Positions 1-64,000 of a stretch of 64,000 bases of DNA are shown in pieces. The position numbers and the translations under genes were made by a program. Under the pieces are notes generated by a model. The model had not been told where the DNA came from, did not search any database, and was given only the letters and a program-made list of their open reading frames with translations. Each line of letters starts with the position of its first letter. Position 1 is the first letter of the stretch. Source of the DNA: Prevotellaceae bacterium MN60. GTDB taxonomy: Bacteria > Bacteroidota > Bacteroidia > Bacteroidales > Bacteroidaceae. Location of the stretch: contig FZQZ01000003.1 in NCBI GenBank assembly GCA_900199555.1, positions 1 to 64,000 on the forward strand, read 5' to 3'.

Positions 1-2141
1 TGACGGGACTGGTAGTGATGGACGTGGATCACGTGAAGAATCCACATGAGGTTCATGGTGAATGGTTAAAGGTTCATGGTGATTTGAAGAAGTTAGGCAT
101 CTTACTTGTCTATATCACTCCAAGCGGTGAGGGACTGAAAATCGTGTTTAAGGCTCGCCAAGAATGGGGCAACCTGATAGACAACCAGCACGAAATGGCA
201 AAGATGCTGGGTGTAGAAGTGGACGAGAGTTGCAAGGATGCCAGTCGCATGAGTTTTATCTGTAAAGAGAAGGATATCTTATACATAGACAAGGAGTTAT
301 TTACTTATGAGAACAAAGAATTTGGTGAGAGATATGATGCTGTATATCGAGACGGTCATTCACAGGGTGTTAAGGAAGGAGTAAGGAGTGAAGGAGTAAG
401 GAGAGAAGAAGGAAAAGAGCCTTTGTGTTTCAAGTCGATTGCCTACAAGGATATTATCGCTGAGTATTGGCGCAGAACGGGTGGCGAGCCTCAGGAGGGC
501 GAGAGAAACGTGAAGCTGCATAAGTTGGCGGTAAACCTCCGCGCTATTTGCGACAACAAACGGGAGGTGCTGATGCAGGTAATGCCTCGCTACGGACTGA
601 CCGACGCGGAGTTGCTGAGCATCGTAGAGAGTGCCTGCAAGGAACCAACGAAAGGTTCGAAGATGATGGAACAGATAGTGGCCTCTTTCAACCTTTCCAA
701 AGAGGAGGAGTCTGGCGCAGCCAATAATGGTCAATGTTCAATGGTCAATGTTCAATCACAACTTGACTCCTGGGGCACTCAGATAGAATCTCTGTTTCCC
801 GACTATCCGATGCTGAAAGATGTATGTAAAGGACTGAAAAAGAATCAGTATCCTGCTGCCTTGATAGTGGCAGGAGCATTCGGAATGACACTGATGACGA
901 GGTGCTACTATCGCTTCTACCATCGACCAGAGGAACTGAGAAGACTGAACAGCTCGGCACTCATCATTGGCGACCCTGCTAGCGGAAAATCGTTTGCTAC
1001 CAGACTGTTTAAGTTGATGGCAGCACCTATCATCAAAGCCGACAAGGTGGGCAAGGATGCTATCAACGCTTATCGCGAACAGATGCGAACAAAGGGTGCC
1101 AATAAGGAGAAACCCAAGAAACCAAAGGTGGTGGTAAGGGTGCATCCTGCGCGAACCTCTAACGCTCAGTTTATTCAGGACATGGTGAATGCCGTAGAGA
1201 CAGTGGATGGCGAAGAGATGCATCTGCACATGTTGACCTTCGATACAGAGCTGGACAACACGGTGACAGTACAGAAGGGTGGCTCGTGGATAGATAAGAT
1301 GTCGTTGGAGCTGAAAGCCTTTCACAACGAAGAAGACGGACAGGCATATAGCAATAATGAGTCTATCCTTCAAGACTTCAACGTATATTGGAACTATGTA
1401 TATACCGGCACTCCTATCGCCCTGAAGAAGAAGGTAAACGAGCAGAACTTCGGTTCTGGTCTTGCCACGCGTCTCACGGTGATACCCTTGCCTCCTACCA
1501 ATTTCGAGATGATGAGCAGGGAGAGCACGGTGGACACGGAGAGCGACGAGCGACTGAAGCAGTGGGCAGAAAAGCTGGACAGGATGAAGGGCGAGCTGAG
1601 CGTACAAAAAATCGTGGATGAGCTATACGACTGGACAGCACGACGCATGGCTGATGCAGCGGAAAACGACTCGAAGGCTGACGAGATGTTGCTAAAGCGC
1701 TGCGCCTATCACGGTCTGAACTATGCAGCGCCTTATATCGTGATGCGCCACTGGGCGGAGATGCACCAAGAGGGCGACTACTGGTGCGGAGAGTTTGAGA
1801 CGGATGAAACCGATTGGCGATTGGCAGAGCTGATAGTGAATATGCAGTATGCCTGTCAGCGCCACTACTTCGGAGCGATGGCAGAGGCCTACTTTGACAA
1901 CAAGCTAAAGGATGCCAATATCAATGTACAGCGTAGGCAGAAAACCATCGAGGGATTCCAGAGACTACCCGAAGAGTTTACCAGCGAAGATGTGATGAGG
2001 TGTTTTGGTTCGCCATCTAACAACGCAGCTCAAGTAAAAATCGGTCGTCTGATAAAAGACCATCTGATAGAAAAATGTGGTGAATATGTCGATAATCGTA
2101 CCAAAAAAGCAATATACAAGAAAATTGCTCATATGTTTTGA
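1..2141 (+). CDS. VirE-N / DUF3987 primase-helicase-like protein, 5' end cut off by the window
   Basis: The reading frame is already open at base 3 and reads TGLVVMDVDHV, which is the interior of a BT4734-like VirE N-terminal domain, so the true start lies upstream. The first ~110 residues are this domain (later SPSGEGLK-like text, here TPSGEGLK). The C-terminal two thirds look like DUF3987, with a Walker A motif GDPASGKS near 970-993, so an ATPase acting on DNA is likely. Such proteins occur in Bacteroidales beside phage-like or mobile genes; the actual role here is not known. Two stretches, near 371-406 and 729-756, are encoded by 7-base repeats and look like insertions in a linker between the domains. 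A DUF5675 gene follows 58 bases downstream. Confidence 0.8.
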   Translation, partial: TGLVVMDVDHVKNPHEVHGEWLKVHGDLKKLGILLVYITPSGEGLKIVFKARQEWGNLIDNQHEMAKMLGVEVDESCKDASRMSFICKEKDILYIDKELFTYENKEFGERYDAVYRDGHSQGVKEGVRSEGVRREEGKEPLCFKSIAYKDIIAEYWRRTGGEPQEGERNVKLHKLAVNLRAICDNKREVLMQVMPRYGLTDAELLSIVESACKEPTKGSKMMEQIVASFNLSKEEESGAANNGQCSMVNVQSQLDSWGTQIESLFPDYPMLKDVCKGLKKNQYPAALIVAGAFGMTLMTRCYYRFYHRPEELRRLNSSALIIGDPASGKSFATRLFKLMAAPIIKADKVGKDAINAYREQMRTKGANKEKPKKPKVVVRVHPARTSNAQFIQDMVNAVETVDGEEMHLHMLTFDTELDNTVTVQKGGSWIDKMSLELKAFHNEEDGQAYSNNESILQDFNVYWNYVYTGTPIALKKKVNEQNFGSGLATRLTVIPLPPTNFEMMSRESTVDTESDERLKQWAEKLDRMKGELSVQKIVDELYDWTARRMADAAENDSKADEMLLKRCAYHGLNYAAPYIVMRHWAEMHQEGDYWCGEFETDETDWRLAELIVNMQYACQRHYFGAMAEAYFDNKLKDANINVQRRQKTIEGFQRLPEEFTSEDVMRCFGSPSNNAAQVKIGRLIKDHLIEKCGEYVDNRTKKAIYKKIAHMF
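729..756. repeat. In-frame heptamer repeat (GTCAATG/TTCAATG type)
   Basis: Four heptamers, alternating GTCAATG and TTCAATG, lie inside the VirE-N/DUF3987 gene and encode CSMVNVQ-like text in a linker. A second, purine-rich set (GGAGTAA/GGAGTGA) lies at about 371-406. They belong to the same general class as the heptamers at 8743, 59652, 61433, 61799 and 62012. Confidence 0.75.
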
Positions 2142-2143
2142 CG

Positions 2144-2175
2144 CAACAACACAACAACACAACAACACAACAACA
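2144..2175. repeat. Tandem octamer repeat CAACAACA
   Basis: About four copies of an 8-base CAACAACA unit fill the short gap between the stop of the primase-like gene and the DUF5675 gene. They are A-rich and may help translation of the next gene; no other function is apparent. Confidence 0.8.
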
Positions 2176-2199
2176 TTTAGTACATTGAACATTATCATT

Positions 2200-2622
2200 A
2201 TGGAACTAATATTAAAAAGAATAGCAAAGAAGAATACCTATACGATAGGACATCTATATGAGAAGTTTGGAGGGAAGAGAAGGGAGATTTGCGACACCCT
2301 CGAACCTACGTGGCGCGACTATGCGCACGGTGGTCGCAAGATAAAGGGATGCTCAGCGATACCCGAAGGGCGCTATGCCGTAGTAATCTCGTATTCCCCT
2401 AAATTCAAGCAATGGCTCCCTATCCTACTCGGCGTGCCTAACTTTAGCGGCATACGCATACATGCTGGGAATACGGCGAAGGACACCGAGGGTTGCATCC
2501 TTGTAGGTAAGAATCGAGAGGTGGGCAAAGTGCTGGATTCGCGCAAATGGCTGAACGGCATAAAGCACAAAATAGTAGCAGCGAAGGAGCGTGGCGAAGC
2601 GGTGTGGATAACGATAGAGTAG
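2200..2622 (+). CDS. DUF5675 family protein
   Basis: A 140-residue protein starting MELILKRIAKKNTYTIGHL. It matches the DUF5675 pattern: an N-terminal beta-rich part with a CDTLEP motif, then IPEGRY, then GIRIHAGNTAKDTEGCILVG. The conserved His, Asp and Cys residues in that last block look like an active or metal site. Members occur in Bacteroidales prophage-like clusters, often near lysis-type enzymes, but the reaction is not established. The ATG at 2200 was chosen because it begins the conserved domain; the frame is open further upstream but that part overlaps the previous gene. A strong hairpin terminator follows at 2644. Confidence 0.82.
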   Translation: MELILKRIAKKNTYTIGHLYEKFGGKRREICDTLEPTWRDYAHGGRKIKGCSAIPEGRYAVVISYSPKFKQWLPILLGVPNFSGIRIHAGNTAKDTEGCILVGKNREVGKVLDSRKWLNGIKHKIVAAKERGEAVWITIE

Positions 2623-2643
2623 GCACTCCGCACGCTCATCAAC

Positions 2644-2688
2644 AAGAACGCCCGAATGTGATTCCTTTCATGTTCGGGTGTTCTTCTC
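2644..2688 (+). terminator. Hairpin terminator after DUF5675 gene
   Basis: A 13-base arm at 2644-2656 pairs with 2673-2685 (one G-U pair), with a 16-base loop. It sits 22 bases after the stop codon. The T tract is weak (TTCTTCTC). Confidence 0.7.
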
Positions 2689-2716
2689 GCTCCCTCCGAT
2701 TTTTCCGTAATAATTA

Positions 2717-2747
2717 TTTGCGAATTAAGGAAATTATCGTAACTTTG
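2717..2747 (+). promoter_or_regulatory. Promoter for the 2774 gene
   Basis: TTTG at 2717-2720, a 19-base spacer, and TAACTTTG at 2740-2747 match the Bacteroidetes housekeeping consensus. The predicted transcript starts near 2754, about 20 bases before the ATG at 2774. Confidence 0.75.
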
Positions 2748-2773
2748 CAAACTGAATCGTAACACAAAACAAC

Positions 2774-3772
2774 ATGAAACCCAATCAAAACCAAGAATCA
2801 AAAACCTGCCCCGGCGATTCATCGACCAGCGCCATCATGAGAAAGAAGAATATAGCCACACGCATTATTGGAATATGCATCCTACTATTGGGGTGCATGC
2901 CTATTCTTGCACAAAGTCAGGAGCAAGCAGACCTCTTAAAGAGAGCCTACGACAAGCATTCAAAATCGCTGCTGAATAAGTTCTTCAACAACTGGTCAAA
3001 AGAGATTTCTTCTAATGAGAATGATGCGCCTAACAAATGGGTAGCCGAGGCTCATAAGGTTTTTGTTGCTTTCTATCAACCTCTTCAACCAGAAAAGATC
3101 GGCTGTAGAGGCGAAGATAATATAGAATTATATAAAGAAAGTTCATATCTTATAGTTCAAGACACATTAAAAGATATCTACATAGCGGATAGCATTCCGC
3201 TTACTCAGGATGAGCTTGAAGTCTTTTATGTAAATAGTATTAAACAACAGTATCCAGACTCTAGCAAACAAATAGGATATGAGAGAATTATTCGAAGAGA
3301 TAAATTGCAAGGTAAGTTATATCCTATATTCGATATATCTAACGACTTTCGTCCTTATATTGGAATTCCTACCAAAAGAGTAGATTCAAATATCTCGTTT
3401 CGTCCACCCGTTAGTTTCCCAAAGAAGAAGATAGTTTATCTTACTAAAGGATACAAGCAACTATTAAACAACTTCTTAGGCAACGAGCATGTTGAATTAG
3501 GAAAAGAAAGTATCATGCAAGCAGCGCATTCAAAGGGGGAAAGCGAAAAAAGAATGAAATTCATCAATAAGGCTGTAAAAATAATCTATGGACATTGGGG
3601 AGGATACTGGCAATATGAAACCTACCCTCAAGCCTATAACATCATTCTTGATTCAAATTTACGACATGCTGTTGTACATTTCCGTCACGGCTATGGTGGA
3701 GGTTATGCTGTTCTGAAAAAACAAAATAACCAGTGGGGCATTATTTCCGCAGAACTCACATGGATAGAATAG
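2774..3772 (+). CDS. Exported protein of unknown function
   Basis: I do not recognise the family. The protein has 332 residues. A second ATG at 2837 begins MRKKNIATRIIGICILLLGC, a clear export signal ending near LAQSQ, so either the signal has a 21-residue N-terminal extension or the true start is 2837 (311 residues). I keep 2774 because it lies 20 bases after a good promoter and has A-rich sequence before it. After the signal the protein is charged and soluble, with a C-terminal aromatic, glycine-rich part (WGGYWQYET; HGYGGGYAV). The next gene follows closely and is also exported, so the two probably form an operon. Confidence 0.65.
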   Translation: MKPNQNQESKTCPGDSSTSAIMRKKNIATRIIGICILLLGCMPILAQSQEQADLLKRAYDKHSKSLLNKFFNNWSKEISSNENDAPNKWVAEAHKVFVAFYQPLQPEKIGCRGEDNIELYKESSYLIVQDTLKDIYIADSIPLTQDELEVFYVNSIKQQYPDSSKQIGYERIIRRDKLQGKLYPIFDISNDFRPYIGIPTKRVDSNISFRPPVSFPKKKIVYLTKGYKQLLNNFLGNEHVELGKESIMQAAHSKGESEKRMKFINKAVKIIYGHWGGYWQYETYPQAYNIILDSNLRHAVVHFRHGYGGGYAVLKKQNNQWGIISAELTWIE

Positions 3773-3783
3773 AAAGATGCCAT

Positions 3784-4701
3784 ATGAGAATCAATATCAA
3801 CATGCGTCATAACGTATTGCTACTTCTCGCCTTGCTCGTCTGCACAAGCATGTATGGAAGGAGCGGAATTGATACTATCCGTATTACATTTGCGCAAGTG
3901 GATGGCTATGCGACATCTCGTTCTACGGTATCTTATGCATATCAGAATGATGAATATCAATTGCAGACCACAGAGCCGTCATTCCCCCACCGCATTAAAG
4001 ATTTGCCGAACACGATAAACAAGGGATGCGTAAGCAAACTATTAAACGATATTTCGCTGTATTCAGATAAAAGTCAATGTGATTATATCTCTATAACAAA
4101 GGAGGATTACGCTGACTATATAAAGACTTTGAATAATCGTGATAGCCTGATATACTATTTCCCACAATTAGACTTTCACCCTTTCTCACAAGATTTCAAG
4201 AAGGAGCAATACGAATTAACAGAAGAGGAGTTCTTGTCGTTAAGTTGTGCTGATATCATCAACATGATAAGGGCGCCTCATCGACTATTTTCTGCGAATG
4301 GTCTCCCTATAAAAATTGAATTATTAAGTGCTCAAGGCGAAAATATAGTCATAGAACCTTTGTGGAATTTTGAGGATACAGCATGGAAAGTGGTATCGTC
4401 CGAGAAAGAAGCATATATTGGTCATGAATATATGATGTCTTTTTTACGAGACATTCGATTTGATAAGTATGCATTCTTCTGGGAAAAGAGATTACTCTTA
4501 TTCCAAATAGCAGAGGGTATTGTAGAAAACAAAGAACAAGAAAACATTTATTGGGAAGATGTAGCTAAGAGTAAGCAGGATAGCATCTTGGGGATAGTTG
4601 ATGCGGATATACTGGCTATATGCCGAGCACATAGCTATAGAACTCCACATGAGCAATACACCTCTCAACGAATACGACAAGAAGATATCGTCTATCATTA
4701 A
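3784..4701 (+). CDS. Exported protein of unknown function
   Basis: A 305-residue protein. The frame opens at 3733 inside the previous gene, but the ATG at 3784, 11 bases after the previous stop, begins MRININMRHNVLLLLALLVC, an export signal, and is the better start (3802 is also possible). The mature part has no recognised domain. It is rich in Tyr, Asp and Ser, with no transmembrane segment, so a periplasmic or surface location is likely. Codon usage and A+T content are like the previous gene and slightly higher in A+T than the parAB region, which may mean accessory origin. The sequence just after the stop contains alternative GCCGC hairpins. Confidence 0.65.
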   Translation: MRININMRHNVLLLLALLVCTSMYGRSGIDTIRITFAQVDGYATSRSTVSYAYQNDEYQLQTTEPSFPHRIKDLPNTINKGCVSKLLNDISLYSDKSQCDYISITKEDYADYIKTLNNRDSLIYYFPQLDFHPFSQDFKKEQYELTEEEFLSLSCADIINMIRAPHRLFSANGLPIKIELLSAQGENIVIEPLWNFEDTAWKVVSSEKEAYIGHEYMMSFLRDIRFDKYAFFWEKRLLLFQIAEGIVENKEQENIYWEDVAKSKQDSILGIVDADILAICRAHSYRTPHEQYTSQRIRQEDIVYH

Positions 4702-4771
4702 GCCTGAAACTAAAGCATCGTACCCATCTTTCATCAATAGCATTAGAGAGCATCTGAGACAAATTAAAAAC

Positions 4772-4817
4772 GCCGCAAAATTTGCGGCAATATGAGCCAT
4801 TTTTTGCCGCACGCCGC
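4772..4817. repeat. Cluster of complementary GCCGC arms (alternative hairpins)
   Basis: GCCGCAAA at 4772-4779 is complementary to TTTGCGGC at 4781-4788. The same second arm, as GCGGCAA at 4784-4790, can also pair with TTGCCGC at 4804-4810, and another GCCGC lies at 4813-4817. A T run (4800-4805) sits between them. It may act as the terminator of the gene ending at 4701. Confidence 0.5.
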
Positions 4818-4915
4818 ATATCAGAGGCTTACTTTCCCTATTTCTTAATCACATATAAAAAGCAACGTTTTATATTTAATATATACGATGCGAAATGGCA
4901 AAAAATCCTAATTTC

Positions 4916-4948
4916 TTTGGTTTTTTGCTCGTTTTTTTCGTAACTTTG
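4916..4948 (+). promoter_or_regulatory. Upstream promoter (P1) of parA, part of a repeated double-promoter module
   Basis: TTTG at 4916-4919 and TAACTTTG at 4941-4948 (21-base spacer). It is followed directly by the palindrome GACCT-AA-AGGTC at 4948-4959 and a conserved core (ACTCTCGCTCGACAAAAAA) at 4966-4984. The same order of parts is seen at 37157 and 45329. Confidence 0.6.
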
Positions 4949-5005
4949 ACCTAAAGGTCGAAGGTACTCTCGCTCGACAAAAAAAACTAAAATTCCTTAT
5001 TTTGT

Positions 5006-5036
5006 TTTGTTTTGTGCTCACTAATTCGTACCTTTG
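5006..5036 (+). promoter_or_regulatory. Proximal promoter (P2) of parA
   Basis: TTTG at 5006-5009, exactly 19 bases, then TACCTTTG at 5029-5036. Transcription should start near 5043, 28 bases before the parA ATG. Confidence 0.8.
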
Positions 5037-5070
5037 CACATCTGAATCTATATGATATATTAGACTGACT

Positions 5071-5835
5071 ATGGGAAAGATTATCGCATTAGCAAACCAA
5101 AAGGGCGGTGTGGGCAAGACTACTACCACCATCAACTTAGCAGCATCACTGGCTACACTGGAAAAGACAGTGCTGGTGGTGGATGCTGACCCACAGGCAA
5201 ACGCCTCGAGTGGTTTGGGTGTCAACATTCAGGAGGTTGACTGCTCACTATATGAATGCATCATTGACAAAGCAGATGTGCGCGATGCCATCTATACTAC
5301 CGACATCGATGGACTAGATATTATACCCAGCCACATCGACTTGGTAGGTGCAGAGATAGAAATGCTGAACCTGAGCAATCGCGAAAAGGTAATCAGCAAG
5401 CTCTTAGAACCCATTCGTGATGACTACGACTACATCTTGATTGACTGTTCACCATCGCTGGGACTGATTACCGTGAACTCGCTGACAGCAGCAGACTCTG
5501 TAATCATCCCCGTGCAGTGTGAATACTTTGCACTGGAGGGTATCTCAAAGTTGCTGAATACCATCAAGATTATCAAGACAAAGCTGAACCCGAAGTTGGA
5601 AATCGAGGGCTTCCTGCTGACGATGTACGACTCTCGTCTGCGCCTGGCTAACCAGATTTACGATGAGGTGAAGCGCCACTTCCAGGAACTGGTATTCAAG
5701 ACAGTGATACAGCGTAACGTGAAACTCTCTGAGAGCCCCAGCCACGGACTGCCCGTTATCCTCTACGACGCAGACTCAACAGGTTCGAAGAACCACTTAG
5801 CATTGGCGAAAGAGATTATTTCAAAGAATGCGTAA
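5071..5835 (+). CDS. parA: Chromosome partitioning ATPase ParA (Soj)
   Basis: A 254-residue MinD/ParA-family ATPase. It opens MGKIIALANQKGGVGKTTTT, with the deviant Walker A motif KGGVGKTT at residues ~11-18. The Walker A' segment VVDADPQANAS (~40) and the Walker B-like block DYILIDCSPSLG (~123) are also present. ATP-bound ParA dimers bind DNA non-specifically and are driven off by ParB, which moves replicated origins apart. There is no N-terminal DNA-binding extension, so this is the chromosomal Soj type. parB follows after a 19-base gap, and the operon starts from a double promoter. Confidence 0.96.
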   Translation: MGKIIALANQKGGVGKTTTTINLAASLATLEKTVLVVDADPQANASSGLGVNIQEVDCSLYECIIDKADVRDAIYTTDIDGLDIIPSHIDLVGAEIEMLNLSNREKVISKLLEPIRDDYDYILIDCSPSLGLITVNSLTAADSVIIPVQCEYFALEGISKLLNTIKIIKTKLNPKLEIEGFLLTMYDSRLRLANQIYDEVKRHFQELVFKTVIQRNVKLSESPSHGLPVILYDADSTGSKNHLALAKEIISKNA

Positions 5836-5854
5836 CTTCTAAACATACAAACCA

Positions 5855-6778
5855 ATGGCAGTAAAGAAGAAATATGCAAGCAGCGTATTGGGACGCGGAC
5901 TAGACGACATCGGAACAGGACGCGGACTGGACGCACTGATAGATACAAGTGAGGTACATACCGAAGGTAGTTCAAACCTCAACGAGATAGAAATATCACA
6001 GATAGAACCCAACCCCAACCAGCCTCGCCGCGAATTTGACAGTGAGGCACTGCAGGAGCTGGCCATCAGTATCCGTGAGTTGGGTATCATACAGCCTATC
6101 ACCCTGCGTAAGGTGGACGGACAGAAGTACCAGATTATTGCTGGTGAGCGTCGTTGGCGTGCTTCACAGATAGCTGGACTGACCAAGATCCCTGCCTATA
6201 TCGTAACGGTGGAAGACCAGAATGCCATGGAAATGGCACTGGTAGAGAACATCCAGCGCGAAGACCTGAATGCCATAGAAATAGCATTGGCATACCAGCA
6301 TCTGGCTGACGAGACGGGCATGACACAGGCTAAAATCTCAGACCGCGTAGGTAAGAGCCGCGCTGCCGTGACGAACTATATGCGACTGCTGAAGTTGCCC
6401 GCACAGGTACAGATAGCTTTGAAGAACCACGAGATAGAGATGGGACACGCACGTGCGCTGTTGGCTATCGACAGTCCTTCACAGCAAATCAAGCTCTTCA
6501 AAGAGGTACAGCAGCAACAGTGGTCTGTACGTAAGGTAGAAGAGATGGTACAGGCACTGAAGAATGGCGAAGACATCAAGACGGCTAAAGGTCGTATTGC
6601 TGCCAAGAACAAGTTGCCCGAGGAGTTTAACATCCTGCGTGAGCGCCTGTCGCAGTACTTCCAAGCCAAGGTACAGATGACCTGTTCACCTAAGGGCAAG
6701 GGAAAGATTAGCATCTCCTTCGACAACGAGGAGCAGTTGGAACGCATCATGAACGCACTGGACGGAGCCAATGAATAG
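5855..6778 (+). CDS. parB: Chromosome partitioning protein ParB (Spo0J)
   Basis: A 307-residue protein. The N-terminal ParB/sulfiredoxin-like CTPase fold includes IEPNPNQPRREFD (~51), the IIAGERRWRAS box (~93) and ENIQREDLN (~130). A central helix-turn-helix (AKISDRVGKSRAAVTNY) recognises parS, and a C-terminal dimerisation part ends at DGANE. It binds CTP and slides as a clamp from parS sites. I saw no clear 16-base parS palindrome in the window, but did not scan exhaustively for variants. The stop overlaps the start of the DUF5683 gene, so the two are translationally coupled. Confidence 0.95.
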   Translation: MAVKKKYASSVLGRGLDDIGTGRGLDALIDTSEVHTEGSSNLNEIEISQIEPNPNQPRREFDSEALQELAISIRELGIIQPITLRKVDGQKYQIIAGERRWRASQIAGLTKIPAYIVTVEDQNAMEMALVENIQREDLNAIEIALAYQHLADETGMTQAKISDRVGKSRAAVTNYMRLLKLPAQVQIALKNHEIEMGHARALLAIDSPSQQIKLFKEVQQQQWSVRKVEEMVQALKNGEDIKTAKGRIAAKNKLPEEFNILRERLSQYFQAKVQMTCSPKGKGKISISFDNEEQLERIMNALDGANE

Positions 6779-7469
6779 GCTGATAGCCATCATAACAACA
6801 CTGGCAATGGCACTGACCTGCCATGCACAAGAGGAGGCGGAAATCGTCAGCGACACGCTTCAGGCAAAAGAAGCGGTCACCATCAGCGATACGCTTCATA
6901 CAGACGAAGTGTCTATCGTGGTGGACAAGGTGAAGCCCGTAAAGGCACCTCGCGACTGGTCGACATGGAAGCCCAACCCACAGCGTGCCCTCTGGCTATC
7001 GCTGGTGCTGCCTGGAGCTGGACAGATATATAACAGAAAATACTGGAAGCTGCCTATCTTCTGGGGAGGATTTATGGGATGTTACTATGCGCTGACATGG
7101 AACAACATGATGTATAAGGACTATTCGCAGGCCTATCTCGACATCATGGACGACGACCCTAACACCGCCAGCTACAACAAGTTTCTGCACTTGGGCGTGA
7201 AGATAGATGCAAGCAACGAGGAGCGCTACAAACAGCTCTTCAAAGGACGTAAAGATAAGTATCGCCGTTGGCGCGACATGAGCCTATTCGTGATGATTGG
7301 TGTATATGCACTGTCCGTCATCGATGCCTATGTGGATGCCGAGCTATCGGAGTTTGACATATCCAAAGATTTAAGCCTGCGGGTGACCCCCACCGTCATT
7401 CCCAATCGGGCAGCAGGCAATCCGCTGGAAGCACAGTCTATAGGACTTAGCTGCCAGTTGAATTTCTAA
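6771..7469 (+). CDS. DUF5683 domain-containing membrane protein
   Basis: A 232-residue protein that starts inside the end of parB (8-base overlap). It has a signal peptide (MNRLIAIITTLAMALTCHAQ), then an acidic stretch, then the DUF5683 block RALWLSLVLPGAGQIYNRKY followed by WGGFMGCYYALTWNN and a further hydrophobic segment near residue 180 (LFVMIGVYALSVIDAYV). The family is typical of Bacteroidetes and often lies between parB and a lytic transglycosylase gene, as here; its function is unknown. A role at the envelope in growth or division is an inference from that position. Confidence 0.85.
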   Translation: MNRLIAIITTLAMALTCHAQEEAEIVSDTLQAKEAVTISDTLHTDEVSIVVDKVKPVKAPRDWSTWKPNPQRALWLSLVLPGAGQIYNRKYWKLPIFWGGFMGCYYALTWNNMMYKDYSQAYLDIMDDDPNTASYNKFLHLGVKIDASNEERYKQLFKGRKDKYRRWRDMSLFVMIGVYALSVIDAYVDAELSEFDISKDLSLRVTPTVIPNRAAGNPLEAQSIGLSCQLNF

Positions 7470-7494
7470 TAACACAGCAAAAGAGAAACGAAAT

Positions 7495-8742
7495 ATGAAG
7501 AAGAATATACTATTGATACTCGCCATGCTGTTTACTGTGACCACCTCGTGGGCGCAGGTAAACGTGGATGATGACGAGATAGATGAAGAAGACGAGATTA
7601 CAGTGACTGACCAAGAGGGAAACGAAGAGGTCATCGAGTTTCCTGAGGCAATGACTTACGACTTGGACAGTCTGCTGAATCAGTATATGTCTAAGACTTA
7701 CTTAGACGAGCCCGACGAGGACTGTAACATGCGCGACGTGAACCCCACCTACGCCAAGGAGGAGTATGTGGACCGACTGAGCCGCATGCCAACCGTGATG
7801 GAGATGGCATATAACGACGTGGTACAGAAGTTTATAGACCGCTATAGTGGAAGACTGCGCCACTCTATCAGCTTCATGCTGGGAGCCTCCAACTTCTACA
7901 TGCCTATCTTTGAAGAGGCATTAGACCTGTACCAGTTGCCACTGGAGCTGAAGTATCTGCCCATCATCGAGTCGGCACTAAACCCCAAAGCAGTTTCGCG
8001 CGTAGGTGCTACAGGACTATGGCAGTTTATGCTGACCACGGGTAAGCAGTATGGACTGCAGGTGAACTCACTGGTGGATGAGCGCCGCGACCCCGTAAAG
8101 GCTACCTATGCAGCAGCACGCTATCTGAAAGACCTGTACAGAATCTTTGGTGACTGGAACTTGGTGATAGCTGCCTACAACTGCGGACCGGAGAATATCA
8201 ACAAGGCCATTCGTCGCTCTAACGGAGAGAAAGACTACTGGAAGATTTATCCCTACCTGCCCAAGGAAACACGCGGATATGTGCCAGCATTTATTGCTGC
8301 CAACTATATCATGACGTACTACTCGCAGCATAACATCTGTCCGATGAGTACCCGTCTGCCATCGAAGACCGACACCATCATGGTGGACAAGAATGTGCAT
8401 CTGGAGCAGATTGCCGAGGTGGTAGGCATCAACATCGACCTGCTGCGCTCGCTGAACCCCATGTATCGTCGCGACGTGGTGCCTGGAGCATCAGGACTGT
8501 GCCCCATCCGACTGCCACAGACGGAGATTGGCAAGTTTATCGACCTGCAAGACAGCATCTACAATCATCGTGCTGACGAACTGCTGAACAAGAGAACAGA
8601 GGTGGAAGTGAAAGACGACGTTCCCACCTATTATCATAAGAGCAAGCGCTCATATAAGAAACGTAGTGCACGCTATAGCAAGCGCAAGAGCTCTGCCAAG
8701 CGTCGCAAGTCGAGAGCAAGATCAAGGAGGAGAAGAAGATAA
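7495..8742 (+). CDS. Membrane-bound lytic murein transglycosylase (MltD-like) with LysM
   Basis: A 415-residue secreted enzyme with a signal peptide (MKKNILLILAMLFTVTTSWA) and an acidic linker. The SLT/GH23 domain (~140-290) has the catalytic Glu in YLPIIESALNPKA and the motifs GATGLWQFM and AAYNCGPENI. One LysM-like segment follows (VHLEQIAEVVGINIDLLRSL, ~305-350). The last ~45 residues are extremely basic (K/R/S), which may bind nucleic acid or anionic glycans. The enzyme cleaves glycan strands of peptidoglycan to 1,6-anhydro products. It is third in the parAB run, linking segregation genes with wall remodelling. Confidence 0.92.
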   Translation: MKKNILLILAMLFTVTTSWAQVNVDDDEIDEEDEITVTDQEGNEEVIEFPEAMTYDLDSLLNQYMSKTYLDEPDEDCNMRDVNPTYAKEEYVDRLSRMPTVMEMAYNDVVQKFIDRYSGRLRHSISFMLGASNFYMPIFEEALDLYQLPLELKYLPIIESALNPKAVSRVGATGLWQFMLTTGKQYGLQVNSLVDERRDPVKATYAAARYLKDLYRIFGDWNLVIAAYNCGPENINKAIRRSNGEKDYWKIYPYLPKETRGYVPAFIAANYIMTYYSQHNICPMSTRLPSKTDTIMVDKNVHLEQIAEVVGINIDLLRSLNPMYRRDVVPGASGLCPIRLPQTEIGKFIDLQDSIYNHRADELLNKRTEVEVKDDVPTYYHKSKRSYKKRSARYSKRKSSAKRRKSRARSRRRRR

Positions 8743-8773
8743 CGTTCAACGTTCAACGTTCAATGTTCAACGT
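8743..8773. repeat. Heptamer tandem repeat CGTTCAA/TGTTCAA
   Basis: Three CGTTCAA units, one TGTTCAA and a partial unit start directly after the stop of the transglycosylase gene and end 10 bases before the spoT start. The same heptamers recur at 61433-61471 (same strand) and, as complement, inside the gene at 59652-59707. Confidence 0.85.
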
Positions 8774-8783
8774 ATAAAGGTTA

Positions 8784-11060
8784 ATGGTTATGGATGAAGA
8801 GCAGATGATGTGTGAAGCCACAGACGAGAAGCTGATAAATGATGCGTTTCAACGACTACTGGATAGCTATCTGGCATCGCGCCACCGCAAGAAGGTAGAC
8901 ATTATCACAAAGGCATTTAACTTTGCTCGTCAGGCACACAAAGGGGTACGCCGACTCAGTGGTGAGCCCTATATCATGCACCCCATCGCTGTGGCACAGA
9001 TAGCCTGCGAAGAGGTGGGACTGGGTTCAACCAGTATCTGCGCTGCACTCCTGCACGACGTGGTAGAGGATACCGACTATACCACCGAAGACATTGAGAA
9101 TATCTTTGGCGCCAAGATAGCCCAAATCGTGGACGGACTGACGAAGATTAGTGGTGGTATCTTTGGCGAACAGGCCTCTGCTCAGGCCGAGAACTTCAAG
9201 AAACTATTGTTGACAATGAGTGATGACATACGCGTCATCCTCATCAAGATATGCGACCGACTGCACAACATGCGAACGCTGGAGTCGCAACCTGCCAACA
9301 AGCAATACAAGATAGCCGGAGAGACGCTGTATATCTATGCGCCACTGGCTAACCGACTGGGACTCAACAAGATTAAATCGGAATTGGAAAATCTTAGTTT
9401 CCAATACGAGCACCCAGAGGAATACAACAATATCAAAGCCAAACTGGCTGACACCGAGAAGTCACGTCACGAACTGTTCGACCAGTTTACAGCTCCTATC
9501 GAGGAAGCCCTCAACCAGATGGGCGTAAAGTATGAGATTAAGGAACGCGTAAAGACGCCCTACTCCATCTGGAACAAGATGCAAAACAAGCATGTGACCT
9601 TTGACGAGGTGTACGATATCTTGGCTGTGCGCATCATCTTCACACCCAACAAGCGCGAAGAGGAAATCAACGAGTGCTTCAACATCTATGTAGCCATATC
9701 GAAAATCTATAAGAGTCATCCAGACCGATTGCGCGACTGGCTGAGTCATCCGAAGGCCAATGGTTATCAGGCACTGCACGTAACCCTGATGTCGAAGCAA
9801 GGACGATGGATAGAGGTGCAGATTCGAAGCGACCGCATGAACGAGGTGGCAGAGCAGGGATTTGCTGCTCACTGGAAATATAAGGAGGGCGAGGATGCCG
9901 AATATACGGAGGACGAGAGCGAGCTGAACGACTGGCTGCGCACCATCAAGGAGATACTCGACGATCCACAGCCCGATGCCATGGACTTTCTTGATGCCAT
10001 TAAGCTGAACCTCTTTGCTACCGAGATATTTGTCTTTACACCTAAGGGAGAAATCAAGACGATGCCTTCGGGATGTACGGCACTCGACTTTGCCTTCTCG
10101 ATACATACCTTCCTCGGCTCGCATTGTATCGGTGCGAAGGTCAACCATAAGCTGGTGCCACTGAGCCATAAGCTACAAAGTGGTGACCAGGTGGAGATTC
10201 TAACTTCTAAAGCGCAACACGTGCAGCCCTCATGGATTAACTTTGTCTCTACTGCAAAGGCCAAAGCCAAGATACAAGCTATACTGCGACGTGACAGTCG
10301 TGAGATGCAGAAGTTAGGCGAAGAGAGATTTGCTGAATTCCTGAAGAAGAACAACATTGAGAGTAATGCTAACGCCATTGATGAGCTCACCGAATTCCAC
10401 GATATGCGCAATCGTGAAGACTTCCTGCAGGCTGTGGGCAACAAGACTATCCTGCTGGGCGAAAAGGATGTGGACGAGTTGCAAGGCAAAAACTCTAACG
10501 AGAAGTCTGGCTGGCGCAAACTGGTACCATTCTTAGGCAGAGGAAAGCAGAAGAAGACGGTAGAGGAAGAGCAACAGCAGAACCTCTTCGTAGTTCCCGA
10601 GAAGTTTAATCGCAAGAAGCCCATCTATATCACCGACGACAACATCGGCCAGTATAAGTTTAAGCACTGTTGTCACCCGATTCCAGGCGATGATGTATTA
10701 GGATTTATCGATGGCAAGCACCAGATAGAGATTCACAAGCGCACTTGTCCTGTGGCTACCAAGTTGAAAGCCAGCTTCGGCAATCGCATCCTCGATGCAA
10801 AATGGGACATGCACAAGAAGTTATTCTTCAACGCCACCGTACGCCTACAGGGTATCGACCGCGTAGGAATGTTGTTGGACATCTCACAAGTTATCTCCTC
10901 ACAGATGAACGTCAATATCCACAAGCTGACCATTGCCAGCGAGGAGGGAGTATTTGATGGTAGCGTAGAGTTGCGCGTACACGACCGCGAGGATGTGAAA
11001 GACATCATCGACCAGTTGAAGAAGATTCCTGATATTCAGGATGTAACGCAAATCAAGTAA
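8784..11060 (+). CDS. spoT: Bifunctional (p)ppGpp synthetase/hydrolase, RelA/SpoT family
   Basis: A 758-residue long RSH protein. The HD hydrolase domain (~55-200) keeps HDVVEDTDYT and DRLHNMRT, so hydrolysis should be functional. The synthetase domain (~250-390) has RLRDWLSHPKANGYQALH and IEVQIRSDRMNEVAEQG. A TGS domain (~420-480; IFVFTPKGEIKTMPSGCTAL) and a C-terminal zinc-finger/ACT region (HCCHPIPGDDVLGFI; GMLLDISQVISSQMNVNI) complete the family layout. It sets the alarmone level in starvation. The first ATG (8784) gives MVMDEE; 8790 is an alternative. It ends 8 bases before the convergent MerR-like gene. Confidence 0.94.
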   Translation: MVMDEEQMMCEATDEKLINDAFQRLLDSYLASRHRKKVDIITKAFNFARQAHKGVRRLSGEPYIMHPIAVAQIACEEVGLGSTSICAALLHDVVEDTDYTTEDIENIFGAKIAQIVDGLTKISGGIFGEQASAQAENFKKLLLTMSDDIRVILIKICDRLHNMRTLESQPANKQYKIAGETLYIYAPLANRLGLNKIKSELENLSFQYEHPEEYNNIKAKLADTEKSRHELFDQFTAPIEEALNQMGVKYEIKERVKTPYSIWNKMQNKHVTFDEVYDILAVRIIFTPNKREEEINECFNIYVAISKIYKSHPDRLRDWLSHPKANGYQALHVTLMSKQGRWIEVQIRSDRMNEVAEQGFAAHWKYKEGEDAEYTEDESELNDWLRTIKEILDDPQPDAMDFLDAIKLNLFATEIFVFTPKGEIKTMPSGCTALDFAFSIHTFLGSHCIGAKVNHKLVPLSHKLQSGDQVEILTSKAQHVQPSWINFVSTAKAKAKIQAILRRDSREMQKLGEERFAEFLKKNNIESNANAIDELTEFHDMRNREDFLQAVGNKTILLGEKDVDELQGKNSNEKSGWRKLVPFLGRGKQKKTVEEEQQQNLFVVPEKFNRKKPIYITDDNIGQYKFKHCCHPIPGDDVLGFIDGKHQIEIHKRTCPVATKLKASFGNRILDAKWDMHKKLFFNATVRLQGIDRVGMLLDISQVISSQMNVNIHKLTIASEEGVFDGSVELRVHDREDVKDIIDQLKKIPDIQDVTQIK

Positions 11061-11067
11061 TAAGGAA

Positions 11068-11418
11068 TTATTCCAGATAATCCATCTGTTTTTTCAGTGC
11101 CTGCAAATCGTCGCGGACACTGATTAAGCGTGTAAGTACCTCAGACTTACGATCGGCACCATTACGGTTGCTATTGATAATCTTCTTGGCAGCAGCCAAC
11201 TTAAAGCCACGCACCTTGACCAAGTTGTGAATAAGACGTATCTGCTCAATATCTTTCTCCTGATATTGACGTATCTTGGCAGGACCACTGGTTTTGGGCT
11301 TCAGATATGGGAATTCCTGCTCCCAATAGCGCAGGGTACTCTCATTAACGCCGAACATCTCAGCGACCTCCTTGATGGAATAATAAAGTTTCAGATTCTT
11401 ATTCAGATTCAATGCCAT
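11068..11418 (-). CDS. Small MerR-type transcriptional regulator
   Basis: A 116-residue protein starting MALNLNKNLKLYYSIKEVAE. The MerR winged helix covers residues ~13-80 (FGVNESTLRYWEQEFPYLKP; IRQYQEKDIEQIRLIHNLV), followed by a short coiled-coil dimerisation helix. There is no effector domain and no cysteines for metal sensing, so it resembles the small MerR-like proteins common in Bacteroidetes rather than MerR itself. The ATG at 11418 begins the conserved domain; the frame is open further upstream but without homology. Its promoter is at 11447-11476, divergent from alaS, and the target genes are unknown. Confidence 0.88.
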   Translation of the reverse strand: MALNLNKNLKLYYSIKEVAEMFGVNESTLRYWEQEFPYLKPKTSGPAKIRQYQEKDIEQIRLIHNLVKVRGFKLAAAKKIINSNRNGADRKSEVLTRLISVRDDLQALKKQMDYLE

Positions 11419-11446
11419 AATGTTACTCTTAGATACAATATCATCG

Positions 11447-11476
11447 CAAAGATACAAACATTTTTTCAATGAACAA
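11447..11476 (-). promoter_or_regulatory. Promoter of the MerR-like gene
   Basis: Read on the minus strand: TTG at 11476-11474, 19 bases, TATCTTTG at 11454-11447. The start codon lies about 25 bases downstream of the predicted transcription start. Confidence 0.7.
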
Positions 11477-11520
11477 TAAAAAGATGCGCATTTTTTTCTT
11501 TGAAACACATGTTTTTTGAT

Positions 11521-11569
11521 AAAAAAAGAATAAATTCTTTTGTTTTGTGCTAGCTTAGTCGTACCTTTG
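11521..11569 (+). promoter_or_regulatory. alaS promoter with upstream palindrome (half of the repeated module)
   Basis: TTTG at 11539-11542, 19 bases, TACCTTTG at 11562-11569. A small inverted repeat (AAAGAAT-AA-ATTCTTT, 11525-11540) overlaps the -33 region. The A-run/palindrome/TTTTG/GCTnnnTTnGTACCTTTGCAG pattern is shared with the proximal promoters at 5006 and 45410. Confidence 0.72.
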
Positions 11570-11601
11570 CAGTCAAATTGGAAAAAATTAGAAGAAAAGA
11601 T

Positions 11602-14265
11602 ATGATGACAGCCAACGAGATTCGTGACTCTTACAAGAAATTCTTTGAGTCGAAACAACACGCCATCGTGCCCTCTGCACCGATGGTTATCAAAGATGAC
11701 CCCACGCTGATGTTCACCAACGCGGGTATGAACCAGTGGAAAGATATTATTCTTGGCACACGTGACCCAGAGCCACGTCGCCGTGCTGATACTCAGAAGT
11801 GCTTGCGCGTAAGTGGTAAGCACAACGACTTGGAAGAGGTAGGTCACGACACCTATCACCACACCATGTTCGAGATGCTGGGTAACTGGTCGTTTGGTGA
11901 CTACTTCAAAGAGGGAGCCATCGACATGGCATGGGAGTATCTCGTTGATGTACTGAAGCTGAATCCAGAAGACCTCTATGTAACTGTTTTCGAGGGTTCA
12001 CCCGAAGAGAATATTCCTCGCGACGACGAGGCTGCTAAATACTGGGCTAAGCACGTGCCCGAAGACCATATCATCAATGGTAACAAGCACGACAACTTCT
12101 GGGAGATGGGCGATACGGGTCCTTGTGGTCCTTGCTCAGAGATTCATGTTGACTCTCGTACTCCTGAGCAGAAGGCTGCCAGTGGCAAGAGCGGCCGCGA
12201 ACTGGTAAACCAGGATGACCCACAGGTGATTGAAATCTGGAACCTCGTGTTCATGCAGTTCAATCGTAAAGCTGATGGTTCTCTAGAGAAGCTCTCTATG
12301 AACGTAATTGATACCGGTATGGGCTTTGAGCGCTTGGTTCGCATGATGCAGGGCAAGCACTCTAACTACGATACCGACGTATTCCAGCCTATCATCAAGG
12401 CAGAGCAGGATATCACTGGTCTGAAATATTTCACCTTTGAGGAAGAAACCGAAAATCCTATCAGCAAGGAGCAAGACGACATCAATGTGGCTATGCGCGT
12501 ATGTGCAGACCACCTGCGTGCCGTATCCTTCTCTATTGCTGATGGTCAGCTGCCATCTAATGCAAAGGCAGGTTACGTGATTCGTCGTATCTTGCGTCGT
12601 GCCGTACGCTACGCATACACCTTCCTCGGTCAGAAAGATGGTTTCCTTTATAAGCTCGTTCCTACCCTCGTTCACGAGATGGGCGATGCATTCCCCGAAT
12701 TGAAGGCTCAGCAGCAACTGATTACCAAGGTTATCAAGGAAGAGGAAGACAGCTTCTTGCGTACACTCGACAAGGGTATCTCTATGCTGGACAAGGCCAT
12801 GGAGGAACTGAAGGCACAGGGCAAGACCGAACTGGATGGTGTACAGGCTTTCCGTCTGTTCGACACCTATGGCTTCCCTCTCGACCTCACCGAGCTGATT
12901 TGCCGTGAGAATGGTTTCACCGTTAATGAGGATGCCTTTAATGCTGAGATGCAGAAGCAGAAGGAACGTGCTCGCAACGCTGCTGCTGTAGAGAACAGCG
13001 ACTGGGTAGAACTGGCTCAAGGCGAACAGCAGTTCGTGGGCTACGACTATACAGAATACAACTGTCACATCCTGCGCTACCGCAAGGTAACCCAGAAGAA
13101 GAACGAGTTCTACGAGTTGGTACTTGACGCTACTCCTTTCTATGGTGAGATGGGTGGTCAGGTAGGTGACTGCGGTGTACTCGTCAACGAAGAAGAGACT
13201 ATCGAGATTATCGATACTAAGCGTGAGAACAACCAAAGCATACATATCGTAAAGCAGTTGCCCAAGAACCCTGCTGCAGAGTTCATGGCATGCGTAGATA
13301 CTGACAAGCGCGACGCTTCAGCTGCCAACCATACTGCTACCCACCTGCTCGACTATGCCTTGAAGCAGATTCTTGGCGACCACGTAGAGCAGAAGGGTTC
13401 ATTCGTTAGCCCTGACACCCTGCGCTTCGACTTCTCACACTTCGAGAAGGTTACCGATGAGCAGTTGCGCGAGGTAGAGCGTATGGTCAACGACATGATA
13501 CGTCAGGACATCCACATTGACGAGCATCGCGATGTGCCTTTCGACGAGGCTAAGAAGCTCGGCGCCATCGCCCTCTTCGGTGAGAAGTACGGCGACAAGG
13601 TGCGTGTGGTTCGCTTCGGTCCCTCTTGCGAGTTCTGTGGTGGTATCCATGCCACTTCTACAGGTCGCATCGGATTCTTTAAGATTCTTTCTGAGAGTAG
13701 TGTCGCCGCAGGTATTCGTCGTATTGAGGCACGCACTGGTAAAGAGTGTGAAGAATTGCTGTATCAGACAGAGGACATTCTGAAAGCAGTGAAGTCATTC
13801 TTCAACAATGCCAAAGACCTGCAGGGTGTTATCAAGAAGTATATTGAGGAGCATGATGCCATGAAGAAGGAGATAGAAGGTTTCCAAGCTCAGGCTGTAG
13901 AGCGCGCTGCCAAGAAACTCGTAGAGAAAGCTCGCGAGGTAAATGGTGTGAAGGTTATCACCAGCGTGATGCCAATGTCGCCTGCTGCTGCTAAGGACCT
14001 TGCCTTCAAGATTCGTGCAGCTGTAGAGGGTTCACTGCTCTGCGTATTAGGAACCCATGACAACAACAAGCCTCAGCTTTCTATCATGATGAGCGACGAT
14101 ATGGTAAGCGACCACGGACTGAATGCTGGTCAGATGGTTCGCGAAGCTGCTAAACTTATCCAAGGTGGTGGCGGTGGTCAGCCTCACTTCGCACAGGCTG
14201 GCGGTAAGAGTGTTGACGGACTCTCTGCTGCTGTTGACAAAGTCATAGAGTTGGCAAAACTCTAA
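11602..14265 (+). CDS. alaS: Alanyl-tRNA synthetase
   Basis: An 887-residue class II synthetase that attaches alanine to tRNA-Ala. The N-terminal catalytic core holds [20 protein letters not shown] and [13 protein letters not shown]. The editing domain has [11 protein letters not shown] (~580) and the zinc-binding [11 protein letters not shown] (~675). The C-terminal DHHA1 part has [14 protein letters not shown] (~860). The ATG at 11602 (followed by a second at 11605) starts [15 protein letters not shown]; a TTG upstream is in frame but adds nothing conserved. The gene has its own promoter and ends at a bidirectional terminator shared with purN. Confidence 0.97.
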
Positions 14266-14274
14266 GCAACATAA

Positions 14275-14316
14275 AAAAATAAGAGGTGTTCATCTGAGCA
14301 CCTCCTATTATTTTTA
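14275..14316. terminator. Bidirectional terminator between alaS and purN
   Basis: GAGGTG at 14283-14288 pairs with CACCTC at 14299-14304 and is flanked by an A run on the left and TATTATTTTT on the right. It can end transcription from both convergent genes. Confidence 0.8.
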
Positions 14317-14892
14317 GAACATATCATTGATCACCTGTTCGACGATGCGAGGATAGTGCTCCATCTCAAGCAGGTGTTCTTTTTCTGCTATGTCGTCAAC
14401 AGTATCATCGGGTGATAGCGCCACACGATACTGAGCAATAATTTCACCTGAGTCGCATATTGGCGTAACATAATGAACAGTCATTCCCGTCTCCGTCTCT
14501 CCAGCTTCTTTCACAGCCTCGTGCACATGACGCCCCCACATACCTTTCCCACCATACTTAGGCAACAATGCGGGATGGATATTGATGATACGATGCGGAT
14601 AGGCATCAACAAGGAAGTTGGGGATAAGGGGTAAGAAACCTGCCAGCACGATAAAGTCGATATGATGCGCCTGCAGTAATGGCATCATCACCTGAGGGTC
14701 GTTTAGTTCGGGCTTAGGAGTTACTGCTGTAGCTACGCCCAGATTCTTTGCTCTCACCAGTGCGTAGGCATCAGCCTTGTTGCTCACCACAAGGGCACAG
14801 TTTATGCGCTCGGAATCCTTGAAGTAGCGTATCAAGTTCTCACAATTTGTGCCACTTCCCGACACAAAGATTGCAATGTTTACTTTCTCCAT
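14314..14892 (-). CDS. purN: Phosphoribosylglycinamide formyltransferase
   Basis: A 192-residue enzyme of purine synthesis that transfers a formyl group from 10-formyl-tetrahydrofolate to GAR. The glycine-rich start IFVSGSGTNCENL, the FIVLAGFLPLIP block and the catalytic INIHPALLPKYGGKGMWG (Asn, His) are present, followed by TGMTVHYVTPICDSG with the catalytic Asp. The ATG at 14892 (MEKVNIAIF) matches the family N-terminus; 14898 is a close alternative. The gene stands alone, with a good promoter at 14910-14941. Confidence 0.94.
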   Translation of the reverse strand: MEKVNIAIFVSGSGTNCENLIRYFKDSERINCALVVSNKADAYALVRAKNLGVATAVTPKPELNDPQVMMPLLQAHHIDFIVLAGFLPLIPNFLVDAYPHRIINIHPALLPKYGGKGMWGRHVHEAVKEAGETETGMTVHYVTPICDSGEIIAQYRVALSPDDTVDDIAEKEHLLEMEHYPRIVEQVINDMF

Positions 14893-14909
14893 ATTCATAA
14901 AATTGCAGA

Positions 14910-14941
14910 CAAAGATAACTCTTTTTCCATGAAACTCCAAA
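14910..14941 (-). promoter_or_regulatory. purN promoter
   Basis: Minus strand: TTTG at 14941-14938, 20 bases, TATCTTTG at 14917-14910. No PUR-box-like palindrome was noticed nearby. Confidence 0.7.
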
Positions 14942-15090
14942 TTTTAATATATTTTTCGAGCCGATATCTTTATTAGATTGAATGAATAATGGAATCCTTC
15001 TATCAGTATAGAAAACAGGCAAAAAACAATCATTATCCACAAATTTGCACTATTTAACATAAGAAAAATACCCTTTAAGATATTTTTATA

Positions 15091-15098
15091 TATCTTTG
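15091..15098 (+). promoter_or_regulatory. Probable -7 element for the lipoprotein hydrolase operon
   Basis: TATCTTTG at 15091-15098 lies 30 bases before the ATG at 15129. A clear -33 TTTG is not present at the usual distance, so an activator may be needed. Confidence 0.5.
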
Positions 15099-15128
15099 TA
15101 GGTAAAATAAAACCTAAAACAGTGGATT

Positions 15129-16466
15129 ATGATAAAGAAAGTGTTGTGGATGTTGGTCACCATCCTTACATGTGGCCTTATGTTTATATCATGTTCGAAC
15201 AATGATGATTCAAACCCTAGTTCTGGTCGCACATACAAACTCGACCAAAAGATAACCAACCGTCGGGAGTGTCACGCACTAAAAGCTATTGCCGACGATG
15301 CACTAAACCTAAAATTCCGTCAGATTGTATTCGAATATACCAGCGTTGGGCCTGATTTGAAAACACCAACACGACTAACGGGTGTCATCTCGATGAATCC
15401 TGCCGTATATAATAAGGAGGTCTCACCACGCGGACTGATGCTCTATAACGAGTTTACTTGTGCCAAGCATGGTGAGCGTACCTCGCAAAACGAGATTGAT
15501 GATATTGGGCTCTACATGAACAAGTACGAGAATCTTATCATGGTTTCAGCCGATCTCTATGGATGGACACTTACCGAAGATAAGCCGCAGGCATATTGCT
15601 GTCCTGAGATTACCAGTGTGGAGACCGTTGATGCTTGGGATGCCGCCATGCAGATTCTAAAAGACGAAGGCTATGACATCAGCGGGTTGCCTACCTTTAA
15701 TGTGGGCTACAGCAGCGGCGGTTTCTCGGCACTTGCCGTTCAGCGCTACTGCGACGAGAAGCGTCCCGACCTTCATTGGAACCTTACCTCGGCGGGGGCA
15801 GCTCCCTTCGACATAAACAGCGTATATATCAGCAACATTACCAGTCCCACCTCTGGTTATGCCTGTTCTTTTCCACTCGTGGTGGTAGCTTACAAGGAGA
15901 CTTACCACATGGACTTTGACTATAAGGATGTGTTTGTAGAGCCTCTTGCCAGCAACATTCAGAAGTGGATTCTCTCCAAAGACTACGGCACATGGGAGAT
16001 CAACAAACTCATTGCTGGTGGCGATGAGACATTGGCAAAAAACTGCCCCGTCAACCTTATTCTGACGCCTGCTGCGCTCGACCAAGAATCACCCATTGGT
16101 AAGAAACTTGCGAAGAAATTCCGCGAGAACTCCCTTTGCGGCGAGGGACAGACCTGGCAGCCCAGCACCAAGACCAAGTACTATATTATGCACTCTGCTG
16201 GCGACAAATACATGGACTGGCACGTGGGCGAAGAGATGGCCAACTACCTAAAGATGCACGGCTGCAACGTCGAAACCGAATTTGGCGACTGGGGCAACCA
16301 CGTAGACTACGGACTCTTCCAACACATCGGCAAAACCATTCTCCTGATGGAAGACTGCATGCCCGACAAGGATGCTGCCAGGGAGCAGGCAATAAAGGAT
16401 GCTATTGACAAGGCCAAAGAGTATATCAGAGACAAGGTCTATGATATGACGGGTATCCCCCTATGA
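15129..16466 (+). CDS. Secreted alpha/beta hydrolase lipoprotein (secretory-lipase-like)
   Basis: A 445-residue predicted lipoprotein. The signal ends in the lipobox FISC at residue ~22, followed by NNDDSN, a polar tether. The alpha/beta hydrolase fold has the nucleophile elbow GYSSGG (~195). Candidate acid and His residues of the triad are in HSAGDKYMDWH and DWGNHVDYG. The sequence resembles bacterial relatives of secretory lipases that cleave ester bonds, but the substrate is unknown. A second hydrolase gene follows 49 bases downstream, so the two are probably co-transcribed. The last ~40 residues form a charged helix (KDAAREQAIKDAIDKAKEYI). Confidence 0.8.
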   Translation: MIKKVLWMLVTILTCGLMFISCSNNDDSNPSSGRTYKLDQKITNRRECHALKAIADDALNLKFRQIVFEYTSVGPDLKTPTRLTGVISMNPAVYNKEVSPRGLMLYNEFTCAKHGERTSQNEIDDIGLYMNKYENLIMVSADLYGWTLTEDKPQAYCCPEITSVETVDAWDAAMQILKDEGYDISGLPTFNVGYSSGGFSALAVQRYCDEKRPDLHWNLTSAGAAPFDINSVYISNITSPTSGYACSFPLVVVAYKETYHMDFDYKDVFVEPLASNIQKWILSKDYGTWEINKLIAGGDETLAKNCPVNLILTPAALDQESPIGKKLAKKFRENSLCGEGQTWQPSTKTKYYIMHSAGDKYMDWHVGEEMANYLKMHGCNVETEFGDWGNHVDYGLFQHIGKTILLMEDCMPDKDAAREQAIKDAIDKAKEYIRDKVYDMTGIPL

Positions 16467-16515
16467 TTCATAAGTAAAACAAACAGATAGAGAAACCAAA
16501 TAATTAGAAATCGAA

Positions 16516-18171
16516 ATGAAAAAATTCTATTTAGCAGCAATAGGACTGCTCGTGATGTTAGCTGTCAGTGCACAGAATGTGGAGACAGCCGATTTGCATC
16601 AGCCCGTAAATGTTAACGATGCCGTGGTAACAGGTGGTGTGCTGCGCACCCAAGTACTGCGCGACTCGCTCATGATGAATTCAGAGACAGGACGGATGGA
16701 AAAGGCGCCTGTCGTTGTCGATTACTTAGACGTGCCTGTTGACGAACTGGGTAGCAAGCCCGAGGAAGCGATAGAGGCCGCCAAGGCAGCCCGTCGTTCG
16801 GCGATGCGCCGTGCCAGTGCCTCCAACTGGCTGGACTATGGCGACTACTACAGCGGCGTGGCCTATTATCTCTACACCTTTAACTACCCATCCATCGACA
16901 AGCATGGCAACAGGATTATACTCTCGTCGCTGATGGCATTTCCCTATTTCACAGAAAGCAACTGGAATGATGGCTATCGCTTCAACAACATTGTCATTGG
17001 TTGCCATTGCACCATCACCAGCAACAAGGAGTGTCCGAGTTTGTACCCTTCAGGAGGCTTCTTCCAATCGGATGTCAACATGATGCAGTATTATGCCTCA
17101 TGGGGTAAGGGAATCAGGAAGGCCAAGGATGACCCCGCATACTACAACGTGCTTATCATGCCCGACTACGAGGGCTACGGCGTTACCAAAGATCGTCCGC
17201 ATCCTTACCTCTATCAGGAACTTACCGCCCGTCAGGTAATAGATGGTGTCCGTTATGGCATCGCCTTGTTTAAGCAGGGCAGGTTTACTGGCAAGGATGA
17301 GAGTGTTTCACCCCAGTGGGCGCAGCGTTCCGATGCTTTCCGCTATGGCAAGTATTTTTCTATAGGTGCTTCGCAGGGCGGCTCTGTAGCGATGGCTGTC
17401 CAGCGCTTCATCGAGCAGAACAACCTGACCGAAGAGTTTCCTTTTAAAGGCTCCATCTGCGCTGATGGCCCCTACGACCCCGTTGCTACGCTGAAGTATT
17501 ATATGAAAGAGGATACTGGTTCCGGTCACGAAGCTGGCGAATTAACCATGCCTGTTGCCATTGCACTGATTATCAAGGGCATGCTTGATACCAATCCGCT
17601 GATGATGAAGTATAAGCCCACCGACTTCTTCACGCAGCTGTTTCTCGATACGGGTATCCTCACTATAATTGCCGACAAGCAATATCCTTCGTTAGAGATG
17701 ACCACCGACGATGTGAAAGCCCACCTGAAGTCATTGGCTAAGAATGAAAAATACAAAAATATGCTTACGTCGGATGGCAGGGCTAAGCTGGAATATGTTC
17801 TTACGGACAGAGGCTGGGATTATATGACTAAGCTGGCGAAAGACCAAGAATTGCCTCCGTATGAGGAAATGGACGACCTGATCAGTGCCTTGGAGAGTAA
17901 CAACCTGACAAAAGGCTGGACTCCCCAGCATCCTATATGTTTGTTCCATTCTATGCGTGACACGGTGGTGCCCTATCCTAATTGTGTCAATGCCAGAGAT
18001 ATCTTCCATAGTATGGTTACGCTCTATCTGCTTGACATATATACCTCCCAAGACCATATAAAAGCTTGTACAGACTTTATGTTTAATGCTTGGGGTACCT
18101 CTCCTGACATCAAGTTCATACGTACTCTCTTCAACTATGGAGACAATCAGTATCCGCCATACAATAATTAA
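16516..18171 (+). CDS. Secreted alpha/beta hydrolase
   Basis: A 551-residue exported protein with a signal peptide MKKFYLAAIGLLVMLAVSAQ. The nucleophile elbow GASQGGS lies near residue 281. Likely acid and His positions are in HSMRDTVVPYPN and SQDHIKACTDF. It is related in layout to the preceding lipoprotein hydrolase but diverged and longer, with an N-terminal ~110-residue extension. It has no lipobox, so it may be periplasmic or fully secreted. Ester- or acyl-hydrolysis is inferred from the fold; the substrate is unknown. The BspA-like gene begins 21 bases after the stop. Confidence 0.8.
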   Translation: MKKFYLAAIGLLVMLAVSAQNVETADLHQPVNVNDAVVTGGVLRTQVLRDSLMMNSETGRMEKAPVVVDYLDVPVDELGSKPEEAIEAAKAARRSAMRRASASNWLDYGDYYSGVAYYLYTFNYPSIDKHGNRIILSSLMAFPYFTESNWNDGYRFNNIVIGCHCTITSNKECPSLYPSGGFFQSDVNMMQYYASWGKGIRKAKDDPAYYNVLIMPDYEGYGVTKDRPHPYLYQELTARQVIDGVRYGIALFKQGRFTGKDESVSPQWAQRSDAFRYGKYFSIGASQGGSVAMAVQRFIEQNNLTEEFPFKGSICADGPYDPVATLKYYMKEDTGSGHEAGELTMPVAIALIIKGMLDTNPLMMKYKPTDFFTQLFLDTGILTIIADKQYPSLEMTTDDVKAHLKSLAKNEKYKNMLTSDGRAKLEYVLTDRGWDYMTKLAKDQELPPYEEMDDLISALESNNLTKGWTPQHPICLFHSMRDTVVPYPNCVNARDIFHSMVTLYLLDIYTSQDHIKACTDFMFNAWGTSPDIKFIRTLFNYGDNQYPPYNN

Positions 18172-18192
18172 TGATGAAAAACAGCAACAACG

Positions 18193-21100
18193 ATGAAACG
18201 AGTTATATTTGCAATACAGATTTTCCTCCTCGCAACATTGCAGGCTTTGGCATACAATGTCACGGTGGGGAGTAAACAATTTACGGTTCCCGTCAGAGAG
18301 TCGGGAACGACCTACACCATAGGCAACGGCCAGAATGCCTCAATCCCTCAATATGAGGCAGGCACGCTGACCATCCCGAGAGTCACCACCGATGGTAATC
18401 AGAATGTTGTCGGCAAGTTTGCCTTCCGCTTCTGCACAGGCATCACGAAGATTGTTGTCGAAGAGGGCATCACAGCCATTGAGGATTATGCCTTCGTCGG
18501 CTGTAGCGGTGTCACGTCCATCGAACTGCCGACTACCTTGGAGCGTGTAGGACGTGGTGCTTTTGTCGGTCTGCCCAACCTGACCTATTTAGTGTGTAAG
18601 AGCACTACTGCCCCAGTGTGGTCGCGCGCTGATGTATTCTCTTATGAAGGCACGGCGACAAGCATGGCCAAAGAAGCAAAGACAAGGATACTATATGTGC
18701 CTACAGGCTATGCCAGCAACTACACCTCATACAAATTTCATGAGCAAGTGGGCTGGGCTGATGCCTTCACCCGCATCTACGAATTGAATGATAATCCGCA
18801 GGAGATTACCTCGTTGCAGGAATTGAAAGATTTCCGCGATGCCGTGAACAGTGGCACCCAGTATAAAGGCAGCAACAACAAGATGGTGACACTGACGACA
18901 GACCTCGACATGTCAAGCATTGATAAGTGGACGCCTATCGGCACTAAGGATCATCCTTTCGACGGCGTCTTCAATGGTGGTGGCCACGTCATCAAGAACC
19001 TCAAGGTGGACAGGACTGAATTTTACAATGGCCTGTTTGGCTATGCCCAAAACGCTACCATCTATAACATGCATCTGAAGAATCCTTCCGTTTCAGGTTC
19101 AGACTATCAGGGTACTGTGCTTGGTTATGCAGACTCAAACACGCACCTCAGCGATATTCTTGTTACTGGAACTGACTATCTTGCTGCCGGTTCGGGCAGC
19201 GTCGGTGGTATTGTCGGACACGCACTAAATGCAACCATTGAGCGCTGTATGTTCTATGGACAGGCACAAAGCACGGGATGGATAGGAGGCATTGTCGGCA
19301 ATGTTGATAACAACGTAACCATCACCGATTGCGCTGCCCTTACACCTCCCTATCCTGCGTCGCTATGGAACAGTAAACAAGAGTCCTCAACGATGGGAGG
19401 CATTGTCGGCGGTGCAGGTAGCGTTACTGTCAATCGCTGCTATGCAAAGACCAATCTTCTGGATAACTACAATGTTCATATTAAGGGTCATATAGTAGGA
19501 AAGACAAAGTATAATGTTCCAAGCACTATCACAAATTGTGGCTATTGGAGTAATTCTGGTGGTACAGACCTGATAGGTACTCAAGAAGGGTCGGGTACAC
19601 TGGTAGAGTCTGGAAACCAAGGCTATCTTGTGGATGAGATGAAGCAAGACAATATGAAAGACGTGCTGGGTACGGACAACTGGTACTACTTCACCGACAA
19701 CTACTACGACTACCCCATACCTGCTACGCTGAAGGACATGTATCTTGCCAACTGCGTTGACGAGACGGACGCCAACGGTATCGTTTATCGTCCTGCTGGC
19801 GCAAATAATAATAATTATGAAGTCGTGGGATATACGGGTAGTAGCACGGCAGTCACTATTCCTGAATATTATAATTCAAAACCGGTCATAGGTATCGTAT
19901 CAGGAGTATTCAAGGACAATGCCACGTTGACGTCAATCAGTAGTGCAGGTTTCTTCCTTCAAACCATTGGTGAAAGTGCCTTCGAGAACTGCGACGCCCT
20001 GACCAGTGTTTACATTCCTGGCTTAGTGACTATCGGCGACAAGGCTTTCTACGACTGCGATGGCCTGACCAGCTTCAGCATGACCTCCGCTGTGACAACT
20101 GTAGGTGAGGATGCCTTTGCCTATTGCGACAATCTTGCCAGCTTCGAAGTCGGCAAGGAGTTTAAGAACCATAAGGGCAACTTCCTGACCTATTGTCCTA
20201 AACTGACTACTATTACCGTGGCAGACGGGAACACTAATGGGTACAAGAGTTTGGACAACGTCTTGATACAGGATGTTGACAATAGCAGTTATATTGTAGC
20301 CTGTGCTCCAGGCAAGACAGGCGACTATAGGTTACCTGAAAACTACGTCATAAAAGAGTTACCTTTAGCGAGCGCTATAAACGGTGATGTTTATCTATTG
20401 CCTAAATGTTTCGCATCTTGCAATGGACTGACCAGTATCACCTCCTCTAATTTCTTGACTCCACATATGGGTAAAGCTTTATTTGACGGAGCCTGCAACC
20501 TTAAATATGTAGATTTTCGAAACACTTTATTTTTCAAGGAAAGTGATCGCAATGTGACACTACTCCATTTGAACGTTGACCGTGGCGACCCTGACAACCC
20601 ATTCTACGGACTCAGTGACCATACCATCATTTATCTGCTAAATGATAACACCGCTGAAGCCTATGAGCCTAACGTGTTTATCATGAACGAAGCTAAGACT
20701 GCCGCCACCGCCAACTACATTTTCTTGGAAGATGGTTTTGACTTTAATCCCAAAGTTCCTGTAACAGCAACCAATGGCGTAAGATACGAGCGTTATATCA
20801 ACTATACTGCACAGACGGAAGACGAGGGATATTCTGCTAAGGGGATTACCGTCTGCCTGCCTTACGCTTTCACGTTCAGCAATGAGAACGCCAAGGTCTA
20901 TGCGCCCTCAACGATAGGTGATGTGGCGGGCACCACTACCGTTACCTTCACTGAGGTAGCCAACAAGCAGATGGCAGCCTACACACCTTATTATGTCGTG
21001 ATGAAGAAAGAGCGCGATCTTGACTTCAGCATTAGCGAAGAAACTGCTATAGCCACTCCGCCAACGAGTGATCCTGCTGCCATCGGCGGCTTTATGTTCA

Positions 21101-21435
21101 AGGGCACTACGGTGGAGATACCAAACAGCTCGCTCTACGATGCTAACAAACCTGCCTATCTGCTGCAGAGCGACGGCAAATGGCATAAGGTGCCACAGAA
21201 CAATGAGAAAGCCTACGTAGGTCCATTCCGTGCTTACTTCCAGGCTACAACAAATAGTGGTGCCCGTGCTCTTGATATGATGCTCGAAGACAGTGAGGCT
21301 ACCGACATCCAGCAGATTCGCACCATCGATGCCGACGGCACAGAGCACTACTACGACATGAACGGCAGACTGCTCAACGGGAAACCCCAGAAGGGTATGT
21401 ATATCTATCAAGGCAAGAAATTCATTAACAAATAG
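18193..21435 (+). CDS. BspA-like leucine-rich repeat surface protein with GLUG-like repeats
   Basis: A 1080-residue exported protein (signal MKRVIFAIQIFLLATLQALA). LRR_5/BspA-type repeats occur near residues 70-140 (FRFCTGITKIVVEEGITAIE; YAFVGCSGVTSIELP) and 560-720 (SAFENCDALTSVYIPGLVTI). Between them are GLUG-like repeats (FNGLFGYAQNATIYN-type; GGIVGHALNATIERCMFYG; GGIVGNVDNNVTITDC), typical of adhesin-like bacterial proteins. The C-terminus (YYDMNGRLLNGKPQKGMYIY then QGKKFINK) resembles the short sorting tails seen on many Prevotella surface proteins, possibly type IX secretion. Adhesion or substrate binding at the surface is inferred. A 46-residue peptide gene follows 12 bases downstream. 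Confidence 0.85.
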   Translation: MKRVIFAIQIFLLATLQALAYNVTVGSKQFTVPVRESGTTYTIGNGQNASIPQYEAGTLTIPRVTTDGNQNVVGKFAFRFCTGITKIVVEEGITAIEDYAFVGCSGVTSIELPTTLERVGRGAFVGLPNLTYLVCKSTTAPVWSRADVFSYEGTATSMAKEAKTRILYVPTGYASNYTSYKFHEQVGWADAFTRIYELNDNPQEITSLQELKDFRDAVNSGTQYKGSNNKMVTLTTDLDMSSIDKWTPIGTKDHPFDGVFNGGGHVIKNLKVDRTEFYNGLFGYAQNATIYNMHLKNPSVSGSDYQGTVLGYADSNTHLSDILVTGTDYLAAGSGSVGGIVGHALNATIERCMFYGQAQSTGWIGGIVGNVDNNVTITDCAALTPPYPASLWNSKQESSTMGGIVGGAGSVTVNRCYAKTNLLDNYNVHIKGHIVGKTKYNVPSTITNCGYWSNSGGTDLIGTQEGSGTLVESGNQGYLVDEMKQDNMKDVLGTDNWYYFTDNYYDYPIPATLKDMYLANCVDETDANGIVYRPAGANNNNYEVVGYTGSSTAVTIPEYYNSKPVIGIVSGVFKDNATLTSISSAGFFLQTIGESAFENCDALTSVYIPGLVTIGDKAFYDCDGLTSFSMTSAVTTVGEDAFAYCDNLASFEVGKEFKNHKGNFLTYCPKLTTITVADGNTNGYKSLDNVLIQDVDNSSYIVACAPGKTGDYRLPENYVIKELPLASAINGDVYLLPKCFASCNGLTSITSSNFLTPHMGKALFDGACNLKYVDFRNTLFFKESDRNVTLLHLNVDRGDPDNPFYGLSDHTIIYLLNDNTAEAYEPNVFIMNEAKTAATANYIFLEDGFDFNPKVPVTATNGVRYERYINYTAQTEDEGYSAKGITVCLPYAFTFSNENAKVYAPSTIGDVAGTTTVTFTEVANKQMAAYTPYYVVMKKERDLDFSISEETAIATPPTSDPAAIGGFMFKGTTVEIPNSSLYDANKPAYLLQSDGKWHKVPQNNEKAYVGPFRAYFQATTNSGARALDMMLEDSEATDIQQIRTIDADGTEHYYDMNGRLLNGKPQKGMYIYQGKKFINK

Positions 21436-21447
21436 GAGGACGTAACA

Positions 21448-21588
21448 ATGAAGAAAACATACGAAAAACCCGCTATAAGCGTGGTGTTGCTTAAATATAA
21501 TTCCTATTTGTTAGCAGGCAGTCCTGTAGACAGTCTGTTTGATGACGACGAAACCTACGGTGACTGGGACATTGATGGCGGTCAATAG
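21448..21588 (+). CDS. 46-residue peptide with leader-like N-terminus
   Basis: A small ORF 12 bases after the BspA-like gene, preceded by the Shine-Dalgarno-like AGGAGG at 21434-21439. It reads MKKTYEKPAISVVLLKYNSY, then LLAGSP, then a very acidic tail (DDDETYGDWDIDGGQ). The basic/hydrophobic front, the small-residue LAGS break and the acidic C-terminal part look like a precursor peptide with a leader and a core, but no maturation enzyme is adjacent. I recall peptides of similar layout near surface-protein genes in Bacteroidales, but cannot name a family. A strong terminator follows at 21642, so it ends the operon. Confidence 0.7.
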   Translation: MKKTYEKPAISVVLLKYNSYLLAGSPVDSLFDDDETYGDWDIDGGQ

Positions 21589-21641
21589 GCTATTATAGAG
21601 TAACTCTTGATAGTACAATATGTGCTATTAAGAATTCATAT

Positions 21642-21689
21642 TGCGAAGATTAATGGGGGCGATTACTACCGTTAATCTTCGCAGTTTTT
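21642..21689. terminator. Terminator shared by the peptide operon and mutY
   Basis: A perfect 12-base stem: TGCGAAGATTAA at 21642-21653 and its complement at 21672-21683, followed by GTTTTTCTTTT. The right arm overlaps the last codons of mutY, so the same hairpin lies inside the mutY 3' end. Confidence 0.85.
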
Positions 21690-22658
21690 CTTTTCAAGCA
21701 GGATTTCAATAAGGCGAGGGACAGCATAATTGTCAATATCTGCTTCTTGTATCCAGATGTATCCTTCTGGTAGTTGCGGACGCTCATCAGTATCCCATAC
21801 CCAAAGGTCTGCATAAATTATTCGATGAGTAAGTATATGCTTGATGTCTTGACATTGTAAGACGGCACCACTCGGAACATGCTCCACGAGCCAAGGTTCA
21901 TACAAGCCTTGCCAGATGTCGCCTGCATCACGGCGATGGATGGCTGTATACCCCTTACATCTCACATAGATATATATCATGTGGCGCTCCTTTACTTTTA
22001 GCGTCTTCTTTTTCACTGGCAACTCTGCCACCCTACCCTCTCGACAAGCGCTACAACTCTCCCACAAAGGACATTGCTCGCACAGAGGAGACGATGGTGT
22101 GCACTGAATAGCTCCGAAATCCATCATAGCCTGATTAAAGGCAGATGCCTGTTGTGGAGGTAGCAGCGATTGAGCCAAGTGCGTAAACTCTTTCTTACCC
22201 TCAGTAGTATTGATAGGTGTTGTGATACCATAGTGGCGAGCTAACACACGATACACATTGCCATCAACGACTGCTGCAGGCAGGTCGAAAGCAATACTGC
22301 CAATGGCTGCAGCTGTATAATCGCCAACCCCCTTTAGCGCCTTGATTCCCTCGATAGTATTGGGAAAACCGCCACTGGCTACCACCTGTTGAGCAGCAGT
22401 ATGCAGGTTGCGAGCACGACTATAATACCCCAGTCCTTGCCATTCGCGCAGCACCTCATCCTCTGAGGCTGCTGCCAAAAGTTCTACGGTAGGCCATCGC
22501 TGCATAAAGCGCTCCCAATAAGGACGCCCTTGCTCTATGCGCGTTTGTTGTAATATAATCTCTGACAGCCAGATTGCATACGGATCACGTGTCTCGCGCC
22601 AAGGTAGCGCCCGACCGTTCTCCTCAAACCACTTCAGTATCGTTGTCGTGAAACTCAT
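21672..22658 (-). CDS. mutY: A/G-specific adenine glycosylase
   Basis: A 328-residue DNA repair enzyme that removes adenine mispaired with 8-oxoguanine. The N-terminal catalytic Glu block (WLSEIILQQTRIEQG), the helix-hairpin-helix LKGVGDYTAAAIGSIAF with VVDGNVYRVLAR, and the [4Fe-4S] cluster motif C-x6-C-x2-C-x5-C (CTPSSPLCEQCPLWESC) are all present. A C-terminal NUDIX-like MutT domain recognises 8-oxoguanine. The ATG at 22658 (MSFTTTILKWFEENG) matches the family start; the 19 residues upstream in frame are hydrophobic and not conserved. Confidence 0.95.
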   Translation of the reverse strand: MSFTTTILKWFEENGRALPWRETRDPYAIWLSEIILQQTRIEQGRPYWERFMQRWPTVELLAAASEDEVLREWQGLGYYSRARNLHTAAQQVVASGGFPNTIEGIKALKGVGDYTAAAIGSIAFDLPAAVVDGNVYRVLARHYGITTPINTTEGKKEFTHLAQSLLPPQQASAFNQAMMDFGAIQCTPSSPLCEQCPLWESCSACREGRVAELPVKKKTLKVKERHMIYIYVRCKGYTAIHRRDAGDIWQGLYEPWLVEHVPSGAVLQCQDIKHILTHRIIYADLWVWDTDERPQLPEGYIWIQEADIDNYAVPRLIEILLEKKNCED

Positions 22659-22705
22659 TACAGGGGACAAAATTACAAAGAACTTAGCAAAAAACCAAAT
22701 TAAAA

Positions 22706-22752
22706 TATAAAACAATAGCAGTTGCAGTCATTGTCTCGACTACAACTGCTAT
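22706..22752 (-). terminator. Terminator of the large LRR gene
   Basis: ATAGCAGTTG at 22715-22724 pairs with CAACTGCTAT at 22743-22752, with an inner AGTC/GACT pair. On the minus strand it is followed by TTGTTTTATATTTT. Confidence 0.82.
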
Positions 22753-22780
22753 AGAGTATATGTAGAAAGTCTTTAGTGCT

Positions 22781-25700
22781 TTACTTCACCATCAACTTCT
22801 TTGTTGTCTGAGTATTACCAGACTTCAAGGTTACTACATAGATGCCAGCAGGCACGCTGATGGCAACCTCACCATTAACAATGGTCTTATAATTGGTCTT
22901 ACCAGAGAGTGATGTGATATTCACCTCTACGTCTGCATCACTCTTAATTGCAATCTGGCGCTCACCGCCCTCAGCGGTAGCAATAACGGTCTTATGGCCA
23001 TCGATGCCAGAAGTGAATACCACAAACTTAGCTACAACATCAGTAACCTTGGTAACAACAAACTTATTACCATTGATTGCTTCACCATTGGCACTAATGG
23101 TCTTAACCACATAGTTGTCAGCAGGTGTAGCCACAACAGTCAGTTCTGTACCCTTCTTCACAGTAGAACCACTAACCACCTCGTTATCTTCAGCATCCTT
23201 CAGAGCCAGCTCACCATTCTCGGTAGGAAGGACAAATACATATGAGCGTTCACAGCCAGTGCCATCACCTTCAGCCATCATGTTTGATATCCAGTTCTTG
23301 CCACTCAGGAGGACAGTCTCTGCGTGAGCTACATCATTACCTTTTCCAGGCTTACCATTGTCGCCATCAAACCACAGCTTGGTAGCAGTAGTACTCTCCT
23401 CAGCCTCTTCACCTGGTGAAACATAATTAGGCAACAAGTTCATGAAGTCATTCACCGTACAAGCATCCCATGCATTAGCACGAACATCAACATACCAGAT
23501 GTTGGTATTGGCAGACAAGTCGAGGCCCTGCAGCTCATTGCCGCTTACGCTAAGTTTCTCCAACAATGTATTCTGTGTGAGGTTCAATGCCTTCAACTTG
23601 TTTGAGTTAGCGCCCAATTCGCGCAACTTAGTATTGTTTGTCAGGTCGAGACTTTCAATCTTATTATTGCTCAGTTGCAGGATATCCAGCTTAGGAAGCA
23701 TCGTCACGTCAAGTGTTTCCAAATCGTTATTGGTTACATCCAGTGTCTGCAGCTCTGTGCAATTAGCCACGTTGAGCTCCTCCAGCCATGTATTCTTTAC
23801 ATCCAAGTAGAGCAGCTTTGTATTGTTCTGCAAATCCAGCTCATCAATCTCTGTTGAGTAGGCAATCAACTTTCTGAGTTCAGGGTTCTGACTTACATCC
23901 AACGTCTCGATATCCTCATTCATTGAGATGTCGAGCGCCCAGAGCTCAGGCTGATTGCTGACGTCAATGCTAGACAGTTCGTTGAAATAGGCATTCAACT
24001 GATGAATACCAGAGTTATGAGACAGGTCGATGGCCTTGATTCTGTTATCTACACCAAAGTAAGGATAACTCTCTACGTTGATAAACGATACGTCACCATA
24101 TACCTTCACCTGAGTACCCTCTGTCTTACCATCAAAGTAGGTAAAGCCTGTATTAGAGAGAGTACTCTTCACCAATTCTCCGTCACCCCAGTCGATAGCG
24201 ATTTCGGTGTTGGGCTCATCAGCAGCGAAGCCATACTGACTATCCTGACCGGCATAAACATCAAAGACAATATACTTCTGACTATACTCGTTCTCTGCGC
24301 CGAATACAGCCTCAACCTCAGCATCAGCAGTTACGAAGAAGAGAGAGTCACTCACCAACTCTCCGTTAATCTTCACGCCCTTGAAGGTCTTACCCTCTTC
24401 AGCCTCATAGCGGATTACGTTGACATAGCCAGGAGTAACCTTGCCATCCACAGCCTCCTCGTAGTTCTTCTCCCATACGTTGCCAGAGAAGATGCGGCGA
24501 TATACCTTATACGTACCACCCTCAGTCTCTTTCACTGTCAGCTGTACGGGCTCCATAGAAGCAGAACCATTACCCTCTACGTCGATATTCCAGTTGCAAT
24601 CAAAGTCGTCCAGATTCAGATAGGTCTCTGCATCAGCCTCTGTAGCACCGGTAGTACCCGTAACATAGATTTTTCCGCTTCTGTTAGGATTATGAATGGT
24701 GTTATACATGAAGTTCAGCGACTGAGCCGTGAAGTTCTTACAACCTCTCAGATAGAGATAGCGCAGATTAAAGTAGTTGGCAGTAAAATCGAGATAAGAC
24801 AGGTCTGTAGCATCTGCCGAAAGCGTTGTCAGATACATCAGCGGTGACACATCAAGTTTGGTCAGATGCAAACTGTCAACATAGAGAGAGCCCAATTGTG
24901 CCATGTGTGCCACCTCCAACTCAGTAATTCCAGTGCTCGATACATTCAGTGAGCGCATCTTGGTATTGTTCTGCAAATTCAGCTTCTTCAGGTTCTTATT
25001 ACCCTTTACCGAGAGGTTGGTCAGTTCAGTATTTGCTGCCACGTTCAGTTCTGTCAGCTGATTCATACCGATTGACAGAGACTCCAGTGTAGTCAGTCCA
25101 CTCACATCCAAGGTTGTCAACGCATTACCCTCCAAGTTAATTGTAGCCAACTTTGGATAGTGCTCAGGATTGAAGGTTACATCCCACAGCGATGTGTTAT
25201 GCAGGTCGAGTGTTGTCAGGTTGGGAAAGTTATATGAATCATAGAAGTGAATCAAGTCGGTATCATATAGTGTAATACCTTTCATATCAGGGTTATTGTC
25301 TGCAAAAGCCACTGAGGTCAGTTCGGGATTACCATAGAGATCCAGATATACAAGTTTAGAGAAGTTTCTCAAATTCATCACCTCAATTTTGTTTTCAGCA
25401 AGATAGAGTGTCGTTATATCTTTAGCATCTCCAAAATCAATCGTATAATAGCTCAACTGATTTCTGTTCAGCGAGAGCTTTTGTAGTGTGCTTTGCTCTT
25501 CCAACTTCACAGCAGTCAGCTGCTGTTCATCGCAGGTAAGCTCTTTCAGCTTTCCATAAATCTTAATGGTCTGACCCATCACCTTATGCTCTTTCTTCAG
25601 CATATAGATCGGATCAGAGGGACTCACCTCATAAGATTCCAGATTACCGTCTCCCCAGTCCACCTGAATAGTTCCTGCTTCAGTGGGCACTGGAGATAAT

Positions 25701-25810
25701 TTGAGTGTTTCGCCATACTGTTTGGCGGTGGTTAAGGTAATAACGGGCTCAGCCGTCATCCCCGTTACTGCAAGAAACAGCAACGCCATCGTTTGAACAA
25801 TCTTTTTCAT
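22781..25810 (-). CDS. Large leucine-rich repeat surface protein with type IX-like C-terminus
   Basis: A 1009-residue exported protein (signal MKKIVQTMALLFLAVTGMTA). Two arrays of internalin-like repeats (pattern LxxLxLxxNxLxxLDVSxxT) run from ~85 to 370 and ~580 to 790. Each is preceded by a VDWGDG-type segment (IQVDWGDGNLESYEV near 50; IAIDWGDGELVKSTL near 545), so the protein looks like an internal duplication. A Bacteroidetes repeat-like domain (ENGELALKDAEDNEVVSGST) follows. The C-terminal ~75 residues (VNITSLSGK; VPAGIYVVTLKSGN; KKLMVK) fit the type A sorting domain of type IX secretion. A binding or adhesion role is inferred. Confidence 0.87.
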   Translation of the reverse strand: MKKIVQTMALLFLAVTGMTAEPVITLTTAKQYGETLKLSPVPTEAGTIQVDWGDGNLESYEVSPSDPIYMLKKEHKVMGQTIKIYGKLKELTCDEQQLTAVKLEEQSTLQKLSLNRNQLSYYTIDFGDAKDITTLYLAENKIEVMNLRNFSKLVYLDLYGNPELTSVAFADNNPDMKGITLYDTDLIHFYDSYNFPNLTTLDLHNTSLWDVTFNPEHYPKLATINLEGNALTTLDVSGLTTLESLSIGMNQLTELNVAANTELTNLSVKGNKNLKKLNLQNNTKMRSLNVSSTGITELEVAHMAQLGSLYVDSLHLTKLDVSPLMYLTTLSADATDLSYLDFTANYFNLRYLYLRGCKNFTAQSLNFMYNTIHNPNRSGKIYVTGTTGATEADAETYLNLDDFDCNWNIDVEGNGSASMEPVQLTVKETEGGTYKVYRRIFSGNVWEKNYEEAVDGKVTPGYVNVIRYEAEEGKTFKGVKINGELVSDSLFFVTADAEVEAVFGAENEYSQKYIVFDVYAGQDSQYGFAADEPNTEIAIDWGDGELVKSTLSNTGFTYFDGKTEGTQVKVYGDVSFINVESYPYFGVDNRIKAIDLSHNSGIHQLNAYFNELSSIDVSNQPELWALDISMNEDIETLDVSQNPELRKLIAYSTEIDELDLQNNTKLLYLDVKNTWLEELNVANCTELQTLDVTNNDLETLDVTMLPKLDILQLSNNKIESLDLTNNTKLRELGANSNKLKALNLTQNTLLEKLSVSGNELQGLDLSANTNIWYVDVRANAWDACTVNDFMNLLPNYVSPGEEAEESTTATKLWFDGDNGKPGKGNDVAHAETVLLSGKNWISNMMAEGDGTGCERSYVFVLPTENGELALKDAEDNEVVSGSTVKKGTELTVVATPADNYVVKTISANGEAINGNKFVVTKVTDVVAKFVVFTSGIDGHKTVIATAEGGERQIAIKSDADVEVNITSLSGKTNYKTIVNGEVAISVPAGIYVVTLKSGNTQTTKKLMVK

Positions 25811-25875
25811 AAAAGTGATATTTGTTTTTATATAATGATTTTAAATAGCTTGTTAGAAACAATCTTTTCAGGGCG

Positions 25876-25906
25876 CAAAATTACTAATAAGTAAGTAAAA
25901 AGCCAA
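25876..25906 (-). promoter_or_regulatory. Promoter of the large LRR gene
   Basis: Minus strand: TTTG-type element at about 25907-25904, 20 bases, TAATTTTG at 25883-25876. The leader is about 60 bases. Confidence 0.6.
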
Positions 25907-25944
25907 AAATAATTCGAATTTATTTTCATTTTCGGGGTATAGAT

Positions 25945-25986
25945 ACAAAAAAGAGACCTGCAGAGCTGATTACAACTCTGCAGGTC
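25945..25986 (-). terminator. Terminator of the etf/acyl-CoA dehydrogenase operon
   Basis: A perfect 11-base stem (GACCTGCAGAG at 25955-25965 with 25976-25986) followed on the minus strand by TCTCTTTTTTG. It lies 20 bases after the stop of the C_GCAxxG_C_C gene. Confidence 0.88.
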
Positions 25987-26006
25987 AACATTCTGTATGA
26001 TATCGT

Positions 26007-26486
26007 TTACTGCTGTTTCGCTTTTAGATAATTAGCGAAGATGCGAGCAGCACTCTCTACCTTTGCGGCACAGGGGCGCGACTTGTAGTATTCTGCTGTA
26101 CGGGGAGAGGCTACATAATTGGAATGAGCCTTCTCGTGACCTTGTATTCCAAGTATCTCGGCACAGATGATACTGCCATTCTCTTGTTTAGACTGCTCCA
26201 GCAACTCTTGCACAACCTTATAGCAGGCAGACTTGCCTTCACGGTCGCTACCCTCGGTCTGTCCGCAGTCTAGACCAACAAGCATGACAATGCCTGAAAC
26301 GGCACCACACATCATGCGCATACGACCTACACCGCCACCAAAACCGGCACCTATCTTCTTGGCCATGGTTTCGTCTAAGCCATAAAGGTCGGAAAAGGCT
26401 GCCACCACACTTTGGCAGCAGCCATATCCGGCCATGAAATTATCTACAGCGCGCTGTACGCGCTCGTCTAATTCCTGATTAGTCAT
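26007..26486 (-). CDS. C_GCAxxG_C_C family protein
   Basis: A 159-residue small redox-type protein named for its spaced cysteines. Visible here are GYGCCQSVVAAF, the glycine-rich IGAGFGGGVGRM, CGAVSGIVMLVGLDCG, SACYKVV and SIICAEILG. In the family these probably bind an iron-sulfur cluster or other cofactor; the function is not established. The ATG is one base beyond the stop of the acyl-CoA dehydrogenase gene, so the two are tightly coupled. That placement, last in an electron-transfer flavoprotein operon, suggests a redox partner or maturation role. Confidence 0.88.
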   Translation of the reverse strand: MTNQELDERVQRAVDNFMAGYGCCQSVVAAFSDLYGLDETMAKKIGAGFGGGVGRMRMMCGAVSGIVMLVGLDCGQTEGSDREGKSACYKVVQELLEQSKQENGSIICAEILGIQGHEKAHSNYVASPRTAEYYKSRPCAAKVESAARIFANYLKAKQQ

Positions 26487-28217
26487 TTAAGCCTCAGCCT
26501 CTTCGTTGTTTGCCTTAAAGCTAGCCAAGTCCTCTACCTGGAATGCCTTGATGTAGGCAGCCTTACCGAGAACATCTTCCTCAGTCATGCGAACATATAC
26601 GTTAGCAGACTTTTCGAAGAGCTCAGGAGCCTTAGTAGCATCGCGCAGGATGAGCAGTGACATGGTCAACTCACAAGTCATGTCGTAGAGACGACGAGCA
26701 AGGAAGTCGTGAGCATCCTGATTGTCGAGAGCCTTAACAGCAGCGAGAGCCTCCTCGTAAACGGGAACGAGCTTCTCTACGCGAGCCTTCAGGTTCTTCA
26801 GGCTATCGCTAACCTCGAGACCTGCCAGCATATCCTTGATGTTAGCCAGCATAGTGCCGTTGGTGATATAGCGGATAGCTGCAACAACCTGCAACTGAGT
26901 GGTACCCTCATAGATAGAGAAGATACGAGCATCGCGGAACAAACGCTGGCTCTTGTACTCCATGATGAAACCTGAACCACCGTGGATGCTGATAGCGTCG
27001 TAAGCGTTCTGGTTGGCATACTCAGAGTTCATACCCTTGGCCATAGGAGTGAAGGCGTCAGCCAAGCGCTGATACTTCTTCAGTTCCTGCTTCTCCTCGG
27101 GAGTGAGCTTGCGGTCGCGCTCGATATCCTCGAGAGCCTTGTAGATATCTACGTAGCATGCTGTCTCATACAACAGTGAACGACCAGCGTCGAGCTTAGC
27201 CTTCATGCGAGAGAGCATATCGTAAACAGCGGGGAAGTTGATGATAGCCTCACCAAACTGCTGACGCTCCTTAGCGTAAGCCAGTCCCTCGTTGTAAGCT
27301 TCCTGTTCAACACCTACTGACTGTGCAGCGATACCCAGACGGGCACCGTTCATCAGCGCCATCACATACTTGATAAGACCCAGACGAGTGCTACCGCAGA
27401 GCTCTGCCTTAGCATTCTTATAGGTCAGCTCACAGGTGGGTGAACCGTGGATACCCAGCTTGTGCTCGATGTGACGAACATCAACACCACCCTGACGCTT
27501 GTCGTAGATGAACATTGACAGACCACGTCCGTCCTTGGTACCTTCCTCAGAACGAGCCAGCACGAGGTGGATGTCAGAGTCACCATTGGTGATGAAGCGC
27601 TTCACACCATTCAGACGCCAGCAGTTCTCTTTCTCATCGAAGGTGGCCTTCAGCATCACACGCTGCAGGTCAGAACCGGCATCAGGCTCGGTCAGGTCCA
27701 TTGACATACCCTCACCAGCGCAAACGCGGGGGATATACTTCTGGCGCTGTTCCTCTGAACCAAACTCATACAGAGTATCGATACAGCTCTGCAAGCTCCA
27801 GATGTTCTGGAAACCAGCATCAGCAGCTGAAATCATCTCAGAGAGCATAGAGAATACTGCGTTAGGCAGGTTGAGACCGCCGTAACGACGAGGCATAGAT
27901 ACACCCCACAAGCCAGCCTTACGAGTAGCGTCGAGGTTCTCATAAGTCTTAGAGGCGTAAATCATGCGGCCATTCTCGAGGTGTGGACCTTCGAGGTCAA
28001 CGCTCTCAGAGTTAGGCTCGATGATATTGGCAGCCACGTCGCCGGTGATGTCGAGAATCTGCTTGTAGTTCTCGATGGCATCGCCCAGGTCAACGGGAGC
28101 ATAGTCATATTCTTTCGCATCAGCGAAACCCTTTTCTTTCAGCTCAACGATACGAGCCATAAGGGGATGGTTCAAGTAGAACCCGATCTCAGGATGATCG
28201 CTATAATAGTTTGCCAT
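26487..28217 (-). CDS. Acyl-CoA dehydrogenase
   Basis: A 576-residue FAD enzyme, longer than the ~380-residue classic form because of a C-terminal extension. The N-terminal, middle (SMDLTEPDAGSDLQ; FITNGDSDIHLVLARSEEG) and C-terminal helical parts of the family are present, with SIYEGTTQLQVVAAIRYI near residue 425 close to the usual IYEGT motif. It should oxidise an acyl-CoA to the 2-enoyl-CoA and pass electrons to the EtfAB encoded upstream. The substrate chain length is not clear. The operon etfB-etfA-small protein-this gene-C_GCAxxG suggests a bifurcating or respiration-linked step, which is inference. Confidence 0.92.
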   Translation of the reverse strand: MANYYSDHPEIGFYLNHPLMARIVELKEKGFADAKEYDYAPVDLGDAIENYKQILDITGDVAANIIEPNSESVDLEGPHLENGRMIYASKTYENLDATRKAGLWGVSMPRRYGGLNLPNAVFSMLSEMISAADAGFQNIWSLQSCIDTLYEFGSEEQRQKYIPRVCAGEGMSMDLTEPDAGSDLQRVMLKATFDEKENCWRLNGVKRFITNGDSDIHLVLARSEEGTKDGRGLSMFIYDKRQGGVDVRHIEHKLGIHGSPTCELTYKNAKAELCGSTRLGLIKYVMALMNGARLGIAAQSVGVEQEAYNEGLAYAKERQQFGEAIINFPAVYDMLSRMKAKLDAGRSLLYETACYVDIYKALEDIERDRKLTPEEKQELKKYQRLADAFTPMAKGMNSEYANQNAYDAISIHGGSGFIMEYKSQRLFRDARIFSIYEGTTQLQVVAAIRYITNGTMLANIKDMLAGLEVSDSLKNLKARVEKLVPVYEEALAAVKALDNQDAHDFLARRLYDMTCELTMSLLILRDATKAPELFEKSANVYVRMTEEDVLGKAAYIKAFQVEDLASFKANNEEAEA

Positions 28218-28219
28218 AA

Positions 28220-28399
28220 TTATTTCTTTATTCTATTTCTTATTGCGTTCGTAAGACTAACGCTTAATATATAGCCAAGGCCAGCACCAATGGCATAAGC
28301 GATAGCAGGATTAACGATTCCTCTCAGAAAATGCACAAAGGAGTACATAATGACAAGAATCAATACGATAGTTGCAATATGCCAATAGATATTTTTCAT
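28220..28399 (-). CDS. 59-residue two-segment membrane protein
   Basis: A small ORF fitted exactly between etfA (stop codon directly adjacent) and the acyl-CoA dehydrogenase gene (2-base gap). It reads MKNIYWHIATIVLILVIMYS and continues FVHFLRGIVNPAIAYAIGAG, LGYILSVSLTNAIRNRIKK. There are two hydrophobic helices, a short basic loop (HFLRG) and a basic C-terminus, consistent with an inner-membrane hairpin. Position and tight spacing argue that it is real and co-translated. It could tether the flavoprotein or dehydrogenase to the membrane, but no homology was recognised. Confidence 0.78.
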   Translation of the reverse strand: MKNIYWHIATIVLILVIMYSFVHFLRGIVNPAIAYAIGAGLGYILSVSLTNAIRNRIKK

Positions 28400-29422
28400 T
28401 TACTTACTGTTCTGCTTATAATACTTAATGAGTTTGGGAACTACCTCTTCAACAGTGCCAACAATCACGTAGTCGGCAATGCGGTTGATAGGAGCATCGG
28501 GATCGCTGTTGACAGAGATGATGATACCAGAATCCTGCATACCAGCGATGTGCTGAATCTGTCCAGAGATACCACAGGCGATATATACCTTTGGATGTAC
28601 GGTAACACCAGTCTGACCAATCTGACGGTCGTGATCCAGCCAGCCTGCATCAACAGCAGCACGGCTACCACCAACCTCACCATGGAGCACCTTAGCCAGT
28701 TCGAACAGCATGTCGAAGTTCTCCTTAGAACCAACACCATAACCACCAGCAACAACGATAGGAGCACCCTTCAGGTTGTGCTTAGCAGCCTCAACGTGGT
28801 GGTCGAGCACCTTTACTACGAAAGCCTCAGGGCTAACATACTTAGAAACCTCAGGATATACAACCTCCTTCTTGCACTCGCCATCGTAGAGGGCCTTCTG
28901 CATAACGCCAGAGCGTACAGTAGCCATCTGAGGACGGTGGTCGGGGTTAACGATGGTAGCTACGATGTTACCACCGAAGGCAGGACGAATCTGATAGAGC
29001 AGATTCTCATATACCTTGTTATTCTTCTTATCCTCGAAAGGACCAATCTCCAGCTCTGTGCAGTCGGCAGTCAGACCAGAGGTCAGTGATGATGATACAC
29101 GTGGACCAAGGTCACGACCGATAACGGTAGCACCCATCAGACAGATCTGAGGCTGCTCCTCCTTGAAGAGGTTTACCAGAATGTCGGTGTGAGGAGCTGA
29201 GGTGTAGGGGAACAAGTCCTTAGCGTCGAAAACAAACAGCTTATCAACACCGTAAGGAAGAATCTGATCCTCTACCTTACCCTTGATGCCAGTACCAGCA
29301 ACAATGGCGTGGAGTTCAACCTTCAGTTCATTGGCGAGTTTGCGACCCTTGGTCAGCAGCTCCTGAGATACTTCCTGTACCTGAGTACCTTCAATTTCGC
29401 AATATACAAATACGTTATTCAT
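28400..29422 (-). CDS. etfA: Electron transfer flavoprotein subunit alpha
   Basis: A 340-residue FixB/EtfA protein. The N-terminal domain is an alpha/beta fold; the C-terminal FAD domain has the signature block PIVVAGGYGVGSKENF, then GGSRAAVDAGWLDHDRQIGQTG, YIACGISGQIQHIAGM and SVNSDPDAPINRIADY. It holds FAD and takes electrons from EtfB and dehydrogenases. It follows etfB with a 9-base gap in the same operon. Confidence 0.95.
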   Translation of the reverse strand: MNNVFVYCEIEGTQVQEVSQELLTKGRKLANELKVELHAIVAGTGIKGKVEDQILPYGVDKLFVFDAKDLFPYTSAPHTDILVNLFKEEQPQICLMGATVIGRDLGPRVSSSLTSGLTADCTELEIGPFEDKKNNKVYENLLYQIRPAFGGNIVATIVNPDHRPQMATVRSGVMQKALYDGECKKEVVYPEVSKYVSPEAFVVKVLDHHVEAAKHNLKGAPIVVAGGYGVGSKENFDMLFELAKVLHGEVGGSRAAVDAGWLDHDRQIGQTGVTVHPKVYIACGISGQIQHIAGMQDSGIIISVNSDPDAPINRIADYVIVGTVEEVVPKLIKYYKQNSK

Positions 29423-29431
29423 ACCTCTTTC

Positions 29432-30304
29432 TTAGCCAATAATCTTCTCTTCCAACAATTCTTTGATCATACCTTCGATATCAGCATCAGAAGCCGTCAA
29501 AGTTTTCGACTCCTTTGCCTGGAACACAATGTTCTTGATGGCCTTCACCTTCGTAGGTGAGCCACTCAGACCACACTGCTGTACATCACCATCTACATCG
29601 GCAACGCTCCACTGATTCAGATTCAGCTCAGGGCGCTCCTCATACAGATAGTCGTATGGAGTACCTTCGGCAGGACGCTCCATAGGACAGGTAGCGCGCT
29701 TGTACTTCATCACGAGCTTAGCGTTCTGAGGACGACAGGGAGCAGCACTACCATTAACGGTGATAACTACTGGCAGAGGAGCCTCTACAGTCTCTACGCC
29801 ACCGTCGATGACGCGCTTGATAGTAGCCTTACCATCCTTTACACTGAGTACTTCCTCAGCGTATGTTACCTGGTTGAGCCCCAGCTTCTGAGCTACCTGA
29901 GGACCTACCTGTGCAGTATCACCGTCGATAGCCTGACGACCACCAATAACGATGTCTACGTCGCCAATCTTCTTGATGGCAGTAGCCAAAGCATAAGAAG
30001 TAGCGAGGGTATCAGCACCAGCGAAGAGACGGTCGGTAAGCAACCAACCCGTATCAGCGCCACGATAAAGTCCCTGACGGATAATCTCACCTGCACGTGG
30101 AGGACCCATCGTGAGGATTCCTACTGTTGAGCCTGGGTTCTGCTCCTTCAAGCGAAGGGCCTGCTCCAGGGCATTCAAATCTTCTGGGTTGAAGATGGCG
30201 GGTAATGCAGCACGGTTGACGGTGCCTTCAGCAGTCATTGCGTCCTTACCCACATTTCTTGTGTCGGGTACCTGCTTAGCAAGTACTACAATTTTTAATG
30301 CCAT
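29432..30304 (-). CDS. etfB: Electron transfer flavoprotein subunit beta
   Basis: A 290-residue FixA/EtfB protein starting MALKIVVLAKQVPDTRNVGK. The family features NPEDLNALEQALRLKEQ, VGILTMGPP, VIGGRQAIDGDTAQVGPQVA and the later VNGSAAPCRPQNAKLVM are visible. It forms the EtfAB heterodimer. The ATG at 30304 is the conserved start; the longer frame upstream overlaps the promoter. It is the first gene of the five-gene minus-strand operon ending at 26007. Confidence 0.95.
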   Translation of the reverse strand: MALKIVVLAKQVPDTRNVGKDAMTAEGTVNRAALPAIFNPEDLNALEQALRLKEQNPGSTVGILTMGPPRAGEIIRQGLYRGADTGWLLTDRLFAGADTLATSYALATAIKKIGDVDIVIGGRQAIDGDTAQVGPQVAQKLGLNQVTYAEEVLSVKDGKATIKRVIDGGVETVEAPLPVVITVNGSAAPCRPQNAKLVMKYKRATCPMERPAEGTPYDYLYEERPELNLNQWSVADVDGDVQQCGLSGSPTKVKAIKNIVFQAKESKTLTASDADIEGMIKELLEEKIIG

Positions 30305-30345
30305 AATATTAATAATAATGTATAGTCTTTTTTCAAAAAGCGATG

Positions 30346-30376
30346 CAAAGGTACTTCTTTTCTCTCTATTACCCAA
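30346..30376 (-). promoter_or_regulatory. Promoter of the etf operon
   Basis: Minus strand: TTG at 30376-30374, 20 bases, TACCTTTG at 30353-30346. It gives a leader of roughly 35 bases. Confidence 0.72.
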
Positions 30377-30450
30377 GCAAAAAGTGCAAAAATTGCACAA
30401 AACGGAAAGAAACGTGCACAAAATAGCGTATTTGTGCAACCTAAAAGTAT

Positions 30451-30486
30451 CACAGCATGCTTACTATTTATCGTAAGCATGCTGTG
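30451..30486 (-). terminator. Hairpin at the 3' end of nadB
   Basis: A perfect 14-base stem (CACAGCATGCTTAC at 30451-30464, complement at 30473-30486) spans the nadB stop codon, with loop TATTTATC. The tract after it on the minus strand (ATACTTTTAGG) is a poor T run, so it may be an RNA stabiliser as much as a terminator. Confidence 0.65.
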
Positions 30487-32050
30487 GATAGTCGGTTGTA
30501 TAATGGAGTCCGCGACATTCTTTGCGCTCTAGAGCCCAACGGGTTATCAAATATCCCACATTGATCATGTTGCGCAATTCACAGATATCTCGCGAGGCCT
30601 TAACACGCTTAAACAGTCGCTCAGTCTCTTCATAGAGCATATCCAGACGGTCCCATGCACGATGCAAACGCAGGTCGCTACGTACGATACCCACATAGTT
30701 GGACATAATCTGGTTCACCTCCTTAACAGACTGAGTAATCAGCACCTTCTCCTCATTGGTCATCGTGCCCTCATCATTCCATTCAGGCACCTGCTCATTG
30801 AAGTCGTACAGGTCAACATGCTCCAACGAGTGGCGCGCAGCAGTCTCGGCATATACCACCGCTTCAATCAATGAGTTAGATGCCAAGCGGTTACCACCAT
30901 GCAGTCCTGTGCAAGAACACTCACCCAAAGCATAAAGGCGCTCGATGCTTGACTGTCCGTTCAGGTCTACCTTGATACCACCACACATATAGTGGGCTGC
31001 AGGACGAACAGGGATATAGTCGGTAGTGATGTCGATGCCCATTGACAGACACTTCTGGTAGATATTGGGGAAGTGATGACGTGTCTCTGCGGCATCCTTA
31101 TGCGTAACATCCAGACATACGTGGTCAAGACCATGAATCTTCATCTCTTTATCGATAGCACGTGCCACGATATCACGTGGAGCCAGCGACAGACGCTCAT
31201 CGTATTTCTCCATAAAGGTCTCACCATTGGGCAGTTTCAGGATACCACCATAGCCACGCATGGCCTCTGTGATGAGGTAGGCAGGATGTGTCTCGTTAGG
31301 ATTGTGCAACACCGTTGGGTGGAACTGGACGAACTCCATATCAGCCACCGTACCCTTGGCACGATAGACCATGGCAATGCCGTCGCCTGTAGCGATAACG
31401 GGGTTAGAGGTGGTGAGATAGACTGCGCCACAACCACCCGTACACATAATGGTGACCTTAGACAGATAGGTATCTACCTTCTCAGTCTCAGGATTCAGCA
31501 CGTATGCGCCATAACACTGGATATTGGGAGAGCGACGAGTGACGCGCACACCCAGATGATGCTGCGTGATAATCTCTACGGCAAAATGGTTCTCCTTGAT
31601 ATCGATATCGGGATTGTTGCGTACGGCCTCCATCAGTCCGCGCTGAATCTCGGCGCCCGTATCGTCGGCATGATGCAGGATGCGGAACTCAGAGTGTCCG
31701 CCCTCACGGTGCAGATCGAAGTCGCCATTTTCCTTACGGTCGAAGTTAACGCCCCATGAGCAGAGCTCCTTGATTTGGTCTGGAGCCATGCGCACTACTT
31801 GTTCTACTGCTTGAGGATCGCTGATGTAGTCGCCAGCAATCATCGTATCCTCGATATGTTTCTCGAAATTGTCTACTTCCAGATTAGTGACTGATGCTAC
31901 ACCGCCTTGTGCAAACGAAGTGTTGGCTTCGTCGAGGCCAGCCTTGCAAATCATACAAACCTTACCTTTCTTTGCACGAGCCACTTTCAATGCGTAACTC
32001 ATACCTGCAACACCGGCACCAATAATCAGGAAATCGTATTTATAAACCAT
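30464..32050 (-). CDS. nadB: L-aspartate oxidase
   Basis: A 528-residue FAD flavoprotein. It starts MVYKYDFLIIGAGVAGMSYA with the GxGxxG FAD-binding motif, and has NTSFAQGGVASV, HREGGHSEFRILHHADDTG, the substrate block VQFHPTVLH and RPAAHYMCGGIKVDLNGQSS. It oxidises L-aspartate (or fumarate-linked) to iminoaspartate, the first step of quinolinate and NAD synthesis. nadA and nadC are not next to it. A promoter -7 (TACCTTTG on the minus strand) lies at 32073-32080. The succinate dehydrogenase flavoprotein is related, but the length and the lack of frd/sdh partners favour NadB. Confidence 0.94.
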   Translation of the reverse strand: MVYKYDFLIIGAGVAGMSYALKVARAKKGKVCMICKAGLDEANTSFAQGGVASVTNLEVDNFEKHIEDTMIAGDYISDPQAVEQVVRMAPDQIKELCSWGVNFDRKENGDFDLHREGGHSEFRILHHADDTGAEIQRGLMEAVRNNPDIDIKENHFAVEIITQHHLGVRVTRRSPNIQCYGAYVLNPETEKVDTYLSKVTIMCTGGCGAVYLTTSNPVIATGDGIAMVYRAKGTVADMEFVQFHPTVLHNPNETHPAYLITEAMRGYGGILKLPNGETFMEKYDERLSLAPRDIVARAIDKEMKIHGLDHVCLDVTHKDAAETRHHFPNIYQKCLSMGIDITTDYIPVRPAAHYMCGGIKVDLNGQSSIERLYALGECSCTGLHGGNRLASNSLIEAVVYAETAARHSLEHVDLYDFNEQVPEWNDEGTMTNEEKVLITQSVKEVNQIMSNYVGIVRSDLRLHRAWDRLDMLYEETERLFKRVKASRDICELRNMINVGYLITRWALERKECRGLHYTTDYPQHAYDK

Positions 32051-32157
32051 GACTATGTTGTTTTTTACGGTGCAAAGGTATTAAAAATAATCGGAATAGA
32101 TGATGGATAACCGATATTTTTTACTTTGTTATCCTACGACATTTATGGGGTGTCAGC

Positions 32158-32182
32158 GTCAGGCATGACAAGCACGCCTGAC
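32158..32182. repeat. Inverted repeat between nadB and the small-peptide gene
   Basis: GTCAGGC at 32158-32164 pairs with GCCTGAC at 32176-32182. It lies after the 34-residue peptide gene on the minus strand and could end its transcript, although no T run follows. Confidence 0.5.
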
Positions 32183-32248
32183 AACTACAGCCATCATTTA
32201 GGTGTTTTTTAGATATTGGTAAAGTGGGAAACATAAGTAGTATGTTTT

Positions 32249-32353
32249 CTACATTTCATGGTATTCGTAATGCATATCGAGTACCAAAAGTCTGACAACA
32301 ATAGCAAGTAGTGCTATCGCGAAAGTCATAAGAATAATCAGAGTAGTCTCCAT
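32249..32353 (-). CDS. 34-residue single-span membrane peptide
   Basis: A minus-strand ORF reading METTLIILMTFAIALLAIVV then RLLVLDMHYEYHEM. It has one hydrophobic helix (~5-24) followed by Arg and a polar, aromatic, acidic tail. The start is preceded by A-rich sequence, as usual in this phylum, and by a good promoter at 32398-32428 that has four phased repeats directly upstream. No homology is recognised. The promoter, the leader and the clean ORF together make it a believable gene; the adjacent upstream gene is a TPR/AraC regulator that could control it. Single-span peptides of this kind often modulate a membrane complex. Confidence 0.6.
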   Translation of the reverse strand: METTLIILMTFAIALLAIVVRLLVLDMHYEYHEM

Positions 32354-32397
32354 ATTATAGATTTTTTAAGTTTCAACTCGCGTTTGATTTTCAATGG

Positions 32398-32428
32398 CAA
32401 AAGTATAACAAAAAGTCCATACCCACAA
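32398..32428 (-). promoter_or_regulatory. Promoter of the 34-residue peptide gene
   Basis: Minus strand: TTG at 32428-32426, 20 bases, TACTTTTG at 32405-32398. The predicted leader is about 40 bases. Confidence 0.65.
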
Positions 32429-32434
32429 GGGTAC

Positions 32435-32516
32435 AGACAAATAGTCGGATGGTTTCAGACAAATGGTCGGACAAAAAGACGGGTTGTCGGACAAAAAGAC
32501 AATCCATCGGATATCT
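32435..32516. repeat. Array of four 20-22 bp phased direct repeats
   Basis: AGAC begins at 32435, 32457, 32477 and 32497 (spacing 22, 20, 20), and TCGGA begins at 32445, 32467, 32487 and 32507 with the same spacing. A typical unit is AGACAAATAGTCGGAT. The array runs from 7 bases upstream of the peptide promoter's -33 to the stop codon of the AraC-type gene. Two-helical-turn spacing against a promoter is what an activator operator array would look like. Confidence 0.8.
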
Positions 32517-33816
32517 ATGCCTCGCTTTGTGTCTGTTTATAGGTCGTTGGGGTCATGCCGTATTTGGCGCGGAAATTACGAGTAAAGGTGTCAGCACTGG
32601 TAAATCCGCTAGCCATACTCACCTGCTCGATAGAGAATTCTCTCTTTTCGTTCATCAGACGTACGGCATAGTCCAGTCGCAACTCACGAACGTATGCTGG
32701 TAGCGACGCATTGTCACTACCCTGTGCGAAGGCAGCACCAATTCGCTCTTTAGAGAGTCCAGTACGATCGATGAGTGTCTGACGACCGAAATTAGCACGC
32801 AGTTTGGGCAGCAGGTTCTTGCCGATAGTCTCAAGGTCGTACTCATAGCCCCATTCTTTGATAAACTGGTCTAACTGTGTATATTTGTCGGCCGCTTCGT
32901 CATAGCGATGGGCTTCTACAAGATATTCACATCCATTGATGCTACCCTCAAGCGACTTTCCGTAATCGCTTTTAGTGTATTCATCATAATAGCGGGCAGC
33001 TTCAGCCTTTTGGCCATGCATTTGGAGCACCTGTGCACGATGAAGAGAGACCAAAGCGCGCAATGCCTTCAATTCCTTTTCTATAGCATTAGGTTCTTTT
33101 TCGTAAATAGTAACAAGCGAGTCCATACGATCCACCCATACCCCAGCCTCATCCATACGATGATTAATGTTGGTAACGGCAATATTCTCTAAAGTTTCTA
33201 TGCAGGCTGCTATCGGTCGACATGTAGGATTGTTGGGTGTACGGAGAACCCACTGATAGGCTTCATCGTAGCTTTTGGCAGCATCGGCGTGACGCTCCAG
33301 CATCATCTGCGTGTCGCCCAAGCAAAGATAGAGTGTCTGTAGTTCGCCGGCACGCAACGGACTATCCACCTCTTTCAGTTTGTCGATAAGGCGAAGTGCT
33401 GTGCGCATGGCATTATCGTAGTCGCGATTGCTATTCAACATAATGACGAGGTTAGTGCCTGCATGAATATATTCCCAAAAGTCCTCAGCAGGCGGATTCT
33501 CTATAGCCACAACGCGACGAAAACACTCGATACACTTATCCATCTGTCCCATCTGAAAATAGGCAACGCCACGATAGCCATCGGCACGTATCGGCGAGAG
33601 CTCACCTATAGCAGCCAGACTATCGGTGACAGCGAGGAAATGCTCAAAGTTGCCAATAAACCTAGCAGCAAGCGCCAGACTGTCGCCATGTGTACGTGTC
33701 ATCTTTTCAGGAAGGCCACCTTGCTTCTTACTCTCTTTTCCACCACAGCCAGTGAGTGTACTTAGGATGATACAAGTTATAATACCAAATGTATAAATGT
33801 ATTTCGAGATTTTCAT
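32515..33816 (-). CDS. TPR protein with C-terminal AraC DNA-binding domain and N-terminal lipobox
   Basis: A 433-residue protein. The N-terminus MKISKYIYTFGIITCIILST continues LTGCGGKES, a textbook lipobox with Cys24. Residues ~50-310 are helical TPR-like repeats (GYRGVAYFQMGQMDKCIECF; LCLGDTQMMLERHADAAKSY). The C-terminal ~100 residues are an AraC/XylS domain (NFGRQTLIDRTGLSKERIGA; IEQVSMASGFTSADTFTRNF; YGMTPTTYKQ). Bacteroidales relatives usually have a transmembrane helix between TPR and HTH; I see none here, so the topology is puzzling. The ATG at 33816 was chosen over an upstream TTG that overlaps the promoter. A signal-responsive regulator of the downstream peptide gene is inferred. Confidence 0.85.
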   Translation of the reverse strand: MKISKYIYTFGIITCIILSTLTGCGGKESKKQGGLPEKMTRTHGDSLALAARFIGNFEHFLAVTDSLAAIGELSPIRADGYRGVAYFQMGQMDKCIECFRRVVAIENPPAEDFWEYIHAGTNLVIMLNSNRDYDNAMRTALRLIDKLKEVDSPLRAGELQTLYLCLGDTQMMLERHADAAKSYDEAYQWVLRTPNNPTCRPIAACIETLENIAVTNINHRMDEAGVWVDRMDSLVTIYEKEPNAIEKELKALRALVSLHRAQVLQMHGQKAEAARYYDEYTKSDYGKSLEGSINGCEYLVEAHRYDEAADKYTQLDQFIKEWGYEYDLETIGKNLLPKLRANFGRQTLIDRTGLSKERIGAAFAQGSDNASLPAYVRELRLDYAVRLMNEKREFSIEQVSMASGFTSADTFTRNFRAKYGMTPTTYKQTQSEA

Positions 33817-33831
33817 TTCATAATTTTTGTG

Positions 33832-33863
33832 CAAAAGTAATCATTTTTACCAAGGTTACCAAA
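33832..33863 (-). promoter_or_regulatory. Promoter of the TPR/AraC gene
   Basis: Minus strand: TTTG at 33863-33860, 20 bases, TACTTTTG at 33839-33832. The ATG at 33816 is only about 10 bases beyond the predicted start of transcription. Confidence 0.7.
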
Positions 33864-33938
33864 CAATGCGTAAGATAAATACTGCATAATATCTTTATAT
33901 GGAATAGAGCATAATACTAAAACTTTTCTATTCAAAAT

Positions 33939-33969
33939 TTTGTCGTTTCGTAATTAATTCCTATCTTTG
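33939..33969 (+). promoter_or_regulatory. Promoter of the 34025 BspA-like gene
   Basis: TTTG at 33939-33942, 19 bases, TATCTTTG at 33962-33969, giving a leader of about 50 bases. It is divergent from the TPR/AraC promoter. Confidence 0.75.
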
Positions 33970-34024
33970 CGGTGTCGTGTGCAACTTATTCAATTACTAC
34001 AAAATAACTAAAAACCAATGTATT

Positions 34025-35437
34025 ATGAGGAGAATTTTTGCTAAGATCTTCATTGTAATAGCTATTTTAAGTTTTACAGGAAGTGTGTATGCCTATGATT
34101 TTATGGCAGGAAATCTTTATTACACCATTACAGACCAAGCGGGAAGACTAGTTGAGGTTTCTGCTGGCGATGTAAAGTATCGTGGTGATGTCGTAATCCC
34201 CAATACCGTCACAAACGGAGGGGTTACCTATACGGTGTCAGAGATAGGTTGGCTTGTCTTTAAGCAAAGTACCGAACTGACATCTATCGTACTTAACGAT
34301 AATATAAAGGAAATCTCTGCTAACGAATTCCAAGATTGTACTAATCTTGTTTCTGTTTCTTTAGGAAGTGGACTAGAAAAGATTGGAGGTCGTGCGTTTC
34401 TGGATTGTACTTCACTTTCCTCTATCAATCTCAATGATAATATCGTGGAATTAGGAGGTGAGGTCTTCAACGGATGTAGCAGCTTAACTCATGCCGTTAT
34501 AGGTTCTAATTTTAGTACCTCAGGAGGTTCTAATTTTAGAAATTGTATCAACCTCCAAACTATAGAAATCCATAACGGTGCAAAAGTCATTGGCGAAAGC
34601 GAATTCCGTAACTGTACCAGTCTGAAAACAGTCGAAATTCCCAACTCTGTGATAGAACTAGGCAGTAATGCTTTTCAGGAGTGTAAGAATTTAACAACAG
34701 TAAAGATTGGCGATGGTGTACAATCAATCAGTTATCACATCTTTACAGAATGCACCCGATTGAATACACTTATTCTTGGTGCTGGTATTAATGAAATCGG
34801 TTGGCGTACGGCAGTCAATGCCACTCAACTAGAATCAATTACTTGTCTGAATCCAAATGTTCCAACACTGGCAGAAGATGCCTTTGCAACTTTTGCTGCC
34901 ACGGTATACGTTCCTTCACAGTCGGTAAGTGCCTATCAAGTAGCAGATGTATGGAAGCAATTTGCTGCTATTAAGTCTTACGAGGAAAAGATATATCTTA
35001 CTATTCGTCAAGGAGATAAAGGTATGATTAAGCAGCTTGCTAATGTTGGAGAGAGCTACCACTATACTATCTTGCCGGAGAATGGTTGGAGAATTCATTC
35101 CGTAACCTTTAATGACGAAGATGTAACAATGCAATTGGTAGATGGAACTTATACTACTCCAGCGATGACAGAAAATGGAATTCTTTCTGTTGTCTATGAA
35201 CAAGAAGGTTCTGATGTTCGAGTTTTAGAAGCCAATTCCGTAAAAGTAACGGGTGACAGTAAAGGTAATATCCGCATTAGTAATCTGAATATTGGCGAAA
35301 CCGTCAGAATCTATTCCATGAAGGGAGATTTGATACATCAATTCTATGCAAATAGAGGTAATGAATACTTGCAGATGAATACCCATGGAGTTTATGTAGT
35401 AAAAGTAGGAAATCGCTCATTTAAGATTAACATCTAA
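34025..35437 (+). CDS. BspA-like leucine-rich repeat protein with sorting tail
   Basis: A 470-residue exported protein; the ATG at 34025 starts MRRIFAKIFIVIAILSFTGS, a signal peptide. LRR_5 repeats fill ~60-300 with the period (F)xxCTxLxSVxLxxGLxxI, for example QDCTNLVSVSLGSGLEKIGG and FRNCTSLKTVEIPNSVIELG. A Bacteroidetes-type domain follows, and the last ~65 residues (VRIYSMKGDLIHQF; GVYVVKVGNRSFKINI) fit a type A C-terminal sorting domain. It is probably exported by type IX secretion and displayed on the surface. Two lipoprotein genes follow, with 12- and 13-base gaps. Confidence 0.86.
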   Translation: MRRIFAKIFIVIAILSFTGSVYAYDFMAGNLYYTITDQAGRLVEVSAGDVKYRGDVVIPNTVTNGGVTYTVSEIGWLVFKQSTELTSIVLNDNIKEISANEFQDCTNLVSVSLGSGLEKIGGRAFLDCTSLSSINLNDNIVELGGEVFNGCSSLTHAVIGSNFSTSGGSNFRNCINLQTIEIHNGAKVIGESEFRNCTSLKTVEIPNSVIELGSNAFQECKNLTTVKIGDGVQSISYHIFTECTRLNTLILGAGINEIGWRTAVNATQLESITCLNPNVPTLAEDAFATFAATVYVPSQSVSAYQVADVWKQFAAIKSYEEKIYLTIRQGDKGMIKQLANVGESYHYTILPENGWRIHSVTFNDEDVTMQLVDGTYTTPAMTENGILSVVYEQEGSDVRVLEANSVKVTGDSKGNIRISNLNIGETVRIYSMKGDLIHQFYANRGNEYLQMNTHGVYVVKVGNRSFKINI

Positions 35438-35449
35438 ATTCAAACGATT

Positions 35450-35983
35450 ATGAAAAAGACTTTTTTAGCATCCATGGTTGCCGTTCTGTTATGCATGATA
35501 CTAGCGGCATGTAGTGGAGACAATTCCCCCATCAGTAAATACTGTGACTCTTTGGAAAAAGGCAGAGAAAAGATGTATGAAGGGAATATGACTAACGGAG
35601 AATTCTCACGTAAAATCAACGAAGAATTTATGGGGCAACAATTGACAACGGAACTAGATGTAGATGTTCCTTTTGAGATTATTGAACCTTTTAAGGTAGT
35701 TAGTCTATCACCTCTTTATGGAGGTATTGAGTTTGAGGCTATTATTAAGACCGATAAGCCCCAGGACTTTGTATATATAGCTTGCCATAACAATAAGCCA
35801 ATACAAATTCTGAATTGCAATACTAAATGGAACGAGGATGATGATACATATAATATAAAGTTTTTCCTCAACGTTGGCAATATTATCCAAGGTGGTGAAA
35901 AGGCTGATGAGAAGTTGCGTAGCATTAGTCGTGTTGTTGTTACGGAATATGGCTCAGACCTGTTTATTGAAATAAATAACTAA
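35450..35983 (+). CDS. Lipoprotein of unknown function, short paralog
   Basis: A 177-residue predicted lipoprotein: MKKTFLASMVAVLLCMILAA then CSGDNSP, lipobox LAAC. The mature part shares its order of segments with residues ~40-180 of the next gene: a Glu/Lys-rich helix, a VEV/VDV beta strand pair, a NKPIQ or NKPVQ turn, and a final SRVVVTEYGS or NRIVITRKNDS strand. This indicates an ancient tandem duplication. No known family is recognised. A periplasmic or outer-membrane-facing sensor or binding role is possible but unsupported. Confidence 0.7.
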   Translation: MKKTFLASMVAVLLCMILAACSGDNSPISKYCDSLEKGREKMYEGNMTNGEFSRKINEEFMGQQLTTELDVDVPFEIIEPFKVVSLSPLYGGIEFEAIIKTDKPQDFVYIACHNNKPIQILNCNTKWNEDDDTYNIKFFLNVGNIIQGGEKADEKLRSISRVVVTEYGSDLFIEINN

Positions 35984-35996
35984 AACATTAAAGACG

Positions 35997-37058
35997 ATGA
36001 AAAGACTTTTTCTTAAATCAATAGCTACAACTATTATATGTGCAGGAATGGTTGCATGCGGAGGCAGTAATAATGGTGGTGGTAATGACGCTTCTATCGA
36101 TGCATTTGACAATGCCATTGTGATGTTTGAGAAATTTAGACAGATTAAGGAAACTGAAGGAATTGACAAAGCCAGAGAATATGAAGACCAGTGTCTAACC
36201 GAATTAGAAAATACCCCATTGACATTCAAGGTAGAAATAGAGCCAGACATCCATGTCACTATCAATTCGTTTCGCATGGGAACGTATAATCTGAATAATG
36301 AATCTTTCTTTGCTATCGGAAAATACGAAAGGACAGGAAGTGGTAGTTTAGACGATCTAAATATGGTATTATTTGTTGACAACAAGCCTGTTCAGTGTCG
36401 TAGGATTGAGAACTATCCCAATGAGGCAGAATTTCATACTGCAATAGATTTTCATTTCTATGGATCAAATATCTCGCCAGAGATGAGTAAGGTGAATCGA
36501 ATTGTCATTACCAGGAAAAACGATTCCCACTTTCAAGATGCCATTGAAAATGTACGCCAGTTCCGAAAAGCGAAACAGGAACCAGGTGATGGAACTTTTA
36601 TGATCGGGGAGAAAAAACTAGGACCAGTAACTATTGGACAACCCGTGGCAAATCTTCCTGATACATATAATGGTCTCTATGACAAATTTAAACATAAGAA
36701 AGAATTGCACGAAGATGAAATGGATGGTGAGTGGTTGGAAGAGAATTATACATTCTCAAAGGATGGCAAAGATATCTTTATGGCTATTATCTATGAAGAC
36801 AAAGTATCTTCTATTCGCTTGCTGAAAGATGCAACGTTCATTTCTACGCTAGATGGTATCAGTGTCGGCAGTTCTGCAAGAGAGGTATTCAACAAGATAA
36901 GAGCAGACTGGTCTACATCTTATGAAGGAACAGCTTTCGCTACCAGAGGCAATTTTACGTATCACATATCAATGGACGACTTGATTCGCGCTGACGTGCC
37001 TCATAATACAGAACAGATTAAGCCAGATGCAAAGATTTGCATGATAGAGTGTCAGTAA
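35997..37058 (+). CDS. Lipoprotein of unknown function, long paralog
   Basis: A 353-residue predicted lipoprotein: MKRLFLKSIATTIICAGMVA then CGGSNNGGGND. The N-terminal half corresponds to the whole of the preceding 177-residue lipoprotein. The C-terminal half (from ~200, GEKKLGPVTIGQPVANLPDT) adds a second domain ending in GTAFATRGNFTYHISMDDLI. It is the last gene of the operon that begins with the BspA-like gene; a 14-base hairpin terminator follows. The function is unknown. Confidence 0.7.
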   Translation: MKRLFLKSIATTIICAGMVACGGSNNGGGNDASIDAFDNAIVMFEKFRQIKETEGIDKAREYEDQCLTELENTPLTFKVEIEPDIHVTINSFRMGTYNLNNESFFAIGKYERTGSGSLDDLNMVLFVDNKPVQCRRIENYPNEAEFHTAIDFHFYGSNISPEMSKVNRIVITRKNDSHFQDAIENVRQFRKAKQEPGDGTFMIGEKKLGPVTIGQPVANLPDTYNGLYDKFKHKKELHEDEMDGEWLEENYTFSKDGKDIFMAIIYEDKVSSIRLLKDATFISTLDGISVGSSAREVFNKIRADWSTSYEGTAFATRGNFTYHISMDDLIRADVPHNTEQIKPDAKICMIECQ

Positions 37059-37078
37059 GTGAGAGAATAAATAATATT

Positions 37079-37118
37079 AGACAGGCTGAAGTCGATGAAC
37101 TTCAGCCTGTCTTTTCTT
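37079..37118 (+). terminator. Strong terminator after the lipoprotein operon
   Basis: A perfect 14-base stem (AGACAGGCTGAAGT at 37079-37092, complement at 37099-37112) with loop CGATGA and a following TTTCTT. It lies 20 bases after the stop. Confidence 0.92.
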
Positions 37119-37156
37119 AGCAATTAAATGTAAACAAAAGAAAAACTCACTTTTCT

Positions 37157-37261
37157 TTTGTATTGTTCTCACTTATTCGTACCTCTGACTTCGTCGAAGG
37201 CACTCTCGTTCGAAAAAGCGCAAGAAATTCTTGGCTTTTTGCTCACTTATTCGTACCTTTG
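37157..37261 (+). promoter_or_regulatory. Double promoter module upstream of the dacB-like gene
   Basis: P1: TTTG 37157-37160, 19 bases, TACCTCTG 37180-37187. Then the palindrome CTTCG-T-CGAAG (37189-37199), the core ACTCTCGTTCGAAAAAG, the inverted repeat CAAGAA-A-TTCTTG, and P2: TTG 37231-37233, 20 bases, TACCTTTG 37254-37261. It shares architecture and core sequence with the modules at 4916 and 45329. Confidence 0.7.
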
Positions 37262-37270
37262 TCATCAGTT

Positions 37271-38455
37271 ATGAAAAGGAAAATGTTATTGATGCTCACG
37301 TTGTGGGCTACTATCGCGATATGTGCGCAGGATTCGCTGCGCATCAAGTTGGACTCGTTGCTGTGTCATCCCATGTTTGAGACATCGCAGGTGGGCGTAA
37401 TGGTGTATGACCTGACAGCAGACTCTGTGCTCTATCAGCGCAATGCACGACAATTGTTGCGCCCTGCTTCAACAATGAAGTTGGTGACGGCGATTACAGC
37501 ACTCGACCAACTGGGGCCAGCTCATCAGTTCCGTACTCGCTTGTATCATACGGGCACTATCAGCAATGGTCGTCTGAATGGCGACATCTATTGTGTGGGT
37601 GGCTTCGACCCGATGGTGGATATAGACGACATCAAGGCTTTTGCCCATGAACTACATAGCATGGGGGTAGATACCCTGCGCGGACGCATCGTAACGGATT
37701 GCAGTATCAAAGAGGACCTCGACTATGGCGAAGGCTGGTGCTGGGATGATGACAATCCGCGACTGAAGCCCTTGATGGTGGGACGCAAAGATATCTTTGT
37801 CAGTGCTTTGATTGACGAGATGATAAACGATAGTATCGTTATTGAGAGCATCCAGCAGTCAGAAGGTCGCTGCCCCAATAATGCCACAGCCGTTGCCTCT
37901 CGCACACACTCAATGGATCAGGTACTTCTACGCATGATGAAGCAAAGCGACAACTATTATGCTGAGGCGATGTTCTACCAGATAGCCGCCTCTTCAGGGC
38001 ATCGCCCTGCTAAGGCCAGCGATGCGCGTAACATTGTGAAGCGACTGATTAGTAAACTGGGACTGGGCAGTCAACCGTATAAGATTGCCGATGGTTCGGG
38101 ACTCTCGCTCTACAACTATGTGAGTGCCGAACTGGAGACCAAGCTCTTACGCTATGCTTTCCAGCATGCCAATATCTACAACCATCTATATCCCTCACTG
38201 CCTATTGCCGGCATGGATGGCACACTGGAGAAGCGCATGACTAGAGGTGCTGCCAGTGGTAATGTGCGTGCTAAGACGGGTACGCTGACGGGTATCTCTT
38301 CATTGGCGGGCTATTGTGTGGCAGCCAATGGTCATCAACTCTGCTTCAGCATCATCAATCAGGGCGTGATGCGCAACCAGTCGGGCAAGGATTTCCAAGA
38401 CCGCCTGTGCCAAGTATTGTGCTCACCGTGGGAGACAACGAGCGATGCTCAGTAA
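37271..38455 (+). CDS. dacB: D-alanyl-D-alanine carboxypeptidase/endopeptidase (PBP4 type)
   Basis: A 394-residue S13 peptidase. The ATG at 37271 starts MKRKMLLMLTLWATIAICAQ, a signal peptide; the frame upstream runs through the promoter module. Active-site motifs are SxxK in LLRPASTMKLVTAI (~75), SxN in MMKQSDNYYAEAM (~225) and KTG in VRAKTGTLTGISSL (~337). It trims or cleaves peptide cross-links in peptidoglycan in the periplasm. It is shorter than E. coli DacB (477 residues), mainly between the first two motifs, as is common in Bacteroidetes. I use dacB as a family-level symbol. Confidence 0.92.
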   Translation: MKRKMLLMLTLWATIAICAQDSLRIKLDSLLCHPMFETSQVGVMVYDLTADSVLYQRNARQLLRPASTMKLVTAITALDQLGPAHQFRTRLYHTGTISNGRLNGDIYCVGGFDPMVDIDDIKAFAHELHSMGVDTLRGRIVTDCSIKEDLDYGEGWCWDDDNPRLKPLMVGRKDIFVSALIDEMINDSIVIESIQQSEGRCPNNATAVASRTHSMDQVLLRMMKQSDNYYAEAMFYQIAASSGHRPAKASDARNIVKRLISKLGLGSQPYKIADGSGLSLYNYVSAELETKLLRYAFQHANIYNHLYPSLPIAGMDGTLEKRMTRGAASGNVRAKTGTLTGISSLAGYCVAANGHQLCFSIINQGVMRNQSGKDFQDRLCQVLCSPWETTSDAQ

Positions 38456-38880
38456 TCTATCGCGGGATTTTGAGGCACTATAGTCTAATGCCTGCAGTGA
38501 TAGCCCACTGAAGTAGAGTCAGAACGGAGGCACTTTAGCACTGGAATAGTGCCTATTTTGAACGTCAATATAGTCTGTTTTGCCTTGCAATAGTGGAACT
38601 TTTCCGATGCTAAAGTGGCACTATTCACAGAGATTCCGAAAATCTTCTTTATTTTTTTCCCGAAAATACACGAAAATATCAAAATTAACGAAAACTACTT
38701 TTTTCGTTCTTTTCTTTGACCTGAAGGTCAAAGTGTGGCGTTGCATTCGTCTTTTTAGACTTTTTCGGAAAAAAAAATACCGAAAAACACTATTCACGCA
38801 TAATAAGCTATAGCACATAGAGTTATGCGTGAAGGTGAATAGTGTATGCAAGCAAAAATTTTTTATATGCTATTTTACTT
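38456..38880. repeat. Gene-free region with several inverted repeats
   Basis: No convincing gene lies between dacB and tadA. Present are: GGCACT/AGTGCC around 38529-38554, with the related GCTAAAGTGGCACTATTCAC at 38612-38631; CTTTGACCT-GA-AGGTCAAAG at 38714-38733; TTTTTCGG/CCGAAAAA at 38761-38787; and a long imperfect hairpin ACACTATTC+ACGCATAA (38787-38803) with its complement at 38823-38845. The sequence ACTATTCAC recurs. It may be a structured RNA or a remnant of a mobile repeat. Confidence 0.6.
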
Positions 38881-38881
38881 G

Positions 38882-38945
38882 GAGAATTATGCCGTCAAAC
38901 TCCGAGAATTATGCCGTCAAACTATCCGTAAAGTGCCGCCAAACT
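38882..38945. repeat. Three 22-bp phased direct repeats upstream of the tadA promoter
   Basis: GCCGTCAAACT at 38891-38901 and 38913-38923, and GCCGCCAAACT at 38935-38945, are spaced exactly 22 and 22 bases. The first two units share GAGAATTATGCCGTCAAACT in full. The array ends 12 bases before the -33 of the tadA promoter. Confidence 0.85.
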
Positions 38946-38957
38946 ATTTAGGAAATA

Positions 38958-38988
38958 TTTGTGGTTTGAGAAAAAAGATGTATCTTTG
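38958..38988 (+). promoter_or_regulatory. tadA promoter touching the start codon
   Basis: TTTG at 38958-38961, 19 bases, TATCTTTG at 38981-38988. The ATG begins at 38993, so the transcript would start at or within a few bases of the start codon. Confidence 0.75.
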
Positions 38989-38992
38989 CAGC

Positions 38993-39436
38993 ATGGAAGA
39001 ACAGAACAAAGACGAACAGTATATGCGTAAGGCCCTGCAAGAGGCTGAGGCTGCCTTCGACGAGGGTGAGATACCCATCGGTGCTGTAGTGGTGTGTCAA
39101 GACCATATTATCGCAAGAGCGCACAACCTGACAGAGACGCTGCACGACGTAACAGCTCATGCCGAGATGCAAGCCATCACACAGGCTGCCAACGAGTTGG
39201 GCGGAAAATATCTTACAGACTGCACACTCTATGTCACTGTAGAGCCTTGCACAATGTGCGCTGGCGCCTTGGGATGGAGCCAGATTCCTCGTATCGTCTA
39301 TGGTTGTAGCGACCCTAAGCGCGGCTACAGCGACTATGCGCCACACGCTTTACACCCTAAATGTAAAGTAATTGGCGGCATCCTTGAGGAAGAATGTCGC
39401 CAACTCATGCAAGAGTTCTTTCAGCAAAAGCGCTAA
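38993..39436 (+). CDS. tadA: tRNA-specific adenosine deaminase
   Basis: A 147-residue zinc deaminase that converts A34 to inosine in tRNA-Arg(ACG). The zinc and catalytic motifs TAHAEMQAI (His, Glu) and VEPCTMCAGA (two Cys) are intact. The ATG at 38993 gives MEEQNKDEQYMRKALQEAEA, the usual family N-terminus; the frame extends upstream to 38846 but through the repeat array and promoter. The very short or absent leader suggests leaderless translation. Guanine deaminase or cytosine deaminase relatives share the fold, but length and the PCTMC context favour TadA. Confidence 0.93.
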   Translation: MEEQNKDEQYMRKALQEAEAAFDEGEIPIGAVVVCQDHIIARAHNLTETLHDVTAHAEMQAITQAANELGGKYLTDCTLYVTVEPCTMCAGALGWSQIPRIVYGCSDPKRGYSDYAPHALHPKCKVIGGILEEECRQLMQEFFQQKR

Positions 39437-39470
39437 AGACTCTTTTCAATAATCTTAAGATAGAAAGGGC

Positions 39471-39953
39471 TTATATAGCCATATCTTGCTGTCGCCAGAA
39501 ACGATAGGTGATATCTTCAAACTCACCATCGGCACGCTGGCGATAAAGATGCTGATTGGTCGTGGGTGACTTCAACGGCCCCAGATGCTTGATATACGGA
39601 CCAATCTTGATATAGTTGAAGTCTTGCTTGTTGACAGCCGAAGAGAGACGGATGCGTCCGCTATACCACGCCACCTTAAACTGTGGGTATGTCTCATGGA
39701 TATATTGTGCCAACTGGTTAACACCTGCGGGATCGGCATCACCGCCCATAAATGACAGGCAGGTGATGTCGGTACCGTATTTCTCGATAAAAGCATCGAT
39801 GGCATCAGTATCCAAGGGAAGACCAATGTCATCCCAAAGGTAATGACTATGGCATCCCGGACAATGGCAGGGACAGTTGGATATATTGATAGCCAATGTC
39901 ACCTCGTCGGGAATCTCCTGGAAAACAATGCCGGTGTTGACGTATTTAAGCAT
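39471..39953 (-). CDS. nrdG: Anaerobic ribonucleotide reductase activating protein
   Basis: A 160-residue radical SAM activase. The cluster motif CxxxCxxC is in NCPCHCPGCHSHYLWDD (~27), followed by the SAM-contact block LSFMGGDADP. It uses S-adenosylmethionine to create the glycyl radical on NrdD. It lies directly after nrdD (2-base gap) in one operon. Confidence 0.95.
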   Translation of the reverse strand: MLKYVNTGIVFQEIPDEVTLAINISNCPCHCPGCHSHYLWDDIGLPLDTDAIDAFIEKYGTDITCLSFMGGDADPAGVNQLAQYIHETYPQFKVAWYSGRIRLSSAVNKQDFNYIKIGPYIKHLGPLKSPTTNQHLYRQRADGEFEDITYRFWRQQDMAI

Positions 39954-39955
39954 AA

Positions 39956-42055
39956 TTATTTCTCCGCATGAGCATAGTAACGACGTGAAGCTTCTTCCTG
40001 GCGAGCCTGTGAGAAGTTAGACACACGCTTCAGGTAGCCAATGATACGAGTCATATAGTCTACATTCTTAGAGTGGCAGTGTGGGCACTCCTTGAGGTAG
40101 CGCTTGTCGATATGTCCGCAGTCGTTACATACAGTATTAGGAATGTTGAATGTGAAATAGTTACAGCCTTCCTTGGCAGCCACCTTCAACAGGTGCAGAT
40201 ACTGCTCCTTAGAGAGGTGCTCGTCAAGGTTCATGTGCAGGGCAGAACCACCAGTTAGGTGCTCAATGTATGGAGCTCCATGCAATTTGAACTTGTCAAT
40301 AACTGAGAGTGAGTCATCCTCTACTACATAGAAGTAGCTGTTGTAGCAGTCGCGAGGTACAAAGTAGCCATCCTCACGGTCCCACTTAGCGTGCTTAACA
40401 CCTACGTTCTCGGCAGGAATCATCTCGCAGTTGAACATCACGTCCTTAGTACGATACTGCTTGTTGTACTTCTCGATAAGTCCGAGGATGCCCTGTACAA
40501 ACTTCTTATAGTCGTCGTTAGGCGTAATCTTCAGGCCCATGAACTCGGCAGCCTCAACCAAACCATTGATACCGATGGTGAGGTACTGGCGAGCAATATT
40601 GATGTAGCCTGCATCGAAGAGTGGCAGCATACCGTGAGCCTGCAGGTCTTTCAGATTCTCGTTGTAAGCCAACTGTACCTTGTGGCAGAGATCGATAACT
40701 CCACTCAGATACTCCAAATAATCAAGCTTGTGGTTAACAGCATACTGTATGCAACGGTTCAGATTGATGGTCAGTACAGACTTAGAACCTGTAGATACAC
40801 CACCTGCACCCAGTGTATAGCTGAAGCCATTGTCGGTAATCTCGTTGCGCAGACGGCAGCAAGAGCTCAGTGAGTCGGCATTATCACTCATATAGGTAAA
40901 GAATGAGTGACCCTCTGAGTACATCTCAGCAGTGAAATCGCCCCACTCCTTATCCTTGCACTCGCCATTCTCGTCAACGAGCAGTGCCATGGTCTCAACA
41001 GGGAAGGTGAGCAATGTCTTGGTGCGCTCGTTGTTGAACCACTTCATGAAGCGCTTCTGCAACCAAGAAAGACCATTCCAGTCGGGCTTAGAACCATCGG
41101 GGAAGTAGAACTCACCGAAGATGCTGTCGAAATAATACTTATCGTAGTAAGCAATATTCCAGAACACAGCCTGATAGTTGCGAGCACCAGTAGGCTGGTT
41201 GAGTGTATAGACAATCTGCTCGAAGTAGTCGGTGATAATCTTATCAATGCTACGCTTCTTCAAGCTGAGGTCTGCCTGTTCGTCGGCACGCTGATAGTAA
41301 TCCAAACCATATTCCTTGCCCATGAAGTAGTTCATGTACATTAGGAACTCAGGAGTAGCACACGCACCAGAGAGCATAGAACTAACCATGAACACCATAT
41401 TAACAAAACCGCCAGCAAACGACTTCATGTTGGTAGGAGCGGTAGAGTTACCACCGATGGCTACAGTGCCACCGATAAGCCATGGATACATGGTGATAGA
41501 GGCGCAATAGTTGGCAAGGCTGGTCTCATCGTTCTTATATATAAAGTGGTGAGTCAGCATGTCAATATACTGGTCTGCCAATTCCTTACCATACATCTTC
41601 TTGATGCGGTCAGTAAGCAGACGACGATTCAGGCGAATGAAGTTAGACTTAGGCAACTCGCCAATCAGTGTAGCGATGTTCTTGTGCTCTACGTTAGCGT
41701 TGGCATCATACTTAGAACCTGTAGCGGCATTCACAGACTCTACATACTCAGCCAAGAACTGCAACTTAGCCAGCGTTTCACGATCTTCCGTGTGCTGCTG
41801 ACGATAGAGCATGAACGACTTGGCCACCTTGTAGAAGCCTTCACGCATCAATGCCTCCTCTACCTGGTTCTGAATATCCTCAACCGTGATATCATCTTTG
41901 ATATCCAAGTGACTGAGGATCTTGGAAATAGTTCCAAGTTCAGCAGGTACATTAACACTCTCGAACGCCTTAACGATGGCATTCATGATTTTGTCTAACG
42001 AGAACTGGTCCTTCGAACCGTCACGCTTTGTAATAGTAAAGTTCTTAATCTCCAT
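39956..42055 (-). CDS. nrdD: Anaerobic ribonucleoside-triphosphate reductase
   Basis: A 699-residue class III reductase that makes dNTPs without oxygen. An N-terminal ATP cone (MEIKNFTITKRDGSKDQFSL; VEEALMREGFYKVA) gives allosteric control. The catalytic barrel contains FMVSSMLSGACATPEF and SLSSCCRLRNEI. The C-terminal zinc site is CNDCGHIDKRYLKECPHCHS, and the glycyl radical Gly lies in TRIIGYLKRVSNFSQARQEE. The leader is unusually long, about 185 bases, and structured. Confidence 0.95.
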   Translation of the reverse strand: MEIKNFTITKRDGSKDQFSLDKIMNAIVKAFESVNVPAELGTISKILSHLDIKDDITVEDIQNQVEEALMREGFYKVAKSFMLYRQQHTEDRETLAKLQFLAEYVESVNAATGSKYDANANVEHKNIATLIGELPKSNFIRLNRRLLTDRIKKMYGKELADQYIDMLTHHFIYKNDETSLANYCASITMYPWLIGGTVAIGGNSTAPTNMKSFAGGFVNMVFMVSSMLSGACATPEFLMYMNYFMGKEYGLDYYQRADEQADLSLKKRSIDKIITDYFEQIVYTLNQPTGARNYQAVFWNIAYYDKYYFDSIFGEFYFPDGSKPDWNGLSWLQKRFMKWFNNERTKTLLTFPVETMALLVDENGECKDKEWGDFTAEMYSEGHSFFTYMSDNADSLSSCCRLRNEITDNGFSYTLGAGGVSTGSKSVLTINLNRCIQYAVNHKLDYLEYLSGVIDLCHKVQLAYNENLKDLQAHGMLPLFDAGYINIARQYLTIGINGLVEAAEFMGLKITPNDDYKKFVQGILGLIEKYNKQYRTKDVMFNCEMIPAENVGVKHAKWDREDGYFVPRDCYNSYFYVVEDDSLSVIDKFKLHGAPYIEHLTGGSALHMNLDEHLSKEQYLHLLKVAAKEGCNYFTFNIPNTVCNDCGHIDKRYLKECPHCHSKNVDYMTRIIGYLKRVSNFSQARQEEASRRYYAHAEK

Positions 42056-42252
42056 TTTGTGCCTATATTTCTTTTAGTTATTGCTCTCAAATTTAGGTTG
42101 ATACCATCTTTTGATGCACTCATTTTCTCAACAAATCAGACAAACAGACTGCCCTTTTCTTCATCGGAAAGTTTTCCGTTTTGGACAACTTTTGAAAAAT
42201 TTAGTCGCCAAAAGTTTCCCGTTTTAGAAAACTCTTAGCGACTGCAAAGATA
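42056..42252 (-). promoter_or_regulatory. nrdD: nrdDG promoter and long structured leader
   Basis: The minus-strand -7 TATCTTTG is at 42252-42245, so the leader is about 185 bases. Early in it AGTCGC (42242-42237 region) can pair with GCGACT (near 42207-42212), with an inner AGAGTTT/AAACTTT match. A second hairpin, CGGAAA/TTTCCG, lies at about 42168-42182. No known riboswitch consensus was recognised. Confidence 0.5.
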
Positions 42253-42298
42253 CAAAATATAGCCAAAATCTAGGCATATTTTGCCGAGAAATATTTGC

Positions 42299-42335
42299 AA
42301 AAAATAGTTAATGTAAGAATACCTTACAAAGCTAT
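42299..42335 (-). terminator. Terminator of the rnr-SIMPL operon
   Basis: On the minus strand TGTAAG-GTATT-CTTACA (42328-42312), followed by TTAACTATTTTTTG. Confidence 0.65.
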
Positions 42336-42336
42336 C

Positions 42337-43032
42337 TTAGTTCTTCAATGAGTAAGTTACTGTAGTGACTACGCGTACCTTTTTAATATAAGGCGTGTTA
42401 TCATCACGGTTCTCGATAGAGAACTGTCCCTGATCGGCAGTAACAATCTTTCCGAGGTCACATTCGCTCGCCTCAGCAAACTGCGCTGCCGTCTTCTGAG
42501 CGTTCTTAATGGCCTCTGACATCATCTCGGGTTTCATCTGCTGGAACGACGCATATTCGTACTGCGGATAGTTCTCACCCAGAGCCACGCCCTGCTTCAA
42601 CAGTTCAGCCTGACTAGAGATGGCCTTGTTGACTTCTGCCACTTTATTGGTAGCCACCGTGATAGTGGTATTAACAATATAGCGGAATGCCTTCTGATTG
42701 TCGCCCCACTCGCGAGCCTCCAAATCGGTGATAGAGGGAGGATTGACAGTAATCTCCTTTTCGGGCAGTCCATACTTCAACAAGAACTCCTTAATCTTCT
42801 TGGTCTGCATATTGATATTCTCATAGAGCAGGGGCAGGTCGTTGCCCGTAACCTTCGTACCAATACTCCACGTCACCTTGTCGGCTGGCACCTCACGTTC
42901 AGCCAAGCCCTTTACCGTGACATGACGATCTTTGTTGGCAAAGTCGTTGATACCTGCCTTAACAAACCAACCCAAGCAGACAATGCCCAAAGCAACAATG
43001 GCTGCTGCAATAATGCGATTGTTTTCTTTCAT
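42337..43032 (-). CDS. SIMPL (DUF541) domain periplasmic protein
   Basis: A 231-residue protein with an N-terminal anchor or signal ([20 protein letters not shown]) and a SIMPL/DUF541 domain ([60 protein letters not shown]). Family members are oligomeric periplasmic proteins of uncertain role, some tied to oxidative stress. It lies 44 bases after rnr and is probably in the same transcript. Confidence 0.88.
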
Positions 43033-43076
43033 ACCTTAATAAATTAATGGGGTTAATGGATTATAATTATAATAAG

Positions 43077-45272
43077 TTAATAGGATTCGCGGGAATCAGC
43101 AAGAGCAAAGTCGAGCTGACGCTTCTCGATATTGGCACGAGCCACCTTGATACGGATAGGATCGCCCAACTGATACTTATGATGATGGCGGCGACCTACC
43201 AGACAGTAGTTGCGCTCGTCAAATTCGTAGTAATCGTCATCGAGGTCACGCATGGGCACCATACCCTCGCAGTGGTTCTCGTCAATCTCGCAATAGATAC
43301 CATACGACTGGATACCAGAGATATGAGCATCATAGGTCTCGCCAAGCTTATCAGACATAAACTCTACCATCTTATACTTGATACTATCGCGCTCTGCCTG
43401 CTGGGCAACCTGTTCCATATCAGAGCAGTGCTCGCAAAGTTCTTCAAACTTATCCTGATTAGCCGAGCGACCTGCATCCTGATATCTAGTCAACAAGCGA
43501 TGCACCATAGTATCGGGATAGCGACGAATAGGTGACGTAAAGTGGGTATAATACTCAAAAGCCAGACCATAGTGACCAATATTATGAGTAGAATACTTTG
43601 CTTTCATCATAGCACGCAGAGCAACAGTTTCAATAAGTTTTTGCTCTTTCTTCCCCTGGCAGCCATCCATTAGTGCATTCAGTGACTTAGAGATAGCGCC
43701 CTTGGTTCCAGCCGTTTTCATCTTATAACCAAACTTAACTACAAACTCGCGCAATGCTTCCAGTTTGGTAGGATCGGGCTGATCGTGGATACGATAAACA
43801 AAGGTCTTTGCCTTGGTAGGATGGCCATCCTTGCCAGCCTTCTTAGTTTTTCCAATACTCTCGGCAACATATTTATTTGCCAATAGCATAAATTCCTCAA
43901 TGAGCTGGGTAGCATCATTCGACTTCTTAAAGTAGGCACGTGTAGGTTTACCTTTCTCGTCAATATCGAAGTGTAGCTCTTCGCGATCAAACTTAACAGA
44001 ACCACCCTTGAAGCGGCGTTCACGCAACTTCTTGGCCAAGCGGTCGAGCGTAACGAGGCAGTCTTTCTCATTAGCCAGAGCAGTAGCACTTGTAGGATTA
44101 GCTTTATCTGCCATCAATATCTCTTGCACCTCTTCATACGCATATCTTCTATTACTCTTTATTACGGTATGTGCAATCTGATAGCTCTTGACATTAGCAT
44201 CCTCGTCTAGTTGGAAGATAACCGAATAGGTCAACTTCTCCTCGTCGGGGCGTAGCGAACAGATAAAATTACACAGGCGCTCAGGCAACATAGGGATGGT
44301 GCGGTCTACCAGATAAACACTAGTGGCACGCTTCACAGCCTCTTTATCAATCACACTACCCTCCTTGACGTAGTGACTGACATCGGCAATATGTACGCCA
44401 ACCTCATAATACTTATCTTTCTTTCTGATACTCAACGCATCGTCAAAGTCTTTCGCATCCTTCGGGTCGATAGTACAGGTCCACACATCGCGCATATCGA
44501 TACGACGTTTGATTTCCTCCGGTGTAATACCAGGCTCTATCTTCTCAGCAGCATCTTCCACATTCTTCGGATACTTATATGGCAAACCATACTGCGCCAG
44601 AATAGCATGCATCTCTACATTATTATCACCTTCCTTACCCAAGACATCGATGACCTCACCAACAATATTCTTGGAGTCTTTTGAAGGCCACTGGGTAATC
44701 TTTACCACAGCCTTATCGCCCGTCTTACCACCTTTCAGTTTCTTCTTAGGAATTAGTATGTCGTGTACGAAGATATTACCTTCGGTAACGAGGAAGGCAA
44801 AATCTTTCTCTACCTTCAGTTTACCTACTGCTTGATCCATCTTATGCGACAGGATCTCTACCACCATTGCCTCCTTGATATGTTTCTCGCGGCGTGCCAT
44901 CATAGCCACCTTTACTCGGTCGCCATTCAGTGCGAACATCGAGTTACGCTCAGAAACAAAGATAGGCTTGCCTCCATCATCGGGCTGGAAAGAGTTTTTG
45001 CCATTAGCCTTACGGATAAAGGTACCCTCCTGTACCTGTGTCTTCAGGTTCAGACGATAAGAGTTATCACTCACTTTCGACAAATAGTCATCCCATGCCA
45101 TCTCCTCCATCAAGTCGATAGCCAGCATCTTGGTTGGATGGGTATCCAACTTCAGGGCTTTGAATATCTGCTTGAAAGAGAATGTCTCGTTAGGATTCTG
45201 CTGAAACAGAGTCTGCAACATTTCTGCAATCTGCTTCTTATTCAGTCGCTTTCCACCTTTTTTCTTACTCAT
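43077..45272 (-). CDS. rnr: Ribonuclease R
   Basis: A 731-residue RNase II-family 3'-5' exoribonuclease. An N-terminal winged helix (~1-75) and cold-shock domains precede the RNB catalytic block, which contains CTIDPKDAKDFDDALSIRKK (catalytic Asp residues), HIADVSHYVKEGSVID and YTHFTSPIRRYPDTMVHRLL. A C-terminal S1 domain (YDAHISGIQSYGIYCEIDEN) binds RNA. It degrades structured RNAs and takes part in rRNA and tmRNA quality control. The minus-strand -7 TATCTTTG at 45307-45300 is its likely promoter, back-to-back with the 45329 module. Confidence 0.95.
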   Translation of the reverse strand: MSKKKGGKRLNKKQIAEMLQTLFQQNPNETFSFKQIFKALKLDTHPTKMLAIDLMEEMAWDDYLSKVSDNSYRLNLKTQVQEGTFIRKANGKNSFQPDDGGKPIFVSERNSMFALNGDRVKVAMMARREKHIKEAMVVEILSHKMDQAVGKLKVEKDFAFLVTEGNIFVHDILIPKKKLKGGKTGDKAVVKITQWPSKDSKNIVGEVIDVLGKEGDNNVEMHAILAQYGLPYKYPKNVEDAAEKIEPGITPEEIKRRIDMRDVWTCTIDPKDAKDFDDALSIRKKDKYYEVGVHIADVSHYVKEGSVIDKEAVKRATSVYLVDRTIPMLPERLCNFICSLRPDEEKLTYSVIFQLDEDANVKSYQIAHTVIKSNRRYAYEEVQEILMADKANPTSATALANEKDCLVTLDRLAKKLRERRFKGGSVKFDREELHFDIDEKGKPTRAYFKKSNDATQLIEEFMLLANKYVAESIGKTKKAGKDGHPTKAKTFVYRIHDQPDPTKLEALREFVVKFGYKMKTAGTKGAISKSLNALMDGCQGKKEQKLIETVALRAMMKAKYSTHNIGHYGLAFEYYTHFTSPIRRYPDTMVHRLLTRYQDAGRSANQDKFEELCEHCSDMEQVAQQAERDSIKYKMVEFMSDKLGETYDAHISGIQSYGIYCEIDENHCEGMVPMRDLDDDYYEFDERNYCLVGRRHHHKYQLGDPIRIKVARANIEKRQLDFALADSRESY

Positions 45273-45328
45273 AATAGGCTATTTTATAATTTCCACAGGC
45301 AAAGATACAAATTATTTCATAAATGTAG

Positions 45329-45441
45329 TTGTCTATTATCAATTATTTTGTAACTTTGCGATAAAAATCGCGAAGATACTCCGTCTCGACAAAAAAAGAA
45401 ACAAGTTTCTTTGTTTTTGTGCTCGACTTTTCGTAACTTTG
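45329..45441 (+). promoter_or_regulatory. Double promoter module upstream of the first DUF3857 gene
   Basis: P1: TTG 45329-45331, 19 bases, TAACTTTG 45351-45358. Then the palindrome GCGAT-AAAA-ATCGC (45358-45371), the core ACTCCGTCTCGACAAAAAAA, the inverted repeat AAGAAAC-AA-GTTTCTT, and P2: TTTG 45410-45413, 20 bases, TAACTTTG 45434-45441. Confidence 0.72.
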
Positions 45442-45479
45442 CAGCAATTTCAAACTTATTACCAATTAAAACCATAGTA

Positions 45480-46979
45480 ATGAAACTCAACACACTAACA
45501 CTGTTTCTGCTGTTGACATGCACGTGGCTCACCGCTACAGCGCAGGATAACGTCAACACCAAATTTGGCAAACCAACCAAAGAAGAAATGCAAATGACCG
45601 TTTACGCACCAGAACCTGATGCAGAAGCGGTAGTACTCTGTAGACTAACGGATGTAGAATACACCGTTCAGACCGATGGCTACCTCGTTGACTATCGTGA
45701 GAAGATTCGTATCAAGATTCTCAAGCCAGAAGGAGCCAAGTATGCCAATATTACCATCCCCTACTACATTATTCAGCAGGGCGAAGAGAGGACATACGCA
45801 TCTCGAGTAGCACTACGTCCTCAGCACATTAACCTCAGCGGTGCTGTCTCTGCAGCCATGGATGAGACATCAGGTATCATCGTCGAGAGCATCGTCTCTA
45901 ACTATATCCACGAGGGTATCGAAAATATCAAGGCTACCGCATTTAACATGGTGGGAGGCAAGATGACTAAAACGAAGCTTAAGCAAACAGATATCGTTCA
46001 GGAACAGGTCGACGGAGAGAACTGGCAAGCCAGATTTACCGTACCTGACGTTCACGAGGGTACTGTCATTGAGTACGAATACACCCGCCACAGCGAGCTA
46101 TTCTATCGTCTTCACGACTGGCAGGCTCAATGCGAGATTCCCGTTGCGTATGCACATCTTGACATGACGATTCCTCGCCACCTCTTGTTCAACATCGAAC
46201 AGCACGGCAAGCAGCGCCTTGTTGGTACACAGAATGATGTTACCATGAAATACAAGTTAGAGAGCGATCCTCTCGCAGCACCTTCTTCAGTGATGGCCTA
46301 TCACTATACATTCACCGGAAAGGATCTCAAGGGTATTGCCAAAGAACCCAACGTCTGCACAACCGACTATACGGGTATCACTGCCGAGCTGAGCAGCTTC
46401 AGTCTGCGCAGCACAGCTCCAACAAATTATGCCAACACATGGGAGCACGTAGACGAGTTACTTATGGCCGACGACGATCTGGGAAAGAGAATGAAAGACC
46501 AGAGCCCACTATATGAGCAGTTGAAGGCTGAAAACATTCAGACCATTGCCAACGAGCAGGAACGCGCAGCAGCTGTATGCCGCTTGGTATTTAATCGTGT
46601 TAAATGGAATGGTAAGTACGGACTGTGGGCAAGAGACACTCACGAAACGCTCCAAAAGGGAGAAGGCAACAATGCTGATGTCAACATGCTCTTGCTACAG
46701 ACTTTGCGCGATGCTGGTCTGAAAGTGAATATCGTTGTATTGCGCCAGCGCGACTTGGGAGCACTGCCCATGAACTTTCCCACCATCAGCAAGCTAACCA
46801 CCTACATCGTATCTATCAAAACAAGAAATGCAGGTACAGTATATATCGACGCTTCGTCACCTGAAGGAAAGCTCAACACACTGCCCGAACTGTTGCAGGT
46901 AGAGCGTGCGCATCCCGTAGGTTATCCCTCAACAGCTCCATGGTCGAATCTCCAGAAAGCTGTACGTCCAGCGAAATAA
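45480..46979 (+). CDS. DUF3857 / transglutaminase-like exported protein, shortened copy
   Basis: A 499-residue exported protein (signal MKLNTLTLFLLLTCTWLTAT). It has a DUF3857 domain (~40-280; GTVIEYEYTRHSELFYRLHD) and a transglutaminase-like segment (NRVKWNGKYGLW; GEGNNADVNMLLLQTLRDAG) in which the usual catalytic Cys position is Asn/Ala, so it is probably not an active protease. It stops at about the point where the 682-residue neighbour continues for another ~180 residues. The first ~180 bases are nearly identical to the neighbour's, whereas the rest has diverged. The ATG at 45480 starts the signal. Confidence 0.85.
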   Translation: MKLNTLTLFLLLTCTWLTATAQDNVNTKFGKPTKEEMQMTVYAPEPDAEAVVLCRLTDVEYTVQTDGYLVDYREKIRIKILKPEGAKYANITIPYYIIQQGEERTYASRVALRPQHINLSGAVSAAMDETSGIIVESIVSNYIHEGIENIKATAFNMVGGKMTKTKLKQTDIVQEQVDGENWQARFTVPDVHEGTVIEYEYTRHSELFYRLHDWQAQCEIPVAYAHLDMTIPRHLLFNIEQHGKQRLVGTQNDVTMKYKLESDPLAAPSSVMAYHYTFTGKDLKGIAKEPNVCTTDYTGITAELSSFSLRSTAPTNYANTWEHVDELLMADDDLGKRMKDQSPLYEQLKAENIQTIANEQERAAAVCRLVFNRVKWNGKYGLWARDTHETLQKGEGNNADVNMLLLQTLRDAGLKVNIVVLRQRDLGALPMNFPTISKLTTYIVSIKTRNAGTVYIDASSPEGKLNTLPELLQVERAHPVGYPSTAPWSNLQKAVRPAK

Positions 46980-47008
46980 CCATTTGTATCAAATAAAGGC
47001 CTATCATT

Positions 47009-49057
47009 ATGAAACTTAACGCATTAGCATTATCTCTGCTGTTGTCTTGCATGTGGCTCACCGCTACAGCACAGGACAACGTCAACACCAAATTTGGAAA
47101 ACCAACCAAAGAAGAAATGCAAATGACCGTTTACGCGCCAGAGCCTGATGCGGAAGCGGTAGTACTCTGCAGACTAACAGATGTAACCTACACGATTCAG
47201 TCTAGCGGTTATCTGGTTGATTATCGTGAGAAATTCCGCATCAAGGTATTGAAGCCTAGTGGTGCTCGCTATGCAAAAGTAGTTATCCCCTACTCTAAGA
47301 ACGAGTTGGATAAAGCCAACGCGAAGCTCATCACAAAGACACAACTACGATTGGGCGTTGCTGTTCCTAACGACAGAGCAATGGGAGACTTTTACGATGA
47401 AGCCACAGGAACCAGTTCTGTATCAGAGAACATCATGGGTGAATACACCGATGAGAATATAGAAGAGATTAAAGCAGTTGCTTTCAACCTTGTCAATGGT
47501 AAGGTAGTAAAGAGCAAACTCGATGCTAGCGATATTAAGAACGAGAAGATTGAGGGCGACGACTATCAAGTAAGTTTTACTGTGCCTGACGTAAAAGAAG
47601 GAACAGTGATAGAATATGAATACCTCATTCATAGTGAGCTTTACTACCGAATGCACGACTGGGTGCCCCAATGCGAGATTCCTGTTGCTTATGCCCGTTT
47701 GGACATGGAGATTCCTAGCTTCCTTATATACAACATCGAAGATCGTGGCATCCAACGATTGGTAACCACTTGCTCAATGGGCAAGATGCATTATCAGGTA
47801 GAGAGTGCTCCTTCAGCACCACCAGCAAGCATCCCTACCAATCACTACATCAGTATTGGTAGAAACCTTAAGAGCATGCCTAAAGATGCTTACATCTGGA
47901 ATCCCAACGATTATCGTGCAGGTATCAGCGGAGAGTTGAAGAGTTATAGAGTACGTGGAGGTCAGCCCATAGACTATGCTAAGACATGGAATGAGATTGA
48001 CGACATCATTCTTGACGACGAAGACCTAGGTAAGCGTCTCGACAATCACAGTCCACTGCAGAAGGAACTTGAAGCTGCTAACATACAGAATATTGCCGAC
48101 GAGCAAGAGCGCATCGCAGCTGTATATAAGTTGGTCATGAACCGTGTCAAGTGGAATGGCAAATATGAACTATGGCCAGATGCAGAAAACGACATTCTTG
48201 CCAAAGGTGAAGGTAACAATGCAGACATCAACATACTGCTCATACAGTCTTTACGCGACATGAGCATCAATGCTTCTCCTGTAGTACTGCGTGAGCGCAG
48301 CAAAGGCGAACTGCCACAAAGTTTCCCCTCTATCAACAAGCTAACCACCTATATTGTAGGCATCATGCAGAAGAATGGTACGATGGCATATCTCGATGCT
48401 TCATCTACAGGTGGATGGCTCAACGTACTGCCAGAGGTTCTGCTCGTGAATAGAGCACGTATCGTAGACAAGAAGAATAAGAGTCCTTGGGTAAACCTTC
48501 AGAAGGTTTCTCGCTCACAGATTACCACCGTAATAGATGCCGTACTGACAGCCGACGGTAAGTTAAGTGGCACAGAAACCACTCTTCTGAGAGGTCTGGC
48601 TGCCATCAAGTATCGTCAACTGAATGGTAAGAGCAATGAATTTGCACAAGAAGAGAAAGTAGAGAAGAAGATTAGCGTTCAGGGCGAGGTTAACGATGGT
48701 ATTATCAGCATCTGCCCATTCTATGAAGCTCCTATATCAGAGAACCCCTTCACTGCCGAGAGCCGAATGTTGCCTGTAGAGTTCCCCTCTGAACAGTCAC
48801 AGCAGGTAGTAGTCAACATCACTCTACCCGAAGGCTATATGATGGAGAAAGGCATCGAACAGACTATCGCCTCTACACCCGACAAGGGACTCAACGGAAG
48901 ACTCATTGCCACCACAGGCGACGGAAAAGTGACGGTACAATATCAGTTTAACATCAACAAGACGTCTCACGCAGAAAAGAACTATCCTGCTTTGCGCCAG
49001 ATGTACGATTTGTTTATCACTCACTGTAAAGACAAGCTTATCATCAAGCACATATAA
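47009..49057 (+). CDS. DUF3857 / transglutaminase-like exported protein, full-length copy
   Basis: A 682-residue paralog 29 bases downstream of the shortened copy. Signal MKLNALALSLLLSCMWLTAT; DUF3857 (VIEYEYLIHSELYYRMHDWV); transglutaminase-like part (GEGNNADINILLIQSLRDMS, again without an obvious Cys); and an extra C-terminal beta-rich domain (from ~500, TTVIDAVLTADGKLSGTETT) that the first copy lacks. It is exported to the periplasm or surface. Bacteroidetes encode many such proteins, some beside polysaccharide or envelope genes; the function is unknown. It is followed after 3 bases by the epimerase gene. Confidence 0.87.
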   Translation: MKLNALALSLLLSCMWLTATAQDNVNTKFGKPTKEEMQMTVYAPEPDAEAVVLCRLTDVTYTIQSSGYLVDYREKFRIKVLKPSGARYAKVVIPYSKNELDKANAKLITKTQLRLGVAVPNDRAMGDFYDEATGTSSVSENIMGEYTDENIEEIKAVAFNLVNGKVVKSKLDASDIKNEKIEGDDYQVSFTVPDVKEGTVIEYEYLIHSELYYRMHDWVPQCEIPVAYARLDMEIPSFLIYNIEDRGIQRLVTTCSMGKMHYQVESAPSAPPASIPTNHYISIGRNLKSMPKDAYIWNPNDYRAGISGELKSYRVRGGQPIDYAKTWNEIDDIILDDEDLGKRLDNHSPLQKELEAANIQNIADEQERIAAVYKLVMNRVKWNGKYELWPDAENDILAKGEGNNADINILLIQSLRDMSINASPVVLRERSKGELPQSFPSINKLTTYIVGIMQKNGTMAYLDASSTGGWLNVLPEVLLVNRARIVDKKNKSPWVNLQKVSRSQITTVIDAVLTADGKLSGTETTLLRGLAAIKYRQLNGKSNEFAQEEKVEKKISVQGEVNDGIISICPFYEAPISENPFTAESRMLPVEFPSEQSQQVVVNITLPEGYMMEKGIEQTIASTPDKGLNGRLIATTGDGKVTVQYQFNINKTSHAEKNYPALRQMYDLFITHCKDKLIIKHI

Positions 49058-49060
49058 TAT

Positions 49061-50056
49061 ATGAAGATACTCATCACAGGAGCCAGTGGTTTCATTGGCT
49101 CCTTCATCGTGGAAGAGGCCCTGCGCCAAGGATTCGAAACGTGGGCTGTAGTACGCAAAAGCAGTTCACGCTCGTTCTTGCAGGATGAGCGCATCCACTT
49201 TATCGAGTTAAACCTCTCATCGGAAGAACAACTGAAAGAACAACTAAAAGAGCACCAGTTTGATTATGTGGTACATGCCGCTGGTGTCACCAAATGTTTG
49301 CACAAAGAGGACTTCTTCCGCATCAACACCGAAGGCACCAAGAACTTAGTGCGTGCCCTAATAGCTTTGCAAATGCCCCTGAAACGCTTTGTCTATATCA
49401 GTAGTCTGAGCATCATGGGAGCAATCCGCGAGGAACAGCCTTATCAGGAGATTCGTGAGAGCGACAAAGCACAGCCCAACACTGCTTACGGCAAGAGTAA
49501 GATTGAGGCAGAGGAATGGCTGGACACAGTCAAAGGGTTACCTTACGTCATCCTTCGTCCCACAGGAGTCTATGGCCCACGTGAGCGCGACTACTTCATG
49601 ATGGCGAAGAGCATTCAGGCACATACCGATTTTGCCGTAGGTTTCAAACAGCAAGATATCACCTTCGTCTATGTAACGGATGTAGTACAGGCAGTATTCT
49701 TGGCTTTGGAGAAGGGACAGACAGGTAGAAGATATTTCCTGAGCGATGGCGAGGTATATCAGTCGAGCACCTTCAGCGACCTGATTCGAAAAGAGTTGGG
49801 CAATCCTTGGTGGATTCGCATCACAGCACCTATCTGGCTATTACGCGTCATCACCTTCTGTGGCGAGTATATTGGTCACATGACTGGTAAGGTGACAGCA
49901 CTTAACAACGACAAATACTACATCATGCGACAGCGCAATTGGCGCTGCGACATAGAACCCGCACGCCAAGAGCTGGGCTATGACCCCAAGGTTAAGTTGG
50001 CAGAAGGCGTACACCGCAGCATCCAGTGGTATAAAGAAAATGGATGGCTTAAATAA
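49061..50056 (+). CDS. NAD-dependent epimerase/dehydratase (extended SDR)
   Basis: A 331-residue Rossmann enzyme. The NAD-binding motif GASGFIG is at residues ~7-13, HAAGVT near 74 and the catalytic YGKSK near 146, with a Ser in YISSLSIMG. The second half, with hydrophobic IWLLRVITFCGEYIGHMTGK, may contact membrane or lipid-linked substrates. The sugar or steroid-like substrate cannot be set from sequence. It begins 3 bases after the DUF3857 gene and precedes the PAP2 gene, which hints at lipid or envelope chemistry. Confidence 0.87.
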   Translation: MKILITGASGFIGSFIVEEALRQGFETWAVVRKSSSRSFLQDERIHFIELNLSSEEQLKEQLKEHQFDYVVHAAGVTKCLHKEDFFRINTEGTKNLVRALIALQMPLKRFVYISSLSIMGAIREEQPYQEIRESDKAQPNTAYGKSKIEAEEWLDTVKGLPYVILRPTGVYGPRERDYFMMAKSIQAHTDFAVGFKQQDITFVYVTDVVQAVFLALEKGQTGRRYFLSDGEVYQSSTFSDLIRKELGNPWWIRITAPIWLLRVITFCGEYIGHMTGKVTALNNDKYYIMRQRNWRCDIEPARQELGYDPKVKLAEGVHRSIQWYKENGWLK

Positions 50057-50087
50057 GTAAACAAAAACAATAAAGAGGAAACAAGAT

Positions 50088-51038
50088 TTGGATTTCAAGC
50101 AACTGATTAAGACCGAGGAGAATCCCCGCAAGGGACTATTGGCAGCAGAATGGGTAGCAATAGCCTATCTGATATTTACCTTCATTATCATGGCATGGTT
50201 ATGGCCACGCCTGCAAGACCCTACAACGATGTTATGGGGAAGAGGGCGTTATATCGTAGCAACAGCGGCCATGTGGTTTATCTACCGTTGGCATCCCTGC
50301 CGTCTTACACTCTTTGCACGTATCTTAGTACAGATGGGATTCCTTGGATGGTGGTATCCAGACACCTATGAGATGAATCGTGCCCTACCCAATCTCGACC
50401 ACCTCTTTGCGCAGTGTGAGCAATCGCTCTTTGGTTGTCAACCCTCACTCCTTTTCTCTCAGAAAGTACCCTATGGATGGTTCTCCGAATTGATGTGTCT
50501 AGGCTATGTCAGCTACTTTCCACTGATGCTCATCACCTATCTCTATTATTTCCTGAAGCGCTACAAGGAGTTCCAGATGACAGCCTTCGTTATGCTCACC
50601 TCTTTCTTTGTCTACTATGTAGTTTTCGTACTCCTACCCGTTACTGGTCCTCAGTTCTATTACCTTGCGGTAGGCACCGAGAATATTGCCGAAGGCATAT
50701 TCCCCAACCTAGGCGACTGGTTCTTGACACATAGTGAACGTATGGCAGCACCTGGATGGAGCGATGGTTTCTGGTATCACATTCTAGACCTGACCCACGA
50801 TGCAGGCGAGCGCCCCACAGCCGCTTTCCCCAGTAGTCATGTCGGTGTCACCACCGTCATCATGTTACTTGCTTTGCGCACCCGTAGCAAGGGACTCATC
50901 TTCACCATCCTCCCCTTCTACGTCGCTATGTGCTTCTCCACCGTATATATCTATGCCCACTATGCCATTGATGCCATAGCCGGCCTCATCACAGGCACCC
51001 TGCTCTACTTCTCCCTAATCAATATTTGGAAGAAGTAA
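50088..51038 (+). CDS. PAP2-family membrane phosphatase with TTG start
   Basis: A 316-residue membrane protein with about six hydrophobic helices. The PAP2 signature appears late: ERPTAAFPSSHVGVTTVIML (the S-x-H motif, ~240) and YAHYAIDAIAGLITG (~285; second His and Asp). It should remove phosphate from a lipid phosphate or transfer a phospho-head group. No ATG fits the N-terminus; the frame starts at TTG 50088, with GAGGAAA 7-13 bases upstream as a plausible ribosome site, giving MDFKQLIKTEENPRKGLL. The next in-frame ATG would remove the first helix. It is probably co-transcribed with the epimerase gene. Confidence 0.85.
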   Translation: MDFKQLIKTEENPRKGLLAAEWVAIAYLIFTFIIMAWLWPRLQDPTTMLWGRGRYIVATAAMWFIYRWHPCRLTLFARILVQMGFLGWWYPDTYEMNRALPNLDHLFAQCEQSLFGCQPSLLFSQKVPYGWFSELMCLGYVSYFPLMLITYLYYFLKRYKEFQMTAFVMLTSFFVYYVVFVLLPVTGPQFYYLAVGTENIAEGIFPNLGDWFLTHSERMAAPGWSDGFWYHILDLTHDAGERPTAAFPSSHVGVTTVIMLLALRTRSKGLIFTILPFYVAMCFSTVYIYAHYAIDAIAGLITGTLLYFSLINIWKK

Positions 51039-51042
51039 AGCA

Positions 51043-51816
51043 TTAGTAATCAGCAGCCTTGAGAGCTTCCCAGGTTTCTGTTGAGAGGATTTGACGATAC
51101 GGACCGTTAGGTTTGAAGTGCATCTTGCGAATATGCTCAGCACGATCCTTACTATCGGCATGGTCGGTGAGATAAGAGAGAATGCCGTAACTCTCAAAGG
51201 ATTCAAGGGTATTGGCCATTTCCATAGGGTCAAGGTGCATAGCATAGAGATAGCGAGCTCCTTGCTCATCAGCTTCGTCTTCTTTAGCACGAGTGATGGA
51301 ATTGCTTATCATATCGCTGGTGAGATTGATGAGACCATCAACACTGCTATTGCCTGTAAGCAATATCAGCAGCACTTGGAATACAGCCTTTTGACGAATG
51401 CTAGTCTCTATATGTCCTAACTCCATGTGAGCCACTTCATGACCGATGACTGCACAGAGCTGCGACTCATTTTCCATCTTTTCGATAAGTCCTGTATTCA
51501 CAATAATATGCCTACCTACAGTGGCAAAGGCATTAACCTCCGAGTTCCTGCTTACAACGATACTGATACTTGCAGTATCAATGCCATTGGCCTTACACAT
51601 TTCGTTGACCAAGGTATCAATAGGCATACGAACATCGTCAGACTTCACCTCATGGAGTCCTTTGTAAGTCAGGTCCCAGACCCATTCCGACAATTTGTCT
51701 CCAACGATGGTAGGTTTGAGATGACAGAGTTTCATCCAATCCACCTGTAAGGTGGCATAGAAGATACCGAAAAACAGCAGAGCCTCAACAAATAATTCCT
51801 TAACTATCTTATTCAT
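51043..51816 (-). CDS. M48-family metalloprotease
   Basis: A 257-residue zinc protease. The HExxH motif is in CAVIGHEVAHMELGHIET (~140), with the third ligand Glu expected in ITRAKEDEADEQGARYLYAM (~190). A short hydrophobic N-terminal segment (LFVEALLFFGIFYATLQV) is an anchor or signal. The family covers HtpX-like inner-membrane and BepA/LoiP-like periplasmic proteases that clear damaged envelope proteins. The start overlaps the upstream gene by 4 bases, tying it to a membrane-protein operon. Confidence 0.9.
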   Translation of the reverse strand: MNKIVKELFVEALLFFGIFYATLQVDWMKLCHLKPTIVGDKLSEWVWDLTYKGLHEVKSDDVRMPIDTLVNEMCKANGIDTASISIVVSRNSEVNAFATVGRHIIVNTGLIEKMENESQLCAVIGHEVAHMELGHIETSIRQKAVFQVLLILLTGNSSVDGLINLTSDMISNSITRAKEDEADEQGARYLYAMHLDPMEMANTLESFESYGILSYLTDHADSKDRAEHIRKMHFKPNGPYRQILSTETWEALKAADY

Positions 51817-52271
51817 CGCTTGCAGATTTTATCGGTTATCGTACTATATAGGTACCAACGATGCACCTTTCCCTTGCGCGTCGCGACAGCAGAGCGGACA
51901 GTCTCAACAAAATCATAAACATTATAGAGATTGACCGTAATGAAATAGGCGATATACGCTGAGGAAAGTTCAGTATAGCAGAACAATATACGAATGGTCC
52001 ACCAAAACAATATATTGTTCATAATAAACAATGGTACCTGCGAGACAAGTGCCTGAAGAGCATTCCAACGAACAAAGAAGGTGCCACGTCTAGACATCAG
52101 ATAGAAGATGCCTGTAGCAAGAAGATTGATGATAGGCATGGGCAAGCCAATCATCACAGCCACCAATGACATGACATAACAATTAGATGCACGCTCCTTC
52201 TCGTCCTCATAAGGAGTAACATTCTCTATACACAGAGAAGGCTCGTTTACGTGTATTTCACCAAATTCCAT
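51813..52271 (-). CDS. Small polytopic membrane protein (DUF4870-like)
   Basis: A 152-residue protein: a ~30-residue polar, acidic N-terminus, then four likely helices (SLVAVMIGLPMPIINLLATG; WNALQALVSQVPLFIMNNIL; IRILFCYTELSSAYIAYFIT) and a basic tail. The SRRGTFFVRWNALQAL stretch recalls the DUF4870/Tic20-like family (FVRxHAxQAL). It overlaps both neighbours (4 bases with M48, 25 bases with DUF2752), so it is clearly part of that operon. Confidence 0.72.
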   Translation of the reverse strand: MEFGEIHVNEPSLCIENVTPYEDEKERASNCYVMSLVAVMIGLPMPIINLLATGIFYLMSRRGTFFVRWNALQALVSQVPLFIMNNILFWWTIRILFCYTELSSAYIAYFITVNLYNVYDFVETVRSAVATRKGKVHRWYLYSTITDKICKR

Positions 52272-52657
52272 ATCCAGTTTATCAATATAGCAAGGATGCC
52301 GATTATGGCGTATGGCCAGCGTTGCAGTTTCTTTTCTATCAGACGATATGCATGGAGGAAGGATGAACTACCCTTCAGCAAGTCAATCACTATCCAAACA
52401 GGAACAACCACCATCAATACGACCAACAGTATTCCTAAGGGATTGTAGTATAAGGATTGCAACCACTCACCTTGAAAGACGGCACGTACGGCACGGGTAG
52501 TTCCGCACGATGGACAAGGTATGTGGAAAAGTAATCTGAACAGACAGCCATTCCAACCAAAAATCTTACTACTATCATTACTAACAAGCAACCAGAGATA
52601 GCCACCTGCTGATAATAATAGTAGTAAGGAATATAGTCGCCCTCGGCTAATGTTCAT
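52247..52657 (-). CDS. DUF2752 membrane protein
   Basis: A 136-residue protein with three helices. The DUF2752 signature is LFHIPCPSCGTTRAVRAVFQ (~45), where the two Cys and the following Gly-Thr-Thr-Arg are conserved. The function is unknown; the family is commonly beside TM2-domain genes, as here. The start overlaps the TM2 stop by one base. Confidence 0.88.
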   Translation of the reverse strand: MNISRGRLYSLLLLLSAGGYLWLLVSNDSSKIFGWNGCLFRLLFHIPCPSCGTTRAVRAVFQGEWLQSLYYNPLGILLVVLMVVVPVWIVIDLLKGSSSFLHAYRLIEKKLQRWPYAIIGILAILINWIWNLVKYT

Positions 52658-52992
52658 TAGAGGACAGACATCAGTCGTGCAAAGTTCTTCTCACGAGTAG
52701 CATTCATGATTAAGAACCAGTCTATGATAGTCCAGATGCCTAAGCCACCACAGGTTATCAGTTTTGCAACACCCAAACCAGTATCACCAATAAAGAAACG
52801 ATCAATACCCAAGTTACCAGTAAGAAGACTGAGAACAAGTGTGATGATAGGATCCTTGAACTGAATAGCGTGTAGCAAACCCTCCTTACTGTCATCTGCT
52901 GCGAGCAGACGCTCACGTACGAAAAGAATTTGTGACTCGGGAAGATACTTGTTGTTCATCATCATGAACATGTCAACCTTTTGCTGTTCCAT
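52657..52992 (-). CDS. TM2 domain-containing protein
   Basis: A 111-residue protein. A ~45-residue soluble N-terminal part (MMNNKYLPESQILFVRERLL) precedes two helices with the TM2 pattern: LSLLTGNLGIDRFFIGDTGL then GVAKLITCGGLGIWTIIDWF. The Asp-Arg-Phe between helices is the conserved DRF-type motif. Bacterial TM2 proteins are poorly understood. It is the first gene of the four-gene minus-strand membrane operon, with a promoter at 53042-53073. Confidence 0.9.
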   Translation of the reverse strand: MEQQKVDMFMMMNNKYLPESQILFVRERLLAADDSKEGLLHAIQFKDPIITLVLSLLTGNLGIDRFFIGDTGLGVAKLITCGGLGIWTIIDWFLIMNATREKNFARLMSVL

Positions 52993-53041
52993 TTTGTTTT
53001 TGCGTTATAAATAAAATGATAGTAATGATTAATTGTTTGCG

Positions 53042-53073
53042 CAAAGGTAAAGAAAAAAGTTTTACTAACCAAA
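53042..53073 (-). promoter_or_regulatory. Promoter of the TM2/DUF2752/M48 operon
   Basis: Minus strand: TTTG at 53073-53070, 20 bases, TACCTTTG at 53049-53042. It lies downstream of the small RNA terminator, so the operon does not depend on read-through. Confidence 0.75.
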
Positions 53074-53100
53074 TTTTTTACAAAGAAAATGATGTTAGAC

Positions 53101-53166
53101 ATAAAAAATGGGACTCCGCTGAGCCCCTAACCTTTGTTAACCTTAAATCTAATACTATGAAAAACA
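53101..53166 (-). ncRNA. Candidate independent small RNA, about 66 nt
   Basis: A complete transcription unit without an ORF. The minus-strand promoter is TTG (53201-53199), exactly 19 bases, TATCTTTG (53179-53172). The RNA would begin near 53166 and read TTTTTCATAGTATTAGATTT, then AAGGTTAACAAAGGTTAG, then the hairpin GGGCTC-AGCG-GAGTCCC (53127-53110, one bulge) followed by ATTTTTTAT. A 33-base unstructured AU-rich body before a strong terminator resembles a base-pairing sRNA. It lies between greA and the TM2 operon in a ~460-base gene-free region. Confidence 0.6.
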
Positions 53167-53171
53167 CGTTG

Positions 53172-53201
53172 CAAAGATACAATCTTTTTTGAAACTCGCA
53201 A
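53172..53201 (-). promoter_or_regulatory. Promoter of the candidate small RNA
   Basis: TTG 53201-53199, 19-base spacer, TATCTTTG 53179-53172 on the minus strand. Confidence 0.7.
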
Positions 53202-53281
53202 GAAAATGCCCCTACAAAATAGTGTGCCTATAACACTTTCTTGATATAAATCAAGCGAAAAACAAAATATCTCGATTAAAA

Positions 53282-53313
53282 TTTGGTCGGATGAGAATTA
53301 TTTCCTAACTTTG
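53282..53313 (+). promoter_or_regulatory. greA promoter
   Basis: TTTG at 53282-53285, 20 bases, TAACTTTG at 53306-53313. The leader to greA is about 137 bases and includes a terminator. Confidence 0.75.
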
Positions 53314-53377
53314 CAAACGATATAAAAACAAGTCTTAAGAGTAAGAATTCATAGATCTGAGGGTCTAGAGTGTGGTG

Positions 53378-53416
53378 AGCATTCCGACATGACGAGTCGG
53401 GATTCTTTCTTTTTTG
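53378..53416 (+). terminator. Intrinsic terminator inside the greA leader
   Basis: ATTCCGAC at 53381-53388 pairs with GTCGGGAT at 53396-53403 (one G-U pair), loop ATGACGA, then TTCTTTCTTTTTTG. It lies between the greA promoter and its ATG and would yield a ~95-nt leader RNA unless read through. Confidence 0.75.
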
Positions 53417-53456
53417 CATCTTAAACCAAAATTGTAAATAGTAAAAACATTAGATT

Positions 53457-53924
53457 ATGGCATACATGTCACAAGAAGGCTATGACAACCTCATAGCAGA
53501 ATTACACCGCTTAGAAGCGGTAGAGCGTCCCAAGGCTTCTGCAGCTATTGCCGAGGCTCGTGAGAAGGGCGACCTGAGTGAGAACAGCGAGTATGATGCC
53601 GCCAAAGAAGCGCAGGCACATCTGGAGGACAAGATCAACAAACTGAAGGCTACGATTGCAGAGGCAAAGGTAGTGGATACTTCACGTTTGAGCACCGATT
53701 CTGTGCAGATTCTGACCAAGGTAGAGATGACTAATCTCAATACCAACACCAAGATGAGTTACACCATCGTTAGTGAGAACGAGGCAGATCTGCGTGCTGG
53801 CAAGATTTCTATCCAGACACCTATTGCACAGGGACTGCTGGGCAAGAAAGTTGGCGACGAGGTAGAGATTACTATTCCTCGTGGCACCATCAAGTTGCGC
53901 ATTGAGAACATCAGCATCGCTTAA
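53457..53924 (+). CDS. greA: Transcription elongation factor GreA
   Basis: A 155-residue factor that enters the RNA polymerase secondary channel and stimulates cleavage of backtracked RNA. The N-terminal coiled coil carries the tip residues in KGDLSENSEYDAAKEAQAHL (Asp and Glu, ~40), and the C-terminal FKBP-like domain has SIQTPIAQGLLGKKVGDEVE. The length is usual for the family. It is preceded by a terminator in its own leader, which suggests control of its own level, and followed 20 bases later by the HIT gene. Confidence 0.96.
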   Translation: MAYMSQEGYDNLIAELHRLEAVERPKASAAIAEAREKGDLSENSEYDAAKEAQAHLEDKINKLKATIAEAKVVDTSRLSTDSVQILTKVEMTNLNTNTKMSYTIVSENEADLRAGKISIQTPIAQGLLGKKVGDEVEITIPRGTIKLRIENISIA

Positions 53925-53944
53925 AGATTAAAAGGTAAAAAACG

Positions 53945-54337
53945 ATGGATATATTTGCAAAGATTGCTGCAGGTGAGATTCCCAGCTATAAAGTAGCAGA
54001 GAACGAAGAGTTCTATGCTTTTCTCGACATCAATCCGTTGGTAAAAGGACATACTTTGGTTATTCCACGCAGAGAAGTAGACTATTTCTTTGACATGGAA
54101 GATGACGAGTTAGCTCGCTATCAGCAGTTTGCTAAGCGTGTAGCTACAGCCATCAAGAAAGCATTCCCCTGCAGAAAGGTTGCTCAGGTAGTGCTGGGCT
54201 TGGAGGTTGCTCATGCACATATCCACCTCATCCCCATGCAGAGCGAAGCCGATGCTGACTTCCGCAAAGAGAAGTTGAAGCTCAGCGAAGAGGAGTTCAA
54301 AGAGATTTCTGCAAAGATACAGAAAGAATTCGTATAA
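53945..54337 (+). CDS. HIT family protein
   Basis: A 130-residue histidine-triad nucleotide hydrolase/transferase. It starts MDIFAKIAAGEIPSYKVAEN, has ALVIPRR-type text (HTLVIPRREVDYFFDM), and the HxHxH triad in LEVAHAHIHLIPM (~95). It likely hydrolyses AMP-lysine-like or dinucleotide substrates. It is co-transcribed with greA. Confidence 0.93.
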   Translation: MDIFAKIAAGEIPSYKVAENEEFYAFLDINPLVKGHTLVIPRREVDYFFDMEDDELARYQQFAKRVATAIKKAFPCRKVAQVVLGLEVAHAHIHLIPMQSEADADFRKEKLKLSEEEFKEISAKIQKEFV

Positions 54338-54358
54338 GTCTTACTGTGAGAAACTATA

Positions 54359-54402
54359 AGATGCCGATGCAAGATTATTTGTGTCGGCATCTATTTTTAT
54401 TG
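54359..54402 (+). terminator. Terminator after the greA-HIT operon
   Basis: AGATGCCGA (54359-54367) pairs with TCGGCATCT (54384-54392), followed by ATTTTTATTG. It overlaps the 3' end of the convergent gtrA-type gene. Confidence 0.88.
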
Positions 54403-54807
54403 TCCTTGCTTGGTGAATACCCAGCGCAGAATCGTAAACTGAACGATGACGCATATACCCATTACAAAGATGGGGATAATCAGTTCATGCACACCCAACC
54501 ACAGGAAGAGACTAAACAGTGAGACATGCAAACCGAAATTGATAGCATGACTACCTGCGAAGCCAATAAAATGCTTCCATGACGGACGAGTACGGAAGGT
54601 GTAACAATTGGTAAAGAAATAGTTGCCCACAAAGCTCACAGCATAACCTATCACATACGAGATGGTAGCCTTTAGCACAAAGAGCAATAGATAATAGATG
54701 GCATAATGGGCTGCCGAAGAAAGTATTCCGACAACACCAAAGCGAACAAACTGGCGCACACGCTCATCGCTCCATAATTGGGATATTTTTGTAGACAACC
54801 CACTCAT
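54397..54807 (-). CDS. GtrA family membrane protein
   Basis: A 136-residue, four-helix membrane protein with the GtrA pattern: RQFVRFGVVGILSSAAHYAI near the start, ISYVIGYAVSFVGNYFFTNC and the final FTILRWVFTKQ. GtrA-like proteins are thought to help move lipid-linked sugars across the membrane. The divergent GT2 glycosyltransferase next door fits a polyprenyl-phosphate-sugar pathway. Confidence 0.9.
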   Translation of the reverse strand: MSGLSTKISQLWSDERVRQFVRFGVVGILSSAAHYAIYYLLLFVLKATISYVIGYAVSFVGNYFFTNCYTFRTRPSWKHFIGFAGSHAINFGLHVSLFSLFLWLGVHELIIPIFVMGICVIVQFTILRWVFTKQGQ

Positions 54808-54908
54808 TTCGAATGCAAAATTACAAAAAAGCCATTAAATAAGTCCGTATATTGAAAGTTTTTTGTATTTTTGCATCAAAATTGACTAAGTTGGATTGCA
54901 AAGAAAAC

Positions 54909-55838
54909 ATGAAACTATCAATAGTCTCGCCTGTATATAGAGGAGAAAAGATGCTTGATGAGCTGGTAAGGCGCATCCACGCTGCTATCAGCCCGATAAC
55001 CAAAGATTACGAAATTGTGCTTGTGAACGACTGTTCACCAGACGATTCATGGAGTAAAATTACAGACATTTGTGCTGCCGACAAACAGGTAAAAGGTATT
55101 AACCTTAGTCGCAATTTCGGACAGCCTTATGCTATCACCGCAGGACTCACCTATGCCAAGGGTGACTATGTGGCCGTTATCGACTGCGACCTGCAAAACA
55201 AGCCGGAGGATTTGCCAGCCATGTACGAGAAAGCGCTTGAAGGCTACGATGTGGTCAGTGCACGACGTGTAGTTCGCGAAGACACCTTCCTCAAGCGTCT
55301 ATCCTCAGCTGCCTTCCATAGAGCGTATGACTTCCTGAGTGGATTTCATACCGACAAAGCGGTGGCAGAGTTTGGCATCTATAGTCAAAAGATTGTGAAG
55401 GTGTATTGCAGCATCCCCGAATATTCACGCTCATTTGTGGAACTCATCCATACGCTGGGATTCAAGAAGACCACCGTTGATGTCTATCACGACCACCGCA
55501 TGGAGGGAGAGAGTTCATACAACCTACATCGTCTGTTGGTATTGTCATACAACAGCATCATCTCTAACAGCAATCGTCCACTATACCTATCGGTAACGCT
55601 GGGATTCTTCATGTCACTCCTCTCATTCCTGATGGCAGTATATAACATCTTTGCCAAGTTTGCAGGACTGAACGAGGTAGCAGGTTATACCTCTACCATC
55701 TTCTCCATCTGGTTTGTGGGAGGACTATTACTCTTCATGATGGGTATCCTCGGTCTTTACATTGGTAAGATATTCGACCAGGTAAAGGGGCGTCCAGTCT
55801 TTATTGTAAGTGAGACATTGAACTTAGAAGAGAAATGA
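54909..55838 (+). CDS. GT2 glycosyltransferase with two C-terminal membrane helices
   Basis: A 309-residue enzyme of the dolichyl/undecaprenyl-phosphate sugar synthase type. The GT-A fold starts MKLSIVSPVYRGEKMLDELV, has IVLVNDCSPDDSW, the metal-binding AVIDCDLQNKPEDLPAMYEK, and SFVELIHTLGFK. Two helices (LGFFMSLLSFLMAVYNIFA; WFVGGLLLFMMGILGLYIGK) anchor it. It should place a sugar on undecaprenyl phosphate, perhaps for O-antigen or lipid A changes. The ATG at 54909 starts the domain. The -7 TATTTTTG is at 54866-54873. Confidence 0.92.
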   Translation: MKLSIVSPVYRGEKMLDELVRRIHAAISPITKDYEIVLVNDCSPDDSWSKITDICAADKQVKGINLSRNFGQPYAITAGLTYAKGDYVAVIDCDLQNKPEDLPAMYEKALEGYDVVSARRVVREDTFLKRLSSAAFHRAYDFLSGFHTDKAVAEFGIYSQKIVKVYCSIPEYSRSFVELIHTLGFKKTTVDVYHDHRMEGESSYNLHRLLVLSYNSIISNSNRPLYLSVTLGFFMSLLSFLMAVYNIFAKFAGLNEVAGYTSTIFSIWFVGGLLLFMMGILGLYIGKIFDQVKGRPVFIVSETLNLEEK

Positions 55839-55862
55839 TTAAAATAGAAGATTGATTACATT

Positions 55863-56984
55863 ATGATACCTTTCAACAAACCTTACTGCTCTGGTCGCGA
55901 GCTGAGTTATATCAAAGAAGTGTGCCATTCTACCACCATGTCAGGCAATGGCGACTTTACCAAGTTGTGTCATGGATTCTTCGAGAAGCACTATGGTTTC
56001 AAGAAGTGTCTGCTATGCACCTCGGGCACTGACGCTTTGGAGATGTGTGCCATGTTGTGCGATTTACAGCCTGGCGATGAGGTCATCGTGCCCTCTTATA
56101 CTTTTGTTTCTACCGCCATTGCCTTCCTGCGCGAAAAGGCTTATGTGTGCTTTGCCGATAGTGGTAGCGACAACCCTAACATGACAGCAGAACAGATAGA
56201 ACCTCTCATCAATGAGAAGACCAAAGTCATCGTCGTGGTACACTATGCTGGCGTAGCCTGTGATATGGATGCTATTATGGCGCTTGCTGAGAAGCATCAC
56301 CTTATCGTTGTAGAAGATGCTGCCCACTCTGTAGATTCCTATTACAAGGGACGCCCACTGGGTAGCATTGGCCACATGGCAGCTTTCTCGTTCCACGAAA
56401 CCAAGAATATCAACTGTGGTGAGGGTGGTATGTTTGTAGCCAATGACGAGCGCTTTATCCGTCGTGCAGAAATAATCTGGGAGAAAGGTACCAATCGTGC
56501 AGAGTTCTATCGTGGCATGGTAAACAAATACGGATGGTGCGACATGGGTTCTTCCTTCCTCCCTTCCGAGTTTAACGCTGCCTATCTATGGGCGCAACTC
56601 GAGCAACTAGGCGACATACAAGGACAACGTCGACACATCTGGGAGCGCTACGACAAAGCGTTGCGTGGTCATCTGCCAGAGGGATTCCGTCTGCCCGACA
56701 TTCCCGATTATGCCACCAACAACTATCACATGTATTATCTGCTGTGTCCTTCGCTTGATGTTCGCACTAAGCTGATGGACTATCTAAAGAACAACGGTGT
56801 GCAGGCCACTTTCCACTATCTGCCTCTTCACTCTAGCAAATACTATGAGGACAAGCACGACGGACGCGAATTACCCAACTGCGACCGCTATGCCGACACG
56901 CTGATGCGCTTGCCACTGTTCTACGAGTTGACAGACGAAGAGATTGACCACATCACGAAATTACTCTTAAACTTCAAGCTATAA
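55863..56984 (+). CDS. dTDP-4-amino-4,6-dideoxygalactose transaminase-like (WecE/RffA type)
   Basis: A 373-residue DegT/DnrJ/EryC1 PLP enzyme. It starts MIPFNKPYCSGRELSYIKEV, has SGTDALEMCAMLCDLQPGDE and VVVEDAAHS-type text (LIVVEDAAHSVDSYYKGRPL), and the PLP Lys in FHETKNINCGEGGMF. MGSSFLPSEFNAAYLWAQLE matches the WecE branch. It transfers an amino group to a 4-keto-6-deoxy sugar nucleotide for surface polysaccharide. It lies 24 bases after the GT2 gene and 4 bases before the fusion gene. Confidence 0.9.
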   Translation: MIPFNKPYCSGRELSYIKEVCHSTTMSGNGDFTKLCHGFFEKHYGFKKCLLCTSGTDALEMCAMLCDLQPGDEVIVPSYTFVSTAIAFLREKAYVCFADSGSDNPNMTAEQIEPLINEKTKVIVVVHYAGVACDMDAIMALAEKHHLIVVEDAAHSVDSYYKGRPLGSIGHMAAFSFHETKNINCGEGGMFVANDERFIRRAEIIWEKGTNRAEFYRGMVNKYGWCDMGSSFLPSEFNAAYLWAQLEQLGDIQGQRRHIWERYDKALRGHLPEGFRLPDIPDYATNNYHMYYLLCPSLDVRTKLMDYLKNNGVQATFHYLPLHSSKYYEDKHDGRELPNCDRYADTLMRLPLFYELTDEEIDHITKLLLNFKL

Positions 56985-56988
56985 CATC

Positions 56989-58869
56989 ATGATGAAGAAG
57001 ATAGCCAATGGCATCAAGTGGTTCTTCAGCAACCCTACCTGTGTATTCTGCCTCGGACTACTCGTTGTACTACTAGCCACCTCACTGGAGGTCTTTCGCG
57101 GCAGAAACACCAACTACTTCGACTATCAGGACTCCACACGCATGTTCTGGGAAGGCATCAGTCCCTACAACCTCGAATATGTTCAGACCAATAGTATTTA
57201 TTTCTTATACAGTCCGGTCTTTAATGTTATCTTTGCCCCTATCTTCCTCTTACCGTGGTGGTTGGGACCTTATCTATGGAACGTAGGCAACTACTGTCTG
57301 TTTACATTTGCCATCAAGACACTACCTCAACAATTTGATCGCTATAAGCATTGGATATTCCTATTCTTGTTGTCGGTAGTGCTGCAAAGTATATTCTGCT
57401 ATCAGCACAACATCATCGTCTGCTACATCTATATCTTTGCCTTCTCACTACTCGAACGAGGCAAGGGTTTCTGGGCGGTGCTACTCATCATGATATCGGC
57501 CACCACCAAGGTGTATGGTGCTGCAGAACTGGCCATCCTGCTCTGCTATCCAAAGGTATGGCGCAACTTCGGCTATGCTGTGCTTTGTGGCGCAGGTCTT
57601 CTATTGCTTCCTGCCATCAACACCTCTTTCGATAATGTCTTTGCACTCTACCAGGAGATGTTCGACATGATAGCCAGCCATCATAGCGACTCCGATTTCA
57701 TCGGTATTCTCTTCGCACGTGGCTTAAAGCCTTTCTTACTTCCTAACTATCGCATCGTGCAGTTGGTTGTCTTTGCCCTGCTCTGCGTTGCCTTCTTTGC
57801 TCGTTATAAGCGTTGGAAGGATTTCCGATTCCGCGTACAAGCCTTGGCAGTACTCACTGGTTTCATGATACTCTTCAGTGATTGTCCTGAGACGCACACC
57901 TATATCATTACCCTACCCTTCTATGTCATGGCATTCTGGTTGCAGCCTCGTCGTACATGGCTCGACTGGACACTATTCTGGCTCTTGCTTATCAATTTCG
58001 GCATCCTGCCTACCGATGTTCTGTGTCCTGCATGGCTGCATAACTATATCCATGAAACCTTCTGGTTGGATGTCTATACGTATTTCTTCTGCTGGTTGCG
58101 CATCATCTGGCAGGCAGTAGGTCCGCAGACACTTTCACCAGCCATCAAGAAAACTGCCGTAGTCCTACTACTATTCTTGATACCTGCAGGCATCAGTGCC
58201 CAGAGGACCTTAATATTTAAGGTAAAGGGTATCGAGTTTAAGATGAAGCCCGTACAAGGAGGCACATTTATGATGGGTGCACTCCCCAACGACAAAGAAG
58301 CTGATGCTGACGAAGTAAAACACCAAGTAACACTGAGAGACTACTATATCGGTGAGACAGAGGTAACACAAGAACTTTGGGAAGCCATCATGCCCAAGAA
58401 CCGTTCAAAGCATAAAGGTCCCAAGTTACCTGTAGAATACATCAACTACGAGCAGTGCCAGGAGTTTATCCAAAGACTCAACAAACTGACTGATCGCCAG
58501 TTCCGCCTACCTACAGAGGCAGAGTGGGAATATGCCGCCAAAGGAGGACGGAAGTCGAAAGGTTACCTTTATGCTGGTAGCAACCAGCTCAATGAGGTAG
58601 CACAAACATACGCCAATGCCCCCTCAGATATGGAGCAACCAGTGGCACAGTTAAAACCCAACGAACTTGGTCTATACGACATGTCGGGCAATGTATGGGA
58701 GTGGTGCGAGGATTGGTATCGTAAGACTCCCAGTAGCAAGCCCTCTAGCAATTTCCACGTCATTCGTGGTGGCAGTTATGGTTGCAGTCCACGCTATTGT
58801 CGCGTCACCAATCGCTACTTGTTCGACCAACGCCGTAGAAACCTTGTCGGTTTCCGCTTGGCATTATAA
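56989..58869 (+). CDS. Fusion of GT87-like membrane glycosyltransferase and formylglycine-generating-enzyme-like (SUMF1) domain
   Basis: A 626-residue protein. Residues ~1-385 form a polytopic membrane protein of the GT87/DUF2029 mannosyltransferase type (~9 helices; RGRNTNYFDYQDSTRMFWEG has the early acidic loop). From residue 386 the text IKKTAVVLLLFLIPAGISAQ looks exactly like a signal peptide, followed by a SUMF1/FGE-sulfatase domain (PVQGGTFMMGALPNDKEADA; FRLPTEAEWEYAAKGG; GLYDMSGNVWEWCEDWYR; FHVIRGGSYG). The codon at 58144 is ATC where a free-standing gene would have ATG, so the second half looks like a gene that lost its start and stays fused in frame. Catalytic Cys residues of true FGEs are not evident. 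Confidence 0.82.
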   Translation: MMKKIANGIKWFFSNPTCVFCLGLLVVLLATSLEVFRGRNTNYFDYQDSTRMFWEGISPYNLEYVQTNSIYFLYSPVFNVIFAPIFLLPWWLGPYLWNVGNYCLFTFAIKTLPQQFDRYKHWIFLFLLSVVLQSIFCYQHNIIVCYIYIFAFSLLERGKGFWAVLLIMISATTKVYGAAELAILLCYPKVWRNFGYAVLCGAGLLLLPAINTSFDNVFALYQEMFDMIASHHSDSDFIGILFARGLKPFLLPNYRIVQLVVFALLCVAFFARYKRWKDFRFRVQALAVLTGFMILFSDCPETHTYIITLPFYVMAFWLQPRRTWLDWTLFWLLLINFGILPTDVLCPAWLHNYIHETFWLDVYTYFFCWLRIIWQAVGPQTLSPAIKKTAVVLLLFLIPAGISAQRTLIFKVKGIEFKMKPVQGGTFMMGALPNDKEADADEVKHQVTLRDYYIGETEVTQELWEAIMPKNRSKHKGPKLPVEYINYEQCQEFIQRLNKLTDRQFRLPTEAEWEYAAKGGRKSKGYLYAGSNQLNEVAQTYANAPSDMEQPVAQLKPNELGLYDMSGNVWEWCEDWYRKTPSSKPSSNFHVIRGGSYGCSPRYCRVTNRYLFDQRRRNLVGFRLAL

Positions 58870-58874
58870 AAAAC

Positions 58875-58906
58875 AGAAGGATGACTTTTCAGGTCATCCT
58901 TCTTTC
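58875..58906 (+). terminator. Terminator after the fusion gene
   Basis: AGAAGGATGAC (58875-58885) pairs with its complement at 58893-58903, with loop TTTTCAG. It lies between convergent genes. Confidence 0.85.
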
Positions 58907-58927
58907 ATTCTTCAGTATATTCTTTAC

Positions 58928-60247
58928 TTAAAATACTTTCGGTTCTTCGACTTCCTTACCACGACAGAAACGATGTACAATCTGACGATCGTCGCCGACA
59001 TAGATGAAGCGCTCCAGACGATGCACCAGTGAGTATTCTGAAGGATACAATACACTATCGTCAATAACCAGTGCATCAAATTCATAGCCTGGTTCGAAGC
59101 TGCCCACCTTTCCAAAGAAGCTACCTGCCGACTTCGTGGCAATCCAGAAGATTTCGGGAAGGGTAAGGAATGCCTTGTCATGGTTCTGCTGATACTGCAT
59201 CTTGCTGACCTGAATAGCATAAACCAGCATGCGGAACATATTGAGGTCGTGGCCGCCACTGATATCGCTACCCAAACCGATGCGAATGCCTGCATCAAGC
59301 AGATTACGCACGGGAGCCATCCCTGATGAGAGGTTAAAATTAGACGTAGGACAATGGGCTACCATCACCCCATTCTTCTTCATCAGTTCCAGCTCACTGC
59401 CGGCTGTCCACACGCAGTGCGCCATAATAGTGGGAGTCTGACCGAAGAGTCCATAGCGATTGTATGCATCACCATAGCTCTTGCTCTCTGGCTCCAATTC
59501 TGCCACCCACGCTATCTCAGAGGTATTCTCAGAAAGGTGTGACTGTACGGGTAACTGATATTTCTGAGCCAACTCACCACAGGCTTTTAATAACTCTGGC
59601 GTACACGATGGAACAAAGCGCGGTGTGATGATAGGACGGACCAGAGGAGGACGTTGAACATTGAACGTTGAACGTTGAACATTGAACGTTGAACATTGAA
59701 CGTTGAATTCGTCGATGAGCCGTTCTTGGCCTGCGATGTAGGCGTCCACATCTTCGCAGAGTTCTTCGGGGCAGTTGCGGTTCATAGCCACCTTACCCAC
59801 CATAGCACCCATACCAGCCTCCTGATATAACTGCATCAACTTGCGTGTACTTTCTGTGTGTATCGTACCGAATACGACACTACGCATGGTTCCGAAGAGC
59901 CACTGGGTATGCAAGAAGCGACGATACATGCGCTCAGCATACTTCACGTCGGCATATTTTGCTTCTTCTGGGAAGGTATAGTTCTGCAACCACGGCAACA
60001 GTTCTAAGTCCATTGCCACGCCCTGGTTGTGTACCTGTGGAGCATGCACGTGCATATCATTCATGGCAGGAATCAGCAACTTATCGCCAAAGTCAATCAC
60101 CTCAGCATCCTGACAGTTCAGTTCTGCCAAGTCTGTTGAGACACCCTGTACGATACCATCTTCTACGGCGATATAACCATTCTCCAATACTTCAAAACGA
60201 TCTTTCTCTTTTGTAAAAAGAATATGTGCCTTATATACTTTTTTCAT
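58928..60247 (-). CDS. guaD: Guanine deaminase-like amidohydrolase with heptamer-encoded insertion
   Basis: A 439-residue metal-dependent amidohydrolase. The metal site LIPAMNDMHVHAPQVHNQG (~62; the HxH followed by PQ is guanine-deaminase-like), the later VQSHLSEN, IMAHCVW and IGLGSDISGG (Asp) are in place. It should turn guanine into xanthine in purine salvage. Residues ~185-203 (FNVQCSTFNVQRSTFNVQR) are encoded by eight heptamer repeats and look like an insertion in a surface loop. The related chlorohydrolase/TrzN group cannot be excluded. The promoter is at 60273-60303. Confidence 0.85.
   Translation of the reverse strand: MKKVYKAHILFTKEKDRFEVLENGYIAVEDGIVQGVSTDLAELNCQDAEVIDFGDKLLIPAMNDMHVHAPQVHNQGVAMDLELLPWLQNYTFPEEAKYADVKYAERMYRRFLHTQWLFGTMRSVVFGTIHTESTRKLMQLYQEAGMGAMVGKVAMNRNCPEELCEDVDAYIAGQERLIDEFNVQCSTFNVQRSTFNVQRPPLVRPIITPRFVPSCTPELLKACGELAQKYQLPVQSHLSENTSEIAWVAELEPESKSYGDAYNRYGLFGQTPTIMAHCVWTAGSELELMKKNGVMVAHCPTSNFNLSSGMAPVRNLLDAGIRIGLGSDISGGHDLNMFRMLVYAIQVSKMQYQQNHDKAFLTLPEIFWIATKSAGSFFGKVGSFEPGYEFDALVIDDSVLYPSEYSLVHRLERFIYVGDDRQIVHRFCRGKEVEEPKVF
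59652..59707. repeat. Eight heptamer repeats inside the guanine deaminase gene
   Basis: Eight 7-base units of CGTTGAA or CATTGAA (56 bases). Read on the coding strand they are TTCAACG/TTCAATG, the same heptamers as at 8743 and 61433. Because 7 is not a multiple of 3, gain or loss of one unit would shift the frame. Confidence 0.9.
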
Positions 60248-60272
60248 AATTATTAGTTTTGGTTATCGACTG

Positions 60273-60303
60273 CAAAGATAGTGTTTTCCGCCGACTTTTC
60301 AAA
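60273..60303 (-). promoter_or_regulatory. Promoter of the guanine deaminase gene
   Basis: Minus strand: TTTG at 60303-60300, 19 bases, TATCTTTG at 60280-60273. Confidence 0.78.
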
Positions 60304-60355
60304 CAATAAGATAAAAAAAAGCCGTCAATTATGGTGATTCTTCGTTTTTTTTCTC

Positions 60356-60363
60356 TACCTTTG
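60356..60363 (+). promoter_or_regulatory. -7 element of the SemiSWEET-surE operon
   Basis: TACCTTTG at 60356-60363, 41 bases before the ATG. The -33 is not a clear match. Confidence 0.6.
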
Positions 60364-60404
60364 CAGTCAATACATGTCATATTCAATAAAACTACTATCG
60401 TACT

Positions 60405-60683
60405 ATGGAACATCAACTTATTATTAATATTTGTGGTTGGATTGCCACCTTTGGTTTGATACTCGGCTATCTGCCGCAAGCTATTCAGACTATTCGTACT
60501 CGCAACACTGACGGCATCTCTTTGCCTGGTTTCATCTCTATGGCTATTGGTTGCTCAGCCTTTGTGGTACAGGGTTTTCTTATCGAGAATTACTACTTGG
60601 TAATGACCAATCTCATCACCTGCACTTGTAGCATTATCATCTTTGCGATCAAGATGCATAACGACTATTTTAAAAAGAAATGA
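60405..60683 (+). CDS. SemiSWEET sugar transporter (PQ-loop)
   Basis: A 92-residue, three-helix membrane protein. The PQ motif is in FGLILGYLPQAIQTIRTRNT (~25), and helix 3 carries the Asn of VMTNLITCTC. SemiSWEETs work as dimers and let sugars cross the inner membrane passively. It overlaps surE by 4 bases. The pairing has no clear metabolic logic beyond co-expression. Confidence 0.92.
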   Translation: MEHQLIINICGWIATFGLILGYLPQAIQTIRTRNTDGISLPGFISMAIGCSAFVVQGFLIENYYLVMTNLITCTCSIIIFAIKMHNDYFKKK

Positions 60684-61432
60684 TACTTATCTCAAACGAC
60701 GACGGATATCAGGCAAAAGGAATCAATTATCTTATCAACATCGTAAAGGATTACGACGATGTTTTAGTTTGCGCACCCGACTCTGCACGTAGCGGTTTCG
60801 CTTGCGCATTTACTGCAAATGACCCTCTGCGTCTTACGCTACAGCACAAGGAGCCAGGCGTGGAGGTATGGTCGTGCAATGGCACACCCGTAGATTGCGT
60901 AAAGATGGCACTGGCAGAACTGTGTAAGGAGCAGCCACGCATGGTTATCGGTGGCATCAATCATGGCGACAACGCCTCTGTCAACACCCACTATTCGGGC
61001 ACGATGGGCGTCACCATGGAGGGATGTATGAAGTATATACCCTCTGTAGCTTTCTCACTCTGCGACTATGCTGCCGATGCAGATTTCAGTCCATTAGAGT
61101 CCTATATCCGTGAGATCGTACAACGCGTGCTGCGCGAAGGACTGCCCAAGGGCGTCTGCCTTAACATCAATTTCCCCAAGGCTGAGACCTTCAAGGGCGT
61201 AAAGATATGCCGCATGTCACAAGGCTCATGGTTGGGCGAATGTACCAAGTGCCACCACCCACGTGGCTACGACTACTGGTGGATGATGGGCCACTATCAT
61301 AACGATGAGCCAGAAGCTCAGGACACCGACCGTTGGGCACTCGACAACAACTATGTTGCTATCACCCCCACGCGCATCGATGTGACAGCCTATGAGGCTT
61401 TCGATGAGTTGAAAAAGTTAGAAAATTTATAA
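60680..61432 (+). CDS. surE: 5'/3'-nucleotidase SurE
   Basis: A 250-residue metal-dependent phosphatase. It begins MILISNDDGYQAKGINYLIN, with the catalytic Asp-Asp, then VCAPDSARSGFACAFTANDP, NGTPVDCVKMAL and GINHGDNASVNTHYSGTMGV. It dephosphorylates nucleoside monophosphates and helps stationary-phase survival. A heptamer array starts at its stop codon, and lpxB follows 41 bases later. Confidence 0.95.
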   Translation: MILISNDDGYQAKGINYLINIVKDYDDVLVCAPDSARSGFACAFTANDPLRLTLQHKEPGVEVWSCNGTPVDCVKMALAELCKEQPRMVIGGINHGDNASVNTHYSGTMGVTMEGCMKYIPSVAFSLCDYAADADFSPLESYIREIVQRVLREGLPKGVCLNINFPKAETFKGVKICRMSQGSWLGECTKCHHPRGYDYWWMMGHYHNDEPEAQDTDRWALDNNYVAITPTRIDVTAYEAFDELKKLENL

Positions 61433-61471
61433 TGTTCAACGTTCAATGTTCAACGTTCAATGTTCACCGTT
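61433..61471. repeat. Heptamer repeat between surE and lpxB
   Basis: Five units alternating ATGTTCA and ACGTTCA fill the gap up to 3 bases before the lpxB ATG. The array replaces any normal ribosome-binding region. Confidence 0.85.
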
Positions 61472-61473
61472 AA

Positions 61474-62634
61474 ATGAAATACTACCTGATTGCCGGAGAA
61501 GCCAGTGGTGACCTACATGCCTCACATCTGATGATGGAGTTGAAGCGCCAAGACCCCGAAGCCGAGTTTCGTTTCTTTGGTGGCGATTTGATGACGGCTG
61601 TGGGTGGCACGCGTGTCAAGCACTATCGTGATTTGGCCTATATGGGATTTATCCCTGTATTGCTCCACTTGCGCACCATTCTGCGCAACATGCGTTTCTG
61701 CAAGCAGGACATTACCGAGTGGCAGCCCGATGTTGTTATTCTCGTAGATTATCCAGGTTTCAACCTGAAGATAGCCGACTACGTACATCGCCTATCCCAC
61801 TCACCACTCACCACTCACCACTCACCAAAAGTATTCTACTACATTGCCCCGAAGATTTGGGCGTGGAAAGAGCATCGCATCAAGAATATCAAGCGTGATG
61901 TGGATGAGCTATTCTCTATACTTCCTTTCGAGGTGGAGTTCTTCGAACAGAAGCATCACTATCCCATCCATTATGTGGGCAATCCTACAGCGATGGAGGT
62001 GCGTGAATTTTTGTCCATTGACCATTCACCATTGAACATTGACCATTCGGAACTCACCACTCACCCAACAATAGCCCTATTAGCTGGCAGTCGTAAACAA
62101 GAGATTAAGGAGAATCTGCCTGCGATGATTGATGCTACGCGCCACCTGGCAGACCAATACGACATCGTATTGGCAGGAGCACCAAGCATTGATCCGACCT
62201 ACTACGAGCAGTTCCTGACAGGCAGTAAGGTACGCCTGGTGGTCAACGAGACCTATCCCCTATTGGCTCAGGCTACTGCTGCATTGGTTACGAGTGGTAC
62301 AGCCACTTTGGAGACCTGCATGTTCCGTGTACCTCAGGTGGTATGCTACCGCACACCGATGCCCCGTTTGTTTGGTTTCCTCAGACGTTTCCTGCTCAAG
62401 GTAAAATATGTCTCACTCGTCAATCTGATTGCGCACCGCGAGGTAGTCACCGAGCTCGTTGCCAACACCTTCAGCACAGAGCGCATCCGTCAAGAGCTGG
62501 AAGCCATCCTTCCTGATGGCAGCAAGCGCCAGCAGATGCTCAACGACTACGAGGAGGTACATCAATTGTTAGGCGAGAGCGATGCACCTAGTAAGGCAGC
62601 ATCTATCATGATACAACTTTTAAAACAACAATAA
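61474..62634 (+). CDS. lpxB: Lipid-A-disaccharide synthase
   Basis: A 386-residue GT19 glycosyltransferase that joins UDP-2,3-diacylglucosamine and lipid X in lipid A synthesis at the inner membrane. It starts MKYYLIAGEASGDLHASHLM and has MGFIPVLLHL, YYIAPKIWAWKEHRIKNIKR, IALLAGSRKQEIKENLPAMI and SGTATLETCMFRVPQVVCYR. Two loops are built from heptamer repeats: HSPLTTHHSPK (61799-61826) and IDHSPLNIDHSELTTHP (62012-62060), both at places where orthologs usually have short linkers. The enzyme core is intact. Confidence 0.94.
   Translation: MKYYLIAGEASGDLHASHLMMELKRQDPEAEFRFFGGDLMTAVGGTRVKHYRDLAYMGFIPVLLHLRTILRNMRFCKQDITEWQPDVVILVDYPGFNLKIADYVHRLSHSPLTTHHSPKVFYYIAPKIWAWKEHRIKNIKRDVDELFSILPFEVEFFEQKHHYPIHYVGNPTAMEVREFLSIDHSPLNIDHSELTTHPTIALLAGSRKQEIKENLPAMIDATRHLADQYDIVLAGAPSIDPTYYEQFLTGSKVRLVVNETYPLLAQATAALVTSGTATLETCMFRVPQVVCYRTPMPRLFGFLRRFLLKVKYVSLVNLIAHREVVTELVANTFSTERIRQELEAILPDGSKRQQMLNDYEEVHQLLGESDAPSKAASIMIQLLKQQ
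61799..61826. repeat. Four ACTCACC heptamers inside lpxB
   Basis: Four exact 7-base ACTCACC units, encoding SPLTTHHSP. They sit just before the YYIAPKIWAW motif. Confidence 0.9.
62012..62060. repeat. Second, degenerate heptamer array inside lpxB
   Basis: Units such as ACCATTC, ACCATTG, AACATTG and ACCACTC, encoding IDHSPLNIDHSELTTHP, between VGNPTAMEVREF and the IALLAGSRKQEI motif. Confidence 0.8.
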
Positions 62635-62663
62635 TTAATTAATTCAATCATCTAATTTGCATT

Positions 62664-63368
62664 ATGCGTAGAACTATTTTCTCTTTAGCAATGTTGGCAC
62701 TCGCAACCATTGCTGGTGCCCAAAACATCCAGTTGCACTATGACTTCGGTCGTAACTTCTATTCAGATCAGGAGTCTGGACGTCAGAAAATGACCATGAC
62801 CATTGAGCAATTCAAGGCCGACCAGTGGGGTTCATGGTTTTACTTTGTTGACCTCGACTTCTCGCGTCATTTCGTAGAAGGAGCCTATACCGAGGTATCA
62901 CGTGAGTTGAATATCAAGAAGGATTCACCCTTTGCACTGCATGTAGAGTATGATGGTGGTCTGACACGTACCTATGCCTTCCAGCAGGCGGGCTTAATTG
63001 GTGCCGCTTATAATGGTCATAGCGCCGACTTCTCAAAGACATGGTCAGTACAGCTCCTTTATAAGCAGTATTTCAGCAACGAGTACGTTCATTCTTATGC
63101 CAGTGCACAGCTGACAGGTGTATGGGGTTTGAACTTCCTCAACAATAAGTTACGTTTCTCAGGATTCATCGATTTCTGGCGTGGCGAGAAGGCCGACAAT
63201 GGTCACGGCATGGTAGTGATGCTTACAGAGCCCCAGCTGTGGTATAACGTCAACGACCACTTCTCAATAGGTACAGAGGTAGAGGTTAGCAACAACTTCA
63301 TTACTAACACCTACGATGGCAAGACCTTCTTTGTAAATCCTACGCTTGCCGTAAAGTGGAATCTTTAA
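62664..63368 (+). CDS. DUF5020 family outer-membrane-type protein
   Basis: A 234-residue exported protein (signal MRRTIFSLAMLALATIAGAQ). The DUF5020 pattern is visible: IQLHYDFGRNFYSDQESGRQ, WGSWFYFVDLDFS, LTGVWGLNFLNNKLRFSGFI, with alternating hydrophobic residues and a final NPTLAVKWNL that fits a beta-barrel end. It is probably a small outer-membrane barrel related to the nucleoside-channel Tsx shape; the substrate is unknown. It lies 29 bases after lpxB. Confidence 0.85.
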   Translation: MRRTIFSLAMLALATIAGAQNIQLHYDFGRNFYSDQESGRQKMTMTIEQFKADQWGSWFYFVDLDFSRHFVEGAYTEVSRELNIKKDSPFALHVEYDGGLTRTYAFQQAGLIGAAYNGHSADFSKTWSVQLLYKQYFSNEYVHSYASAQLTGVWGLNFLNNKLRFSGFIDFWRGEKADNGHGMVVMLTEPQLWYNVNDHFSIGTEVEVSNNFITNTYDGKTFFVNPTLAVKWNL

Positions 63369-63447
63369 CCTAGGATTCCTAGGTTCTCCTAGGTCTTCCT
63401 GGAATTTCCTAAGAAAGCCTAGGAATTCCTAGGCTTTCTTAGACCTA
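63369..63447. terminator. CCTAGG-rich palindrome between convergent genes
   Basis: Several CCTAGG hexamers lead into a perfect 34-base palindrome at 63409-63442 (half site CTAAGAAAGCCTAGGAA). An outer CTAGGTC/GACCTAG pair is also present. It starts right after the DUF5020 stop and ends at the DUF4886 stop, so it probably terminates both. Confidence 0.75.
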
Positions 63448-64000
63448 GAAAACCATATAACGTCCACTCTGCTGCATAAATACGGCTTCGTGGGCAGCTT
63501 CCTGACAGATGGTAGCCTCTTCAGCGCTGATAGTTTCAGGTCTGTAGCGGTTACCATCTATTATTCTACCCGTCAACACCTCACACCACGTACATGCAGC
63601 CGTATAGCGTCCTAGGGTGTAAGACAGGTGATAACCATCACGATTAAGGATATCACCCAAGCGATAACGAGCCAACTGGATAGCGATACCACTAGGGATA
63701 ACACGACTAACACCTACGCTAGGCAATACGTTGAGCATGGTGTTCACAATCATGCTATACATCTTGCGCTGGTTATTGTCGTAAGGAACATAACGCTCAT
63801 TGCTAAACTCCTCGGCATACGCCCACGTCATGTGCCACATAAACTTTACATGCAGATTGGTGGTATAGCTCTGTACCAGTCTTTTCAGCTGGGGCAACTT
63901 GCTATACGACTTCTCGATACCCGACAGATGACTGGCTTGTTGCAGGGTGATGATATCCCACTGTTCGTCGCGGATGATGGCGCGCAGTCCCATTTTCTTT
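63445..64000 (-). CDS. DUF4886 domain-containing protein, 5' end outside the window
   Basis: The last ~184 residues of a protein whose frame stays open to the window edge (Lys codons before MGLRAIIRDEQWDIITLQQA). DUF4886 is an SGNH-hydrolase-like family in Bacteroidetes; WDIITLQQASHLSG, MWHMTWAYAEEF and the final DGYHLSYTLGRYTAACTWCE, with the Asp-x-x-His catalytic pair (RDGYHLS), are visible. It probably removes acyl groups from glycans, but the substrate is unknown. The N-terminal signal and catalytic Ser lie outside the window. Confidence 0.82.
   Translation of the reverse strand, partial: KKMGLRAIIRDEQWDIITLQQASHLSGIEKSYSKLPQLKRLVQSYTTNLHVKFMWHMTWAYAEEFSNERYVPYDNNQRKMYSMIVNTMLNVLPSVGVSRVIPSGIAIQLARYRLGDILNRDGYHLSYTLGRYTAACTWCEVLTGRIIDGNRYRPETISAEEATICQEAAHEAVFMQQSGRYMVF

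Follow-up and report, generated by a model that had tools for sequence, protein, structure and literature searches.

The hybrid two-component systems (HTCS) of Bacteroides are membrane sensors with a C-terminal AraC-type domain; they are described as controlling polysaccharide-utilisation genes, and their predicted sites take the form of direct repeats ~21 bp apart (PMC3878776). The locus described here lies in a 64,000-nucleotide stretch of DNA from Prevotellaceae bacterium MN60 (the window), and it resembles these systems in the family architecture of its regulator and in its repeats; given the HTCS sites, the array geometry as such is not new (PMC3878776). Unlike HTCS, which have kinase and receiver domains, the window regulator has neither: no histidine kinase or receiver domain was found in it at E ≤ 1, and HTCS identity was rejected on this ground. 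The presumptive target also differs, being a gene for a membrane peptide instead of polysaccharide-utilisation functions.

The membrane-bound one-component and co-component regulators CadC, ToxR/ToxS and VtrA/VtrC combine a periplasmic sensor, one membrane helix and a DNA-binding domain, and in the co-component pairs the partner is encoded by a neighbouring gene (PMC9214523), features that intact members of the present family appear to share. Here, unlike in CadC, ToxR and VtrA, the HTH is of the AraC and not of the CadC type and is C-terminal instead of N-terminal, and the putative partner gene stands behind an array and promoter of its own rather than in the regulator's operon. mgrB, in turn, belongs to the PhoP regulon, and the position and conservation of the window peptide would fit a single-span small protein in the regulon of its own regulator. 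MgrB is not known to be encoded beside its sensor or to resemble a segment of it, and PhoQ, unlike the regulators considered here, is a kinase. Co-component regulators and MgrB/PhoQ—the latter a small protein acting on a membrane sensor—nevertheless appear to be the nearest functional analogies (PMC9214523, PMC10576120).

The FopS/GibS sRNAs of Bacteroides (RF04319) act on outer-membrane transport genes (PMC11697453). They are small RNAs from the phylum of the window, as is an RNA element that we find next to some of the arrays; this element is longer, at 112-143 nt as cut, and searches of 10 loci against Rfam gave no family for it. None of the titles and abstracts listed from the open-licence PMC literature describes the module.

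Results

A phased repeat array joins a regulator gene to a membrane peptide gene

On the minus strand, the regulator's stop codon at 32515 is followed by four repeat units (32510-32434), a predicted promoter, a small ORF (32353-32249) and nadB (Table 1). In this orientation the units read CCGAC/T-N5-GTCT at a period of 20/20/22. On the plus strand, AGAC stands at 32435, 32457, 32477 and 32497 (spacing 22, 20, 20), each time followed by TCGGA, just as the original prediction had described it, and the TTG-N20-TACTTTTG promoter and 34-codon ORF were found where it had placed them. It had also named the gene directly upstream as a TPR/AraC regulator, and TPR and HTH_18/AraC matches within 33834-32515 (minus strand) bear this out. 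The two proximal units are identical at 15/16 positions at a period of 22, a value reached by 0/100 shuffles, and within this genome the perfect unit pattern is confined to the window array, sites elsewhere having 1-2 mismatches. The array is not a product of chance.

Table 1. Features of the locus, in positions of the window
Feature	Position	Strand	Remark
TPR/AraC regulator, 439 aa from TTG (433 aa from ATG 33816)	32515..33834	-	internally deleted compared with orthologs
Deletion junction, LPKLRAN/FGRQ	32790..32791	-	orthologs longer here by 163-191 residues
Recognition helix of second HTH (SADTFTRNFRAKYG)	32557..32598	-	residues correlate with box A across the family
Array unit 1 (distal), CCGATGGATTGTCTT	32496..32510	-	
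Array unit 2, CCGACAACCCGTCTT	32476..32490	-	
Array unit 3, CCGACCATTTGTCTG	32456..32470	-	
Array unit 4 (promoter-proximal), CCGACTATTTGTCTG	32434..32448	-	
10-pair hairpin GTCTGTACCC-TTGT-GGGTATGGAC and T-run (TTTTT)	32410..32438	-	overlaps unit 4 and -33 element
Predicted Bacteroidetes-type promoter: TTG 32428-32426, 20-base spacer, TACTTTTG 32405-32398	32398..32428	-	
34-aa single-span membrane peptide gene (METTLIILMTFAIALLAIVVRLLVLDMHYEYHEM)	32249..32353	-	
nadB	32050-30464	-	TIGR00551 match

The window regulator has lost its membrane helix

The window regulator consists of a lipobox-bearing N-terminus, a TPR domain and an HTH_18 domain (HTH_18/HTH_AraC match, E 2e-13). Alignment with its orthologs shows an in-frame deletion: the block between LPKLRAN and FGRQ, present in 11/11 orthologs with an unbroken frame (583-641 aa), is missing from the window protein. 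Its length was taken from seven orthologs with one anchor, L027 having been aligned on another anchor and not counted; the twelfth ortholog, L034, has a frame broken before the HTH and was left out of the structure alignments. The lost block comprises a membrane helix, a coiled coil, a linker and the first helix of the DNA-binding domain. All 11 unbroken orthologs thus have a membrane helix between sensor and DNA-binding domain that the window protein does not, and a hydrophobic segment after residue 250, found by hydropathy in 71/71 regulators of at least 480 aa, is absent from the window copy. A lipobox-like pattern occurs in 54/71 complete regulators.

A structure model of an ortholog (mean pLDDT 71.8, pTM 0.50, parts of the long helix <50) predicts an N-terminal helix, TPR-region helices over 43-344, and a long helix over 348-451 with the hydrophobic segment inside it near 405; a loop then leads to the DNA-binding domain, which begins at 491. 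Projected onto this model, the deletion takes out the long helix and helix 491-504 together with the loop between them. In the model of the window protein, the TPR region and a well-predicted second HTH are kept, and confidence falls below 50 over residues 322-372, that is, the junction and first HTH.

Both recognition helices are retained, and elsewhere in the window regulator protein change is not accelerated (dS being saturated), so that the deletion may have arisen recently, may be tolerated, or may be an error of assembly; with a single assembly, recent loss, variation between strains and misassembly look alike. Since the signal-like start and lipobox are kept, the HTH of the window protein should be exported. 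The module in this genome is probably uncoupled, as the deletion would leave the DNA-binding domain across the membrane from the DNA and minus its first helix. Elsewhere in this genome, the HTH closest to it in sequence matches at E 4e-15 with 31% identity.

Array and regulator are found in the same genomes

We searched 398 genomes of the window's genus with a pattern of 37 bases drawn from the two proximal units, allowing up to 3 mismatches, and obtained 23 sites in 18/398 genomes; the reversed control pattern gave 0 sites in the same 398 genomes. When the DNA-binding domain of the ortholog L028 was used as a query on this set, the close matches (E ≤ 1e-49) were 19 genes in exactly the 18 genomes with the array, followed by G212 (4e-43) and then by weaker paralogs. 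This co-occurrence is partly automatic because array and regulator adjoin. Eighteen of the 23 sites lie directly after the regulator, three divergently upstream of it, one is a second downstream array, and one, in G305, is located in trans, ahead of a copy of the RNA element; the divergent and trans sites are the more independent evidence for a link between regulator and array. In G378 the upstream array is the sole one, and a downstream array and peptide were not found there. Variant arrays at L033/L034 and in G212 (L099) were missed by the 37-base pattern. The named relatives behind the 12 ortholog loci are Prevotella and Xylanibacter, and the following labels from two collections are likely the same loci: L028/L092, L030/L081, L035/L087, L037/L098 and L010/L033. 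Independent variation of repeats and regulator, which the original prediction had named as speaking against it, was not seen in the loci compared.

Many paralogous regulators are followed by repeats of their own

The survey was extended to 60 stretches around paralogous DNA-binding domains, taken from the better-scoring matches and hence not a random draw. Including close orthologs and others besides paralogs, 90 genes were scored by whether the 260 bases past the stop codon contain a 22-bp direct repeat; 61 arrays were accepted by this rule and four by hand (L103, L106, L116 and L131, which fell below it), and L080 and L113 were excluded. Among paralogs with less than 70% HTH identity, 46/70 have a downstream repeat (four of them by hand), and 30 of these 46 a membrane ORF by hydropathy. 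Conversely, 24/70 have no accepted repeat, and 40/70 are without the repeat, a detected membrane ORF, or both; a membrane ORF also follows 9/25 of the genes that have no accepted array. A control across periods at 13/16 identity singled out 22 bp (36/69), followed by 21 bp (14) and 20 bp (7), with the remaining periods in 17-30 reaching this identity in 0-3 of 69. The units have a common AATTTGTCTG-like core preceded by ~8 variable bases (box A). Many Prevotella sensor-regulators appear to switch on an adjoining tiny membrane protein, each via a repeat code of its own.

Other gene arrangements occur as well. At L102 and L109 the repeats are followed by short KxDYxKPT-type peptides and fimbrillin-like genes (named by eye) with no membrane peptide, and a relative, L011, has a similar TPR sensor and membrane helix, but an output domain that is phosphatase-like by eye in place of AraC.

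Variation in the repeats follows the recognition helices

Which protein reads the array? For a correlation of repeat and regulator sequences we kept 43/65 loci, after removing incomplete, poorly registered and near-identical ones and excluding the window. The analysis shows unit distance to correlate with the distance between DNA-binding domains (Mantel r 0.46, p 0.001), and to do so with sensor-domain distance removed (partial r 0.44, p 0.001); given HTH distance, the value for sensor distance is -0.02 when the whole unit is compared and 0.11 when box A is. Shared descent is reduced in this test, not abolished, and some registers are imperfect (L082, L084).

By column, it is recognition helix 2 to which box A differences map (L092 residues 577-588; p 0.0004, the limits of this helix having been set after its top columns were listed, which makes this value partly post hoc), as compared with a p of 0.996 for helix 1; of the 12-residue windows, the top five begin at positions 575-579. 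For the core, the strongest signal falls on K526 and E527 in helix 1 (p 0.02), with best windows starting mostly at 522-525 in that helix, and there is signal at helix 2 as well (p 0.03). The array layout fits direct repeats about two helical turns apart by the -33 element, and across the family it correlates with the helices. The original prediction that the regulator activates the peptide gene through the array is supported in part: co-occurrence and this specificity correlation tie the array, as an AraC-type site, to the adjacent regulator, through which activation would then proceed. For the window itself, whose regulator is internally deleted, the prediction has become doubtful.

The membrane peptide is under coding constraint

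Orthologous loci lacking the peptide ORF had been named by the original prediction as speaking against it. An intact small membrane ORF lies behind an array at 10/12 ortholog loci (L026-L030, L032-L035, L037), fused at L026 to a longer protein; at L032, array and peptides are located upstream of the regulator. The two exceptions, L031 and L036, have an array with no intact peptide after it. Two forms of the peptide can be told apart, one of 29-52 aa, sometimes in tandem, and one of ~67 aa that carries a charged tail (..KNDVIVREVRRNQ..); in the window, a single copy of the short form is present. No Pfam or NCBIfam family matched the 34-aa peptide at E ≤ 1, and a search of 295 genomes of the order gave only its own genome and two weak matches, in frames of 740 and 776 aa. 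A single-sequence search of 100 relatives was convincing for its own genome alone (seven other rows, E 0.4-1), and a profile was needed for this reason.

Built from 14 peptides, the profile matched 55/398 genomes of the genus (E ≤ 0.001), including 16/18 of those with the array. In G316, one of the two array genomes not matched, a pair of short ORFs can be made out by eye (L092); none was seen in the second, G378. Among the strongest matches (E ≤ 2e-9), at least 50/54 start within 1.5 kb downstream of an HTH match on the same strand, a lower bound since the HTH list used was part of the matches listed, and one to be read with the profile's seeds in mind, which came mostly from positions after such regulators and thereby favour adjacency. 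The median distance from peptide start to upstream HTH match is 197 bases. The four without a listed HTH neighbour include one near a contig end (G143) and one 2,245 bases away (G102). Pooled pN/pS values were 0.33 for 11 long peptides, 0.47 for eight first-position short ones, the window peptide among them, and 0.35 for six second-position short ones; for the window peptide against the others the value was 0.42. By these values, codon comparisons show the peptide to be under coding constraint.

The peptide resembles a part of the regulators themselves. Of 70 regulators, 65 gave some match to the peptide profile (E ≤ 10), and in 62 the best match overlaps the membrane segment; regulators outscored 374 other six-frame ORFs (p 4e-37). 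Of the weak whole-genome matches of the profile in long frames, 12 were inspected, ten of which end AraC-like and two kinase-like by eye. A profile of the juxtamembrane tail alone gave a weak signal (p 2e-11; 6 bits for the best regulator and a median of -2.3), the six-frame ORF background being a rough control that includes fused peptides and regulator fragments. This likeness suggests mimicry and feedback within the membrane. As a separate observation, at L026, L082, L083, L085, L089, L090, L094 and L095 the peptide ORF runs in frame into an exported-looking protein (159-436 aa in total).

A hairpin in the promoter and an RNA element behind some arrays

The hairpin in the window promoter (Table 1) has counterparts with 9-10 of 10 pairs (G-U counted) in 23/23 scored arrays that follow a regulator and in 1/10 of the other scored arrays, namely the trans site. 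Scoring covered ortholog-type arrays and not paralog arrays; the variant arrays at L033/L034, outside the scored set, follow a regulator and yet have no such hairpin by eye. The hairpin is probably an intrinsic terminator of the regulator transcript placed inside the output promoter. The full hairpin was also considered as an activator site and rejected, as among the arrays scored it is complete behind the regulator alone, plus the one trans site.

The RNA element has two predicted hairpins, the second of which is terminator-like in some copies. It was seen behind divergent arrays (L080, L081, L088, L026, L027, L032) and also at L029, L031, L091, L097 and L098; at L080 and L088 it lies upstream of genes that we named clpS- and clpA-like by eye. 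L031 further contains, at ~8235-8700, a second array and a second RNA copy followed by what seems, by eye, to be the remnant of a long-peptide tail without its membrane part. In an alignment of 12 copies, 5/14 pairs include at least one sequence changed on both sides, with a covariation term near zero. A model search of 19 genomes gave matches at E ≤ 0.05 in seven, six strong and two weak (E 0.009, 0.035); the strong ones confirm nothing new because all six are copies from which the model was built. The window genome had no match to the element (best E 3.8). The FopS sRNA family (RF04319) was matched at 53100-53167 of the window (minus strand, 74.6 bits) and at 7932-8001 of L098 (minus strand, 79.1 bits), where it ends no more than ~15 bases from the probable start of the ortholog regulator.

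Discussion

What could such an arrangement do? We consider it fairly likely that the locus belongs to a family of self-contained regulator-array-peptide signalling modules in Prevotella, and that the window holds a copy that is probably uncoupled. The intact regulator would, as a rule, have a lipoprotein-type N-terminus, a TPR sensor outside the inner membrane, one membrane crossing and a cytoplasmic, C-terminal AraC-type DNA-binding domain. The direct repeats that it would read, at a period of 20-22 bp, lie after its own stop codon and ahead of the next promoter; once bound to the array, it would activate that promoter and hence a small single-span membrane protein, which in some species may be followed by, or fused to, envelope proteins that look exported. 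Recognition helix 2 would read the variable box A, and reading of the core (TTTGTCTG-like) would involve helix 1 as well as helix 2; in this way paralogs would be insulated from one another. The promoter hairpin would end the regulator transcript, and the peptide, which resembles the regulator's own membrane-plus-juxtamembrane segment, would most likely feed back within the membrane. In the window genome, array, promoter and peptide are kept and the regulator has its in-frame deletion. More tentatively, and at less than even odds, we can picture an expanded family of mutually insulated modules with a two-helix/two-box code, in which the peptide copies or mimics the membrane and signalling helix of its regulator, is produced solely upon firing of that regulator and adjusts its activity through pairing; an RNA arm would be a further part of some modules. 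The window would then be a natural example in which the mimicked segment itself has been deleted.

The role of the peptide is where a competing reading has most weight. Granted that the regulator reads the array, the peptide may be a downstream effector, or may serve the envelope proteins encoded after it as a membrane anchor or secretion leader, a possibility that we take seriously while holding it to be somewhat less than an even chance. The in-frame continuation of the peptide ORF into an exported-looking protein in several relatives speaks for this reading, as do the signal-peptide-like starts of the next genes in some (both by eye), but the peptide is often free-standing and sometimes doubled, and outside the peptide ORFs the profile's best matches are mostly membrane segments of regulators. 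Alternatively, the peptide or a fragment of it might be the ligand of the TPR domain, as in a pheromone system of the RRNPP type. A TPR domain with an adjoining small ORF recalls such systems, and a Foldseek search with the ortholog model returned Rap of pLS20 and NprR among many TPR/PPR solenoids; these matches, however, are weak and generic (E 0.002-0.006) and rank below designed PPR proteins and LGN. Conservation moreover covers the membrane helix and charged tail, and the layout of a signal peptide plus mature peptide was not seen. RRNPP receptors are cytosolic, whereas the lipobox-type N-terminus points to a TPR domain outside the cytoplasm, and altogether we regard this explanation as highly improbable.

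Two further readings concern the regulator. That another protein reads the repeats, the neighbouring regulator being incidental, might be taken from the persistence of array and peptide in the window beside a damaged regulator; the exact co-occurrence in 18/398 genomes, partly automatic between neighbours as it is, together with the helix-to-box correlation, leaves us giving this idea very little credence. Somewhat less remote, and in our judgement still unlikely, is a truncated window regulator that still works, activating or repressing constitutively or without regard to the signal. Its intact frame, its two recognition helices, the unaccelerated protein change and the well-predicted second HTH would be in keeping with function, but a protein that keeps a signal-peptide-like start and lipobox is expected to be exported, and its DNA-binding domain is without the first helix, in a region where model confidence drops below 50 (322-372). 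The main reading is a family of regulator-array-peptide modules; if it is true, the window copy, with its deleted regulator, is the wrong choice for tests of it.

If the module reading is true, naturally paired regulators and operators would make a recognition code of AraC-type proteins readable and testable. It would also suggest how many paralogous one-component sensors avoid cross-talk, and would mark out a class of small membrane proteins linked with the sensors of Prevotella from rumen and gut.
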